This document shows, in pieces, positions 1 to 46,776 of a stretch of DNA of 46,776 bases. Position numbers and translations under genes: made by a program. The notes beneath the pieces were generated by a model. That model made no database searches, had not been told where the DNA came from, and saw nothing but the letters and a program-made list of their open reading frames with translations. This DNA comes from Oscillospiraceae bacterium. Lineage in GTDB: Bacteria; Bacillota; Clostridia; Oscillospirales; Oscillospiraceae. Numbering within the stretch: the stretch's first letter is position 1; each line of letters begins with the position of its first letter. The stretch spans positions 1 to 46,776 of the forward strand of contig JAFSCK010000065.1 in the NCBI GenBank assembly GCA_017436785.1, in the 5' to 3' direction.

Positions 1-158
1 CCTTTCGGAATGAGTTTACACTCAAAAGAACACTCCTGGATGGCTATACGGCACGGAATGTTTCCCTTTAAGGCTGTTTCTTCCCATACATTAAAGGGTA
101 TTTCAATAAATGTGCGTTTTCCTTCGCTATGTATGATAGAAGTAAAACGATATACCAT
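1..158 (-). CDS. DUF1905-like protein, N-terminal part, cut by window edge
   Basis: The first 53 residues of a minus-strand gene can be read; the rest lies beyond position 1. The protein starts MVYRFTSIIHSEGK and continues through FIEIPFNVWEETALKGNIPC, which fits the DUF1905 beta-barrel pattern (an opening strand, then an 'iPFdv...f..G.v.V' segment). The ATG at 158 was chosen because AAAGGCGG lies about 9 bases upstream; an in-frame ATG at 176 has a poorer site. The function of DUF1905 proteins is not well established. The gene sits in an AT-rich stretch with the PPOX-fold gene behind it on the same strand, so both may have arrived together. The family call rests on pattern memory and is moderate. 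Confidence 0.55.
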   Translation of the reverse strand, partial: MVYRFTSIIHSEGKRTFIEIPFNVWEETALKGNIPCRIAIQECSFECKLIPK

Positions 159-230
159 TATGATTCCGCCTTTCATATTCTCTGCTATTCAAATTTAAGT
201 TTGTCAACTGTTCGACATGTTGGAATTGGC

Positions 231-656
231 TTAGGTAAAGTCTATTTCATAGCGTGTACCATTTGAAAACAGAATACCATTGGTTAATTTAATGCAAAGG
301 ATACAAGTGTTTGTATCATCAAAATTATTGTGTCCGTTATCAATCCAAGCAGAAAACACTTGCTTCATTTTGTTTGCGATATGTAAATTGTCTGCTTTCC
401 CGAAGTAACCTAAATTAAGCCCTTTGCCTTGGGCTGTAAACCATTCTCCAGATAGTGCAACAGCAGGATTTTGTTCAATTTGTTGCATTTTACTTGACAA
501 ACCATGGGTAAGCACATAAAAGACACCGTTCTCATAAAATGCATCCACGCTACGAACATAGGGAATATTGTCAACAGCAGTTGCCAGAGCAATAATACTA
601 TCCTTACCGAATCGTTCCAATAGAATTGCGTCTACTTCCTTTGTCAATTTTTCCAT
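231..656 (-). CDS. Pyridoxamine 5'-phosphate oxidase-fold (PPOX) protein
   Basis: A 141-residue protein starting MEKLTKEVDAILLERFGKDS. It has the split-barrel pattern of small FMN-binding PPOX-family proteins: 'SIIALATAVDNIPYVRSVDAFYENGVFYVLTH' early on, then 'NPAVALSG' and a C-terminal 'TNGILFSNGTRYEIDFT' strand. Such proteins bind FMN or related flavins and often act as small reductases or nitroreductase-like enzymes; the substrate cannot be read here. The start at 656 has GGCGGAGG 8 bases upstream; the longer open frame to 881 would run into the mreB gene and terminator and was rejected. Base composition is clearly more AT-rich than the gene clusters to the right. Confidence 0.75.
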   Translation of the reverse strand: MEKLTKEVDAILLERFGKDSIIALATAVDNIPYVRSVDAFYENGVFYVLTHGLSSKMQQIEQNPAVALSGEWFTAQGKGLNLGYFGKADNLHIANKMKQVFSAWIDNGHNNFDDTNTCILCIKLTNGILFSNGTRYEIDFT

Positions 657-727
657 GTACTCTACCTCCGCCAATACCAGTTTATCTGTCAATTTCCATC
701 CTGTCACACGAAAACAACCTATGCAAT

Positions 728-761
728 AACAGGCGCAACAGTTCAAACCGTTGCGCCTGTT
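728..761 (-). terminator. Terminator hairpin after mreB
   Basis: A perfect 12-bp inverted repeat (728-739 with 750-761, loop 740-749) stands 10 bases after the mreB stop. On the minus strand it is followed by a short T-rich run (TTATT), so the tail is weak but the stem is strong. It separates the operon from the PPOX gene downstream. Confidence 0.65.
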
Positions 762-771
762 CATTCTTATT

Positions 772-1818
772 TTATCCCCGCATAGCGCGCTTTCTGGCAA
801 TGTTGATGGGGCCTTCCTGCATGTTATTGATCCATGCAAGGCTCTTGCCGGCACCGTAGGCAGTGCAGGAGTCCGGGTCATCGGCGATGATGCAGCCGAT
901 GCCGGTACGCTCTGCCAACAGCATGTCCATGCCCCACAGCTGGCTGCAGCCGCCGGTGAGGGTGATGCCGTTCTCGGAAATGTCGGACACCAGCTCCGGG
1001 CTGGTCTCTTCCAGCACGCCCAGCACCTCGTCAGCGATCTGGCGGGCGGGACGGCGGAGGATCTCGTAAATTTCGGTGGAGGTCAGGGTGACCATCTTGG
1101 GCATACCGGTCTTGTAGTCACGGCCCTTGACGTTCATGCTGCGCTCCTCGTCCCGGGGATAGACCTGACCGATCTGGATCTTGATCTCCTCGGCAGTGAC
1201 CTGTCCGATGACCACGCCATGCTGGCGGCGGACATACCGGGCAATGAGGCCGTCAAAATAGTTGCCAGCGATCTTCAGAGAGGAAGAAACGGCTACGCCA
1301 TTCATGCTGAGCACGGCAATATCCGTGGTGCCGCCGCCGATATCCACCACCAGATGGCCATTAGCGCCGCGAATATCCAGACCGGCACCGAGGCCTGCTG
1401 CCAGAGGCTCCTCAATGAGGAACACACGGCGGGCGCCGGCTTCGATGGCGGCGTTGATGACGCTGCGCTCTTCTACCTCGGAAACACCGGAGGGCACGGA
1501 GATGACCACGCGGGGCTTGGGGGTGAACAAGCCTGCCTTGGTGGCGGTCTTGAACATCTCCTGCAGCATCCGGACAGTCATTTCGTGATCAGACACGATG
1601 CCATCCTTCAGCGGGTGCATGGCCACCACATTGCCGGGGGTACGGCCCAGCATATTCCGGGCAGCAGCGCCAACCTGCAGGATCTTGCCGGTATTTTTAT
1701 CCACGGCAACCACAGAGGGCTCCCGGACCACAAGGCCCTTGCCGTCGGCATAGATCAGAACATTACAGGTACCCAGATCCACGCCTAAGTCATTACTAAA
1801 CATAGAAAACAGAGACAT
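772..1818 (-). CDS. mreB: Rod shape-determining protein MreB/Mbl
   Basis: A 348-residue bacterial actin that polymerises on ATP under the membrane and guides cell-wall synthesis in rod-shaped cells. The actin-fold motifs are visible: phosphate loop 1 'GVDLGTCNVLIY' near residues 12-23, 'RVVISVPSGVSEVEER' near 103, phosphate loop 2 'VVDIGGGTTDIAVLS' near 157, and the adenosine motif 'GITLTGGCSQLWGMD' near 285. Length is typical (330-350). It is the last gene of a minus operon after recD2 and comF, starting 9 bases after the comF stop with AAAGGTG upstream. No mreC or mreD lies next to it, which is common for extra MreB/Mbl paralogs, so MreB versus Mbl is not decided. Confidence 0.93.
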   Translation of the reverse strand: MSLFSMFSNDLGVDLGTCNVLIYADGKGLVVREPSVVAVDKNTGKILQVGAAARNMLGRTPGNVVAMHPLKDGIVSDHEMTVRMLQEMFKTATKAGLFTPKPRVVISVPSGVSEVEERSVINAAIEAGARRVFLIEEPLAAGLGAGLDIRGANGHLVVDIGGGTTDIAVLSMNGVAVSSSLKIAGNYFDGLIARYVRRQHGVVIGQVTAEEIKIQIGQVYPRDEERSMNVKGRDYKTGMPKMVTLTSTEIYEILRRPARQIADEVLGVLEETSPELVSDISENGITLTGGCSQLWGMDMLLAERTGIGCIIADDPDSCTAYGAGKSLAWINNMQEGPINIARKRAMRG

Positions 1819-1827
1819 ATTACACCT

Positions 1828-2478
1828 TTACTTTCGTGCTGCCGCCACAGCGGCACAATGTACTTCCTTCGCCCCGGCGGTCAGCAGGACCCGGGCGCAC
1901 TCTCCTGCGGTGGCACCTGTCGTCAGGATGTCATCCAGCAGCAAAATCCGCTTGCCTGCGATTTTTTCCCGGTCTGTTTCCCGGTAAGCACCCAGCACAT
2001 TGGCCCGGCGCTTTTCCACGCCGAAGATGCCGGATTGGGGGCGGTTATGACGAACTTTTTTCAGTAACGGAACTGGGGTCATCCCCAGCTCCCTGCCCAC
2101 AGCAGCCGCGATCAGCTCCACCTGATCGTAGCCCCGGCGGAACCGACGAAGAGGGCTCACCGGCACCCAAGTCAGAATATCGAAACCCTCCGGGTAGGTC
2201 TGCAGCAGCTTCATTGCAAGCAGTCTTCCATAAGCAGAGGCAAAGCTGCGGGCATTGTAGAATTTAAAGCGCAGTAAACTTTTTCTTACGCTGCCTTCAT
2301 AGTACCAGACGGCGGCGAAACTGTCAAGAAATTGCAGCTTTTCTTTCCGGTTGGGATACTCCGGTGCATCTGTGCGGCAGAAGCTGCACAGGTCCGTTTC
2401 GTCCTTTTTCAGCAGCGTTCCGCACAGCACGCATTTTGGAGGAAAGAGGATTGTAAGGATCCAATGATACAGCTTCAT
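1828..2478 (-). CDS. comF: ComF family phosphoribosyltransferase-like protein
   Basis: A 216-residue ComF/GntX-type protein. The N-terminus has a zinc-ribbon-like set of cysteines (CVLC near residues 15-18 and CSFC near 31-34). The C-terminus has the type I phosphoribosyltransferase PRPP loop 'ILLLDDILTTGATAGECARVLL'. In naturally competent Firmicutes ComF supports DNA uptake, but many non-competent species carry it and its biochemical activity is unclear. Its ATG overlaps the stop of the upstream helicase gene in an ATGA arrangement, so the two are translationally coupled; this fixes the start at 2478. Sharing an operon with a RecD2-type helicase fits a role in handling single-stranded or incoming DNA, which is inference. 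Confidence 0.9.
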   Translation of the reverse strand: MKLYHWILTILFPPKCVLCGTLLKKDETDLCSFCRTDAPEYPNRKEKLQFLDSFAAVWYYEGSVRKSLLRFKFYNARSFASAYGRLLAMKLLQTYPEGFDILTWVPVSPLRRFRRGYDQVELIAAAVGRELGMTPVPLLKKVRHNRPQSGIFGVEKRRANVLGAYRETDREKIAGKRILLLDDILTTGATAGECARVLLTAGAKEVHCAAVAAARK

Positions 2479-4685
2479 CCGACCTTCCCCTGCAATCTCA
2501 GCTTCAGGCCGGTGTAACGCCGGTTCTTCTTGGCATTTTCCACCATGACGCCTACGGTTTCCTCCCGGCCTACAATGATAAGTAGCTCCCGGGCCCGGGT
2601 AATGGCGGTATAGAGGATGCTGCGGCTTAAGAGATAGGGCGAGCCGTTCCAAGCCGTTAAAATCACCGCCCGGTATTCACTGCCCTGACTTTTGTGGACC
2701 GTCATGGCATAGGCAGGCTCCAGCTCGTTCAGCTGGGTAAAGTCATAATCTGCCTCCCGGTCATCAAAGCGGATGGTCATGGTTTCGGTACCGAAATCGA
2801 TCTCCCGGATGATGCCAACGTCGCCGTTAAAGATGCCGGTGCCCACCTCGCTGCCGTCAATGCGCTTCCACATAATGTCATAGTTGTTACGGATCTGCAT
2901 CACCCGGTCTCCCTCCCGGAAGATATAATCTCCGAAGGGACGCTCCTTTTTATCCGGGGAGGGGGCATTCAGTGCACCCTGCAGCATCTGGTTCAGTGCC
3001 ACAGTGCCTACCCCGCCCTTTCGGGTTGGAGACAGCACTTGGATCTGATCTGCGGGAATGCCCATATTCTTGGGCAGCCGGGTGGTGCACAGGTCCCGGA
3101 TTAGCTGTGTAACTGCCTCCTCATTCTGGCGGCGCATAAAGAAAAAGTCGCTTTTTACATTTTTCAGGTCCGGCATTTCTCCCCGGTTCACCCGGTGGGC
3201 ATTCATAACGATCAGGCTTTCCTGTGCCTGTCGGAAAATTTCCGTCAGCCGCACCGAGGGAAGCTGTCCGCTGCGGAGCATATCACTGAAAGGAAAGCCG
3301 GGACCTACCGGCGGCAGCTGATCCGGATCACCTACCAGAATCAGCCGCTTGCCATGGGGCACCGCCTGCAACAGGGCGTGCAATAGCTGCACATCCACCA
3401 TGGACATCTCATCCACGATGACCGCATCGCATTTTAAGGGGTTGTCCTCATCCCGGACAAAGACCATTTTCCCTGTGTTCTGGTCGATGCCCGCTTCCAA
3501 AAGCCGGTGGATGGTGGAGGCATCTTCCCCTGTCACCTCCGTCAGCCGCTTGGCGGCCCGTCCTGTGGGGGCTGCCAGCAGACAACGCAGCTGCATCTGA
3601 CCCAGAAGCTCCAAGATACCATTTAATATAGTAGTCTTACCGGTGCCGGGGCCGCCGGTGATCAGCAAAAGACCGGAGGTCGCCGCCTCCCGGATGGCCT
3701 GCTCCTGCTGGGCAGAATATTCGATTCCGCCGTTTTTTGAAATATTGCGGATAAGCTTTTCCAGATTTTTCGGCTCAGGAAAGCTGTTTTTTGCAAATTG
3801 CAGCAATGTTTCCGTGCAGTAGGTCTCCGCCTCGTAAAGCTGGGGCAGATAGATCACGGTGATCCCTGCCAGCGTATCCCGAACCAGCCGTTCCCCCTCC
3901 AGCAGCCGCGTCATGCCCTGCTGCACCGCCTCCGCTTCCACGGAAAGCAGCTGCGCTGTGGCTGGGATCAGCTTGTCCTCCGGCAGAAAGCTATGGCCTG
4001 CATTTAAATTGTAGGCCAGCTCAAAGAGGATACCTGCCTCCACACGCCGGGGGTCATCCGCCGCCACACCCAACTCAATGGCAAAGCGGTCCACCGCTCC
4101 AAAGGGGGCTTCCAGCCCCTCGTCCATCAGCAGGTAAGGGTCATCGTACAATAGTTCGATGGTGCTGTCGCCGTATATTTTATAAGTACGTACTGCCAGC
4201 TCTGCCGGCAGGTGGTGCAGAGCGAAAAATTCCATCAGCTGCCGCATACCCACCTGCAGCTTAAACTCCTCGCCAATGGCCCGGGCCCGTTTTTCCGAAA
4301 TTCCGGAAACCTCCGCCAGCCGTTCCGGCTCTCGTTCCATGATCAGCAGAGTCTGTTCGCCGAAATGCTCTACGATCCGTGCGGCAGACCGGGGCCCGAT
4401 CCCCTTGATCACCCGGCTGCTGAGGTAGCTCAGGATCTCCATGGCAGTCTGCGGCATGAGGCGCTCCAAAAATTCCGCCTCGAACTGCCGCCCGTAGCTT
4501 GCGTGATTGCTCCACTTTCCCGTGACCATGAGCCGCTCGCCTACAGCAGGCAGGGGGATGGTTCCCACCACCGTCACTGCCTGACCGCCGCCCACACTCA
4601 GGCGCAGCACCGCATAGCCGTTTTCATAATTCTGATACACCACCGCACTGATGGTGCCCTGTAGGATCTCCATTTCCTGTTCCAT
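2475..4685 (-). CDS. recD2: RecD2-like SF1B DNA helicase
   Basis: About 736 residues. The N-terminal OB-like strand region ('GTISAVVYQNYENGYAVLRLSVGG') and a helix-hairpin-helix region ('GIGPRSAARIVEHFG') precede the helicase core, as in stand-alone RecD2 enzymes of bacteria without RecBCD. Helicase motifs are clear: Walker A 'ITGGPGTGKTTIL', motif II 'VIVDEMSMVD', 'LVGDPDQLPPVGPG' (motif III), 'AMTVHKSQGSEYRAVIL' (motif V) and 'LYTAITRARELLIIVG' (motif VI). These enzymes unwind DNA 5' to 3' and act in repair. The start at 4685 (MEQEMEIL) has GGGA about 8 bases upstream; an in-frame ATG at 4673 is also possible. It overlaps the end of the upstream small gene by roughly 60 bases. Confidence 0.92.
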   Translation of the reverse strand: MEQEMEILQGTISAVVYQNYENGYAVLRLSVGGGQAVTVVGTIPLPAVGERLMVTGKWSNHASYGRQFEAEFLERLMPQTAMEILSYLSSRVIKGIGPRSAARIVEHFGEQTLLIMEREPERLAEVSGISEKRARAIGEEFKLQVGMRQLMEFFALHHLPAELAVRTYKIYGDSTIELLYDDPYLLMDEGLEAPFGAVDRFAIELGVAADDPRRVEAGILFELAYNLNAGHSFLPEDKLIPATAQLLSVEAEAVQQGMTRLLEGERLVRDTLAGITVIYLPQLYEAETYCTETLLQFAKNSFPEPKNLEKLIRNISKNGGIEYSAQQEQAIREAATSGLLLITGGPGTGKTTILNGILELLGQMQLRCLLAAPTGRAAKRLTEVTGEDASTIHRLLEAGIDQNTGKMVFVRDEDNPLKCDAVIVDEMSMVDVQLLHALLQAVPHGKRLILVGDPDQLPPVGPGFPFSDMLRSGQLPSVRLTEIFRQAQESLIVMNAHRVNRGEMPDLKNVKSDFFFMRRQNEEAVTQLIRDLCTTRLPKNMGIPADQIQVLSPTRKGGVGTVALNQMLQGALNAPSPDKKERPFGDYIFREGDRVMQIRNNYDIMWKRIDGSEVGTGIFNGDVGIIREIDFGTETMTIRFDDREADYDFTQLNELEPAYAMTVHKSQGSEYRAVILTAWNGSPYLLSRSILYTAITRARELLIIVGREETVGVMVENAKKNRRYTGLKLRLQGKVG

Positions 4686-4977
4686 GAATCCCGTTTCGCT
4701 CCCGTTCCAGCCGGGCAAGCAATTCCTCCCGGCTGCAATATTCCATTTCCGGAAGGGTTTCTCCCGTTTCCTCCACCACGATCAGTGGGATCGGCAGAAA
4801 GCCCATCTCCCGAAGCCACTTATATCTGGCTAAGATTTCCGCATCCGGCTGCCCAATGCAGACAAGAACACAGCCTCTCCCCGCCGGAAGCAGCCAGCCC
4901 AGTACCGTTAAAAACGCACACAGTGCACCAAAGGCCGCCAGCGCTCCCACCGCAAAATGCCACAGCAACCACATCAC
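4624..4977 (-). CDS. Small membrane-anchored protein of unknown function
   Basis: 117 residues. The first 40 or so form one or two hydrophobic helices (MMWLLWHFAVGALAAFGALCAFLTVLGWLL), followed by a soluble part with 'GCVLVCIGQPDAEILARYKWLREMGFLPIPLIVVEE'. I do not recognise a characterised family. It is the first gene of the recD2-comF-mreB operon, with GAGGTG just before the start; the second ATG (4974) gives a better spacing. Its 3' end overlaps the recD2 start. Because it is first and has coding-like composition I believe it is real, but the function is unknown. Confidence 0.6.
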   Translation of the reverse strand: MMWLLWHFAVGALAAFGALCAFLTVLGWLLPAGRGCVLVCIGQPDAEILARYKWLREMGFLPIPLIVVEETGETLPEMEYCSREELLARLERERNGIHGTGNGDPTGHHQCGGVSEL

Positions 4978-5156
4978 CTCAGGGTATTCTATGACATCCG
5001 GGGATATTTTGTGCTCATTTTACTATATTTTCACAAAAATGAAAAGCCCCTTCACGAATCTTTTACAAAGTTACTGGCAAAAATAAACGGATACCGGCCT
5101 TTGTCTATCGGCAAGGTCCACAAATATTTGTAAAATAATTGGTCAATATGTAACTC

Positions 5157-5185
5157 TTGCATCTTTGCACAATCTACGATATAAT
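5157..5185 (+). promoter_or_regulatory. Promoter of the ATP synthase operon
   Basis: TTGCAT (5157-5162), a 17-base spacer, and TATAAT (5180-5185), about 47 bases before the first gene of the atp operon. The 254-base gap 4978-5231 otherwise separates two divergent operons and shows no gene. Confidence 0.75.
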
Positions 5186-5231
5186 ATCTTGGAATTGTTA
5201 TAGTCATTTTTATCCGTTTCCCGGAGGCATT

Positions 5232-5489
5232 ATGAAGATACTGAATCTTCTGATGTGGGTCGGGCAGTTTGGCTTTTCCATCATTTTTCCCACCCTGTTT
5301 TTTCTGCTGGTTGCGGTATGGCTGCAGCAGAAATTTCTGCTGGGCGGGTGGATCATAGTCGTATTTGGTATTCTGGGAGTCCTGACCTCCGTCAGTACCA
5401 CAAAATCCTGCCTGTGTGCACTGCGAAAGGCAGCAGAAGAAGCCAGCGGCCAGCGCGAGACCCCCATCAGCTTTAACGACCACTCATAA
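5232..5489 (+). CDS. AtpZ/AtpI-type small membrane subunit of the ATP synthase operon
   Basis: An 85-residue protein with two membrane helices ('FGFSIIFPTLFFLLVAVWLQQKF' and 'GGWIIVVFGILGVLTSV'), the shape of AtpZ/AtpQ accessory proteins found first in atp operons. These small proteins are associated with Mg2+ or Ca2+ handling and rotor assembly in some species. The start is placed at the ATG 5232 because GGAGG lies 5 bases upstream; an upstream in-frame ATG at 5157 would fall on the -35 box. It is followed 24 bases later by an atpI-like gene. Confidence 0.7.
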   Translation: MKILNLLMWVGQFGFSIIFPTLFFLLVAVWLQQKFLLGGWIIVVFGILGVLTSVSTTKSCLCALRKAAEEASGQRETPISFNDHS

Positions 5490-5513
5490 CCCTATCGAAA
5501 AGGAACATCCCAA

Positions 5514-5975
5514 ATGAAATTACAACCCGCATCCCGTAAGGAGATCAAACGCATCGCCCTCGGCACACTGGCCTGCGATGGGCTTCTGGTGGCCGGATTG
5601 TGGCTGCTGAGTCAGTTTGGCATCGGCACCTTCGATCTTGTCCGCATCGTCCTCAGCGCTGCCTGCGGCAGTGTCATCGCTGTGGCGAATTTTACCATTT
5701 TGTGTCTGACGGTGCAGAGCGCCGTAGAGATCGAAAACAAGCGAAAAATGAAGGCCCGCTTCCAGCTGAGCTACAATATCCGCATGGTGATCCAAGCCGG
5801 CTGGGTCGTTGTCTGCTTTCTGGTCAAGCCCCTGCATTTCGTCGCCGGTGCCCTCCCGATCCTGTTTCCCAATGTGGTCATCTTCTACCTGCAGTTCACC
5901 GGCAGGCTGATGCCCAAAGAGGAAGCCAAGGCTGTTTCTCAAGATGTCCCGGAGGTTGGGCTTCAAAATCAGTAA
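5514..5975 (+). CDS. atpI: ATP synthase subunit I-like membrane protein
   Basis: 153 residues with four predicted membrane helices, in the pattern of AtpI, which helps assemble the c ring. Helices are around residues 18-36, 44-68, 90-106 and 109-130, between basic N-terminal ('SRKEIKRIALG') and loop ('ENKRKMKARFQLSYNIR') regions. It stands second in the atp operon, directly before subunit a. Sequence conservation in this family is low, so the call leans on hydropathy and position. Confidence 0.75.
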   Translation: MKLQPASRKEIKRIALGTLACDGLLVAGLWLLSQFGIGTFDLVRIVLSAACGSVIAVANFTILCLTVQSAVEIENKRKMKARFQLSYNIRMVIQAGWVVVCFLVKPLHFVAGALPILFPNVVIFYLQFTGRLMPKEEAKAVSQDVPEVGLQNQ

Positions 5976-6009
5976 ATTCAACCGATTACTTGTAAAGTGA
6001 GGTTTTTGT

Positions 6010-6888
6010 ATGGATATTTCTATCAATGGTGCCGGTATCATCAAGGAATTTTCCAATGTTCCTCTGTTTGGCACCGTCCAGATCACCCAGACGCTGGCGG
6101 TAAGCTGGCTGTTGCTGATCGTGATCTCCGGAGTGCTGTACTGGCTGGGCTCCGGTCTGAAGGTCACCGGCATTTCCCGCAAGCAGGCTGTAGCCGAAAT
6201 GGCCGCTACCGCCCTGCTGAACTTTGTCCGGGGCAACATGGGTACGGAATTTGACCACTACATTCCTCTTGTGGGTACCATCTTCGTAACCTCTGTGGTT
6301 TCCAACCTAGTGGGTCTGCTGGGCCTCTGGAGCCCCACCGCCGACCTGATGACAGAGCTTGCATGGGCGCTGGTGGTCTTTGTCCTTATCACCTATCATA
6401 AGATCAAGTCCTCCGGCATCGGCGGCTATCTGAAGGGCTTCTTGGATCCCATCTTCGTCATGGCTCCCATCAACGTCATGAGCGAGCTGTTTACCCCCAT
6501 CTCCATGGCCTGCCGTCACTTCGGCAACATCCTCTCCGGCACCGTTATCAGCGCCCTGATCTATGCCGCACTCACCGTTGGCAACAACGCCCTGTTCGGT
6601 GCCCTCGGCTCCAATCTGTGGGTCGCCGTGGGTCTGGCTCTGATCGGCATCGGTATGATCGTGCTCTTCCGCAAGAGCGGCAAGAAATTCCCCTTCATCC
6701 TTGGCATCATTCTGGCTGTGCTGGGCGTGCTGGCTGCCATCACCAATCTGGGTGTCACCTATCCCTGGCTGATGGTCGGTATCCCTGCCCTCCCCAGCCT
6801 CTACTTCGACTGGTTCGGCGGCTGCATTCAGGCATTCATCTTCTGCACCCTGACCACTCTCTTCATCAAACAGGCTGCCGGCGACTGA
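6010..6888 (+). CDS. atpB: ATP synthase F0 subunit a
   Basis: 292 residues, the stator channel subunit that passes ions to the c ring. The conserved segment 'FTPISMACRHFGNILSGTVI' carries the essential arginine (R169) followed by the HFGN motif. 'MAPINVMSELFTPIS' precedes it as in other F0 a subunits. Several long hydrophobic helices cover the rest. It is somewhat longer than the usual 230-270 residues. The ribosome site GTGAGG lies 8-9 bases before the ATG. With subunit c next to it, it should form the ion path; the c subunit motif suggests the ion is Na+. Confidence 0.95.
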   Translation: MDISINGAGIIKEFSNVPLFGTVQITQTLAVSWLLLIVISGVLYWLGSGLKVTGISRKQAVAEMAATALLNFVRGNMGTEFDHYIPLVGTIFVTSVVSNLVGLLGLWSPTADLMTELAWALVVFVLITYHKIKSSGIGGYLKGFLDPIFVMAPINVMSELFTPISMACRHFGNILSGTVISALIYAALTVGNNALFGALGSNLWVAVGLALIGIGMIVLFRKSGKKFPFILGIILAVLGVLAAITNLGVTYPWLMVGIPALPSLYFDWFGGCIQAFIFCTLTTLFIKQAAGD

Positions 6889-6939
6889 TCGCCTAAAACA
6901 GCCATTTGAATAAACAAGCAAAAGACGTATTTTATTTAG

Positions 6940-7230
<291 letters not shown>

Positions 7231-7276
7231 TTTCCGATCATCATTCTTTTTTAATTGACCGGAAGGAGGCCAATCA

Positions 7277-7786
7277 ATGGAAACAATTTATCAGTCCCTG
7301 GTGGCGGTAAATCCCGTAACACTGATTGCCCAGATTTGCAACCTATTCATCCAGCTGTTCGTATTCAAGAAATTCTTCTGGGATAAGATCCTTGCCATCC
7401 TTGACCAGCGCCGGGAGGCTGCTGACAAGGAGATCTCCGATGCCAAGGCAGCCCATGCCGAAGCTGACGCGATCAAGGCAGCCTACGAGCAGAATATGAA
7501 GGAAGCCAAGGAAAAGGCAGAGGGCATTCTCAGCAATGCCCAGAAAACCGCTACAGTGCGCAGTGAGGAGATCATCAGCCAAGCCCAGCAGGCCGCTGCT
7601 CAGATCAAATCCAAAGCATCCTCTGACATCGAGATGGAGAAGAAAAAGGCCATCAACGATGCCAAGAACGAAATTTCCGGCCTCGCCATGGCCATTGCCG
7701 GCAAGGTCGTGGAGCGGGAGCTGAACACCGCCGACCAGTCTGCCCTGATCGACCGTTTCATCAACGAATTAGGTGACGGCGTATGA
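7277..7786 (+). CDS. atpF: ATP synthase F0 subunit b
   Basis: 169 residues. One N-terminal membrane helix ('VTLIAQICNLFIQLFVFKKFFW') is followed by a long charged coiled coil ('ILDQRREAADKEISDAKAAHAEADAIKAAYEQNMKEAKEKAE...') that forms the peripheral stalk linking the membrane part to subunit delta. Length and architecture are typical. AAGGAGG precedes the start. The stop overlaps the start of atpH (ATGA), indicating coupled translation. Confidence 0.95.
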   Translation: METIYQSLVAVNPVTLIAQICNLFIQLFVFKKFFWDKILAILDQRREAADKEISDAKAAHAEADAIKAAYEQNMKEAKEKAEGILSNAQKTATVRSEEIISQAQQAAAQIKSKASSDIEMEKKKAINDAKNEISGLAMAIAGKVVERELNTADQSALIDRFINELGDGV

Positions 7787-8322
7787 CAGAAGTCGGAAGT
7801 GTTTACGGCGAATCGCTGTATGAGCTGGCCAAGGACGAAGGCCTGACCAAGCTTATCGGGGATCAGCTTGCTGTATTGCAGCAAAGCTTCCAGCAGGAGC
7901 CGGAGTTTATCCGCCTGCTCTCCTCCCCTAACCTGACCAAAGCGGAGCGCTGCCAGATCTTAGATGACAGCTTCCGCAGCAGCCTGCATCAGTATGTGCT
8001 GAATTTCCTGAAGATCCTCACGGAGAAGGGCTATATGCGCCATTTCTCCGATTGCTGCGATGCCTATATGGAGCACTACGATCAGGACAACGGCATTCTG
8101 CGAGTGAACGCCATTTCTGCCGTGGCTTTGACCGAAGCACAGGTGGATAAGCTCACCCAGAAGCTTTCCCGGATCACAGGCAAGGAAATTGCCCTGCGGA
8201 ACCGGATCGACCCCGCAGTCTTGGGCGGCATTCGCCTGGACTATGACGGTCAGCGCTTGGATGATACCGTGTCCCACCGTTTGGACGCCATCCGGGATCT
8301 GCTGAATAAAACCGTACTCTGA
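7783..8322 (+). CDS. atpH: ATP synthase F1 subunit delta
   Basis: 179 residues, the cap subunit that ties the b stalk to the alpha3beta3 head. The N-terminal 'VYGESLYELAKDEG' and the C-terminal region 'NRIDPAVLGGIRLDYDGQRLDDTVSHRLDAIRDLL' are the two conserved delta/OSCP segments. It overlaps atpF by 4 bases and is followed by atpA after 18 bases. Confidence 0.95.
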   Translation: MTEVGSVYGESLYELAKDEGLTKLIGDQLAVLQQSFQQEPEFIRLLSSPNLTKAERCQILDDSFRSSLHQYVLNFLKILTEKGYMRHFSDCCDAYMEHYDQDNGILRVNAISAVALTEAQVDKLTQKLSRITGKEIALRNRIDPAVLGGIRLDYDGQRLDDTVSHRLDAIRDLLNKTVL

Positions 8323-9846
<1,524 letters not shown>

Positions 9847-9861
9847 GGGAGGAGGTTACCC

Positions 9862-10710
9862 ATGGCTGGCGTTTCCACCAAGGAAATCAAAAACCGCATC
9901 CGAAGCATGGAGAGCACCAAGCAGATCACCAAGGCCATGGAAATGGTGGCTGCCTCCAAGCTTCGCCGTGCTCAGGCACAGATTTCCAGTTCCCGCCCCT
10001 ATTTTGAGATCCTCTATTCCACCATTCAGGACATCACCCGCTCCAACAAGGACTTCTCCTCTCCTTATCTGAAGGCACGGGAGGTCAAAAAGGTGATGTA
10101 TATCGTCATTGCCGGCGACCGCGGTCTGGCTGGCGGTTATAACAGCAACATTCTTAAGATGGTCTATGCTGATCTTCAAGGCAAGGATGCCGTGGTGCTT
10201 CCCATCGGCAAGAAGGCTGTGGATTTCTTCCGCAGCAAGAATGTCCCCGCCCTGACAGAAAGCTATGCCGAAGCGGCCTCCGTATCCATCGGTGACTGCT
10301 TCTCCATCTCCAAGCAGCTGAGCAAGGGTTTCCTCGCCGGTGAGTTTGACGAGGTATATGTTGCCTATACCAACTTCGTATCCGTCCTTTCGCAGGTTCC
10401 GGCAAGCATGCAGCTTCTGCCTTTGAAGAAGCCAGAAAACGCTCCTGTTTCCGAGACCCGCCAGTGCGCCACCGTTTATGAAGGTGAGCCGGAGGAAGTT
10501 TTCGCTGCCATCGTTCCTGAATATCTGGGCGGTATCCTCTATGGTGCCCTCTGCGAGAGCCGCGCCGCCGAGCAGGCCGCCCGCCGCTCCGCAATGGACT
10601 CCGCTACCCAAAATGCCGACGAAATGATCGCTGACTTGAGCCTGAAGTTCAACCGGGCCCGTCAGGCTGCCATCACGCAGGAGATCACGGAGATCGTCGC
10701 AGGTTCTTAA
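9862..10710 (+). CDS. atpG: ATP synthase F1 subunit gamma
   Basis: 282 residues, the central rotating shaft. The N-terminal helix 'TKEIKNRIRSMESTKQITKAMEMVAASKLRRAQ' and the C-terminal helix 'AMDSATQNADEMIADLSLKFNRARQAAITQEITEIVAG' form the coiled coil that turns inside the head; both are highly conserved. GGGAGGAGG precedes the start. It is followed not directly by atpD but by a 138-base gap carrying a palindromic element. Confidence 0.97.
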   Translation: MAGVSTKEIKNRIRSMESTKQITKAMEMVAASKLRRAQAQISSSRPYFEILYSTIQDITRSNKDFSSPYLKAREVKKVMYIVIAGDRGLAGGYNSNILKMVYADLQGKDAVVLPIGKKAVDFFRSKNVPALTESYAEAASVSIGDCFSISKQLSKGFLAGEFDEVYVAYTNFVSVLSQVPASMQLLPLKKPENAPVSETRQCATVYEGEPEEVFAAIVPEYLGGILYGALCESRAAEQAARRSAMDSATQNADEMIADLSLKFNRARQAAITQEITEIVAGS

Positions 10711-10721
10711 CACAAATTCCA

Positions 10722-12650
<1,929 letters not shown>

Positions 12651-12652
12651 GC

Positions 12653-12684
12653 AAAGCGCCGCCGGAACCAAACCGGCGGCGTTT
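12653..12684 (+). terminator. Terminator of the ATP synthase operon
   Basis: A 9-bp GC stem (CGCCGCCGG 12657-12665 with CCGGCGGCG 12673-12681, loop of 7), flanked by AAA and TTT, just after atpC. Confidence 0.75.
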
Positions 12685-12699
12685 CCCATGAAAAAACAC

Positions 12700-12870
12700 T
12701 GTCATTGCGAGCCAGTGCACACACTGGCGTGGCAATCCCCCCAAAAAGTCCGTGCAAAGTCGTAAACCGGAACGCAGAATATCGGTAGGGGATTGCCTGC
12801 TCTGCATAACGCTCTGTAAACAACTATGCTGCACCAGAGTGTAAACGTCGCTTCGCTCCTCGCAATGACA
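12700..12870. repeat. TGTCATTGCGA-family element, copy 2 (long form)
   Basis: 171 bases bounded by TGTCATTGCGAG and CTCGCAATGACA. It contains the CCAGTG...CACTGG arm, the GTGGCAATCCCC arm, and the long-form insert 'TCTGCATAACGCTCTGTAA' plus 'CAGAGTGTAAACGTCGCT' shared with copies 4 and 6. It fills most of the gap between the atp terminator and the next promoter. Confidence 0.85.
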
Positions 12871-12912
12871 GTTTTTAGATGAAAAAATCCTGATTTTTTG
12901 TAAAAATAACAT

Positions 12913-12941
12913 TTGACAAATCGGGAAATTCCCTATATAAT
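12913..12941 (+). promoter_or_regulatory. Promoter of DUF177-rpmF
   Basis: TTGACA (12913-12918), 17-base spacer, TATAAT (12936-12941): a consensus housekeeping promoter 33 bases before the DUF177 start. Confidence 0.85.
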
Positions 12942-12973
12942 ATCTAGGCACGACTGTGAAAAGGGGGAAAAGT

Positions 12974-13477
12974 ATGCTGTTAGGACTTTCCAAGATCATC
13001 GACTGTCCCGGCGCATCGGTCACCTTTTCCACTAGCGTGGATCTGAGCGATCTTTGTTACGGTGTCAGTTACCCCGTGTCCGAGCCGGTTCTGGCTGCGG
13101 GTACGGTGCGGAACACCGCAGGCGTTCTGGTGATGACCGGTGAAATTACCACCACCATCCACGGAACCTGCGACCGCTGTGCTACAGATTTTGACCGGGA
13201 TGTAAATATCCCCATTGATGTGGTGCTGGTCACAGAAATGGCCAACGAAGAGAACGAAGATGAGTGGGTATTCCCTCTGGAGGGAGACAGCGCCGATCTG
13301 GATGATATTGTACGGACCGTTTTCGTCCTGAATCTGGATTCCAAGCTGCTGTGCAAGGAGGACTGCAAGGGTCTGTGCCACCGCTGTGGCAAGAACCTGA
13401 ATGAAGGTCCCTGCAATTGCCAGAAGGAGCTCGATCCCCGATTTGCTGCTTTGAAGCAGCTTCTTGAGAACAAGTAA
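12974..13477 (+). CDS. DUF177/YceD family protein
   Basis: 167 residues. YceD (DUF177) proteins are routinely encoded just before rpmF, and in plants the homolog is needed for 23S rRNA accumulation, so a role in large-subunit assembly is likely. The middle shows the family pattern 'TIHGTCDRCATDFDRDVNIPIDVVLV' and the C-terminus a four-cysteine zinc site 'CKEDCKGLCHRCGKNL...CNC'. The start at 12974 is preceded by AAGGGGGAAA; the upstream ATG at 12956 would leave no room for a ribosome site. L32 follows 43 bases later, forming a two-gene operon. Confidence 0.88.
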   Translation: MLLGLSKIIDCPGASVTFSTSVDLSDLCYGVSYPVSEPVLAAGTVRNTAGVLVMTGEITTTIHGTCDRCATDFDRDVNIPIDVVLVTEMANEENEDEWVFPLEGDSADLDDIVRTVFVLNLDSKLLCKEDCKGLCHRCGKNLNEGPCNCQKELDPRFAALKQLLENK

Positions 13478-13520
13478 TCAATTATGCTGTTAAAAGCAGT
13501 TTGACCAAGGAGGTGTCACC

Positions 13521-13706
13521 ATGGCTGTCCCTAAGTGTAAAGTGTCCAAGGCCCGCCGCGATAAGCGCCGTGGCTCCAACTGGAAGCTGTCCGCTCCCAG
13601 CGTTGCAGTTTGCCCCAAGTGCGGTGAACCCGTCATGCCCCACAGAGCTTGTAAGGCTTGCGGCTCCTACAATGGCCGTCAGGTTCTGGCTGTCGAGGCT
13701 GAGTAA
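13521..13706 (+). CDS. rpmF: 50S ribosomal protein L32
   Basis: 61 residues. 'MAVPKCKVSKARRDKRRGSNWKL' is the typical L32 start, and the C-terminal half carries the zinc ribbon 'CPKCGEPVMPHRACKACGSY', so this is the zinc-containing (C+) form. AAGGAGGTG precedes the start. It shares the DUF177 promoter. Confidence 0.97.
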   Translation: MAVPKCKVSKARRDKRRGSNWKLSAPSVAVCPKCGEPVMPHRACKACGSYNGRQVLAVEAE

Positions 13707-13723
13707 GACAAAAGCGGAAATAC

Positions 13724-13760
13724 AGAGGAAGGCTTTCGGGTCTTCCTCTTTTTCCTTTTA
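13724..13760 (+). terminator. Terminator after rpmF
   Basis: AGAGGAAG (13724-13731) pairs with CTTCCTCT (13742-13749), followed by a T-rich tail TTTTTCCTTTTA. Confidence 0.85.
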
Positions 13761-13771
13761 TTGAGAATAGC

Positions 13772-13862
13772 TGTCATTGCGAGGAGGCCACAGGCCGACG
13801 TGGCAGCCCCCTCCGATTCAGGAGATTGCCACACCACTTAAGCGGACTGGTTCGCAATGACA
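13772..13862. repeat. TGTCATTGCGA-family element, copy 3 (short form)
   Basis: 91 bases with ends TGTCATTGCGAGG and TTCGCAATGACA. It carries both inner arms (GTGGCAGCCCCC and GGAGATTGCCACAC). It lies between the rpmF terminator and der; the 130 bases from here to der are AT-rich and presumably hold the der promoter, which I could not fix with confidence. Confidence 0.85.
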
Positions 13863-13992
13863 AATAAAACTTGTTTCCAAAATCAACAAATTCTTTATTA
13901 TAATTTTGTAAATAACAGCAAATTCCCATTGCTTTTGCAAGGAAAATGTGTAATAATAAATTGATACCTTTATATGGAAAGGAAGTGTTTTC

Positions 13993-15327
13993 ATGGCAAA
14001 ACCTCTGGTTGCCATTGTTGGCAGACCCAATGTAGGCAAATCCATGTTATTCAATAAGCTTACCGGGCATCGCACCTCTATCGTAGAGGATACCCCCGGT
14101 GTCACCCGTGACCGTATCTACGGCGACTGCGAATGGTGCGGGCGTACCTTCTCTCTGGTGGATACCGGCGGTATTGAGCCCGGCACCGAGAACGATATGC
14201 TGAAATTTATGCGCCGTCAGGCGGAGATCGGCATTGAGTTGGCTGATGCCATCATCATGGTGGTAGATGTCCGCTCCGGTGTTACCGCCGCTGATCAGGA
14301 CGTAGCCACCATGCTGCGCAAATCCGGCAAGCCCATCGCGCTGGCCGTCAATAAGTGCGACTCCATCGGCCTTGTAAATCCTGATGTCTTCGAGTTCTAC
14401 GGCCTCGGCATCGGCGATCTGTTTGAAACCTCTGCCGTCCATGGTCACGGCACCGGCGACCTGCTGGACTGGGTGCTGGAGAACATCCCCGAGGACAACA
14501 GCGAGGAGGAGGACAGCGACCTCATCAAGGTAGCCATTGTAGGCAAGCCCAATGTGGGCAAATCCTCCCTTTTAAACCGGATCCTGGGCGAGGAGCGCGT
14601 CATTGTATCTAATGTGGCAGGCACCACCCGGGATGCCATCGACTCTTACTTTGAAAACGAGACCGGCAAGTACTGCTTCATCGACACTGCCGGTATGCGC
14701 CGCAAGAGCAAGGTGGACGATGCCATCGAAAAGTATTCCAACATGCGCTCCATCAACGCCATCGAACGGGCCGACGTGTGCCTGATCCTCATTGATGCCA
14801 ACGACGGTGTCACTGAGCAGGATACCAAGATCGCCGGTCTGGTCCACGAGGCTGGCAAGGCTGCCATCATCGTAGTGAACAAGTGGGATGCCGTGGAAAA
14901 CAAGGAGACCAACACCATGCGGGATATGGAGGCTGCCGTTCGGGATGGCCTGAGCTATATGACCTACGCTCCCGTGCTGTTCCTGTCCGCCCTCACCGGC
15001 TCCCGTGTGGATAAGCTGTATCAGATGATCCAGGACGTCCATGCCCAGAACACCATGCGCATCACCACCGGTGCCCTGAACAGTGTTCTGGCAGATGCCA
15101 CCGCCCGTGTTCAGCCTCCCACGGATAAGGGCCGCCGCCTGAAGATCTATTATATGACGCAGGCCAGCTCCAAGCCCCCGCATTTCGTTATCTTCTGCAA
15201 CGATGCCCGGCTGTTCCACTTCTCCTACCAGCGTTATCTGGAAAACCAGATCCGGGAGGTCTTCGGCCTGCAGGGCACCCCTGTGCGGATCACCATCCGT
15301 CAGAAGGGCGATAAGGAGGACGACTGA
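13993..15327 (+). CDS. der: Ribosome biogenesis GTPase Der (EngA)
   Basis: 444 residues with two tandem GTPase domains, the hallmark of Der, which assembles the 50S subunit. Domain 1: 'GRPNVGKS' (about 10-17) and 'DTGG'. Domain 2: 'GKPNVGKSSLLN' (near 184), 'DTAGMRRKSK' and 'NKWD'. The C-terminal KH-like domain ends '...TPVRITIRQKGDKEDD'. AAAGGAAG precedes the start. Its stop overlaps the plsY start by one base (TGATG), so der, plsY and gpsA form a tight operon. Confidence 0.97.
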   Translation: MAKPLVAIVGRPNVGKSMLFNKLTGHRTSIVEDTPGVTRDRIYGDCEWCGRTFSLVDTGGIEPGTENDMLKFMRRQAEIGIELADAIIMVVDVRSGVTAADQDVATMLRKSGKPIALAVNKCDSIGLVNPDVFEFYGLGIGDLFETSAVHGHGTGDLLDWVLENIPEDNSEEEDSDLIKVAIVGKPNVGKSSLLNRILGEERVIVSNVAGTTRDAIDSYFENETGKYCFIDTAGMRRKSKVDDAIEKYSNMRSINAIERADVCLILIDANDGVTEQDTKIAGLVHEAGKAAIIVVNKWDAVENKETNTMRDMEAAVRDGLSYMTYAPVLFLSALTGSRVDKLYQMIQDVHAQNTMRITTGALNSVLADATARVQPPTDKGRRLKIYYMTQASSKPPHFVIFCNDARLFHFSYQRYLENQIREVFGLQGTPVRITIRQKGDKEDD

Positions 15328-15953
15328 TGCCCATTTCCACAATTCTCGTCACCATTCTCAGCTGTTATTTTCTGGGCAACCATAACGGTGCCATCTGTGT
15401 CAGCCACATGCTCCACGACGATGTCCGGGAGCATGGCAGCGGCAACGCCGGCCTGACCAACTTTATCCGCAACTATGGTGCCAACCGCTCTATTCTGGTC
15501 ATTCTGATCGATGTACTGAAAGCTGTCCTCGCCTGCTGGCTGGGCCGCGCCCTGTTCACCCCCTACGGCTACGGTCTGGAGGGTGCTGCCGTAGGCGGCC
15601 TGTGCCTGATGCTGGGCCACGATTTTCCTGCCCTCATGGGCTTCCGGGGCGGCAAGGGCATCCTCAGCGGCTGGTTCATCGCATGGATGGTAGACTGGCG
15701 GGTGGGTGCATTGATCGCCGTCGTCTTCTTCAGCGCTTACCTTGCCACCCAGTACGTTTCTCTGGGCAGTGTCCTTGCCGCCGCTGCCTTCGGCGTAGGC
15801 TTTGCCATCTGGCACCTGCATAATCCCGTGGTATTGGGCTGCGGCCTTGCCATGAGCCTGCTGACCATTTTCCAACACCGGGGCAATATCGTCCGTCTGG
15901 TGAAGGGTCAGGAACGGAAAACCAACCTTCTCGGGAAAGGAAACAAAAAATGA
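15327..15953 (+). CDS. plsY: Glycerol-3-phosphate acyltransferase PlsY
   Basis: 208 residues, an integral membrane enzyme that moves the acyl group from acyl-phosphate to glycerol-3-phosphate, the first step of phospholipid synthesis. The three family motifs are visible: 'HGSGNAGLTNFIRNYG' (near 36), 'GHDFPALMGFRGGKGI' (near 98), and a later 'YVSLGSV' segment. It overlaps der by one base and gpsA by 4 bases; gpsA makes its substrate. Confidence 0.95.
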   Translation: MPISTILVTILSCYFLGNHNGAICVSHMLHDDVREHGSGNAGLTNFIRNYGANRSILVILIDVLKAVLACWLGRALFTPYGYGLEGAAVGGLCLMLGHDFPALMGFRGGKGILSGWFIAWMVDWRVGALIAVVFFSAYLATQYVSLGSVLAAAAFGVGFAIWHLHNPVVLGCGLAMSLLTIFQHRGNIVRLVKGQERKTNLLGKGNKK

Positions 15954-16948
15954 AAGCTACCGTCGTCGGCAGCGGTGCATGGGGCACCGCCCTCGCCATC
16001 CGCCTGTGCAAAAACGGCCACGATGTGACCATGTGGACCTTTGAAAAGGACCTGATCCCCGAAATGGAGCAGACCCGCCGCAATCCCCGGCTTCCTGCCG
16101 CAGTGCTTCCTGAAAGCCTGAAAATCAGCAGTGATTATGCCTGCATTCAGGGCAGCAAGCTGGTGGTCATGGCATCTCCCTCCTTCCCTGCCCGCTCTGT
16201 TGCCAAGGCAGCAGCCCCCTATATCGACGAGGATGCCGTGGTGGTGTCCGTCACCAAGGGTTTGGAGGACAAGACCCATCTGCGGATGAGTCAGGTGGTG
16301 GCAGAGGCCACCGGCCGGGACGTTGTGGCCCTGACCGGTCCCAGCCATGCTGAGGAAGTGGCCATCGATGTGCCCACCGGCCTGCTGGCCGCCTCCTACG
16401 ACCAGAAAAAAGCGGAGTTCGTACAGGATGCCTTCATGGCGGACTGCCTGCGGGTTTACACCAGCCCTGACCCTGTGGGCGCAGAGCTGGGCGCTGCCCT
16501 GAAAAACGTCATTGCCCTGTGTGCCGGTATCACCGACGGTTTGGGCTGCGGTGACAACACCAAGGCCATGCTGATGACCCGGGGTCTGACGGAAACTGCC
16601 CGTCTTGGTGTTGCGCTGGGCGCAAAAAAAGAGACCTTCGCAGGCCTCGCCGGTGTGGGCGACCTCATCGTCACCTGCACCTCCATGCACTCCCGGAACC
16701 GCCGGGCCGGTATCCTCATCGGTCAGGGCAAGGATGCTGAAGTTGCCATGCAGGAGGTCGGTGCTGTAGTGGAGGGCTACTACGCCGCCAAGTCCGCCTA
16801 TGAATTGGGCAAGGCACAGAACATCGACATGCCCATCACAGAAGCCGCCTATAAGGTCCTCTATGAAGGTGCTGACGTAAAGGAAGCCTTCTTAGGATTG
16901 ATGGCCCGTCAGAAAAAAGCCGAAAGCGAAGACGCAGGCTGGCTGTGA
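15950..16948 (+). CDS. gpsA: Glycerol-3-phosphate dehydrogenase (NAD(P)+)
   Basis: 332 residues, reducing dihydroxyacetone phosphate to sn-glycerol-3-phosphate for PlsY. The Rossmann motif 'VVGSGAWGTALA' is at the N-terminus, 'VSVTKGLE' and 'ALTGPSHAEEVA' follow in the middle, and the catalytic lysine lies in 'GAALKNVIALCAGI'. 'MLMTRGLTETARLG' and 'GVGDLIVTCTS' complete the pattern. Last gene of the der-plsY-gpsA operon. Confidence 0.97.
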   Translation: MKATVVGSGAWGTALAIRLCKNGHDVTMWTFEKDLIPEMEQTRRNPRLPAAVLPESLKISSDYACIQGSKLVVMASPSFPARSVAKAAAPYIDEDAVVVSVTKGLEDKTHLRMSQVVAEATGRDVVALTGPSHAEEVAIDVPTGLLAASYDQKKAEFVQDAFMADCLRVYTSPDPVGAELGAALKNVIALCAGITDGLGCGDNTKAMLMTRGLTETARLGVALGAKKETFAGLAGVGDLIVTCTSMHSRNRRAGILIGQGKDAEVAMQEVGAVVEGYYAAKSAYELGKAQNIDMPITEAAYKVLYEGADVKEAFLGLMARQKKAESEDAGWL

Positions 16949-16970
16949 TCCGTTAGCATATACCAATACT

Positions 16971-17003
16971 GGGGCTGTTGCAAAATAACGCAACAGCCCC
17001 TTA
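16971..17003 (+). terminator. Terminator after gpsA
   Basis: An 11-bp perfect stem (GGGGCTGTTGC 16971-16981 with GCAACAGCCCC 16990-17000), loop of 8, then TT. Confidence 0.75.
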
Positions 17004-17032
17004 AATCATGAAATTGTCTGCATCCTGCGGAT

Positions 17033-17081
17033 GTAGGAGCGCGGATACTATCCGCCCCCGGGCGACTAATCGTCCCCCTAT
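17033..17081. repeat. Fragment of the GTAGGGGCG-type element
   Basis: A short run GTAGGAGCG...CGTCCCCCTA with an inner GCGGATACTATCCGC palindrome and GGGCGACTAATCGTCCCC hairpin. The ends resemble the terminal repeats of the element at 22126-22285. It lies between two converging transcription units. Confidence 0.45.
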
Positions 17082-17129
17082 AGATTCTATCGATAGATTT
17101 CTATATTTTGCAATAAACTTTATAAATAT

Positions 17130-17164
17130 CCCCCGGACTCTTTCCGAAAGGAACAGTCCGGGGG
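17130..17164 (-). terminator. Terminator after the MFS gene
   Basis: CCCCCGGACT (17130-17139) pairs with AGTCCGGGGG (17155-17164); the loop can extend the stem through TTCC/GGAA. On the minus strand it is followed by an A/T-rich run. Confidence 0.7.
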
Positions 17165-17167
17165 TTC

Positions 17168-17217
17168 GTTTATTCAAAACAGCTGCTTGTATGTTTATTC
17201 AAAACAGCTGCTTGTAT
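17168..17217. repeat. 25-base perfect tandem duplication over the MFS stop codon
   Basis: The unit at 17168-17192 is repeated exactly at 17193-17217. The distal copy on the minus strand encodes the last residues of the MFS protein with the stop at 17195-17197; the second copy lies just after the stop. Confidence 0.9.
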
Positions 17218-18334
17218 GGTACGCAAACACGCCTATCAGGCACAATCCCGCCGCCATCGTCATCGCTGCCGGCAAGCTGACCTCTGCCACATACCCCAGC
17301 ATCAGGTTCAGAAATATTCCCAATCCATCCTGCATTACCGCATTGACACTCAGCGCGGTGGCTCGGTCTTCCGCGGTAACCAGCTTATTCTCCAGCGTTG
17401 CCTTCAGCGGCATCATCAGCGCGAATGCCGCCCTGAGGGCCAACACCGCCAGAACAGACAGCAGCGGCAGTTCTGTCCCAGCCAATATCATGCAGGAAGT
17501 TGTGGCGATCCCAAACAGCATCCGTCCCATTTTCTTTGCTCCGAGCCTTGCACACACTCCGGCGGATAGACCTCCTATCAATCCCACCACGCTGACTGCA
17601 ATATACGAAAAAGAGATCGCCCTGTGCCCCATGCCTGCTCGGATATATTGTAATTGACTTAAAAAAACGGTGACTGTCTGGTGGGTTTCGCCCAGCAAAG
17701 CCACGGCCATCAAAAGCAGGAGATTTTTCTTATTTCTGAGCTGTAGTTTCAGCACCGTCAGCAGGTTTCCGCCTACAGCTTTTGTCTTTTCTTTTGGAGA
17801 TACCTCCTGCAGCCCCAGTGCCAGTATGGCAGCCGCGCCATAGGTTAGCACCGTCAACAGAGCTGCCCGTCGGTAGTTCTCTTGGATCCACAGCGCATAG
17901 CAGAATGCCGCAAGCAGCATCCCCAGCTCTCCCATGGTCTGATAGATGCTGAACACCCTGTGACTGTCCGCTTTCCCGCAGGATAGATACAGCATGCTGC
18001 TGTCCACTCCCGATAATCCTGCGCAAACCACACTGAGCATTAGGCGCTCCAACAGAAAATCCGAGAACCCATCGGCTTTCCAGAACACGATCTTTGACAA
18101 AAAATAAAGGGCGCAGCAAATCAACATCGTCCTTTTATAGCCGATCCGGTCAGCAGCCCAGCCCCATGGTACCTCCATGCAGATCATCAGCACCAGACTG
18201 ATGCTTTCGATCAGGGTGATATGAAAAATACCAAGCCCTGCGGCTTGGCGGTAAAGGGTCGCCACAGGAGCATAGAACACCATCCCCTGAAGCAGTGCGA
18301 TGCCCCAGAGGATATAAATATTCCGTTTTATCAT
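17195..18334 (-). CDS. MFS transporter, probably drug efflux
   Basis: 379 residues with about 12 membrane helices. The loop between helices 2 and 3 has the MFS motif A form 'GWAADRIGYKRTML' (near residues 58-71). The N-terminal 'YILWGIALLQGMVFYAPVATLYRQAAGLGIFHITLIESISLVLMICMEVPWG' is typical of a Firmicutes MFS group related to antibiotic exporters; the substrate cannot be read. It is preceded by its own promoter, a six-codon leader peptide and a hairpin with a T run, an arrangement seen upstream of antibiotic-inducible resistance genes, which supports an efflux role. The 3' end has been altered by a 25-base tandem duplication that keeps the stop in place. Confidence 0.85.
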   Translation of the reverse strand: MIKRNIYILWGIALLQGMVFYAPVATLYRQAAGLGIFHITLIESISLVLMICMEVPWGWAADRIGYKRTMLICCALYFLSKIVFWKADGFSDFLLERLMLSVVCAGLSGVDSSMLYLSCGKADSHRVFSIYQTMGELGMLLAAFCYALWIQENYRRAALLTVLTYGAAAILALGLQEVSPKEKTKAVGGNLLTVLKLQLRNKKNLLLLMAVALLGETHQTVTVFLSQLQYIRAGMGHRAISFSYIAVSVVGLIGGLSAGVCARLGAKKMGRMLFGIATTSCMILAGTELPLLSVLAVLALRAAFALMMPLKATLENKLVTAEDRATALSVNAVMQDGLGIFLNLMLGYVAEVSLPAAMTMAAGLCLIGVFAYHTSSCFE

Positions 18335-18361
18335 GAATACCTTCCTTTTTCAAAATAAGCA

Positions 18362-18390
18362 TAAAAACTGTGCCGCCGGGATATATCCCG
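18362..18390 (-). terminator. Attenuator-like hairpin before the MFS gene
   Basis: The perfect palindrome CGGGATATATCCCG (18377-18390) can be extended outward to about 9 paired positions with one G-G mismatch. On the minus strand it is followed within a few bases by GTTTTTA. It lies between the leader peptide and the MFS start, the place expected for a transcription attenuator. Confidence 0.55.
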
Positions 18391-18412
18391 CCGACATTGC
18401 CTCCGCCTATCC

Positions 18413-18433
18413 TTAAATTGGAGAGTACATCAT
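18413..18433 (-). CDS. Putative leader peptide MMYSPI
   Basis: A six-codon frame ATG ATG TAC TCT CCA ATT TAA. AGGAG (18442-18446) stands 8 bases upstream, an ideal spacing, and the promoter's start site should fall about 5 bases before that. It resembles leader peptides whose stalled translation controls downstream resistance genes. Too short to prove by composition. Confidence 0.5.
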   Translation of the reverse strand: MMYSPI

Positions 18434-18457
18434 AACAAACGCTCCTGTTTTTTCTTT

Positions 18458-18486
18458 ATCTTAGCATATGACCAGAGAGCTGTCAA
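18458..18486 (-). promoter_or_regulatory. Promoter of the MFS transcript
   Basis: On the minus strand TTGACA (18481-18486), 17-base spacer, TAAGAT (18458-18463). The MFS start codon is 124 bases downstream, leaving room for the leader peptide and hairpin. Confidence 0.75.
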
Positions 18487-18500
18487 TAAATTGAACTTTC

Positions 18501-18535
18501 ACAAAATAAAAACGCCGCTGAAATATCAGCGGCGT
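18501..18535 (-). terminator. Terminator after rpmB
   Basis: ACGCCGCTGA (18512-18521) pairs with TCAGCGGCGT (18526-18535) around a 4-base loop; TTTTTATTTT follows on the minus strand. It overlaps no gene but abuts the MFS promoter. Confidence 0.88.
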
Positions 18536-18553
18536 AATTATATGCCAGAGAAA

Positions 18554-18742
18554 TCAGATGGCGCGCTCAACCTTGTTGGAGCGGAGGCATCTGGTACAAG
18601 CGTACACATGGCAGGGAGTTCCGTTAACGACAGCCTTAACGCGCTTGACGTTGGGCTTCCATGCACGATTGGAACGTCTGTGGGAGTGAGAGACCTTAAT
18701 GCCGAAGGTCACGCCCTTACCACAAAAATCACACTTAGCCAT
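18554..18742 (-). CDS. rpmB: 50S ribosomal protein L28
   Basis: 62 residues. 'CDFCGKG' near the N-terminus and 'CTRCLR' near the C-terminus form the zinc site of the C+ type of L28; 'VSHSHRRSNRAWKPNVKRV' is the conserved core. GGGAGGTG precedes the start. It stands alone between its own promoter and terminator. Confidence 0.96.
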   Translation of the reverse strand: MAKCDFCGKGVTFGIKVSHSHRRSNRAWKPNVKRVKAVVNGTPCHVYACTRCLRSNKVERAI

Positions 18743-18802
18743 TCAATTGCACCTCCCATCCGGTAAAATCTTTCGTCTGCTCCCTTTCACAGGAACTTTG
18801 AT

Positions 18803-18831
18803 ATGATATCAAACTTTGCGCAAAAAAGCAA
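18803..18831 (-). promoter_or_regulatory. Promoter of rpmB
   Basis: Minus-strand TTGCTT (18826-18831), 17-base spacer, TATCAT (18803-18808), about 60 bases before the rpmB start. Confidence 0.6.
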
Positions 18832-18869
18832 GCACTTTTTTCAAATTTTTTTGTTTTTTTGAAAATATA

Positions 18870-18898
18870 TTGATATTCCCTTTGGGGATGGGTATAAT
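18870..18898 (+). promoter_or_regulatory. Promoter of hprK
   Basis: TTGATA (18870-18875), 17-base spacer, TATAAT (18893-18898). The start codon of hprK is about 230 bases downstream, so the 5' untranslated region includes a whole palindromic element. Confidence 0.75.
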
Positions 18899-18923
18899 GA
18901 AGAAAAAGTCATTCCCCTATCGG

Positions 18924-19094
18924 TGTCATTGCGAACCAGTGCGCACACTGGTGTGGCAATCCCCTGCAAAGGTCCGCGCAGAACCGTAAAGCAAAACGCG
19001 GGAAAGCTTCAGAAGATTGCCAGCTCTGCATAACGCTCTGTAAGCAGCTATGCTGCAACGGAGCGTAAACGTCGCTCCACTCCTCGCAATGCCA
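18924..19094. repeat. TGTCATTGCGA-family element, copy 4 (long form)
   Basis: 171 bases, ends TGTCATTGCGAAC and CTCGCAATGCCA (the right end has one change). It has the CCAGTGCGCACACTGG palindrome and the long-form insert. It lies in the predicted hprK leader RNA. Confidence 0.8.
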
Positions 19095-19129
19095 TCCCTT
19101 TTTCATCTGTCTGAAACGAGGTATGCACC

Positions 19130-20068
19130 ATGATCGATACATATTCCGTTCCCTTGAAGACCCTTGTGGAAAAATTCCGGCTGGAGATTGCCTATGCCTC
19201 CACGGATTTTGATTCCATCCGCCTCACCGTAGAGGATGTGGCCCGTCCGGGCTTGCAGCTGGCAGGCTTTTTCGACCACTATGAGCCCATGCGTATGCAG
19301 GTCATGGGCAATGTGGAAATGAGCTATATGGCGAAGCTTTCCCCCGGCAATCGCAGCGCCATTTATGACCGTCTGTTTTCCTACAAGTTCCCTGCCCTGC
19401 TGGTGGCCCGTGGCATCCAGCCCCAGCCGGAGATGCTGGCCATGGCGAAGAAGCATAACATCACCATTTTGCTCTCTCCCCTGCCCACCAGCTCCATCGT
19501 TTCCTCCATCATCACCTATCTGAAGGAAGCTCTGGCCCCCAAGGTGACCCGTCACGGCGTTCTGGTGGAGGTCTACGGCGAGGGTATCCTCCTGACCGGT
19601 GACAGCGGCATCGGCAAATCTGAGGCCGCCATTGAGCTTCTGAAGCGGGGACACCGGCTCATTGCCGACGATGCCGTGGAGATCAAAAAGGTGTCCACCA
19701 ACGTCCTGTATGGCACCGCACCGGATCTGATCCGCAATTACATCGAGCTGCGAGGCATCGGCATCATCAACGTGGCAAAGCTCTACGGCATGGGTGCCGT
19801 CAAGCTGGACAACCAGATCGATCTGGTCGTCAACATCGTCCACTGGAATACCCAAGAGGCCTATGACCGTCTGGGTCTGGAGGACCAATACACCGAAATT
19901 CTTGGCGTTCAGATCCCCATGTATACCATCCCCATCACCCCCGGCCGTAACCTTGCCGTCATTTTGGAGGTTGCTGCCATGAACAACCGCCAGAAGAAGA
20001 TGGGCTATAATGCCGCTCTGGAGTTCACTGAGCAGATCAATAAGCATTTTGACGAGAGTATGAAATAA
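19130..20068 (+). CDS. hprK: HPr kinase/phosphorylase
   Basis: 312 residues. It phosphorylates HPr on Ser46 and reverses this, which controls carbon catabolite repression in Firmicutes. The Walker A motif is 'GDSGIGKS' (157-164), the catalytic histidine lies in 'RHGVLVEVYG' (H142), and the HPrK signature 'ELRGIGIINV' is at 206-215. The N-terminal domain (1-130) is also conserved. GAGGT precedes the start at 19130. No HPr gene is in the window. The next gene is 126 bases downstream, beyond another palindromic element. Confidence 0.96.
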   Translation: MIDTYSVPLKTLVEKFRLEIAYASTDFDSIRLTVEDVARPGLQLAGFFDHYEPMRMQVMGNVEMSYMAKLSPGNRSAIYDRLFSYKFPALLVARGIQPQPEMLAMAKKHNITILLSPLPTSSIVSSIITYLKEALAPKVTRHGVLVEVYGEGILLTGDSGIGKSEAAIELLKRGHRLIADDAVEIKKVSTNVLYGTAPDLIRNYIELRGIGIINVAKLYGMGAVKLDNQIDLVVNIVHWNTQEAYDRLGLEDQYTEILGVQIPMYTIPITPGRNLAVILEVAAMNNRQKKMGYNAALEFTEQINKHFDESMK

Positions 20069-20085
20069 CGTAGGGGCGAAAATCA

Positions 20086-20175
20086 TGTCATTGCGAACCA
20101 GTGCGCACACTGGTGTGGCAATCCCCTTCGATTATGGAGATTGCCACGTCGGTCTGCGACCTCCTCGCAATGACA
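20086..20175. repeat. TGTCATTGCGA-family element, copy 5 (short form)
   Basis: 90 bases, TGTCATTGCGAAC to CTCGCAATGACA, with the CCAGTGCGCACACTGG palindrome, a GTGTGGCAATCCCC arm and a GGAGATTGCCACG arm. It is preceded by GTAGGGGCGA, the start of the other element family. It lies between hprK and the pseudouridine synthase gene. Confidence 0.88.
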
Positions 20176-20194
20176 TCCTAAATTTGGAGAAACT

Positions 20195-21160
20195 ATGAAA
20201 GAATTTACCATTGGCCCCAATGATGCGGGGCAGCGGTTGGACCGGTTTCTGGCTAAGGCGGTCCCCCTGCTGCCGGCATCGCTGGCCCAGAAATATATCC
20301 GGCTGAAGCGCATCAAATGCAACGGCAAGCGCATCGACCGGGACACCCGGCTCAATCCCGGAGATGTTTTACAGCTGTACATCAACGATGAATTTTTCGA
20401 CAAGCCCCGGGAGGACAACGCCTATCTGACAGTGGCCGTCCCCAAGCTGACCATCGTCTATGAGGACGAGCACATCCTGCTGGTGGATAAGCGCCCCGGT
20501 CTTGCGGTCCATCCCCACGACGGCGCGGAATATGGGCGGACCCTCATTGACCACATCCAGTCCTACCTCTACCAGAAGCGGGAATGGCGGCCCCGGGAAG
20601 AAAACGCCTTCACCCCCGCCCTGTGCAACCGCATTGACCGGAATACCGGCGGCATCGTCATTGCCGCCAAGACCGCTGAGGCCCTGCGTGTCATGAATCA
20701 AAAGATCAAGGACCGGGAACTGGACAAACGGTATCTCGCCATCGTAGAGGGCACTCCGAAGCCCAGAGAGGGATCCCTGAAAGGGTATCTGTTCAAGGAT
20801 GCCAAAAAGAACCGGGTCTTCGTCACCGACACCCCACAGGCAGGCTCCAAGTCCTGTCAAACCAACTATAAGACCCTCGCCAGCCGCAACGGGCTTTCCT
20901 TGGTAGAGTGTGAGCTCATCACCGGCCGTACCCATCAGATCCGCGCCCAGTTCGCCCATGCAGGACACCCCCTTCTGGGTGACGGCAAATATGGCAAGCT
21001 GGACAAGCGGTTTGACCGGAATTATCAGGCCTTGTATTCCTACAAGCTGACCTTCACCTTCTCTACCGACGCAGGCTCTCTGGAGCACCTGAACGGTAAG
21101 TCCTTTCAGGTGGATAAGGTAGACTTCGTGGAGGAATATTTTCCCGGCGCAAAAATTTAA
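20195..21160 (+). CDS. RluA-family 23S rRNA/tRNA pseudouridine synthase
   Basis: 321 residues. An S4 RNA-binding domain covers about residues 10-65 ('AGQRLDRFLAKAVPLLPASLAQKYIRLKRIKCNGKRI'). The catalytic domain follows, with the aspartate in 'NRIDRNTGG' (D148; most relatives have HRLD) and the motif 'ELITGRTHQIRAQFAHAGHPLLGDGKYG' near 250. This places it in the RluA/RluC/RluD group that makes pseudouridine in rRNA or tRNA; which site cannot be told. GGAG precedes the start. Confidence 0.92.
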   Translation: MKEFTIGPNDAGQRLDRFLAKAVPLLPASLAQKYIRLKRIKCNGKRIDRDTRLNPGDVLQLYINDEFFDKPREDNAYLTVAVPKLTIVYEDEHILLVDKRPGLAVHPHDGAEYGRTLIDHIQSYLYQKREWRPREENAFTPALCNRIDRNTGGIVIAAKTAEALRVMNQKIKDRELDKRYLAIVEGTPKPREGSLKGYLFKDAKKNRVFVTDTPQAGSKSCQTNYKTLASRNGLSLVECELITGRTHQIRAQFAHAGHPLLGDGKYGKLDKRFDRNYQALYSYKLTFTFSTDAGSLEHLNGKSFQVDKVDFVEEYFPGAKI

Positions 21161-21171
21161 ATATACAATAC

Positions 21172-21303
21172 TGTCATTGCGAGGAACAAAGCGGCGTTTA
21201 CGCTCCGTTGCAGCATAGCTGCTTACAGAGCGTTATGCAGAGCTGGCAATCCCCAGCATCGAAGGAGATTGCCACGTCGGCCTGCGGCCTCCTCGCAATG
21301 ACA
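21172..21303. repeat. TGTCATTGCGA-family element, copy 6 (long form, inverted)
   Basis: 132 bases, TGTCATTGCGAGG to CTCGCAATGACA. The long-form insert (ACGCTCCGTTGCAGCATAGC, CAGAGCGTTATGCAGAGC) is in reverse orientation relative to copies 2 and 4. Confidence 0.85.
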
Positions 21304-21328
21304 TCTACTTTACAGAGGTGTTTTCAAC

Positions 21329-22060
21329 ATGACTCTTTTCATTACCAGCTCTCCCTTTATCGACGAGGCACCCAAGGCCATTTTAAGTGACCGCAACCAG
21401 TTTATCGACCGCATCCGGGCTGCTATGCCTGAGAATCCCGACGTGGTCTTTGTGGCCTCCGACCCCCAGGACCATGCAGGCACCTGTGCCTTCGCTTCCA
21501 TCACCTGCGCCGCCTTTGCGGAGGTGGGGATCCATTTCGGTTCCTATCAGGTCCTCACCGGCATGACCGCCCGGCGAGCCTACAGCATGCTGTCCCACTG
21601 CGATTTTGTGGTACTCTGCGGCGGCCATGTGCCCACCCAGAATGCCTTTTTCCGTAAGATCCGCCTGCGGCACCTGCTGAAAGCTTTTGCCGGTACTGTC
21701 ATGGGCATCAGCGCCGGCTCCATGAATACGGCAGGCACTGTCTACGTCCAGCCCGAGGAGCCGGGAGAATCCGCACCGGAATTTGAGCGCTTCGCCCCCG
21801 GCTTGGGACTGACGGAGGTCAATATTCTCCCTCACTATCAGAAGGTCAAGGATAACATTCTCGATGGGAAGCGGCTCTTTGAGGACATCACCTATGTGGA
21901 TTCTCTGGGCCATCAATTCTTCGCCCTGCCGGACAACAGCTATTTCTATCAGGACGATGATGGCCTGCTGCTCTGCGGCGAAGGCTACCGCCTGAAAGAC
22001 GGCATTCTGGAGCAGCTGACAGAGGAGGACGAGGTTCTGGACATGTCCCTGCTGGACTGA
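21329..22060 (+). CDS. Peptidase E-like (S51 family) protein
   Basis: 243 residues with the class I glutamine-amidotransferase-like fold of peptidase S51. The nucleophile elbow is 'MGISAGSMN' (S128). 'LCGGHVPTQNAFF' (near 97) and 'GLGLTEVNILPHY' are further family segments. Characterised members are aspartyl dipeptidases or cyanophycinases; the substrate is not clear here. AGAGGTG precedes the start. It lies behind a palindromic element after the pseudouridine synthase gene, with no separate promoter seen. Confidence 0.85.
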   Translation: MTLFITSSPFIDEAPKAILSDRNQFIDRIRAAMPENPDVVFVASDPQDHAGTCAFASITCAAFAEVGIHFGSYQVLTGMTARRAYSMLSHCDFVVLCGGHVPTQNAFFRKIRLRHLLKAFAGTVMGISAGSMNTAGTVYVQPEEPGESAPEFERFAPGLGLTEVNILPHYQKVKDNILDGKRLFEDITYVDSLGHQFFALPDNSYFYQDDDGLLLCGEGYRLKDGILEQLTEEDEVLDMSLLD

Positions 22061-22074
22061 GCACCCCACATATA

Positions 22075-22104
22075 CAAAAAGAGGAGGGGCGGTGCCCCTC
22101 CTCT
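22075..22104. terminator. Bidirectional terminator between the S51 gene and ybaK-like gene
   Basis: AGAGGAGGGGC (22080-22090) pairs with GCCCCTCCTCT (22094-22104) around a 3-base loop. On the minus strand TTTTT follows directly. Confidence 0.65.
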
Positions 22105-22125
22105 CACACTGTCGAAAAACTTAGC

Positions 22126-22285
22126 CGTAGGGGCCGATGCCCAGCTATGCACTAAGCGTCCGTAAGCTGCTTTGCAGCAACGGTCGCTAAGACATCGGCC
22201 CTTTGCACAATGTCATGATTTCGCCGTAAAGTTTTGCAAATACGGCAGGTTTTACTGCGGGGCGATGTGGGCATCGCCCCCTACG
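22126..22285. repeat. GTAGGGG-family inverted-repeat element
   Basis: About 160 bases with 14-base ends CGTAGGGGCCGATG and CATCGCCCCCTACG, inverted with one mismatch. Inside, GGGCCGATG (22131-22139) pairs with CATCGGCCC (22193-22201) and GGGGCGATG with CATCGCCCC. The central part 'CGTAAGCTGCTTTGCAGCAACGG' resembles the insert of the long-form TGTCATTGCGA elements. The remaining bases up to 22345 hold only a small G/C hairpin (22319-22339). Confidence 0.65.
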
Positions 22286-22345
22286 ATTTTGTAATTCAGA
22301 CTTTTTTGACTCGCTGAAAGGAGGGGCAATGCCTCTCCTCTGATT

Positions 22346-22816
22346 TTATTGCCAGCCTTTGCACACATCTACCCAAGCTTCGTAGTCGGAATACTGTTCC
22401 AGCTCCGGGATGGTCAGCTCGATGGCAGAATTACTGCTGCCTGCCGCCGGGAAGACGGTGGCAAACCGCTTCATGGACTCGTCCAGATATACCCTTACCC
22501 CTTCATTGACAGCAAAGGGGCACACACCGCCCACAGCATGACCGATCATGGAGGCCGCTTCCTCATGGGACAGCATTTTTGCTTTCACGCCAAAGCGGGC
22601 CTTGTATTTGGCATTGTCCACCTTGGCATCTCCTGCGGCGCAGATCAGAATGGCCTTCTCCCCGACTTTAAAGGACAAAGTCTTGACGATTCGGCAGCCC
22701 TCCGTGTTCAATGCCTGCGCCGCCAACTCCACCGTGGCGCTGGAAACGGGAAATTCCAGTATCCTTTCTTCCATATGAAAGCCTGCAAAATAGGCTCTTA
22801 CTTTCTCGATCGACAT
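22346..22816 (-). CDS. YbaK/EbsC-type aminoacyl-tRNA deacylase
   Basis: 156 residues of the YbaK/ProX superfamily, which hydrolyse mischarged tRNA such as Cys-tRNA(Pro) or Ala-tRNA. Conserved stretches: 'CRIVKTLSFKVGEKAILICAAGDAKVDNAKYK', 'GHAVGGVCPFAVNEGVRVYLDESMKRF' and 'AGSSNSAIELTIPEL'. The start MSIEKVRAYF at 22816 was chosen because the open frame further upstream crosses the divergent dehydrogenase promoter and gene. Transcribed divergently from that gene. Confidence 0.88.
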   Translation of the reverse strand: MSIEKVRAYFAGFHMEERILEFPVSSATVELAAQALNTEGCRIVKTLSFKVGEKAILICAAGDAKVDNAKYKARFGVKAKMLSHEEAASMIGHAVGGVCPFAVNEGVRVYLDESMKRFATVFPAAGSSNSAIELTIPELEQYSDYEAWVDVCKGWQ

Positions 22817-22841
22817 AAATCCATCTTCTTTCAGAATAAAA

Positions 22842-22870
22842 TTGACAAGTTTCCCTTTTCCCGATATCAT
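22842..22870 (+). promoter_or_regulatory. Promoter of the D-2-hydroxyacid dehydrogenase gene
   Basis: TTGACA (22842-22847), 17-base spacer, TATCAT (22865-22870), 24 bases before the ATG. Confidence 0.75.
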
Positions 22871-22894
22871 AAAAGAAAAACGGGAGGAATTACC

Positions 22895-23866
22895 ATGACA
22901 CATAAAATCGCTGTAGTGGGCACCGCCTTTGAAGCGCATCACCGTGAGAAGATCACCGGTACTGCCGGCGCCTTTGGCTGCGCTGTGGACTTTTATCCCA
23001 GCCACATGGATGCGGCATCCCATTTGCAGGATACCACCATTGTTTTCGGCCCCTCCGATGCCCATTCTCCCAAATCTGTAGCCGCCGCGCCGAAGCTGCA
23101 ATGGTTTGCCAGCTTCTATGCCGGCGTAGACCCCCTGCTGGCCCCCGGAGTGCTGCCGGAAAACGTCCTGCTGACCAACGGTTCCGGTGCCTACGGTGTC
23201 ACCATTGCAGAGCATCTGGTGATGGCCACGCTGATGCTGCTGCGGCGCAATCCCGAATATCATCAGCTTGTGGACCAGAAGGGCTGGCGCAACGATCTGA
23301 AGATCCGCTCCATTTACGGCTCCACCTTTGTCATCTGCGGCACCGGCGATATTGGCTCCAAATACGCCCAGCGGCTGCGCCCCTTCTGCCCTGCCAAGGT
23401 CATCGGTGTCAACCGTACCGGACGAAGTGCCGAAGGCTTCGATGAGATCGTGACCATTGAAAACTTAGACAGCGTTCTGCCCCAAGCGGATATGCTGGTG
23501 CTGACCCTGCCGGGCACCCCTCTGACCAACAACCTTATCACCAGAGAGCGGCTGGCGCTGATGCAGGAGAACGCCTTCCTCATCAACATCGGCAGAGGAA
23601 ACTGTCTGGATCAGGAAGCGCTCGTAGAGGCACTGAATACCGGGAAGCTTGCCGGTGCGGCTCTGGATGTCTTCCGTCAGGAGCCCATTCCTCAGGAGGA
23701 CCCCATCTGGGAAGCCAAAAATCTCATTATCACGCCCCACTGCTCCGGTCAGATGACCTTGGCCTATACCCGGGATACGCTGGTGGATATGTTCTGTGAA
23801 AATCTGACCCGGTTCTTTACAGATCAGCCCCTGCTTCACGCCATCGACCGGGCGCTGGCTTATTAA
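22895..23866 (+). CDS. D-isomer-specific 2-hydroxyacid dehydrogenase family protein
   Basis: 323 residues. The NAD-binding loop is 'CGTGDIGSKYAQRL' (148-161). Catalytic residues follow the family pattern: R234 in 'NIGRGN', E263 in 'RQEP', and H282 in 'TPHCSG'. Relatives reduce 2-keto acids such as glyoxylate, hydroxypyruvate or phenylpyruvate; the substrate is not determinable. The start has CGGGAGG 8 bases upstream; a longer open frame from 22349 overlaps the opposite-strand ybaK-like gene and was rejected. It converges with the isocitrate dehydrogenase operon. Confidence 0.92.
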   Translation: MTHKIAVVGTAFEAHHREKITGTAGAFGCAVDFYPSHMDAASHLQDTTIVFGPSDAHSPKSVAAAPKLQWFASFYAGVDPLLAPGVLPENVLLTNGSGAYGVTIAEHLVMATLMLLRRNPEYHQLVDQKGWRNDLKIRSIYGSTFVICGTGDIGSKYAQRLRPFCPAKVIGVNRTGRSAEGFDEIVTIENLDSVLPQADMLVLTLPGTPLTNNLITRERLALMQENAFLINIGRGNCLDQEALVEALNTGKLAGAALDVFRQEPIPQEDPIWEAKNLIITPHCSGQMTLAYTRDTLVDMFCENLTRFFTDQPLLHAIDRALAY

Positions 23867-23875
23867 ATTAATAAT

Positions 23876-24004
23876 AGACGTGCTGCAAGCTTCCTGTCAT
23901 TGCGAACCAGTCCTCAGACTGGTGTGGCAATCTCCTTCTTAAGAGGGGATTCCCACGCCAGTGTACGCACTGGCTCGGAATGACAGGATTTTTGCAACAC
24001 GTCT
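23876..24004. terminator. Convergent terminator stem split by a palindromic element
   Basis: AGACGTGCTGCAA (23876-23888) and TTGCAACACGTCT (23992-24004) are 13-base inverted repeats with one mismatch (G-U on the minus RNA). T-rich tracts flank both sides: TTTTTC after 24002 on plus and an A/T run on the minus side. The whole 103-base loop is filled by copy 7 of the TGTCATTGCGA element. Confidence 0.6.
23895..23985. repeat. TGTCATTGCGA-family element, copy 7 (short form)
   Basis: 91 bases, TGTCATTGCGAAC to CTCGGAATGACA, with inner arms GTGTGGCAATC and GGATTCCCACGC and the palindrome CCAGTGTACGCACTGG on the right side. It sits exactly within the terminator loop described at 23876-24004. Confidence 0.88.
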
Positions 24005-24009
24005 TTTTC

Positions 24010-25122
24010 TTACAGCAGCTCCATCAGGGCATCGGCGTACTGGGCTGCGGTGGCTGCGGTACCGTCAGACTTGACCTCCACAGTGCACTTGGCCATGGCT
24101 TCCTCCAGCTTGGCGGCAGCCTCACCCCGGCAGATGTGGCGCAGCAGCATAGCAGCGGCCTTGATGATGCTTTCGGGGTTGGCATACTCGCCCATTCCCC
24201 GCTCGATCATGCGGGGTGCAGAGCCGTGGATCGCCTCAAACATGGCGTACTTGTCACCAATGTTGGCAGAGCCTGCGGTACCCACACCGCCCTGGATCTG
24301 GGCGGCCTCGTCGGTGATGATATCGCCGTAGAGGTTGGGCAGCAGCACCACCTGGAATTTCTGCCGCAGAGGATCCTTCAGCAGGTTTGCAGTCATAATG
24401 TCGATGTAGTAATCCTCCACCTCGATGCCGGGATAATCCTTGGCAACCTCATGAGCAATGGCAGTGAACTTGCCGTCGGTCTTCTTCATGATGTTGGCCT
24501 TGGTAACGATGGAAACGTGGGTCTTGCCGTTATTCTTGGCATATTCAAAGGCGGCCCGGGCAATGCGGCGGGTGCCCTTGTCGGTGGTGATCTTGAAATC
24601 CACTGCCATGCCGGGCAGCTCGATGCCCCGGCTGCCCAGAACGTATTCGCCCTCGGTATTCTCCCGGTAGAACATCCAGTCGATGTTCTGCTCGGGGATG
24701 GACACGGGACGGCAGTTAGCATACAGGTCCAGCTCCCGGCGCATAGCCACGTTGGCAGACTCCATGGTACCGCCGTGGGGCGTGGTGGTGGGGCCCTTCA
24801 GCAGAACGTCACACAGCTTGATCTGGGCCAGCACATCCTCAGGGATGGGCTTTCCGCAGGCCATGCGGTTCTCAATGGTGAGTCCTTCGATGTAGACCAG
24901 CTTGATGGAACCGGCAGTGATTTCCTCGGCCAGCAGCTTTTCCAGCACCCGGCTGGCCTGCTTGGTGATGATGGGACCGATGCCATCGCCATCGATGACA
25001 CCGATGGTAACGCATTCCTTGGTGGAGAAGTCAGTCTTTTCATCCTTCATACCGGCCACCCGGTCCAGCTGCTCCTCCAGCAGCTTCATAAAGGCCCCGC
25101 AGGCCTTGGTCACTTCAAACAT
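24010..25122 (-). CDS. icd: Isocitrate dehydrogenase (isocitrate/isopropylmalate family)
   Basis: 370 residues of the beta-decarboxylating dehydrogenase family, turning isocitrate into 2-oxoglutarate. The substrate loop 'ESANVAMRRELDLYANCRP' has S122, N124, R128 and R138, matching the isocitrate type (S..N...R) rather than the LL..R of isopropylmalate enzymes. Y160 ('YRENTEGEY'), K208 ('VTKAN'), D241, D267 and D271 are the other active-site residues. In the cofactor loop 'HGSAPRMIERGMGEYANP' the usual K-Y (NADP) or D-I (NAD) pair reads R-M, with a short insertion, so cofactor use cannot be assigned. It starts at the stop of aconitase and is last in the citrate operon. Confidence 0.88.
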   Translation of the reverse strand: MFEVTKACGAFMKLLEEQLDRVAGMKDEKTDFSTKECVTIGVIDGDGIGPIITKQASRVLEKLLAEEITAGSIKLVYIEGLTIENRMACGKPIPEDVLAQIKLCDVLLKGPTTTPHGGTMESANVAMRRELDLYANCRPVSIPEQNIDWMFYRENTEGEYVLGSRGIELPGMAVDFKITTDKGTRRIARAAFEYAKNNGKTHVSIVTKANIMKKTDGKFTAIAHEVAKDYPGIEVEDYYIDIMTANLLKDPLRQKFQVVLLPNLYGDIITDEAAQIQGGVGTAGSANIGDKYAMFEAIHGSAPRMIERGMGEYANPESIIKAAAMLLRHICRGEAAAKLEEAMAKCTVEVKSDGTAATAAQYADALMELL

Positions 25123-27050
25123 TATACTCCGCCCTCCTTGGTGTAGTTCAGCAGGCCGCCGGCCAGCAGGATCGCTCTCTGGCGCTCTGTCAGATTGCAG
25201 ACGACGTTGAAGGCAAAGCCGTTCTCGTCGGTAACGGTGAGTTTTCCGGCCTCCATGCCGGCAACGATATTGGAAATGGTCAGTTTCGCATCCTGATTCA
25301 GCTTGTCGTAATCCTCAGGATTCTCGAAGGTCACAGGCAGGATGCCTGCATTGATCAGATTGGCAACATGGATCCGTGCGAAGGACTTGGCAATGACGCA
25401 GCGAACGCCTAAGTACATGGGCACCAGCGCAGCATGCTCACGGGAAGAACCCTGACCATAGTTGCTGCCGCCAACGATGATGCCATCTCCCGCTGCCTTG
25501 GCACGCTCGGCGAAGGTGGGGTCACAGACCTCGAAGCAGAACTTGCTTAAGAACGGAATGTTGGAACGGTAGGGCAGGATCTTGGCACCGGCAGGCATGA
25601 TGTGGTCAGTGGTGATGTTATCGCCCACCTTCAGCACCAGCTGTGCGGTGAGAGAGTCGGTAAAGGGCTTGCTCTTGGGGAATTCCTTGATGTTGGGACC
25701 CCGCAGGACTTCGGCCTGATCTGCCTCCTCCGCGCGCACAGGAGCCAGCACGGCAGAGTCGTTGACGAGGAAGCTGTCGGGCATGGTGATCTCCAGAGGC
25801 TCGGAGAAAGTGGTGGGATCGGTGATGTAGCCGGTCAGCGCTGCTGCCACAGCAGTTTCCGGAGAGACCAGATAGACCTGACCATCCTTGGTACCGGAGC
25901 GGCCCAAGAAATTGCGGTTAAAGGTACGAAGGCTCACGCCGCCGGAATTGGGAGAGAAGCCCATGCCGATGCAGGGACCGCAGGCGCATTCCAGAACTCT
26001 TGCGCCGCTTGCCAGAATGTCTGCCAGCGCGCCGCAGTTAGAGAGCATGGTCAGCACCTGACGGGAACCGGGAGAAACAGACAGGGAAACGGAAGGATGA
26101 ATGGTCTTGCCCTTCAGCATAGCGGCAACCTTCAGCATGTCCATGAGAGAAGAGTTGGTGCAGGAGCCGATGCAGACCTGATCCACCTTCACGTCCTTCA
26201 AGGATGCCACTTCCACCACATTGTCAGGGCTGTGGGGGCAGGCGATCATGGGCTTCAGGGCACTCAGGTCGATATCGATGATCCGGTCATATTCCGCATC
26301 GGGATCAGAAACCAGAGGCACATAGTCCTGCTCTCTTCCCTGGGCTGCCAGAAACTGGCGGGTAATGTCGTCAGAGGGGAAAATGGAGGTAGTAGCACCC
26401 AGTTCGGTGCCCATGTTGGTGATGGTGCCGCGCTCGGGAACGGACAAGGTGGCAACACCGGGGCCGCCCCATTCCACGATAGCGCCTACGCCGCCCTTGA
26501 CGGAGAGGATCCGCAGCAGCTCCAGAGACACATCCTTAGCCGTGACATAGGGATTCAGCTTACCGGTCAGGTTCACCTTGAACATCTTGGGCATGGTGAT
26601 ATAGTAAGCGCCGCCGCCCATGGCAACTGCCACGTCCAGACCGCCTGCGCCGAAGGCCAGCATACCGATGCCGCCGCCGGTGGGGGTATGGCTGTCAGAG
26701 CCGATCAGGGTCTTGCCGGGCTTACCGAAGCGCTCCAAGTGGACCTGATGGCAGATGCCGTTGCCGGGCCGGGAGAAATAAACACCGTGCTTGGCGGTGA
26801 CGGTCTGCAGGTAGCGGTGGTCATCGCCGTTTTCAAAGCCGCACTGCAGGGTATTGTGGTCCACATAGGCAATGGACAGCTCGGTCTTTACCCGGGGAAT
26901 GCCCATGGTTTCAAATTCCAAGTACGCCATAGTGCCGGTGGCATCCTGCGTCAGGGTCTGGTCGATCCGCAGGGCAACCTCGCTGCCGACCGTCATATCG
27001 CCGGAAATCAGGTGGGCGGCGATGATCTTCTGTGCAATTGTCTTACCCAT
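25122..27050 (-). CDS. Aconitate hydratase
   Basis: 642 residues, the [4Fe-4S] enzyme interconverting citrate and isocitrate. Cluster cysteines are in 'IGSCTNSS' (near 298) and 'ECACGPCIGMG' (near 357). 'GSDSHTPTGGGIGMLAFGAGGLDVAVAMGG' and the swivel-domain motif 'GGSNYGQGSSREHAALVP' are clear. The length fits the short aconitase type common in Clostridia and Aquifex, not the 850-900 residue AcnA or AcnB. It begins 8 bases inside the end of the regulator gene and ends at the start of icd. Confidence 0.94.
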   Translation of the reverse strand: MGKTIAQKIIAAHLISGDMTVGSEVALRIDQTLTQDATGTMAYLEFETMGIPRVKTELSIAYVDHNTLQCGFENGDDHRYLQTVTAKHGVYFSRPGNGICHQVHLERFGKPGKTLIGSDSHTPTGGGIGMLAFGAGGLDVAVAMGGGAYYITMPKMFKVNLTGKLNPYVTAKDVSLELLRILSVKGGVGAIVEWGGPGVATLSVPERGTITNMGTELGATTSIFPSDDITRQFLAAQGREQDYVPLVSDPDAEYDRIIDIDLSALKPMIACPHSPDNVVEVASLKDVKVDQVCIGSCTNSSLMDMLKVAAMLKGKTIHPSVSLSVSPGSRQVLTMLSNCGALADILASGARVLECACGPCIGMGFSPNSGGVSLRTFNRNFLGRSGTKDGQVYLVSPETAVAAALTGYITDPTTFSEPLEITMPDSFLVNDSAVLAPVRAEEADQAEVLRGPNIKEFPKSKPFTDSLTAQLVLKVGDNITTDHIMPAGAKILPYRSNIPFLSKFCFEVCDPTFAERAKAAGDGIIVGGSNYGQGSSREHAALVPMYLGVRCVIAKSFARIHVANLINAGILPVTFENPEDYDKLNQDAKLTISNIVAGMEAGKLTVTDENGFAFNVVCNLTERQRAILLAGGLLNYTKEGGV

Positions 27051-27696
27051 TGTTCAGTCCCTCCATCATGTGGATCTTGGCGTTGGTAATATGCTGGGCC
27101 GTCAGCTCGGCGGCTAGGTCTGCGTTGCCGGAGGCGATAGCCTTATAAATCTCGTAATGCTCGCCCTTGGTCTTGGTAGCTCTTGCCCAGTCGTCCATGG
27201 CGATGCGGCGGTAACGCCGGGTCTTACGGTGCAGGGGGATCAGGGTGTCCATGATAACGGTGCGCTTGCTGAGGTAGCAGATGATGTCATGGAACTGATC
27301 ATCCACCTGACGCAGCCGCTCGGCATCCTTCTTCTCAAAGTAAAATTCCTGCAGATCCACCAGATGGGTCAGTTCCTTCAGACCCTCGGGGGTCATGTTG
27401 ACGGTGGCATAGTAGGCAGCAACGCCTTCCACCCGCTCCCGGATGGTCATGATATCCCACAGGTCTCCCTCTGTAATGCCCAGGACCCGGGAGCCCTTAC
27501 CGGCATCCTCAATGAGCCGCTCCTGCTCCAAGCGCCGCAGGGCCTCCCGAATGGGGGTGCGGCTGACACCCAGCTGCTCTACCAGCTTCAGCTCCGTCAG
27601 GATCTCGCCCTTTTGGTAAACACCCTGAATGATATCGTTTTCCAGACGGTCAAATACCTGATCCGCCAGAGAAGTACTCTTAAATTGCTTCAACAT
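27043..27696 (-). CDS. GntR-family regulator, FCD type, of the citrate operon
   Basis: 217 residues. A winged-helix N-terminus ('LADQVFDRLENDIIQGVYQKGEILTELKLVEQLGVSRTPIREALRRLEQERLIE') and an all-helical FCD domain with metal/ligand-site pattern ('DDQFHDIICYLS', 'EHYEIYKAIASGNADLAAELTAQHI'). FCD regulators usually sense small carboxylic acids; an organic acid of this pathway is the likely ligand. The gene is embedded between Re-citrate synthase and aconitase, overlapping the latter by 8 bases. A palindrome typical of this family overlaps the operon's -10 box, so auto-repression is likely. Confidence 0.92.
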   Translation of the reverse strand: MLKQFKSTSLADQVFDRLENDIIQGVYQKGEILTELKLVEQLGVSRTPIREALRRLEQERLIEDAGKGSRVLGITEGDLWDIMTIRERVEGVAAYYATVNMTPEGLKELTHLVDLQEFYFEKKDAERLRQVDDQFHDIICYLSKRTVIMDTLIPLHRKTRRYRRIAMDDWARATKTKGEHYEIYKAIASGNADLAAELTAQHITNAKIHMMEGLNNG

Positions 27697-27708
27697 ATTT
27701 GCGCCTCC

Positions 27709-29082
27709 TTAACCCTTCTTCAATTCGGGAGCCAGCTGAGCGATCTTCTCTTCCAGCTCGTGGTCCGTCATAGCCGTCTGACGGCCGTCCTCATACTGCG
27801 CATCCACCCATTCCTTCATGGCGATGACCAGCGGAGACTTCTTATCCAGCTTGGCATCGTCCTCTAACCGGTAGGTCTGGTTGATCCAGTAGGCAATGCC
27901 CGCAAGGCCGGAGGTCTTGCTGATCTGGACTGTGGCAGGGCGGTTCAAAATCTTTTTGGTATCAAAAATAGTGTAAATCTCTTCATCCTTCATCAGACCG
28001 TCAGCGTGGACGCCTGCCCGGGTGACGTTAAAGGCAGAGCCGGTGAAGGGGGTCATGGGCGGGATGGTGTAGCCCACATCCTTCTGGAAGAAGTCGGCGA
28101 TCTCCGTGATTACCGTGGTATCCATGCCGTCCAGAGAACCGCGCAGAGAAGCATACTCAAATACCATAGCCTCCAGCGGCACATTGCCGGTGCGCTCACC
28201 GATACCCAGCAAGGAGCAGTTGACAGCGCAGGCACCATAGAGCCACGCGGTAGAGGCGTTGGCAACTGCCTTGTAAAAGTCATTGTGACCGTGCCATTCC
28301 AGACATTCACTGGGGACATCGGCGTAGTGCTGCAGACCGTAAATGATACCGGCAACGGACCGGGGCATGGCAGCTTCGGTGTAGGGAACGCCGTAGCCCA
28401 TGGTGTCGCAGGCCCGGATCTTAACAGGGATACCGGCCTCCCGGCTCAGCTTCTGCAGCTCATTGACGAAGGGTACCACGAAGCCATAGAAGTCCGCCCG
28501 GGTGATATCCTCCAAGTGGCAGCGGGGAATGACGCCGGCGTTGAAGGCATCCTTCACAGTGCCCAGATAATAGTCCATGCACTGGCTGCGGGACATCTTC
28601 ATCTTCTTGAAGATGTGATAGTCAGAGCAGGAAACCAGAATGCCGGTCTCCTTGATTCCAAGGTCCTTGACCAGCTTGAAGTCCTCCTTACTGGCCCGGA
28701 TCCAGCTGGTGATCTCCGGGAACTGGTAATCCAGCTCCATGCACTTTTCAATGGCTTCCCGATCCTTCTTGCTGTAAATGAAAAACTCCGTCTGGCGGAT
28801 GATGCCGTAGGGGCCGCCCAGCTTGTTCAGCAGCTTATAGATCTGGACGATCTGTTCAACACTGTAAGGCTCCACCGACTGCTGACCGTCCCGCAGGGAG
28901 GTGTCGGTGATCCAGATCTCCTCCGGCATGGACATGGGCACCCGGCGGTGGTTAAAGGCAACCTTGGGAATGGTGCCGTAAGAATAGACATCCCGGTGCA
29001 GGTTGGGCTCCGCCACGTCCTGCAGGGAGTATTTATAGGATTTTTTCTCCAATAGGTTGGTCTTGCTGGAAATCTCTAACAT
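27709..29082 (-). CDS. Re-citrate synthase (isopropylmalate/homocitrate synthase superfamily)
   Basis: 457 residues of the DRE-TIM metallolyase superfamily. 'EIWITDTSLRDGQQSVEPY' gives the RDGQ metal/acyl-CoA site; 'LEWHGHNDFYKAVANASTAW' and 'LLGIGERTGNVPLEAMV' are the H-x-H and GERTGN motifs. The N-terminal 'YSLQDVAEPNLHRDVYSYGTIPKVAFNHRRVPM' and 'PRCHLEDITRADFYGFVVPF' are features I associate with the clostridial Re-citrate synthase first identified in Clostridium kluyveri, rather than with LeuA or homocitrate synthase; there is no LeuA regulatory domain. Being first in an operon with aconitase and isocitrate dehydrogenase supports citrate as product. The start has AAAGGAG 8 bases upstream. 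Isopropylmalate or homocitrate synthase activity is the alternative. Confidence 0.82.
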   Translation of the reverse strand: MLEISSKTNLLEKKSYKYSLQDVAEPNLHRDVYSYGTIPKVAFNHRRVPMSMPEEIWITDTSLRDGQQSVEPYSVEQIVQIYKLLNKLGGPYGIIRQTEFFIYSKKDREAIEKCMELDYQFPEITSWIRASKEDFKLVKDLGIKETGILVSCSDYHIFKKMKMSRSQCMDYYLGTVKDAFNAGVIPRCHLEDITRADFYGFVVPFVNELQKLSREAGIPVKIRACDTMGYGVPYTEAAMPRSVAGIIYGLQHYADVPSECLEWHGHNDFYKAVANASTAWLYGACAVNCSLLGIGERTGNVPLEAMVFEYASLRGSLDGMDTTVITEIADFFQKDVGYTIPPMTPFTGSAFNVTRAGVHADGLMKDEEIYTIFDTKKILNRPATVQISKTSGLAGIAYWINQTYRLEDDAKLDKKSPLVIAMKEWVDAQYEDGRQTAMTDHELEEKIAQLAPELKKG

Positions 29083-29118
29083 ACACAAAACTCCTTTCGA
29101 GGGGTAGGTCACGCTCTT

Positions 29119-29136
29119 TTGTACGAATGTATACAA
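29119..29136. promoter_or_regulatory. Candidate operator of the FCD regulator
   Basis: TTGTACGAATGTATACAA, a palindrome with TTGTA/TACAA ends 8 bases apart and an internal GTATAC, close to the known operators of FCD-type GntR proteins. It touches the -10 box on the downstream side. Confidence 0.5.
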
Positions 29137-29163
29137 TTATACTTGTAAACAGGAATTTGTCAA
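29136..29163 (-). promoter_or_regulatory. Promoter of the citrate operon
   Basis: Minus-strand TTGACA (29158-29163), 16-base spacer, TATAAT (29136-29141), about 54 bases before the Re-citrate synthase start. Confidence 0.85.
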
Positions 29164-29177
29164 TGCAAAAAATCACA

Positions 29178-29206
29178 TAAAAAACGGCCCGTATATACGG
29201 ACCGTT
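29178..29206 (-). terminator. Terminator after the VanX-like gene
   Basis: AACGGCCCGTA (29183-29193) with TACGGACCGTT (29196-29206); on the minus strand the stem is followed by TTTTTT. Confidence 0.85.
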
Positions 29207-29252
29207 AGTGAAATATTGACAAATGTTTTTATGCGGCGTACACGCTTATCTC

Positions 29253-29975
29253 TCAGGGGTCAAACTCCCGCTCCACGGGATAGCTCATGGTATCACTATA
29301 GTGCCACCATTCTCCCGCATACCCGGTAAAACCATGCTTTTCCATAAGAATTTCCAAGATCTCCGCATTGTTGGCCGCCGCAGCAGTGCAGTCGGAATAA
29401 TCCCGGTCGGCTTTTGCAGAAAAATCGTCGAAGCCCGTGGGCATTTCCAATTCCTCCCTGTTTTCATCCACCAGTGTCACATCCACCGTATTGCCCCGGC
29501 TGTGGGAGGAGTAGCCCACATTGGGGTCCGCCACATAGGTGGGATCCGGGCAGACCTCCCAAAGCCGGAACTGGGCAGACACCGGACGGAAGCCGTCCCA
29601 GATTTTTAAGGAAAGCCCCATTTCCGCAAGGTCCTGACAGACTCCAGCCAGCTTTTTCACGGTACCGTAGCGCAGGTAGGCATCCTGAAAATCATAGATC
29701 ACCTGTCCCGTAAAATTCCCCTCCGTAGCATACATCAGCTCCTGAGAAACGCCGGGAAGATAATCGCAGACCCTTACAAAATCCTTATCCGCCGGGATCG
29801 GCCTGCTGATACTTGCCGTGGTTTCCACCACCGGAAGCGTGTCCTCCGTTTCTGTTACCACAACCGTTTCCGCTCCCAGCGTTTCCAAGGGCAGCGTGGT
29901 TTTCACCTTCTCCTGCTTGGCGCAGGCAGACAGCAGGCACGCCAATATAATCAAAATCAAAAACCGTTTCATCAT
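29253..29975 (-). CDS. D-alanyl-D-alanine dipeptidase (VanX/DdpX family) lipoprotein
   Basis: 240 residues. The N-terminus is a lipoprotein signal with lipobox LLSAC (C18), then a Thr-rich linker. The catalytic domain holds the M15D zinc-peptidase motifs: 'SSHSRGNTVDVTL' with H158 and D165, and 'EWWHY' with E222 and H225; R130 in 'DGFRP' matches the VanX arginine. Such enzymes cut D-Ala-D-Ala dipeptide. Being exported and not near vanH/vanA genes, it more likely salvages cell-wall dipeptide than gives glycopeptide resistance. It precedes the citrate operon but has its own terminator. Confidence 0.88.
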   Translation of the reverse strand: MMKRFLILIILACLLSACAKQEKVKTTLPLETLGAETVVVTETEDTLPVVETTASISRPIPADKDFVRVCDYLPGVSQELMYATEGNFTGQVIYDFQDAYLRYGTVKKLAGVCQDLAEMGLSLKIWDGFRPVSAQFRLWEVCPDPTYVADPNVGYSSHSRGNTVDVTLVDENREELEMPTGFDDFSAKADRDYSDCTAAAANNAEILEILMEKHGFTGYAGEWWHYSDTMSYPVEREFDP

Positions 29976-30021
29976 CCTACCTCATTTCCGTAGAGGGGTC
30001 TTGCCCCTCCCCTACGCACTT

Positions 30022-30915
30022 TTATCTTCCCAGCAGCCGGATCCCTGCCAGATGATCGATCATGGCCCGCATCTGCATGGATACCCATTTTTCCCGGCGG
30101 TAGAGCACCTGCTTCCACACCAGTACCTGAAAATCCGGCACCTCCAGCCGTTTCAGCTTCCCCTTGCGGACACTTTCCTCCGTCACATAGTCCGGCAGGA
30201 AGGCAAGACCCGCATCCTCCTCCACCAGTGCGCAGATCAAGTCTGCCCGTCCGGTTTCCAGCACCGGCTGGATCTCCCGGGAATTTCGGGCCAGTTTTTC
30301 ATCCATCAACCGGCGGTAGCTCATACCTTTTTCCGTCAGCAGAAAGGGCTGATCCAGCAGCTCATCTACGCTTTTGATCCGTCTGCCCGACAGCGGATTT
30401 CTGACAGAGGCCACAAAATGGGCCGGAATCTCCTCTTCATTGGCAATGATATAGTTCGTGTCATACACATGGTCGTCCATGGTGCAGATCATGTCCACCT
30501 CATTGTGGTCAAGATATTTCAGCAGCATACCCGTATCGCCGGTGGAGATGTGCAAAGACACCTTGGGATAGTCGCTGCGGAATCTGCCGAAATCCCCTGC
30601 GATCAAAGGGGCACAGAGAGAATCTGCCATGCCCAACCGCAGCACACCGCTGGCCTCCCGGCGGCCTGCGCTGCCCAGCACCATTTCCTGCGACATGTGG
30701 CAGATCTCCTGCGCATAGCTTAGGGCATCCCGCCCCGCATCCGTCAGGCTGACGGTGTGGCCGATCCGGTCAAACAGAGGCACACCCATCTCCTTTTCCA
30801 GCTGCTTGATCTGAAAGGAAATGGTGGGCTGGGAATACCCCAGCTTCTCTCCCGCCCGGGTAAAGCTGCCCAGTTCCGCCACTTCAATAAAAATGTTCAG
30901 GCTTCGTAAATCCAT
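30022..30915 (-). CDS. LysR-family transcriptional regulator
   Basis: 297 residues. The N-terminal helix-turn-helix 'MDLRSLNIFIEVAELGSFTRAGEKLGYSQPTISFQIKQLEKEMGVPLFDR' is typical LysR, followed by the two-lobed effector domain. The start at 30915 has GGGAG 5 bases upstream; the longer frame to 30948 covers a palindrome. LysR proteins usually regulate a divergent neighbour; here the divergent partner (31067) is only a remnant. The target today is unknown. Confidence 0.93.
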   Translation of the reverse strand: MDLRSLNIFIEVAELGSFTRAGEKLGYSQPTISFQIKQLEKEMGVPLFDRIGHTVSLTDAGRDALSYAQEICHMSQEMVLGSAGRREASGVLRLGMADSLCAPLIAGDFGRFRSDYPKVSLHISTGDTGMLLKYLDHNEVDMICTMDDHVYDTNYIIANEEEIPAHFVASVRNPLSGRRIKSVDELLDQPFLLTEKGMSYRRLMDEKLARNSREIQPVLETGRADLICALVEEDAGLAFLPDYVTEESVRKGKLKRLEVPDFQVLVWKQVLYRREKWVSMQMRAMIDHLAGIRLLGR

Positions 30916-30933
30916 TTTTCTCCCACTCCTATT

Positions 30934-30961
30934 GTAGGGCGGGGTCATGACCCCGCCCTAC
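30934..30961. repeat. 28-base perfect palindrome
   Basis: GTAGGGCGGGGTCA (30934-30947) followed directly by TGACCCCGCCCTAC (30948-30961). The GTAGGG...CCCTAC ends resemble the GTAGGGG element family. It lies 18 bases before the LysR start codon. A smaller relative, GTAGAGGGGTCTTGCCCC followed by TCCCCTAC, lies at about 29989-30014, after the LysR stop. Confidence 0.8.
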
Positions 30962-31005
30962 TTTTTCCATTTAACATCTTGATCCAATCCATAAATTCCA
31001 TCAAT

Positions 31006-31034
31006 TTGACAAATTTACATTGTTATTATATACT
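31006..31034 (+). promoter_or_regulatory. Promoter facing away from lysR
   Basis: TTGACA (31006-31011), 17-base spacer, TATACT (31029-31034), reading into the symporter remnant. Confidence 0.75.
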
Positions 31035-31066
31035 CTCTCGGGAATAAATCAAGAGGTATCTAAAAA

Positions 31067-31168
31067 ATGCGTATTATTTCGGCAATTTACAGTCTTTTAT
31101 GGGGGGATTTGTTTGCGATTCCCTTGCCCAGCAGAGGATTTCTGCCGGGCCTGTTTTTGCGGAAATAG
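31067..31168 (+). pseudogene. Remnant of an alanine/cation symporter gene (N-terminus only)
   Basis: A 33-codon frame, MRIISAIYSLLWGDLFAI and on to a TAG, with AGAGGT 10 bases upstream and a consensus promoter before that. The start 'IYSLLWGDLFAIPLP' resembles the N-terminus of AGCS-type sodium:alanine symporters ('...LLWGD...IPLPGG'), after which the similarity stops. The likely history is deletion of the rest of the gene, leaving promoter, ribosome site and about 20 native codons. The family call is from memory of the N-terminal pattern and is moderate. Confidence 0.5.
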
Positions 31169-31600
31169 ATGCGCTATGGTAATAGTTAGTTAAACTAGAA
31201 TTTGACAAAAATGTTCTTTCTTGTATCGAACAAGAAAGAACCAAAGAAATCGGCACAGGAGGGGGCTTTTCACAAAGCCGCCCCCTCCTGAGAACCTCCC
31301 CTCCGAAAGAGGCGAGGCCCGAAGATTTTTATACGAAAGGCGAAAATGTTCCGATTTTCGCCCATCCGATCTCAATGGTTTCTTTTCCAGTAGAAAATCG
31401 GAACATTTTCTGCTGGAACGGTTTGTAGGTTAAGCTGCTCAGCATTATCGTAATTGCGTGACGGGAGATTCTTAAGAGGGCGTCTTTGACGCGCGGGAGC
31501 GCGGCATTCAGCGCCTCTTAAGTCGGCTTCTTTTCGCCCTTTTCTTGCCGAAACAAGAAAAGGGCATCCAGCCTATTTCTCCCCGCAATGGCATAAATTC
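31169..31600. repeat. Gene-free stretch with five inverted repeats
   Basis: No gene is visible in these 430 bases. It contains perfect inverted repeats: 12 bp at 31213-31224/31230-31241; 9 bp at 31257-31265/31281-31289; 18 bp at 31342-31359/31393-31410; 9 bp at 31471-31479/31514-31522; 12 bp at 31536-31547/31554-31565. The first and last (GTTCTTTCTTGT and GCCCTTTTCTTG) look related. This looks like a patchwork of repeat elements at the scar of the symporter deletion. Confidence 0.65.
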
Positions 31601-31628
31601 AGCGGCCCTCCAATTGTGGAGGGCCGCT
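31601..31628 (-). terminator. Terminator after glnA
   Basis: AGCGGCCCTCCA (31601-31612) pairs perfectly with TGGAGGGCCGCT (31617-31628), 4-base loop; the T tail on the minus strand is weak. Confidence 0.7.
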
Positions 31629-31633
31629 TGCGC

Positions 31634-33058
31634 TTACAGGTTATAATACTTCTCAAACTCCGCAGGATGGGGAATCTTGCTCAGCTCGGCGCACTCGGCG
31701 CGCTTGGCCTTAATGAAGTTCTGCAGCAGAATTTCGGGGAAGACACCGCCGGCGGTGAGGTAGTCGTGGTCGGCTTCCAGTGCGTCCAGCGCCTCCTCCA
31801 GAGAAGTGGGCAGTCCCTTCAGCTTCTTCTTTTCTTCCTCGGGCAGGTGGTACAGGTTCATGTCGTAGGGGCCCCAGCCGTTTTCATGAGGATCGATCTG
31901 ATTCTTGATGCCGTCCAAGCCTGCCATCAGGATGGCAGCGTAGCAGAAATAGGGATTGCAGGTGGCATCGGGGTTGCGCAGCTCAAAGCGGCGCATCTTG
32001 GGGGTCTTGGCGTAAGCGGGGATGCGGATGACGGCGGAGCGGTTGGAGGTGGCATAGCCAACGGTAACAGGCGCCTCGAAGCCGGGCACCAGACGCTTGA
32101 AGGAGTTGGTGGAGGGGTTGGTCAGAGCGCACAGGGAAGCAATATGCTTCAGCAGACCGCCCATGAACCAGTGGGCTTCCTTGCTCAGGTGGCTGTAGCC
32201 GTTGTCGTCGGAGAACACAGGCTCGCCGTCCTTCAGCAGCAGCATGTGGACGTGCATGCCGTTGCCTGCCTCGCCATAGACGGGCTTGGGCATCAGGGTG
32301 GCGCTGTAGCCGTGCTTCAGGGCCGTGTTGCGGATGATATACTTGATCATCATGGAAGCGTCGGCCATCTTGGACATCTGGCCCAGCTTGGGCTCGATCT
32401 CAAACTGGCCGGAAGCAGAAACCTCGGGATGATGGTACTTGATAGGAATGCCAGCCTCTTCCATCAGCAGGCACATCTCACTGCGGCACTCATAGGTGGG
32501 GTCGAAGGGCTTTGCAATGTGGTAGTTCTTCTGCTTGGGCACCACAACGCCCTGACCCTGAATGCCGCTGTTCCAGTAGGACTGGTCGTAGTCCAGATTC
32601 ATGCCGATGGAGAAGGGCTGGACCTCCCAGCCTACCTGATTGAAAAGGTAGAATTCAAACTCCGGCAGGATCAGCATGGTATCGGCAATGCCGGAATCCT
32701 TCATATACTGTTCTGCTGCCAGCACGATGTTTCTGGGATACTGGGCCAGAGGACGGTTGGCGGGATAGTCGATGATCATGGCGTTGCCGGTCATGGAAAG
32801 AGTGGGAACCTGGCAGAAGGGGTCGATGACAGCAGTGTCGGGATCGGGAATGAAGACCATATCGGACTTTTCCACCACAGCGTAGCCATAGTTGGAAGCG
32901 TCGAAGCCAACGCCCTCCTGCATAATTTCTTCGTTGAAGTCGGCAGCGGGGATGGTCACATGGCGGTACTGGCCGTTGATGTCTACCATCTTGAAGTCCA
33001 CCATCTGGATGCCGTTTTCCTGAATCATGGACATAACGTCCTGAACAGATTTGCTCAT
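31634..33058 (-). CDS. glnA: Glutamine synthetase, type I
   Basis: 474 residues, making glutamine from glutamate and ammonia. Motifs: 'EFEFYLFNQVG' (metal site), 'ECRSEMCLLMEEAGI', 'EPKLGQ', 'LMPKPVYGEAGNGMHVHMLL' and 'NPSTNSFKRLVPGFEAPV'. Near the C-terminus 'MNLYHLPEEEKKKL' keeps the Y and LP of the adenylylation loop of the GSI-beta type, though no GlnE or PII gene is in the window. The RBS AGGAGG precedes the start. Its substrate glutamate derives from 2-oxoglutarate made by the nearby citrate operon. Confidence 0.95.
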   Translation of the reverse strand: MSKSVQDVMSMIQENGIQMVDFKMVDINGQYRHVTIPAADFNEEIMQEGVGFDASNYGYAVVEKSDMVFIPDPDTAVIDPFCQVPTLSMTGNAMIIDYPANRPLAQYPRNIVLAAEQYMKDSGIADTMLILPEFEFYLFNQVGWEVQPFSIGMNLDYDQSYWNSGIQGQGVVVPKQKNYHIAKPFDPTYECRSEMCLLMEEAGIPIKYHHPEVSASGQFEIEPKLGQMSKMADASMMIKYIIRNTALKHGYSATLMPKPVYGEAGNGMHVHMLLLKDGEPVFSDDNGYSHLSKEAHWFMGGLLKHIASLCALTNPSTNSFKRLVPGFEAPVTVGYATSNRSAVIRIPAYAKTPKMRRFELRNPDATCNPYFCYAAILMAGLDGIKNQIDPHENGWGPYDMNLYHLPEEEKKKLKGLPTSLEEALDALEADHDYLTAGGVFPEILLQNFIKAKRAECAELSKIPHPAEFEKYYNL

Positions 33059-33100
33059 AAAAGGATGCCTCCTATATCGTTTCTTTGGTTTCTGGTTTTT

Positions 33101-33129
33101 AGTATACCGAAAAATTCGTTTTTCGTCAA
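33101..33129 (-). promoter_or_regulatory. Promoter of glnA
   Basis: Minus-strand TTGACG (33124-33129), 17-base spacer, TATACT (33101-33106). No GlnR or TnrA box was recognised. Confidence 0.75.
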
Positions 33130-33136
33130 CTTTTCA

Positions 33137-33165
33137 TTGCGCTTCCATAAATTATCTCTTATAAT
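33137..33165 (+). promoter_or_regulatory. Promoter of cutC
   Basis: TTGCGC (33137-33142), 17-base spacer, TATAAT (33160-33165), divergent from the glnA promoter. Confidence 0.7.
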
Positions 33166-33197
33166 TACAAAAAACAATTTGACAGGAGTGCAGAAAT

Positions 33198-33950
33198 ATG
33201 GCAAAAATTCTGGAAATCTGTGTAGATTCCTATGCTTCCGCCATGGCCGCCATCCGGGGCGGCGCAGACCGGCTGGAGCTTTGCAGCGCGCTGGCCGTGG
33301 GTGGTCTGACCCCCTCCGCCGCCCTGCTGCGGCAAATCCGTAAAGTAAGCGCCATCCCCATACGCTGCCTCATGCGTCCACGAGGCGGTGATTTTCTCTA
33401 CACCCGGGAGGAAATCGCCCAGATGGCCATGGAGATGGACGTCCTCCGTGCAGCAGGCGCTGACGGCTTCGTCATCGGCTGTCTGACCCCAGACGGTGCA
33501 TTAGACCATACTGCTATGGTGCCCCTACTGGAAGCCGCACAGGGGTTGGGGCTGACCCTCCACCGCTGCATTGACGTTTCCCAGGATCCCCTGCAAACCT
33601 ACCGCTCTGCCGCCGCCCTTGGCATCGACACAGTGCTGACCAGCGGTGCTGCCCCAAACTGCAAAGCAGGCTTTGAAGCCATCGGTCAGCTGCTGACCCT
33701 CCGGGACGAAATGAATGGTCCCGAGGTCCTCATCGGTGCCGGTGTCAATGCCAGTCTCATCACCTTCTTCCGTCAACAGCTTCCCGCCGCCCGGGCTTTC
33801 CATATGAGCGGAAAAACGGAAGTAGAAAGCAAAATGCACTTTCGCCGTCAGGACATCCCCATGGGCCTTCCCGGCCTAGACGAATGGCACATCCAGCAAA
33901 CCAGCGAGGAAGCCGTACAAGCTGCCAGAGCTGCATTAGACAACCATTGA
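33198..33950 (+). CDS. cutC: CutC family protein
   Basis: 250 residues of the CutC TIM-barrel family. 'LEICVDSYASAMAAIRGGADRLELCSALAVGGLTPS' at the N-terminus, 'MRPRGGDFLYTREE' and 'DGFVIGCLTPDGALD' are diagnostic. CutC was named for copper tolerance in Escherichia coli, but that role is disputed and the enzyme activity is uncertain. AGGAG lies 9 bases before the start. Confidence 0.95.
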   Translation: MAKILEICVDSYASAMAAIRGGADRLELCSALAVGGLTPSAALLRQIRKVSAIPIRCLMRPRGGDFLYTREEIAQMAMEMDVLRAAGADGFVIGCLTPDGALDHTAMVPLLEAAQGLGLTLHRCIDVSQDPLQTYRSAAALGIDTVLTSGAAPNCKAGFEAIGQLLTLRDEMNGPEVLIGAGVNASLITFFRQQLPAARAFHMSGKTEVESKMHFRRQDIPMGLPGLDEWHIQQTSEEAVQAARAALDNH

Positions 33951-33988
33951 CGGAATATCCGCTACTTCTGCCATCCCAAGAACGCCAA

Positions 33989-34018
33989 AGCCCCGCATTG
34001 CGTAAGCAATGCGGGGCT
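33989..34018. terminator. Bidirectional terminator between cutC and the flavoenzyme gene
   Basis: A 13-bp perfect stem AGCCCCGCATTGC/GCAATGCGGGGCT with GTAA loop, between converging genes. Confidence 0.85.
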
Positions 34019-34023
34019 CGCTA

Positions 34024-36036
34024 TTATACTTCGTTCGCAGCCTTATAGCCGCCGCGGATGGCTTCAGCAATGCTGGCGGTGCGCTCGCCGGAGCAATCGC
34101 CTGCGTAGTAGACGGGTACGGTGACACCCTCCACATCGAAGACATTCTTCTTGGAGCCAACAGCCATGACCACCATATCGCAGAGAATGGTGATCTCTGC
34201 TTCGCCCTGCATGGCCTTTACAGCACCTGCTTCAATGGCGCTGACCTTGGTGTTCACATACTGCTGAACATTATGGGCCTTGAAATCTGCCAGAATGGTG
34301 GGCAGAATGGTGGAGGATTCGCCGTTTGCGATCTTGTCCATCATTTCAATGATAGAAACCGTGCAGCCCTTTTCCAGCAGATACTCGGCAGTTTCGGTTC
34401 CTACCAGACCGCCGCCGATGACGGCGCAATGACCGGAAACCGCTGCCTTGCCGGAGAGCACATCCCAGCTGGACACCACATTGGCACCGTCACCACCGGG
34501 AACCGGCAATGCAAAGTCATGGGCACCCACTGCCACGATGACCGCATCTGCTGCGTTCATGATCTGCTTGGTAACCTCAGTATTTAGGTGGATCTTTACA
34601 CCCAGCCCCGGCAGGATGGTGTTGTAGTATTCGATGGAACGTAGGATCTCGTCCTTTCTGGGAGGCACTGCTGCCAGATGGATCTGGCCGCCCACCTTGT
34701 CGGACTTCTCATACACATCCACCTTGTGGCCCCGGATGGCAGCCACACGGGCAGCTTCCAGACCGGCAATACCGGCACCTACGATAACCACCTGCTTGCT
34801 TTCTGCCGCAGGCTGGATAGAAACGGCAGCTTCCTCGCCATTTTCGGCGTTCAGCACACAGGAGATATAGCGGCGGTTCTGGATGGCATCCACGCAGCCC
34901 TTGTTGCAGTTCAGGCACTGGCGGATGGGCTCGTCAGATGCCACCTTGTTGGCAATATCCGCATCACACAGCAGGCTGCGGCCATAGGCAATGATGTCCG
35001 CGTCGCCGTCAGACAGGATCTTCTCGCCGTTTTCCACGGTCAGGACCTTGCCTACGGTGGCAACGGGGATAGAAACCGCAGCCTTCACCGCCCGGGTCAC
35101 AGGCAGGATCCAGTTTTCTTCCCGGGTACCCATAGGAGGAATGGTATCAGCCATATTGCCGGTATGATTTGCCTGTGCCACCTGAATCATGTGGACACCG
35201 GCCTTTTCCAGCAGCTTGGCAAATTCCACTGCATCCTCCGGATGCAAGCCGCCCTTGCCACGGTCGGAGCCGTCGGGATTTTTGGTGATAATGGGCAGCT
35301 TGTACTCGATCATCAGCTTGGGTGCGGCTTCCTTAATGGCAGCCACCACTTCCAGCGCATAACGGACCCGGTTTTCAAAGCTGCCGCCGTACGCGTCAGT
35401 ACGGAAATTCATCAGCCGGGAGCAGAGACTGCCCAGCAGGCGGTCGCCGTGGACCTCAATGGCATCGATACCTGCCTCCTGTGCCCGGCGGGAGGCATCG
35501 GCAATGGCCTTCTTAATGCCGCCCAGCTGCTCCGGAGTGACCTCCTGAATGAAGAAGCGCATATCGTGAGCGATCTTGCCATGAGCCCGCTTTCCGAACT
35601 CCTGCGATTCCTTCATTTTAGCACCAAAGGTTGCCATATCGCCCTTGGCCTTGGCCTCCATGCCCTCCTTAGCTGCCATCTGGGCCAGCCGGATCAGGCG
35701 GCCCACTTCGGGGACATCGTACTCGGGATGGAATATCTGCAGAGCGACCTTGCAGTCGTACTTGTGCAGTGCATCCGCCAGCCGCTTAAAGGTCGGGATC
35801 TGCCGGTCATCACAGAGCTTGGGAGTCGGAGAAGCAGTCATAACAGGAGCCACGTCGCCAATGACCACAAAACCGGTGCCGCCTTTAGCCAACCGTTCGT
35901 AGAAAGCCAGACTTCTTTCTCCGATGGAACCGTCCCGTTCCTCATAACCGGTCGTCAGAGGCGGGAACATGATACGGTTTTTCAGAGTCAGACCACCCAC
36001 CGCAATGGGCTGCAGAAGCAGAGAATCTTTGCTCAT
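34024..36036 (-). CDS. NADH:flavin oxidoreductase / FadH-like enoate reductase
   Basis: 670 residues: an old-yellow-enzyme barrel (1-365), a [4Fe-4S] site C374-x2-C377-x3-C381-x11-C393, and FAD and NAD domains ('VVIVGAGIAGLEAARVA' near 416 and 'CAVIGGGLVGTETAEYLLEKG' near 535). This is the layout of 2,4-dienoyl-CoA reductase, 2-enoate reductase and BaiCD/BaiH. The barrel has 'EVHGDRLLGSLCSRLMNFRTDAYGGSFENR' instead of the common HGAHGYL, and residues 107-165 hold a charged helical insertion. The substrate, perhaps an unsaturated acid, steroid or bile-acid intermediate, is not known. It has its own promoter and terminator. Confidence 0.88.
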   Translation of the reverse strand: MSKDSLLLQPIAVGGLTLKNRIMFPPLTTGYEERDGSIGERSLAFYERLAKGGTGFVVIGDVAPVMTASPTPKLCDDRQIPTFKRLADALHKYDCKVALQIFHPEYDVPEVGRLIRLAQMAAKEGMEAKAKGDMATFGAKMKESQEFGKRAHGKIAHDMRFFIQEVTPEQLGGIKKAIADASRRAQEAGIDAIEVHGDRLLGSLCSRLMNFRTDAYGGSFENRVRYALEVVAAIKEAAPKLMIEYKLPIITKNPDGSDRGKGGLHPEDAVEFAKLLEKAGVHMIQVAQANHTGNMADTIPPMGTREENWILPVTRAVKAAVSIPVATVGKVLTVENGEKILSDGDADIIAYGRSLLCDADIANKVASDEPIRQCLNCNKGCVDAIQNRRYISCVLNAENGEEAAVSIQPAAESKQVVIVGAGIAGLEAARVAAIRGHKVDVYEKSDKVGGQIHLAAVPPRKDEILRSIEYYNTILPGLGVKIHLNTEVTKQIMNAADAVIVAVGAHDFALPVPGGDGANVVSSWDVLSGKAAVSGHCAVIGGGLVGTETAEYLLEKGCTVSIIEMMDKIANGESSTILPTILADFKAHNVQQYVNTKVSAIEAGAVKAMQGEAEITILCDMVVMAVGSKKNVFDVEGVTVPVYYAGDCSGERTASIAEAIRGGYKAANEV

Positions 36037-36071
36037 AATGGATATCCCCTTTCAAATTATATTCTGCCTCT

Positions 36072-36100
36072 TTCATACCATATTTCAGCATGTTTTTCAA
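36072..36100 (-). promoter_or_regulatory. Promoter of the flavoenzyme gene
   Basis: Minus-strand TTGAAA (36095-36100), 17-base spacer, TATGAA (36072-36077); 36 bases before the start codon. Confidence 0.5.
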
Positions 36101-36141
36101 TAGACAGAACATCGATCTCCCATTTTTTAGTATCTTTTCAA

Positions 36142-36405
36142 TTATTTTCCATATACCAGTTTTTTCGCCCTTGCATGATCGCCGGGCTTTACAAACAGCT
36201 GGTACAGATAGGTCTGGGTCGCCATAGCAGAATATGTCGTCCGGACGGTTTCTGCTGCCTTGGCATTGAAGCTGCGGGAGAGTACATTGTCGGAAACCGT
36301 GGTCTTCACCTCATAACGAATACCGTTTTTATCCAGAATCTGCTTCACCCGGGCCAGCTCCTGCGCATTTGTGTCCATCATCAGGCGTTTTCTCAAAAGC
36401 AACAT
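36142..36405 (-). CDS. Small protein of unknown function
   Basis: 87 residues, MLLLRKRLMMDTNAQELARVKQILDKNGIRYEVKTT... ending 'YLYQLFVKPGDHARAKKLVYGK'. The pattern (a short helix with 'ilxxngIxYe', then a C-terminal 'vfVkp.d..kAk.li') recalls small DUF2007-type proteins, but the match is loose. It lies 13 bases after the next upstream gene (36418) and is probably co-transcribed with it. Confidence 0.6.
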   Translation of the reverse strand: MLLLRKRLMMDTNAQELARVKQILDKNGIRYEVKTTVSDNVLSRSFNAKAAETVRTTYSAMATQTYLYQLFVKPGDHARAKKLVYGK

Positions 36406-36417
36406 ACCTGCTTCTCC

Positions 36418-37122
36418 TTATCCAAAATAAAATGGGTCAAGAATTTTTTCTTTGCCAAAGGTCTTTCCTGCCATGCGGTACATGGCCTTGGCATGGATGC
36501 GATCATGCCAGAGAAAACGGCGCAGCACCTTTCTCACCGACCACCATTCCCCGTAGCTGCCCTCCTGGGCTTCTTTCTCCAGGAAACCGGGCTGCTGCTC
36601 CAGCGCGGCAAAGCCCCGTCGGCGGCATTGGGCAATGGTTCCCTCGTTGTCTGCCTCCACGCCGATCTCCCCGAAATAGTAGGCGTTGACACTTTTGGTA
36701 TGGCGGTACATTTCCTCCGCCGTCCGGGGCACCGGGCCGTAGAAGGTACTGCGCAGCGGCAGGCAGCTTACATGTTTATCAGGCACTGATTCATACAGTC
36801 TGTGAAAATCTTCTGCTGATCTCAGCGTAAGGTCTCTCAGCTCCTCATATTCTTCCCAAGTCAGAGGGGCTTTCTCACTGCCAAACAGCACATCCGAATC
36901 CGCATCCCGGATCTGCAGCTGGGATGCCTGCTCCTGCACGATCTCGATTTGAGCAGCATCCAACCAACTGCCGCCCCGCCAGTGAAGATAGGTCCTGATC
37001 TCTCCGGGCATTTTTCCTTTTGCAATTTCCAGACTTTCCCCTCTTGTAAAAGCACCGGGGAAATTTTCAGCATACAGGATGGAATCCTCCCCGTTATGCT
37101 CCCAGATGCAGCGGATATTCAT
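36418..37122 (-). CDS. Uncharacterised protein, HicB-like start and DinB-like end
   Basis: 234 residues. The N-terminal 60 or so ('IRCIWEHNGEDSILYAENFPGAFTRGESLEIAKGKMPGEIRTYLHW') follow the HicB-like pattern of an RNase-H-fold antitoxin domain. The C-terminal part ends 'SVRKVLRRFLWHDRIHAKAMYRMAGKTFG', with an H-x3-H pair in a helix as in DinB-fold metalloproteins. No HicA toxin is adjacent. Function unknown; possibly a thiol-transferase-type DinB protein. The domain assignments are by eye. It precedes a small protein gene and follows a cupin gene on the same strand. Confidence 0.65.
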   Translation of the reverse strand: MNIRCIWEHNGEDSILYAENFPGAFTRGESLEIAKGKMPGEIRTYLHWRGGSWLDAAQIEIVQEQASQLQIRDADSDVLFGSEKAPLTWEEYEELRDLTLRSAEDFHRLYESVPDKHVSCLPLRSTFYGPVPRTAEEMYRHTKSVNAYYFGEIGVEADNEGTIAQCRRRGFAALEQQPGFLEKEAQEGSYGEWWSVRKVLRRFLWHDRIHAKAMYRMAGKTFGKEKILDPFYFG

Positions 37123-37155
37123 AGAAACACCTCCCGTCTAACCGATTGGACTGCT

Positions 37156-37476
37156 TTACAGAAAGTCCTCCCGGGCAGGAGAAAATACATCGATCACCTT
37201 CATATCTTCCAAAACAGTAATTTTATGGGGCACATTGCCGGGAATCAGCACACTGTCACCGCTTCCCACTTCCCGGGTCTCCTCACCTACCGTGTAGCGG
37301 CAGGCGCCGGAGATGATATAGGTGATCTGCTGATGGGGATGGGCATGCTCTGCAATGACCGAGCCGCCCTCCAGACAAATCTCACACACCATCAGATCTG
37401 CACTGTGGGACAGCACCTTTCGCGTAACACCCACGCCTCCGTTTTGCATGGGAACATTTTGATTGTAGGTAAACAT
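37156..37476 (-). CDS. Cupin-domain protein
   Basis: 106 residues, a single small cupin barrel. Motif 1 'EHAHPHQQITYIISGACRYTVG' gives two histidines and a glutamine for metal binding; motif 2 'GDSVLIPGNVPHKITV' gives a third histidine. Such proteins bind a metal and may be enzymes or sensors; the substrate is unknown. Confidence 0.88.
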   Translation of the reverse strand: MFTYNQNVPMQNGGVGVTRKVLSHSADLMVCEICLEGGSVIAEHAHPHQQITYIISGACRYTVGEETREVGSGDSVLIPGNVPHKITVLEDMKVIDVFSPAREDFL

Positions 37477-37541
37477 ATGGCGTTTCCTCCCGTTTTTCTT
37501 TTATTATAAGCCGGGATATAGGGAAATGCAATCCCTTTTCC

Positions 37542-37561
37542 GGCGACCCGGAACGGACTCG
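37542..37561 (-). repeat. 20-base copy of the tRNA-Asp 3' end
   Basis: On the minus strand CGAGTCCGTTCCGGGTCGCC, identical to the T-loop-to-acceptor part of tRNA-Asp (37689-37708 on plus), 147 bases further downstream. The base where the CCA A would be differs. Confidence 0.9.
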
Positions 37562-37637
37562 CTACATTATGGTGTCGGCGGGGCCCTACCCGCCGAGCAA
37601 CGGTCCACCGGACCGTTGCATTTCATTCTTCGAGTCC
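37555..37637 (-). other. tRNA-linked three-way junction element A
   Basis: An outer 7-bp stem (37555-37561 with 37631-37637) encloses two hairpins: 8 bp at 37575-37582/37589-37596, and 10 bp at 37597-37606/37610-37619 around an ACC loop. The loop-proximal GTCCACCGGAC and the nearby ATTCTTCGAG are shared with element B near tRNA-Gly. It would form a compact RNA fold downstream of tRNA-Asp. Confidence 0.6.
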
Positions 37638-37652
37638 TTATCCGGAGCAAAT

Positions 37653-37684
37653 AAAAAACGCCATCCATATGGATGGCGTTTTTT
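37653..37684 (-). terminator. Terminator after tRNA-Asp
   Basis: AAAAAACGCCATCC (37653-37666) pairs perfectly with GGATGGCGTTTTTT (37671-37684), loop ATAT; on the minus strand it ends in a T run. Confidence 0.85.
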
Positions 37685-37687
37685 ATT

Positions 37688-37764
37688 TGGCGACCCGGAA
37701 CGGACTCGAACCGTCGACCTCCAGCGTGACAGGCTGGCGTGCTAACCGACTGCACCACCGGGCC
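37688..37764 (-). tRNA. tRNA-Asp (GTC)
   Basis: 77 nucleotides with encoded CCA. Acceptor stem GGCCCGG/CCGGGTC, anticodon stem GCCAGC with loop CTGTCAC giving anticodon GTC, and T arm with GGTTCGAGTCC. The cloverleaf closes fully. Confidence 0.95.
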
Positions 37765-37887
37765 AGAACAAGTTGAATTATAGCAGATAATTCCCGATTT
37801 GTAAAGACCTATTTTTTTATTTTCCCTGACTTTTTTCTGTTCTCCCCCTATTCTCCCGGCAAAAAGTCCCAATCGCCTGACAAGCGA

Positions 37888-37916
37888 TTGCCAAATTATC
37901 CTTTTTTCGCTACAAT
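37888..37916 (+). promoter_or_regulatory. Promoter of the XRE membrane regulator
   Basis: TTGCCA (37888-37893), 17-base spacer, TACAAT (37911-37916), 30 bases before the ATG. Confidence 0.65.
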
Positions 37917-37945
37917 AAACCCATCCAAACGAGCGAGGTGATCCT

Positions 37946-39127
37946 ATGTACGAGATCAGCAAGGAAGCCTTCGGCAGCTTCGTTTCTGCCCTTCGGAAAG
38001 AAAAGGGGCTGACCCAGAAGGAGCTGGCAGAGCAGCTCTACATTTCTAACAAGGCGGTCAGCAAATGGGAAACCGGCACTACCCTTCCGGATACCGCCCT
38101 CCTGATGCCGCTGGCGGAGGCGCTGGGGGTAACGGTGACGGAGCTTCTGAAATGTCAGCGGCTGACGCAGGAGGAATCCCGACAATCAGAGGAGCTGGTA
38201 AAAACAGTCATCCAGCTGTCGGAGGGTGGACTCCAGAAATACCGGCCCGACCGTTGGAAACGGGGCATTCAGCTGCTTCTGAGTGCCATCATCGGAGCGC
38301 TGGAGATCTGGCTTATGCTGCTCTATGGCTACACATGGGACGAGCTGTCGGTGGCTCTGCTGACCATGATGGTACTGATGGCCCTCTTCGGCACCTATTT
38401 CTGCGTCTTCGCCAAGGAGCGGCTCCCGGATTACTATGACAGCAATCGCGTTTCCGCCTTCGCTGACGGCTTCCTGCGGATGAACATTCCCGGCGTCTAC
38501 TTCAACAACAGCAACTGGCCCTACATCGTCCGGGCGATGCAGCTGTGGGCCATGATTGGTCTGGCTGGCTGCCCTGCACTGTATTTCCTTTGCAGGAAGC
38601 TGTTCCCCGGCTTTGTGACCTACGGCTGGACCTATGTGATGCCGCTGATCACCCTTGGCGGAATGTTTCTCCCCGTCGTGGTGGTAGGCAGAAAATATGA
38701 ATTTGCCCCAGATACCCCCCGCCCGGCTTACAGCGGAAGGCAGGACCGGATCATCTTCGGTGTGACCGCGGTACTGATCTTATCTTTGGCCCTGTTCCCC
38801 GCCCTCGGCGGACTGTGGTCCTCCGGCTCCGGCAGCCGTGTGGGCTGGCACGAAAGCAAAACGCTGGAAAGCTGGAATGCCGGCTATTCCTACTTCCAAG
38901 GCTACCGCCAGCGGTCCGTCAATGTACAGGGAGATCCCACCACGCTCCACGCAGAGCTCCGCACAGAGGCTGGCGCATTTACCCTGCGTGTCACCGATCA
39001 GCAGGGTGCGCTCCTCTACGAGGAGAGATTTACGGGATCCGCCACTGTGGATGTCCCCATTCCCGGCAAAGTACAGGTGCGTGTGACTGGTGAAAAAGCA
39101 AAGGGAAGCTTTTCTATTGGATGGTAA
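37946..39127 (+). CDS. XRE-family regulator with membrane domain
   Basis: 393 residues. Residues 8-68 form an XRE helix-turn-helix ('GSFVSALRKEKGLTQKELAEQLYISNKAVSKWETGTTLPDTALLMPLAEALGVTVTELL'). After a linker there are about six membrane helices between roughly 110 and 290, then a soluble C-terminal domain (about 300-393) predicted to lie outside ('WNAGYSYFQGYRQRSVNVQGDPTTLHAELRTEAGAFTLRV'). A DNA-binding head, membrane body and outer sensor-like tail suggest a membrane-bound one-component regulator. The ligand and targets are unknown. GAGGTG precedes the start. Confidence 0.85.
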   Translation: MYEISKEAFGSFVSALRKEKGLTQKELAEQLYISNKAVSKWETGTTLPDTALLMPLAEALGVTVTELLKCQRLTQEESRQSEELVKTVIQLSEGGLQKYRPDRWKRGIQLLLSAIIGALEIWLMLLYGYTWDELSVALLTMMVLMALFGTYFCVFAKERLPDYYDSNRVSAFADGFLRMNIPGVYFNNSNWPYIVRAMQLWAMIGLAGCPALYFLCRKLFPGFVTYGWTYVMPLITLGGMFLPVVVVGRKYEFAPDTPRPAYSGRQDRIIFGVTAVLILSLALFPALGGLWSSGSGSRVGWHESKTLESWNAGYSYFQGYRQRSVNVQGDPTTLHAELRTEAGAFTLRVTDQQGALLYEERFTGSATVDVPIPGKVQVRVTGEKAKGSFSIGW

Positions 39128-39134
39128 TACAGTT

Positions 39135-39172
39135 GAAGAGGCTGTCTCACGAAGTGAGGCAGCCTCTTTTTT
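39135..39172 (+). terminator. Terminator after the XRE membrane regulator
   Basis: AGAGGCTGTCTCAC (39137-39150) pairs with GTGAGGCAGCCTCT (39154-39167) with one wobble, followed by TTTTTTCTTT. Confidence 0.9.
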
Positions 39173-39178
39173 CTTTAC

Positions 39179-39286
39179 TGGAGTGGGTGTGTCCTTTCGG
39201 CACATCGTAAGGTAGCGCTGGGAAGGGGTCCAGCGCCCGACAGTCCACCGGACTGTCGGATTATATTCTTCGAGCCTTCCGACATC
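39179..39286 (-). other. tRNA-linked hairpin element B
   Basis: Downstream of tRNA-Gly on the minus strand. It has a 7-bp hairpin (39215-39221/39230-39236) and a 10-bp hairpin (39237-39246/39250-39259) around ACC, the latter with the same GTCCACCGGAC core as element A (as GTCC-ACC-GGAC), plus the shared ATTCTTCGAG. The distal end TGGAGTGGGTG (39179-39189) matches the tRNA-Gly 3' end TGGAGCGGGTG in 10 of 11 bases. Confidence 0.55.
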
Positions 39287-39296
39287 CTTTTTCTAC

Positions 39297-39334
39297 AAAA
39301 AAGAAAGCCTTCCCTTCGGAAGACTTTCTTTTTT
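39297..39334 (-). terminator. Terminator after tRNA-Gly
   Basis: AAAAAAGAAAG with CTTTCTTTTTT closes an inner CTTCC/GGAAG stem; T run on the minus strand. Confidence 0.8.
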
Positions 39335-39335
39335 A

Positions 39336-39411
39336 TGGAGCGGGTGACGAGGCTCGAACTCGCTACCTCCACCTTGGCAAGGTGGCGCTCTACCGGATGA
39401 GCTACACCCGC
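39336..39411 (-). tRNA. tRNA-Gly (GCC)
   Basis: 76 nucleotides with encoded CCA. Acceptor GCGGGTG/CACCCGC, anticodon stem CCACC/GGTGG with loop TTGCCAA (anticodon GCC), T arm with GTTCGAGCC. Full cloverleaf. Confidence 0.95.
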
Positions 39412-39472
39412 AACGGACATGACTTATTATAACAAGCTTTTTTAAAATGTCAAGTCCTAATTTTCAGTTTTT

Positions 39473-40834
39473 TCAACTTTTTTCTGCAGGCCCGCCCGGA
39501 AGGATCTGGGGCTCTGTCGGAGCCGGCTGTGACGGTTCCGTGGAGGGTGCCGGAGGCTCCGTTATCTCCGGGACTGTGGGGGGTGTGGTTTCCTCAGGGA
39601 CGGTAGGCGGTATCGTCTCCTCAGGAACAGTAGGAACGATGGTTTCTTCCGGACGTATAGGCTCCTCAGAGGGCTTCGGCTCAGTAGGAAGTGAGGGCCC
39701 GGAGGGAACCGTAGGCTCCACCTGTCCCGGCTTCTGGGCAGCCTCCTGCTCCAGCCGGAACCGGGGCGCGCCAATACAGGCAGGATACACGGAATAGTCC
39801 CAGACATAGCTGTCCATGGAGCTGTCCGCAAACTGCCGGTAACGGCCAAATTCCCTGCTGCGCAGCAGATCCACATGGTAGTAATACCCATCCTCCCGCA
39901 CAATGTTCCATGTCCAAGGCTCTCCAAAGTGGGTGCCGTTCACCGTCATGCACTCCAGCCCCGCGCTGCGGCACATGGCCGCATAGACAGTGGCAAAGGC
40001 CCGGCTGTCGCCCACGCCGTGGTGCAGCAGGCTGTAGACCGGTGTGATGGAGGTTTCCAGCTTATAATCAAAACGCTCCACCAGAAAGGCAAACAGCTGA
40101 GAGAACTTCTGGTACTCCTCGCCATCGCCGCTGACATACAAGGCCGCCGCCTCAAACACCGGCTTTACCTCCTGCTGCATCCGCCGCAGAGCATCCCGGC
40201 TGGTCTGATAGGTGAAGATCAGCTCCACCACCCGTTCATTTCCGGTACCATACACGCGTTCCGTAACATGCGGAGTCTCCATGACCATCTGGGGATTCAG
40301 CAGCGCATAATCCTGCACGAACTGAGTAAAGTCCTCTGTTTCATATTGCTCTACCAGCATGACCAGACTGGGATCAAACCCCTCCAATGCCAATGCCACT
40401 GCCCCTCGGAGGGCATCCATATCCGCCACCCGGCGGATACGTTGGACCTCGCTGCGGTGATGGCGGTAAGTGATGCTCACGGATACCGCCGGCAGGCCGC
40501 CGCTGCTGCCGGTCTCATATAAGATACTTTCTACCGCATAGGCACCAACAGGATCGTTCAGCAGGGCATATTGGACCGCCCGTTCCATGCTGTAGGCTAG
40601 TGTATCCTCAGGGTATTCCGCCACATTGATGGCAGAAACCTCGGCACCATCGGCAATGATGGCCTTCAAGGCTTCCAGCAGCTCCAGATAGTTGGAGGCT
40701 GTCACCACATCGGTCTGATTGTTTTGCCGCTGCTCCTGATGGGGGGTGACAGAAACATAAGGACTGGCAGACCAACTGCAGCCGGACAGCAGCAGGCTCA
40801 GCAGCAGTGCCCCAAGCAAAAATTTCCGTTTCAT
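39473..40834 (-). CDS. Transglutaminase-like lipoprotein, probably inactive
   Basis: 453 residues. Lipoprotein signal with lipobox LLSGC (C19). The core 'GVGDSRAFATVYAAMCRSAGLECMTVNGTHFGEPWTWNIVREDGYYYHVDLL' follows the clostridial transglutaminase-like layout, but the catalytic Cys of 'xVCxGxA' reads Ser and the His of 'HAWN' reads Thr (WTWN); the Asp of 'YHVD' remains. The last 85 residues are a Pro/Thr/Glu-rich tail with tandem 'TVPEETxPP' repeats, typical of a wall-spanning linker. A binding or scaffold role on the cell surface is more likely than catalysis. Located with a YitT-family gene 13 bases upstream. Confidence 0.78.
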   Translation of the reverse strand: MKRKFLLGALLLSLLLSGCSWSASPYVSVTPHQEQRQNNQTDVVTASNYLELLEALKAIIADGAEVSAINVAEYPEDTLAYSMERAVQYALLNDPVGAYAVESILYETGSSGGLPAVSVSITYRHHRSEVQRIRRVADMDALRGAVALALEGFDPSLVMLVEQYETEDFTQFVQDYALLNPQMVMETPHVTERVYGTGNERVVELIFTYQTSRDALRRMQQEVKPVFEAAALYVSGDGEEYQKFSQLFAFLVERFDYKLETSITPVYSLLHHGVGDSRAFATVYAAMCRSAGLECMTVNGTHFGEPWTWNIVREDGYYYHVDLLRSREFGRYRQFADSSMDSYVWDYSVYPACIGAPRFRLEQEAAQKPGQVEPTVPSGPSLPTEPKPSEEPIRPEETIVPTVPEETIPPTVPEETTPPTVPEITEPPAPSTEPSQPAPTEPQILPGGPAEKS

Positions 40835-40846
40835 CGCGCCCCTCCT

Positions 40847-41710
40847 TTACAGGGAATGTTTGGAGTACCGGGAGAAGCCGTCTCCCAGCACCTGATGGGC
40901 CTCCTGCACAATGACGAAGGCCTTGGGATCGATCTCCATGACCAGTTCTTTCAGCTCCGTAAGCTGCTGCTTCTTCACCGCCGCCAGCACTACCTTTGTA
41001 TTATGGTGGCTATAACTCCCTTCTCCATGGAGGAAGGTCGCTCCCCGGTCCAGCTTCAGGCCGATATCCCGGGCTATTGCCTCATATTCCGAAGAAATGA
41101 TCAGCGCCACCGTGGAATAGTCAAAGCGGTATACCACCGCATCCAGCACCTTGCCGCAGAGAAACACCGTAATACCGGTATACAGGGCCTTGTTCACATC
41201 CTGAAATACCAGACCCGTCAGCAGCACCACGAAGGCATCAAAGCACATGGAGATCTGACCAATGGGCACATTGCGGTAGCGCAGCTTTAATAGCCGCACC
41301 AGAATATCGGAACCGCCGGTGGAGGTTCCGGAAACGAACACCACACCAAGGCCCAGTCCGCAAACCACGCCGCCATAGATCACGCCCATCAGCGGCTCCA
41401 CCGCAGGCAGTCCCAATGCAGCAAAGGTATCGATCAGTACCGAGCTGAGGACCATACCCAGCAGAGAGCCAAGGAAGAAGCGCTTGCCGATTTTGACACC
41501 GCCCAGCAAAAATAGAGGCAAATTGATGAGAATGGACAGCGTACCCACACTGCCAAACCCCAAAACCTCCACAATCACCAGCGCCAGACCGGAAATTCCG
41601 CCGGGGCTCATGTCATTGGGCTGTAAAAAGAACGCAAAACCGGCAGAAAACACGGTGCTGCCGATGATCGTCGCCACGATCCAGCCATATTTGTGCCATA
41701 ATTTGCCCAT
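40847..41710 (-). CDS. YitT family membrane protein
   Basis: 287 residues. About five to six membrane helices (1-175), with the family signature 'FFLQPNDMSPGGISGLALVI' and 'VSGTSTGGSDILVRLL', followed by a cytoplasmic DUF2179 domain at the C-terminus ('HGEGSYSHHNTKVVLAAVKKQQLTELKELVMEIDPKAFVIVQEAHQVLGDGF'). The function of YitT proteins is unknown. Probably co-transcribed with the downstream lipoprotein gene. Confidence 0.92.
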   Translation of the reverse strand: MGKLWHKYGWIVATIIGSTVFSAGFAFFLQPNDMSPGGISGLALVIVEVLGFGSVGTLSILINLPLFLLGGVKIGKRFFLGSLLGMVLSSVLIDTFAALGLPAVEPLMGVIYGGVVCGLGLGVVFVSGTSTGGSDILVRLLKLRYRNVPIGQISMCFDAFVVLLTGLVFQDVNKALYTGITVFLCGKVLDAVVYRFDYSTVALIISSEYEAIARDIGLKLDRGATFLHGEGSYSHHNTKVVLAAVKKQQLTELKELVMEIDPKAFVIVQEAHQVLGDGFSRYSKHSL

Positions 41711-41749
41711 GGGTATGCCTCCTTAATTCTTTCGTGTAACAAAATCGGA

Positions 41750-41901
41750 TGTCATTGCGATCCAGTGCGCACACTGGATCGGTAACCGAAGGAAATGCCT
41801 GTGGTGCAATCTTCTCCAAAGGTCCGCGCAGAATCCCACAGCATGATCCGAGAAAAACGTAGGGGATTGCCACGTCGGCCTGCGGCCTCCTCGCAATGAC
41901 A
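41750..41901. repeat. TGTCATTGCGA-family element, copy 8 (long form)
   Basis: 152 bases, TGTCATTGCGATC to CTCGCAATGACA, with the CCAGTGCGCACACTGG palindrome on the left and GGGGATTGCCACG plus GGCCTGCGGCC on the right. It lies between parC (minus) and yitT (minus). Confidence 0.85.
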
Positions 41902-41929
41902 TACGTTTTTTCGTCATGCAAAAGTAATA

Positions 41930-44176
41930 TTACACATCAAAGCTCTGCTGCTTCTCCTGAGAATCCTCTTCCTTCAGCAGTGCACCGGCAGTGGGGATGG
42001 TCTTGCTGCGGTAGCGGCTCTGATTGGAAATGCCGCTATTGTCCAGCAGAACTGCATCCTTCAGCACCGCCTTCTTTTTCAAGGTCATGACCGCCACGCC
42101 CTGGGTATTACGGGTGGTCTTGGGCAGCAGCTGGGCTGTGGAGAAGATGGCAGCCCGGCCATCGGTGGAATAGAGCACCATCTGCTCGTCAGCATCCAGT
42201 GCCAAAGCCTTCACCAGCGGGCTCTTGTCGGAGTAGGCGCCGGTGAGCTTCTTGCGGTTGGTTTTTGTCTCGTAAGCGGACAGAGGCACCTTGGCCACCT
42301 TGCCATTTTCAAAGAAGAACAGCACGAAGCCCTTGTAATCCCCGCAGAATACCAGAGCCACCATGGTTTCGCCTGCTTCAAAGCCCAGCTTCTGGGGCAG
42401 ATAATCACCAAGCTGGGATGCCTTACCGTCGTCGAAGTCGGAAAGGCGGGACTTATAGCACTGGAACTTATCGGTAAACACCAAAAATTCTGCCCGGTTG
42501 GTGGTTTCCTTGGTAAAGGACAGGCTGTCGCCCTCCTTGAATTTCTGCTCACCGCTCATCCGCAGAGACTGGGCTGTGATCTTCTTCATATAGCCCTCTT
42601 TGGATACAAAAACAGTCACAGGATAGTCCGGGATGGGGTCCTCCTCTTCCTCGGGAATGATCTCATCGATGTTATAGATGATCTCCGTCTTTCTGGGTTT
42701 TCCAAACTTCTTGGAAACCTCCTCCAGCTCCTTGATGATGACGTTTTTCAGCTTTCGGGAGCTATTCAGCGTGGAACGCAGGTCCTCGATCTCGGTTTCC
42801 AGCTGATCGATGGCCTTGGTCTGCTTGAGGATGTATTCCTTATTGATGTTGCGCAGCTTGATCTCTGCCACATAGTTTGCCTGAATTTCATCAATGCCAA
42901 ACTCGATCATCAGATTGGGGACAACTTCCGCCTCCTGCTCCGTTTCCCGGATGACCCGGATGGCCTTGTCGATATCCAGCAGGATCCGCTCCAGACCCTT
43001 CAGCAGGTGCAGCCGGTCCTCCTTCTTGCCGATCTGGAAGAACAGTCGCCGCTTAATGCAGTCGGTACGCCATGCAGTCCATTCCGTGAGGATCTCTCCC
43101 ACGCCCATGACCCGGGGCATTCCGGCAATGAGGATATTGAAATTGCAGGGGAAGCTGTCCTGCAAGGGAGTCATGCGGTACAGCTTCTGCATCAGCTTTT
43201 CCGGATCCACGCCGCGCTTTAAATCAATGGTCAGCTTCAGACCGCCCAGATCTGTCTCGTCACGCATGTCAGCGATTTCCTTGATCTTACCGGCCTTGAT
43301 CAGCTCCGCCACCTTGTCCATGATGACCTCGGTAGCCGTGGAATAGGGGATCTCGGTGATCTCGATGAGGTTGCCCTCCTTGACATAGCGCCACTTTGCC
43401 CGGAGCTTGAAGCTGCCCCGGCCGGTGTTATAGATCTCCCGGGTGGTAGCTTCGTCAAACAGCAGCTCTGCGCCGGTGGAAAAATCAGGACCCGGCAGAG
43501 TTTCCAGAATGTCATGGTCCGGATTCTTCATCAGGGCAATGGTGGTATCACAGACTTCCTTTAAGTTAAAGGAACAAATATTAGATGCCATACCGACAGC
43601 GATGCCCTGATTGGCAGACACCAGCACGTTGGGGAAGGTAGTGGGAAGCAGGGCAGGCTCCTTCATGGTGGCGTCGTAGTTGTCCACCATGTCTACGGTG
43701 TCGGAGTCGATGTCCTTAAACAGCTCACTGCAAATGGGATCCAGCTTGGCCTCAGTGTAACGGGAGGCAGCATAGGCCATATCCCGGGAGTAGACCTTAC
43801 CGAAGTTGCCCTTGGAATCCACGAAAGGATGCAGCAGGGTCTCATTGCCCTTGGCGAGGCGGACCATGGTTTCATAGATGGCGGCATCGCCGTGGGGATT
43901 TAGCCGCATGGTCTGGCCTACGATGTTGGCAGACTTTGTCCTGCCGCCGGACAGCAGGCCCATCTTGTACATGGTGTACAGGAGCTTGCGGTGAGAGGGC
44001 TTGAAGCCGTCGATCTCCGGGATGGCCCGGGAAACAATGACCGACATGGCGTAGGGCATGTAGTTGATCTCCAAGGTTTCGGAGATCGCCTGCTCCGTAG
44101 TGGAACCAACCAAACCCATAACGCCATCGGTGTTGATTTTTTTCTTTTTCTCAGGTTCTTGCTTTTTTCTTGCCAT
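41930..44176 (-). CDS. parC: Topoisomerase IV-like subunit A (divergent)
   Basis: 748 residues. The breakage domain has 'GFKPSHRKLLYTMYKMGLL', and the catalytic tyrosine is Y140 after R139 ('YAASRYTEAKL'). In the quinolone loop 'LNPHGDAAIYETMVRLA', the position of GyrA Ser83 is Ala (A98) and Asp87 is Glu (E102). The C-terminal domain ('GKVAKVPLSAYETKTNRKKLTGAYSDKSPLVKALALDAD') has beta-pinwheel blades, but I see no GyrA box, so decatenation by topoisomerase IV is more likely than supercoiling. AAAGGAG precedes the start. It follows the B subunit gene on the same strand, with a palindromic element between them. Confidence 0.88.
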   Translation of the reverse strand: MARKKQEPEKKKKINTDGVMGLVGSTTEQAISETLEINYMPYAMSVIVSRAIPEIDGFKPSHRKLLYTMYKMGLLSGGRTKSANIVGQTMRLNPHGDAAIYETMVRLAKGNETLLHPFVDSKGNFGKVYSRDMAYAASRYTEAKLDPICSELFKDIDSDTVDMVDNYDATMKEPALLPTTFPNVLVSANQGIAVGMASNICSFNLKEVCDTTIALMKNPDHDILETLPGPDFSTGAELLFDEATTREIYNTGRGSFKLRAKWRYVKEGNLIEITEIPYSTATEVIMDKVAELIKAGKIKEIADMRDETDLGGLKLTIDLKRGVDPEKLMQKLYRMTPLQDSFPCNFNILIAGMPRVMGVGEILTEWTAWRTDCIKRRLFFQIGKKEDRLHLLKGLERILLDIDKAIRVIRETEQEAEVVPNLMIEFGIDEIQANYVAEIKLRNINKEYILKQTKAIDQLETEIEDLRSTLNSSRKLKNVIIKELEEVSKKFGKPRKTEIIYNIDEIIPEEEEDPIPDYPVTVFVSKEGYMKKITAQSLRMSGEQKFKEGDSLSFTKETTNRAEFLVFTDKFQCYKSRLSDFDDGKASQLGDYLPQKLGFEAGETMVALVFCGDYKGFVLFFFENGKVAKVPLSAYETKTNRKKLTGAYSDKSPLVKALALDADEQMVLYSTDGRAAIFSTAQLLPKTTRNTQGVAVMTLKKKAVLKDAVLLDNSGISNQSRYRSKTIPTAGALLKEEDSQEKQQSFDV

Positions 44177-44201
44177 AGTTGGCTCCTTTTATAAAACATC
44201 G

Positions 44202-44311
44202 TGTCATTCCGAGCCAGTGCGCACACTGGCGTGGGAATCCCCTATCATTTCAGACATCCCGGAAAAATCAGGGGATTGCCACACCAGTCTGCGGACTGGT
44301 TCGCAATGACA
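44202..44311. repeat. TGTCATTGCGA-family element, copy 9
   Basis: 110 bases, TGTCATTCCGAG to TTCGCAATGACA, between parE and parC of the same operon. It has the CCAGTGCGCACACTGG palindrome, the GGGATTGCCACACC arm and an ACCAGTCTGCGGACTGGT side hairpin. Confidence 0.88.
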
Positions 44312-44328
44312 GTAATCATCGTAAGCTA

Positions 44329-46314
44329 TCAGGAAATATCCGCCAATTCCAGATATTTTGCGCCGTTTTCGGCGATAAAGTTCTTTCGTTCGTTCAGCGC
44401 ATCGCCCAGCAGGACATCGAAATAGTGGGCAGTACGCTCGGCATCCTCGGGCATGACCTTGATGAGCCGGCGGGTCTCGGGGTTCATGGTGGTCATCCAC
44501 ATCATTTCGGGATCGTTTTCACCAAGACCCTTGGAGCGCTGAATGGTCACCTTTTTGCCCTCCAGTTCCTTCAAAATCTTCACTTTTTCCTGCTCATTAT
44601 AGGCAAACCAGGTCTTATCCTTACAGGTGATCTCAAACAGAGGAGACTCTGCGATATACACATAACCGTCCCGGATCAATGTGGGGCACAGGCGGTAGAG
44701 CATGGTGAGGATCAGGGTACGGATCTGGAAGCCGTCCACGTCAGCATCGGTACAGATGACCACTTTATTCCAGCGCAGATTGTCAATATCAAAGGAGGAA
44801 AGCTCCTTTGCCTTCTTGCCCTGGACCTCCACGCCGCAGCCTAAGACCTTCATCAGGTCGGTGATGATGGGAGAGGCAAAAATCTTGCTGTAGTCCGCTT
44901 TCAGGCAGTTGAGGATTTTACCGCGGACCGGCATGATGCCTTGGAACTCCGCATCCCGGCTCATTTTGACACTGCCCAGTGCGGAATCACCCTCCACGAT
45001 GTACAGTTCCCGCAGAGCGGTATCCCGGCTGCGGCAGTCTACAAACTTCTGGACCCGGTTGGCGATGTCGATGGAGCCGGACAGCTTTTTCTTGACACTG
45101 GACTTGGTCTTTTCGGCAGATTCTCTGGCCCGTTTATTGACGAGGATCTGCTCTGCGGCCTTGGCGGCCTCCTGCGCGTTCTCGATGAACCAGACCTGCA
45201 GCTGCTCCTTAAAGAAAGCGGTCATAGCTTCCTGCGTGAACTTGGAATTAACGCTCTTTTTGGTCTGGTTTTCAAAGCAGCCGATGGTGGAGAAGCAGTT
45301 GGTCACCATCACGAGACTGTCCTGAATGTCCTGAAAGATGATCTTATTTTCGTTTTTGGTGTATTTATTGTTGTCCTTCAAATATTTATCGAAGGCAGCC
45401 GTGAAGCCAAGGCGCACAGCCCGGTCGGGGCTGCCGCCGTATTCCAGCCAAGAGGAGTTGTGGTAATACTCGATGTGGCTGACCTGCTTGGAAAAGCAGA
45501 AGGAGGCAGTGATCTTCAGCTTCATCTCGGGACGATTCTCCGCGTCCCGGCCCCGGCGCTCGGTCTCCCAGTAGGTGGGCATGGTAAAGGCGTTGTCCCC
45601 TACCAGTTCCTCAATATACTGGCGGATGCCGTCTGCATAGCAGTATTCCTCTTCCTCAAATTTCCGTCCCACCTGATTGCGGAACTTGAAGCGAATGCCC
45701 TTGTTGACCACTGCCTGACGGCGCAGCACATCCCGGTAGTATTCCACGGGGATGTTGATATCGGTGAAGACCTCCTTATCGGGCTTCCAGTGGAAGCAGG
45801 AGCCGGTCTTTTTTCGATCCGTTTCCTCCTTTTTCATTTTGCCCTTAATACGGCCCTTTTCAAAGTGAAGATCGTACCGGAAGCCGTCCCGGCGGACGAT
45901 GACATCAAAAAATTCCGACGCATACTGGGTGGCGCAGGAGCCGAGGCCGTTGAGGCCAAGGGAATACTCGTAGTTTTCGCCGTTTTCGCCGTACTTGCCG
46001 CCTGCGTACATTTCGCAGAAGACCAGCTCCCAGTTGTAACGCTTTTCCTTTTCGTTCCAGTCCACAGGGCAGCCCCGGCCGAAGTCCTCTACCTCCACGG
46101 ACAGGTCTTCGTAGCGGGTGACGATGATGGTATCGCCGTGGCCCTCTCTGGCTTCGTCGATGGCGTTGGATAGGATCTCAAACACCGCATGCTTGCAGCC
46201 CTCCAAGTCATCCGAGCCAAAAATGACCGCAGGACGCTTACGCACCCGGTCCTCGCCCTTCAGCATGGAGATACTGGAATTTCCGTATTGTTCATTTTGC
46301 TTTTTAGTCGCCAT
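44329..46314 (-). CDS. parE: Topoisomerase IV-like subunit B (divergent)
   Basis: 661 residues. GHKL ATPase: E46, N50 and D53 in 'EILSNAIDEA', 'DFGRG' (77-81) where DNGRG is usual, and 'SLGLNGLG' (118-125) where SGGLHGVG is nearly universal. The transducer QTK loop is kept (350-352). Toprim: E441 in 'EGDSALG' (usually EGDSAGG) and the D523/D525/D527 metal site in 'DADVDG'. So the machinery is complete but the nucleotide lid and toprim loops deviate. Its partner parC follows downstream. The start ATG is preceded by AGGTAGG. Confidence 0.88.
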   Translation of the reverse strand: MATKKQNEQYGNSSISMLKGEDRVRKRPAVIFGSDDLEGCKHAVFEILSNAIDEAREGHGDTIIVTRYEDLSVEVEDFGRGCPVDWNEKEKRYNWELVFCEMYAGGKYGENGENYEYSLGLNGLGSCATQYASEFFDVIVRRDGFRYDLHFEKGRIKGKMKKEETDRKKTGSCFHWKPDKEVFTDINIPVEYYRDVLRRQAVVNKGIRFKFRNQVGRKFEEEEYCYADGIRQYIEELVGDNAFTMPTYWETERRGRDAENRPEMKLKITASFCFSKQVSHIEYYHNSSWLEYGGSPDRAVRLGFTAAFDKYLKDNNKYTKNENKIIFQDIQDSLVMVTNCFSTIGCFENQTKKSVNSKFTQEAMTAFFKEQLQVWFIENAQEAAKAAEQILVNKRARESAEKTKSSVKKKLSGSIDIANRVQKFVDCRSRDTALRELYIVEGDSALGSVKMSRDAEFQGIMPVRGKILNCLKADYSKIFASPIITDLMKVLGCGVEVQGKKAKELSSFDIDNLRWNKVVICTDADVDGFQIRTLILTMLYRLCPTLIRDGYVYIAESPLFEITCKDKTWFAYNEQEKVKILKELEGKKVTIQRSKGLGENDPEMMWMTTMNPETRRLIKVMPEDAERTAHYFDVLLGDALNERKNFIAENGAKYLELADIS

Positions 46315-46364
46315 TTACAGTTACCTACCTGAATTTGCATAGTTATCCATAATAATTCTAGTTT

Positions 46365-46393
46365 ATTATACGCAAAAAGGAAAAGAAAGTCAA
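46365..46393 (-). promoter_or_regulatory. Promoter of parE-parC
   Basis: Minus-strand TTGACT (46388-46393), 17-base spacer, TATAAT (46365-46370), about 50 bases before parE. Confidence 0.8.
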
Positions 46394-46429
46394 GGAATGC
46401 GGCGTTTTCCCCATTGTGCACAACGGTCG

Positions 46430-46537
46430 TCATCCTGAGCGAGCGAAGCGAGTCGAAGGATCTACGCACTATCCTAGTGCGTACAGATATGTCAGTGCGT
46501 AGATCCCTCGTCTTCACTCCGTTTCGCTTGGGATGAT
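46430..46537. repeat. GTCATCCTGAGCG-type inverted-repeat element
   Basis: Ends TCATCCTGAGCGAGCGAA and TTTCGCTTGGGATGA are imperfect inverted repeats; inside, GGATCTACGCACT (46458-46470) pairs perfectly with AGTGCGTAGATCC (46494-46506). This is a common type of bacterial intergenic repeat. Confidence 0.75.
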
Positions 46538-46587
46538 AGGCTTTTTCTTATCTCGTAAATATTTTATCGTTTATCATTAAATTTTAG

Positions 46588-46640
46588 TTGACAAACATAT
46601 TTTTCTCTGCTATGATGGAATCACAAACCAAAAGGAGGTG
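46588..46640 (+). promoter_or_regulatory. Strong promoter and perfect Shine-Dalgarno without a clear gene
   Basis: TTGACA (46588-46593), 17-base spacer, TATGAT (46611-46616), then AAAGGAGGTGA (46630-46640). No ATG, GTG or TTG frame longer than a few codons starts at a usual distance; the nearest ATG (46675) is about 35 bases away and gives 13 codons. The remaining bases to 46776 are AT-rich with small repeats (AAACTA/TAGTTT around 46649-46664). A frame starting ATG at 46750 runs off the window's end but has no good ribosome site. Confidence 0.55.
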
Positions 46641-46776
46641 AATAGCAAAACTAAATTCTAGTTTGCAAAAGTAAATGCACGCTACTGAGATTTTCTGCAA
46701 GACTAAATTCCTCTAAACCACGAAAAGTGGATTTTACCGGAACTTACAAATGCGAACTGGAATTTACAAAAGCAAA

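Follow-up and report, generated by a model that had tools for sequence, protein, structure and literature searches.

What kind of sequence can stand directly behind a tRNA gene, carry pieces of that same tRNA at its ends, and recur with the same order of parts behind a second, different tRNA gene? This question is raised by a stretch of 46,776 nucleotides from an Oscillospiraceae bacterium (contig JAFSCK010000065.1, hereafter the window), whose tRNA genes, as identified by ARAGORN, are tRNA-Asp and tRNA-Gly only, both on the minus strand. tRNA genes are classic entry points of mobile DNA, and the elements known to enter them usually bear an integrase and are fitted to one tRNA. Here, one non-coding core of about 100 bp is found behind 15–17 tRNA isotypes, and most copies have ends that match the tRNA at hand. 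An initial annotation of the window had offered three readings of the two features (a functional RNA, a tRNA-targeting mobile element or a processing signal), and its interpretation as a whole is partly supported by the analysis described here.

The two units of the window

By direct reading, the same order of parts was found behind both tRNAs, each of the parts named in the initial annotation being in its place (Table 1). The typical unit can be written as S - t - S' - core - S, in which S stands for the tRNA tail (T-loop to CCA), t is a terminator hairpin, S' is an inverted S and the core comprises two or three hairpins; this core, of about 70–115 bp, is shared, and most units have an inverted T-arm copy on its left and a direct copy on its right. 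The sequence CTCGAAGAAT, previously noted as common to the two units, is present in both, but it is reinterpreted here: taken together with the preceding bases, it includes 9 nt that repeat, in inverted orientation, the T-arm of the tRNA just upstream. This origin of the left end had escaped the first reading. The tRNA 3' fragments were confirmed at 20 of 20 bases for Asp and 10 of 11 for Gly, the Gly copy being degenerate: the right box of this unit has been lost, and no exact direct copy of the tRNA-Gly tail was found by script. The apex of hairpin 1, GTCCGGTGGAC, is present in both units. In the first unit, whose target is tRNA-Asp, the intact copy (DR1) is the T-loop-to-CCA part of that gene. 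The third hairpin of the Gly unit is an optional part, present in many relatives too.

Table 1. Features of the two units, in coordinates of the window.
Feature	Position	Strand	Basis
tRNA-Asp (GTC)	37688..37764	-	ARAGORN; Rfam RF00005, 66.7 bits
Terminator-like palindrome between tRNA-Asp and unit	37649..37687	-	Direct sequence reading
IR (left box), inverted tRNA-Asp T-arm copy GGACTCGAA	37629..37637	-	9-nt match to own tRNA (locus L006)
Asp unit hairpin 1, 10-bp stem, apex GTCC-GGT-GGAC	37597..37619	-	Reading and DNA fold
Asp unit hairpin 2, then ACACCATAATG	37575..37596	-	Reading, fold and R2 model
DR2 (right box and displaced tail), 20-nt direct copy of tRNA-Asp 3' end	37542..37561	-	20/20 match
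tRNA-Gly (GCC), target of second unit	39336..39411	-	ARAGORN; RF00005, 65.2 bits
Terminator-like palindrome between tRNA-Gly and unit	39295..39335	-	Direct sequence reading
IR (left box), inverted tRNA-Gly T-arm copy AGGCTCGAA	39269..39277	-	9-nt match (locus L007)
Gly unit hairpin 1, compensatory changes relative to Asp unit	39237..39259	-	Reading and DNA fold
Gly unit hairpin 2	39215..39236	-	Reading and DNA fold
Gly unit hairpin 3	39188..39204	-	Reading; fold weak
Decayed DR2 of Gly unit, 10/11 of tRNA-Gly 3' end	39179..39189	-	Direct reading

At the gathering score, an Rfam scan of the window returned no family except tRNA (the two tRNAs), and a permissive scan of loci L001-L004 returned, besides tRNAs, only sub-gathering matches with E ≥ 0.069. 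The short motifs by themselves, with one mismatch allowed, had no significance within the window. A covariance model (R1) was built from four units, those of the window among them; it contains TCGAA, which is part of the inverted box, so that only the bases past TCGAA are independent. A second model (R2) was made from an alignment of 99 units (A4), whose rows include neither window unit and were themselves found with R1, hence being partly dependent on the window units. R2 recovered the Asp unit at 37565-37633 (E=9.1e-20) and the Gly unit at 39203-39273 (E=3.5e-14), and folding with DNA parameters gave z-scores of -4.8, -5.2, -11.0 and -6.1 for the four reference units. Since a model trained without them recovers both, and since the DNA-fold z-scores are strong, the window units are not a product of chance. 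The initial observation holds, and the two features are copies of one family that recurs well outside the window.

Distribution of the family

The search of related genomes with a covariance model, proposed earlier as a check, showed that 117 of the 136 genus genomes have the family (R1, E ≤ 0.1); many of the copies lie 3' of tRNAs and have tRNA-matched ends, and the stems carry compensatory changes. The highest number of copies was seen in G113 (29 with R1 at E ≤ 0.1; 33 with R2 at E ≤ 0.001), and the window's own genome gave 11 matches with E < 1e-3. Among 394 genomes sampled from the order, matches at E ≤ 1e-5 were found in 4 alone: two belong to this genus, and the other two to a single further genus of its family. 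Stricter filters were applied in the model searches over more than 40 genomes (genus set and order sample). A tight pattern matched 3 of 297 genomes, the window's own among them, and the new cases were found at tRNA-Lys (G069) and tRNA-Arg (G009), each with ends copied from its tRNA. Among the pattern matches listed, nearly all named genomes were Oscillospiraceae or other Clostridia/Bacillota MAGs. Titles outside the Oscillospiraceae, among the matches listed, included Gordonibacter and two Devosia; ruminant gut sites were named in many titles, again among the matches listed.

The single viral match of the tight pattern (L005) lies in coding-like DNA with no tRNA and was taken as chance. Five viral contigs (L057-L061) were matched by the looser pattern and read by eye: L057 looks coding and was set aside, L058 and L059 have a unit behind a partial tRNA, L060 has a unit at the contig end, and in L061 the unit adjoins what look like phage genes. 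When the Asp unit was compared with phages and plasmids by BLAST, the matches were all weak and partial and fell almost entirely at the terminator end, and a G116 unit gave zero matches in E. coli genomes. In a literature search that covered few subscription papers and was judged by titles and abstract openings, no earlier description of such units was found.

Position behind tRNAs and ends matched to them

From 193 model matches (94 from 67 loci and 99 from 80 loci), the removal of 16 repeats left 177 distinct units; the loci were chosen from the best model matches, so that weak units are under-sampled, and sequence counts across units are not independent events. A same-strand tRNA lies within 120 bp upstream of 111 of the 177 units and within 320 bp of 131, and no unit (0/177) has solely an opposite-strand tRNA nearby. 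The 111 tRNA-adjacent units cover 15 isotypes, and a wider count, of tRNAs with a hairpin and an inverted box behind them, gives 17. For 46 units there is no tRNA in the 320 bp upstream; several of these are at contig ends, deep in arrays or at apparent junctions of other elements that retain a partial tRNA, and some have no visible tRNA remnant. Tandem arrays were also found, in which neighbouring units are near-identical.

The match between ends and tRNA was measured on the 111 units, the 66 without a tRNA within 120 bp upstream being excluded. The left (inverted) copy matches its own tRNA over at least 8 nt in 94 of 111, mostly over 8–9 nt, and the right (direct) copy over at least 8 nt in 96 and at least 15 nt in 75; 1000 reshuffles of the tRNAs gave maxima of 30 (left) and 26 (right) at 8 nt, and among 10,930 pairs with other isotypes there were zero right matches of 15 nt. 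When tRNA, left copy and right copy were compared in 108 units (3 of the 111, with a weak right copy, being dropped), all three agreed at T-arm positions 3-10 in 89–108 units and at position 11 in 55, a count flattered by the use of the best-matching stretch as right copy. This drop indicates that an 8-bp box is held. Past the box, decay is mainly in the left copy, whose agreement with the tRNA is 0.55 at positions 10-12, above chance; in single cases the inverted copy runs on, imperfectly, up to the terminator. The box sequences follow the T-arm of the tRNA, as in CGAGTCCC and CAAATCCC, and the terminator is missing from one unit (L133).

An 8-nt inverted box was found behind 140 of 171 tRNAs with a matching hairpin behind them versus 5 of 85 without, and in those five a unit-like core is present on reading. 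An earlier form of this control (95/114 with versus 51/143 without a scored unit) was discarded, as it was contaminated by units in loci that the model had not scanned. The 8-nt inverted box is missing behind 31 of the 171 hairpin-bearing tRNAs, and the 8-nt right copy from 15 of the 111 units, which reflects either decay or a box that is not required. The element is a real, lineage-restricted, tRNA-tailored DNA element.

Folded DNA or folded RNA

Compensatory changes in the stems had been noted between the two window units, and they extend through the 99-unit alignment, in which 96.3% of cells are paired compared with 70.9% after shuffling, both sides change in 17 of 18 pairs and 372 cells show double changes; shifting the partner by 1–3 columns lowers pairing to 29–43%. 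Because the alignment A4 had been made to fit its structure, the pairs of hairpin 1 were counted again on the raw sequences, and a threshold of 8 pairs in 10 was passed by 167 of 177 units (1670 pairs, 10 each). In these, G-U accounts for 14 of 1654 standard pairs, and the changes go almost entirely from Watson-Crick to Watson-Crick. As a control, the acceptor stems of the tRNAs in the fetched loci have 156 G-U pairs in 2497, tRNAs of overlapping loci being counted more than once; Fisher's test gives p=4e-21, a value inflated by relatedness and repeated loci, although the direction is plain. Stems that covary with almost no G-U suggest folded DNA rather than RNA, so that the structure of the units points to a fold acting at the DNA level. 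Of the initial annotation, the view that the element is structured is supported, and the functional-RNA reading is weakened by the near absence of G-U.

Empty and occupied loci

Of 30 fetched copies of the orthologous tRNA-Gly locus, 25 show the tRNA and 24 have at least about 120 bp downstream; by reading, 7 of the 24 are occupied (among them L108, with degenerate copies only, unscored by the model) and 17 are unit-free. The occupied locus of G120 can be compared with the empty loci of G009 (95.5% identity) and G030 (89.0%), over about 220 bp starting at the displaced tail. The insertion is precise: the tRNA is intact with its own tail, the inserted stretch supplies the terminator, and the old tail and old terminator are displaced downstream. 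Both the tRNA-proximal and the displaced tail of G120 have the host T-arm allele, and the inverted box shows an allele known from other species, a pattern that favours target duplication over a tail borne by the cassette. In G008, a terminator-less unit separates the Gly and Cys genes of a tRNA cluster (Val-Asp-Phe-Gly-Cys) that is unit-free in L244 and L270; this second pair is weaker, as the flanks differ more.

The cores also resemble one another across target genes. The nearest core is of the same isotype in 46 of 111 units (shuffled mean 11.6, maximum 23) and in the same genome in 19 of 111 (shuffled mean 1.9, maximum 10). In G116, cores at Gln, Leu and Ser are 4–6% apart, with the terminator and both ends being those of each tRNA; in G022, cores at His and Gly are likewise 4–6% apart, that at Asp is less close, and terminator and ends are local. 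Alike cores with local ends arise either through movement in which the ends are made anew or through gene conversion among older units. On the comparative evidence, the element appears to be mobile. Among the three readings first proposed, that of a tRNA-targeting mobile element is the best supported, through the empty and occupied loci, the tandem arrays and the alike cores at different tRNAs, and the RNA and processing readings are weaker.

Relation to known systems

The consensus of integron R boxes is GTTRRRY, and it is not matched by the boxes of the units. In an attC site, two antiparallel heptanucleotide R boxes enclose a structure that varies and may be branched (PMC2727003), and by this definition the trait of antiparallel boxes of about 7 bp flanking a variable fold is present in the units. 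The units are like attC sites and cassettes in their antiparallel boxes of 7–8 bp and in a variable, structure-conserved centre of similar size that is sometimes branched, and like integrons in their tandem arrays and in insertion beside a fixed receiving site. The stem of attC has extrahelical bases and an unpaired central spacer; in the DNA folds of the units, an unpaired stretch lies between box and hairpins, and no extrahelical bases were identified. Unlike integrons, no integron integrase scores above the cut-off in the 136 genomes, and insertion can be at many different tRNA genes; unlike integron cassettes, no unit is proven to bear a gene, and gene-bearing stretches of about 2 kb are few. 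Reading such stretches (L233, L332, L072) as gene cassettes was given up as unproven, their flanks resembling other insertions at the CCA end.

With tRNA-gene islands, in which insertion restores the target tRNA and leaves a displaced 3' fragment at the far end (PMC4383910), and with prophages, the units share the regenerated tRNA and the displaced fragment; they differ in being mostly 100–200 bp long, in having one core for many isotypes and in the inverted T-arm copy inside. The tail copies are spaced 100–199 bp apart in 142 of 158 cases, which leaves no room for a tyrosine integrase of their own. REPINs are described as non-coding, hairpin-forming and present in many copies per genome (PMC3116915). 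Compared with REPIN/RAYT, the units are likewise multicopy non-coding hairpins, but they have fixed tRNA targets, and no Y1 transposase was found in several unit-rich genomes. In the attP of CTX-type filamentous phages, inverted sites fold from single-stranded DNA into a recombination stem used by XerCD, with dif as target; the units differ in their tRNA targets and in that no phage genome is present here. For some casposons the insertion site is the 3' end of a tRNA gene, and the target is duplicated (PMC6614799), but casposons are larger elements that bear terminal inverted repeats and encode Cas1 themselves; no such element was seen here. The fixed terminal inverted repeats and short target duplication of DDE-type MITEs are also lacking in the units, whose ends vary with the resident tRNA. 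The units resemble integron cassettes and tRNA islands in outline, yet fit the definition of neither.

Proposed mechanism and alternatives

The reading ranked first, to which about an even chance is given, is that the units are a miniature non-coding mobile element entering tRNA genes at the T-loop through an attC-like integration of a folded strand; it is so ranked because box, core and box have the geometry of attC, with the T-loop as receiving site. As a single strand, the core and the two boxes (S' and the following S) would form a stem mimicking the tRNA T-arm, and a recombinase supplied in trans, probably of the tyrosine type, would exchange one strand between this stem and the T-loop of the tRNA gene, as modelled on the action of integron integrase at attC and attI. 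The 8-bp boxes would be the pairing region of the exchange, hence forced to match the tRNA; repeated entry would give rise to tandem arrays, and the spread of the element could be explained without a host function. The cassette alone, if circularised and folded, would be a dumbbell whose stem is the tRNA tail and whose caps are the terminator loop and the core. The host allele in both tails of G120 argues against a cassette-borne tail in such a model, and the departure of the boxes from the integron consensus, as well as the hairpin-bearing tRNAs without an inverted box and the units without a right copy, also count against it. A wider version, that of a tRNA-anchored integron-like system in which tRNA genes would serve as dozens of receiving sites for one folded single-strand core, with boxes rewritten to each T-arm and insertion always rebuilding a working tRNA, is somewhat doubtful.

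The two tails of G120 speak instead for a target-duplicating integration, by a Cas1/casposase-like enzyme or a transposase, in which terminator, inverted box and core would be inserted and the S of about 21 bp would be a target site duplication produced by cutting the two strands at different points, the T-loop and the CCA end. The 21-nt direct repeats, the tandem arrays and the casposons that target the 3' end of tRNA genes with target duplication (PMC6614799) agree with it, yet the 8-bp match of the inverted T-arm copy inside the insert is left unexplained and a fixed terminal inverted repeat is missing from the ends, which makes it unlikely. It is distinctly unlikely that the units no longer move, being old residents of many tRNAs that gene conversion has homogenised and that slippage or homologous recombination has duplicated, with the inverted copy arising from fold-back copying at the terminator hairpin. 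Such a history would fit the likeness of cores within a genome with local ends, the near-identical tandem units and the agreement of the inverted copy somewhat past the box, in single cases up to the terminator; the 7 occupied and 17 unit-free loci among the 24 at tRNA-Gly count against it, and a first placement at the same junction of 15–17 isotypes would still demand a site-specific process.

A functional cis RNA would account for the same strand and similar distance behind tRNAs, for the conserved fold and for the complementarity of the inverted box to the T-arm: in a read-through transcript, this box would pair with one of two partners, the T-arm of the tRNA or the copy downstream, acting as a switch or in tRNA quality or processing control. 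Such a role is very improbable, given the near absence of G-U pairs, the terminator that usually intervenes between tRNA and unit, the patchy occurrence at orthologous tRNAs and the window scan with tRNA as sole Rfam family at the gathering score. That the units are attachment-site scars of known tRNA-targeting phages or islands is hardly credible; tRNA fragments are displaced and several units are found at what look like the junctions of prophages or islands, but one hairpin core with an inverted box at 15–17 isotypes is unlike an att scar, and by eye other elements join the tRNA at different points, close to the anticodon loop or at the CCA end. Whether a recombinase acts on folded DNA at T-loops, as in the folded-strand reading ranked first, or a copying process remakes the ends for each target, either alternative, if true, would extend recombination of folded single-strand DNA past integrons and filamentous phages.

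Candidate enzymes

No integron integrase (TIGR02249) was found at the cut-off in the 136 genus genomes; matches below it occur in 133 of 136 and in all 14 controls, and look like generic tyrosine recombinases. Eight unit-rich genomes have 59 PF00589 matches, of which about 4 are no more than 5 kb from a unit, among the units listed. The lack of an above-cut-off integron integrase and the few PF00589 matches near units argue against exchange by a tyrosine recombinase, although two conserved tyrosine recombinases (304–370 and 337–385 aa) lie on one contig in all eight of these genomes. The Y1 transposase family (PF01797) was matched in 55 of 136 genomes, with no match in G113, G094, G054, G116 and G108 (unit-rich, 92–97% complete) or in G082; its absence from several unit-rich genomes indicates that a Y1 transposase is not needed, and the HUH Y1 transposase was rejected as a necessary driver.

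Conserved tyrosine recombinases

In the eight unit-rich genomes of the genus that were screened with PF00589, two conserved tyrosine recombinases share one contig in every case (8/8), and the open frames of the pair span 304-370 aa and 337-385 aa, respectively.

Locations of tyrosine recombinase features and of the long tRNA-Val array unit
Feature	Location	Remark
Contigs with both recombinases	G113:C3, G018:C27, G094:C5, G082:C6, G019:C59, G116:C13, G054:C1, G108:C64	genome:contig
Tyrosine recombinase fragment (PF00589)	G054:C14:38854-39306	shortly before the third unit of L063
Third unit, tRNA-Val array (L063, G054:C14)	L063 2648-3985	1.3 kb long; left hairpin absent

A second unit type

A second type of unit was seen at eight fetched loci (L011, L014, L024, L025, L040, L064, L081 and L155), carrying the same inverted T-arm box as the first type. 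The box is followed by an AGGGCGG-like stretch, a hairpin and an A/T-flanked GTCCGGTGGAC-like hairpin, while the distal part consists of GTGGGAGA(G/A)TCC and then a long stem around ACGCATCC..GGATGTGG. In all four script-parsed cases, the G/A position of GTGGGAGA(G/A)TCC corresponds to the T-arm allele of the box.

Rearrangement, insertions and repeats near tRNA genes

The loci L128 and L125 have in common a downstream flank and the distal unit, whereas upstream of it lies tRNA-Leu in one genome and tRNA-Arg with an additional unit in the other; this difference is a rearrangement at a unit. At L059, several partial copies of the tRNA-Lys 3' end stand in tandem directly after the right copy of the unit. 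In the tRNA-Asp array of L069, inspection by eye showed one unit whose inverted box holds a different small palindromic insertion, and one with similar ends was likewise noted by eye at L098. Stretches of ~0.25-2.2 kb, some of them with genes, separate the tRNA tail from the next unit at L233, L332, L072 and L148, and appear to be insertions of another kind at the CCA end. Downstream of tRNA-Gly at L091, L102 and L178 there is a separate repeat, with palindromes GTGAAATGCCTGCGGGCGTG..ATTTCAC.
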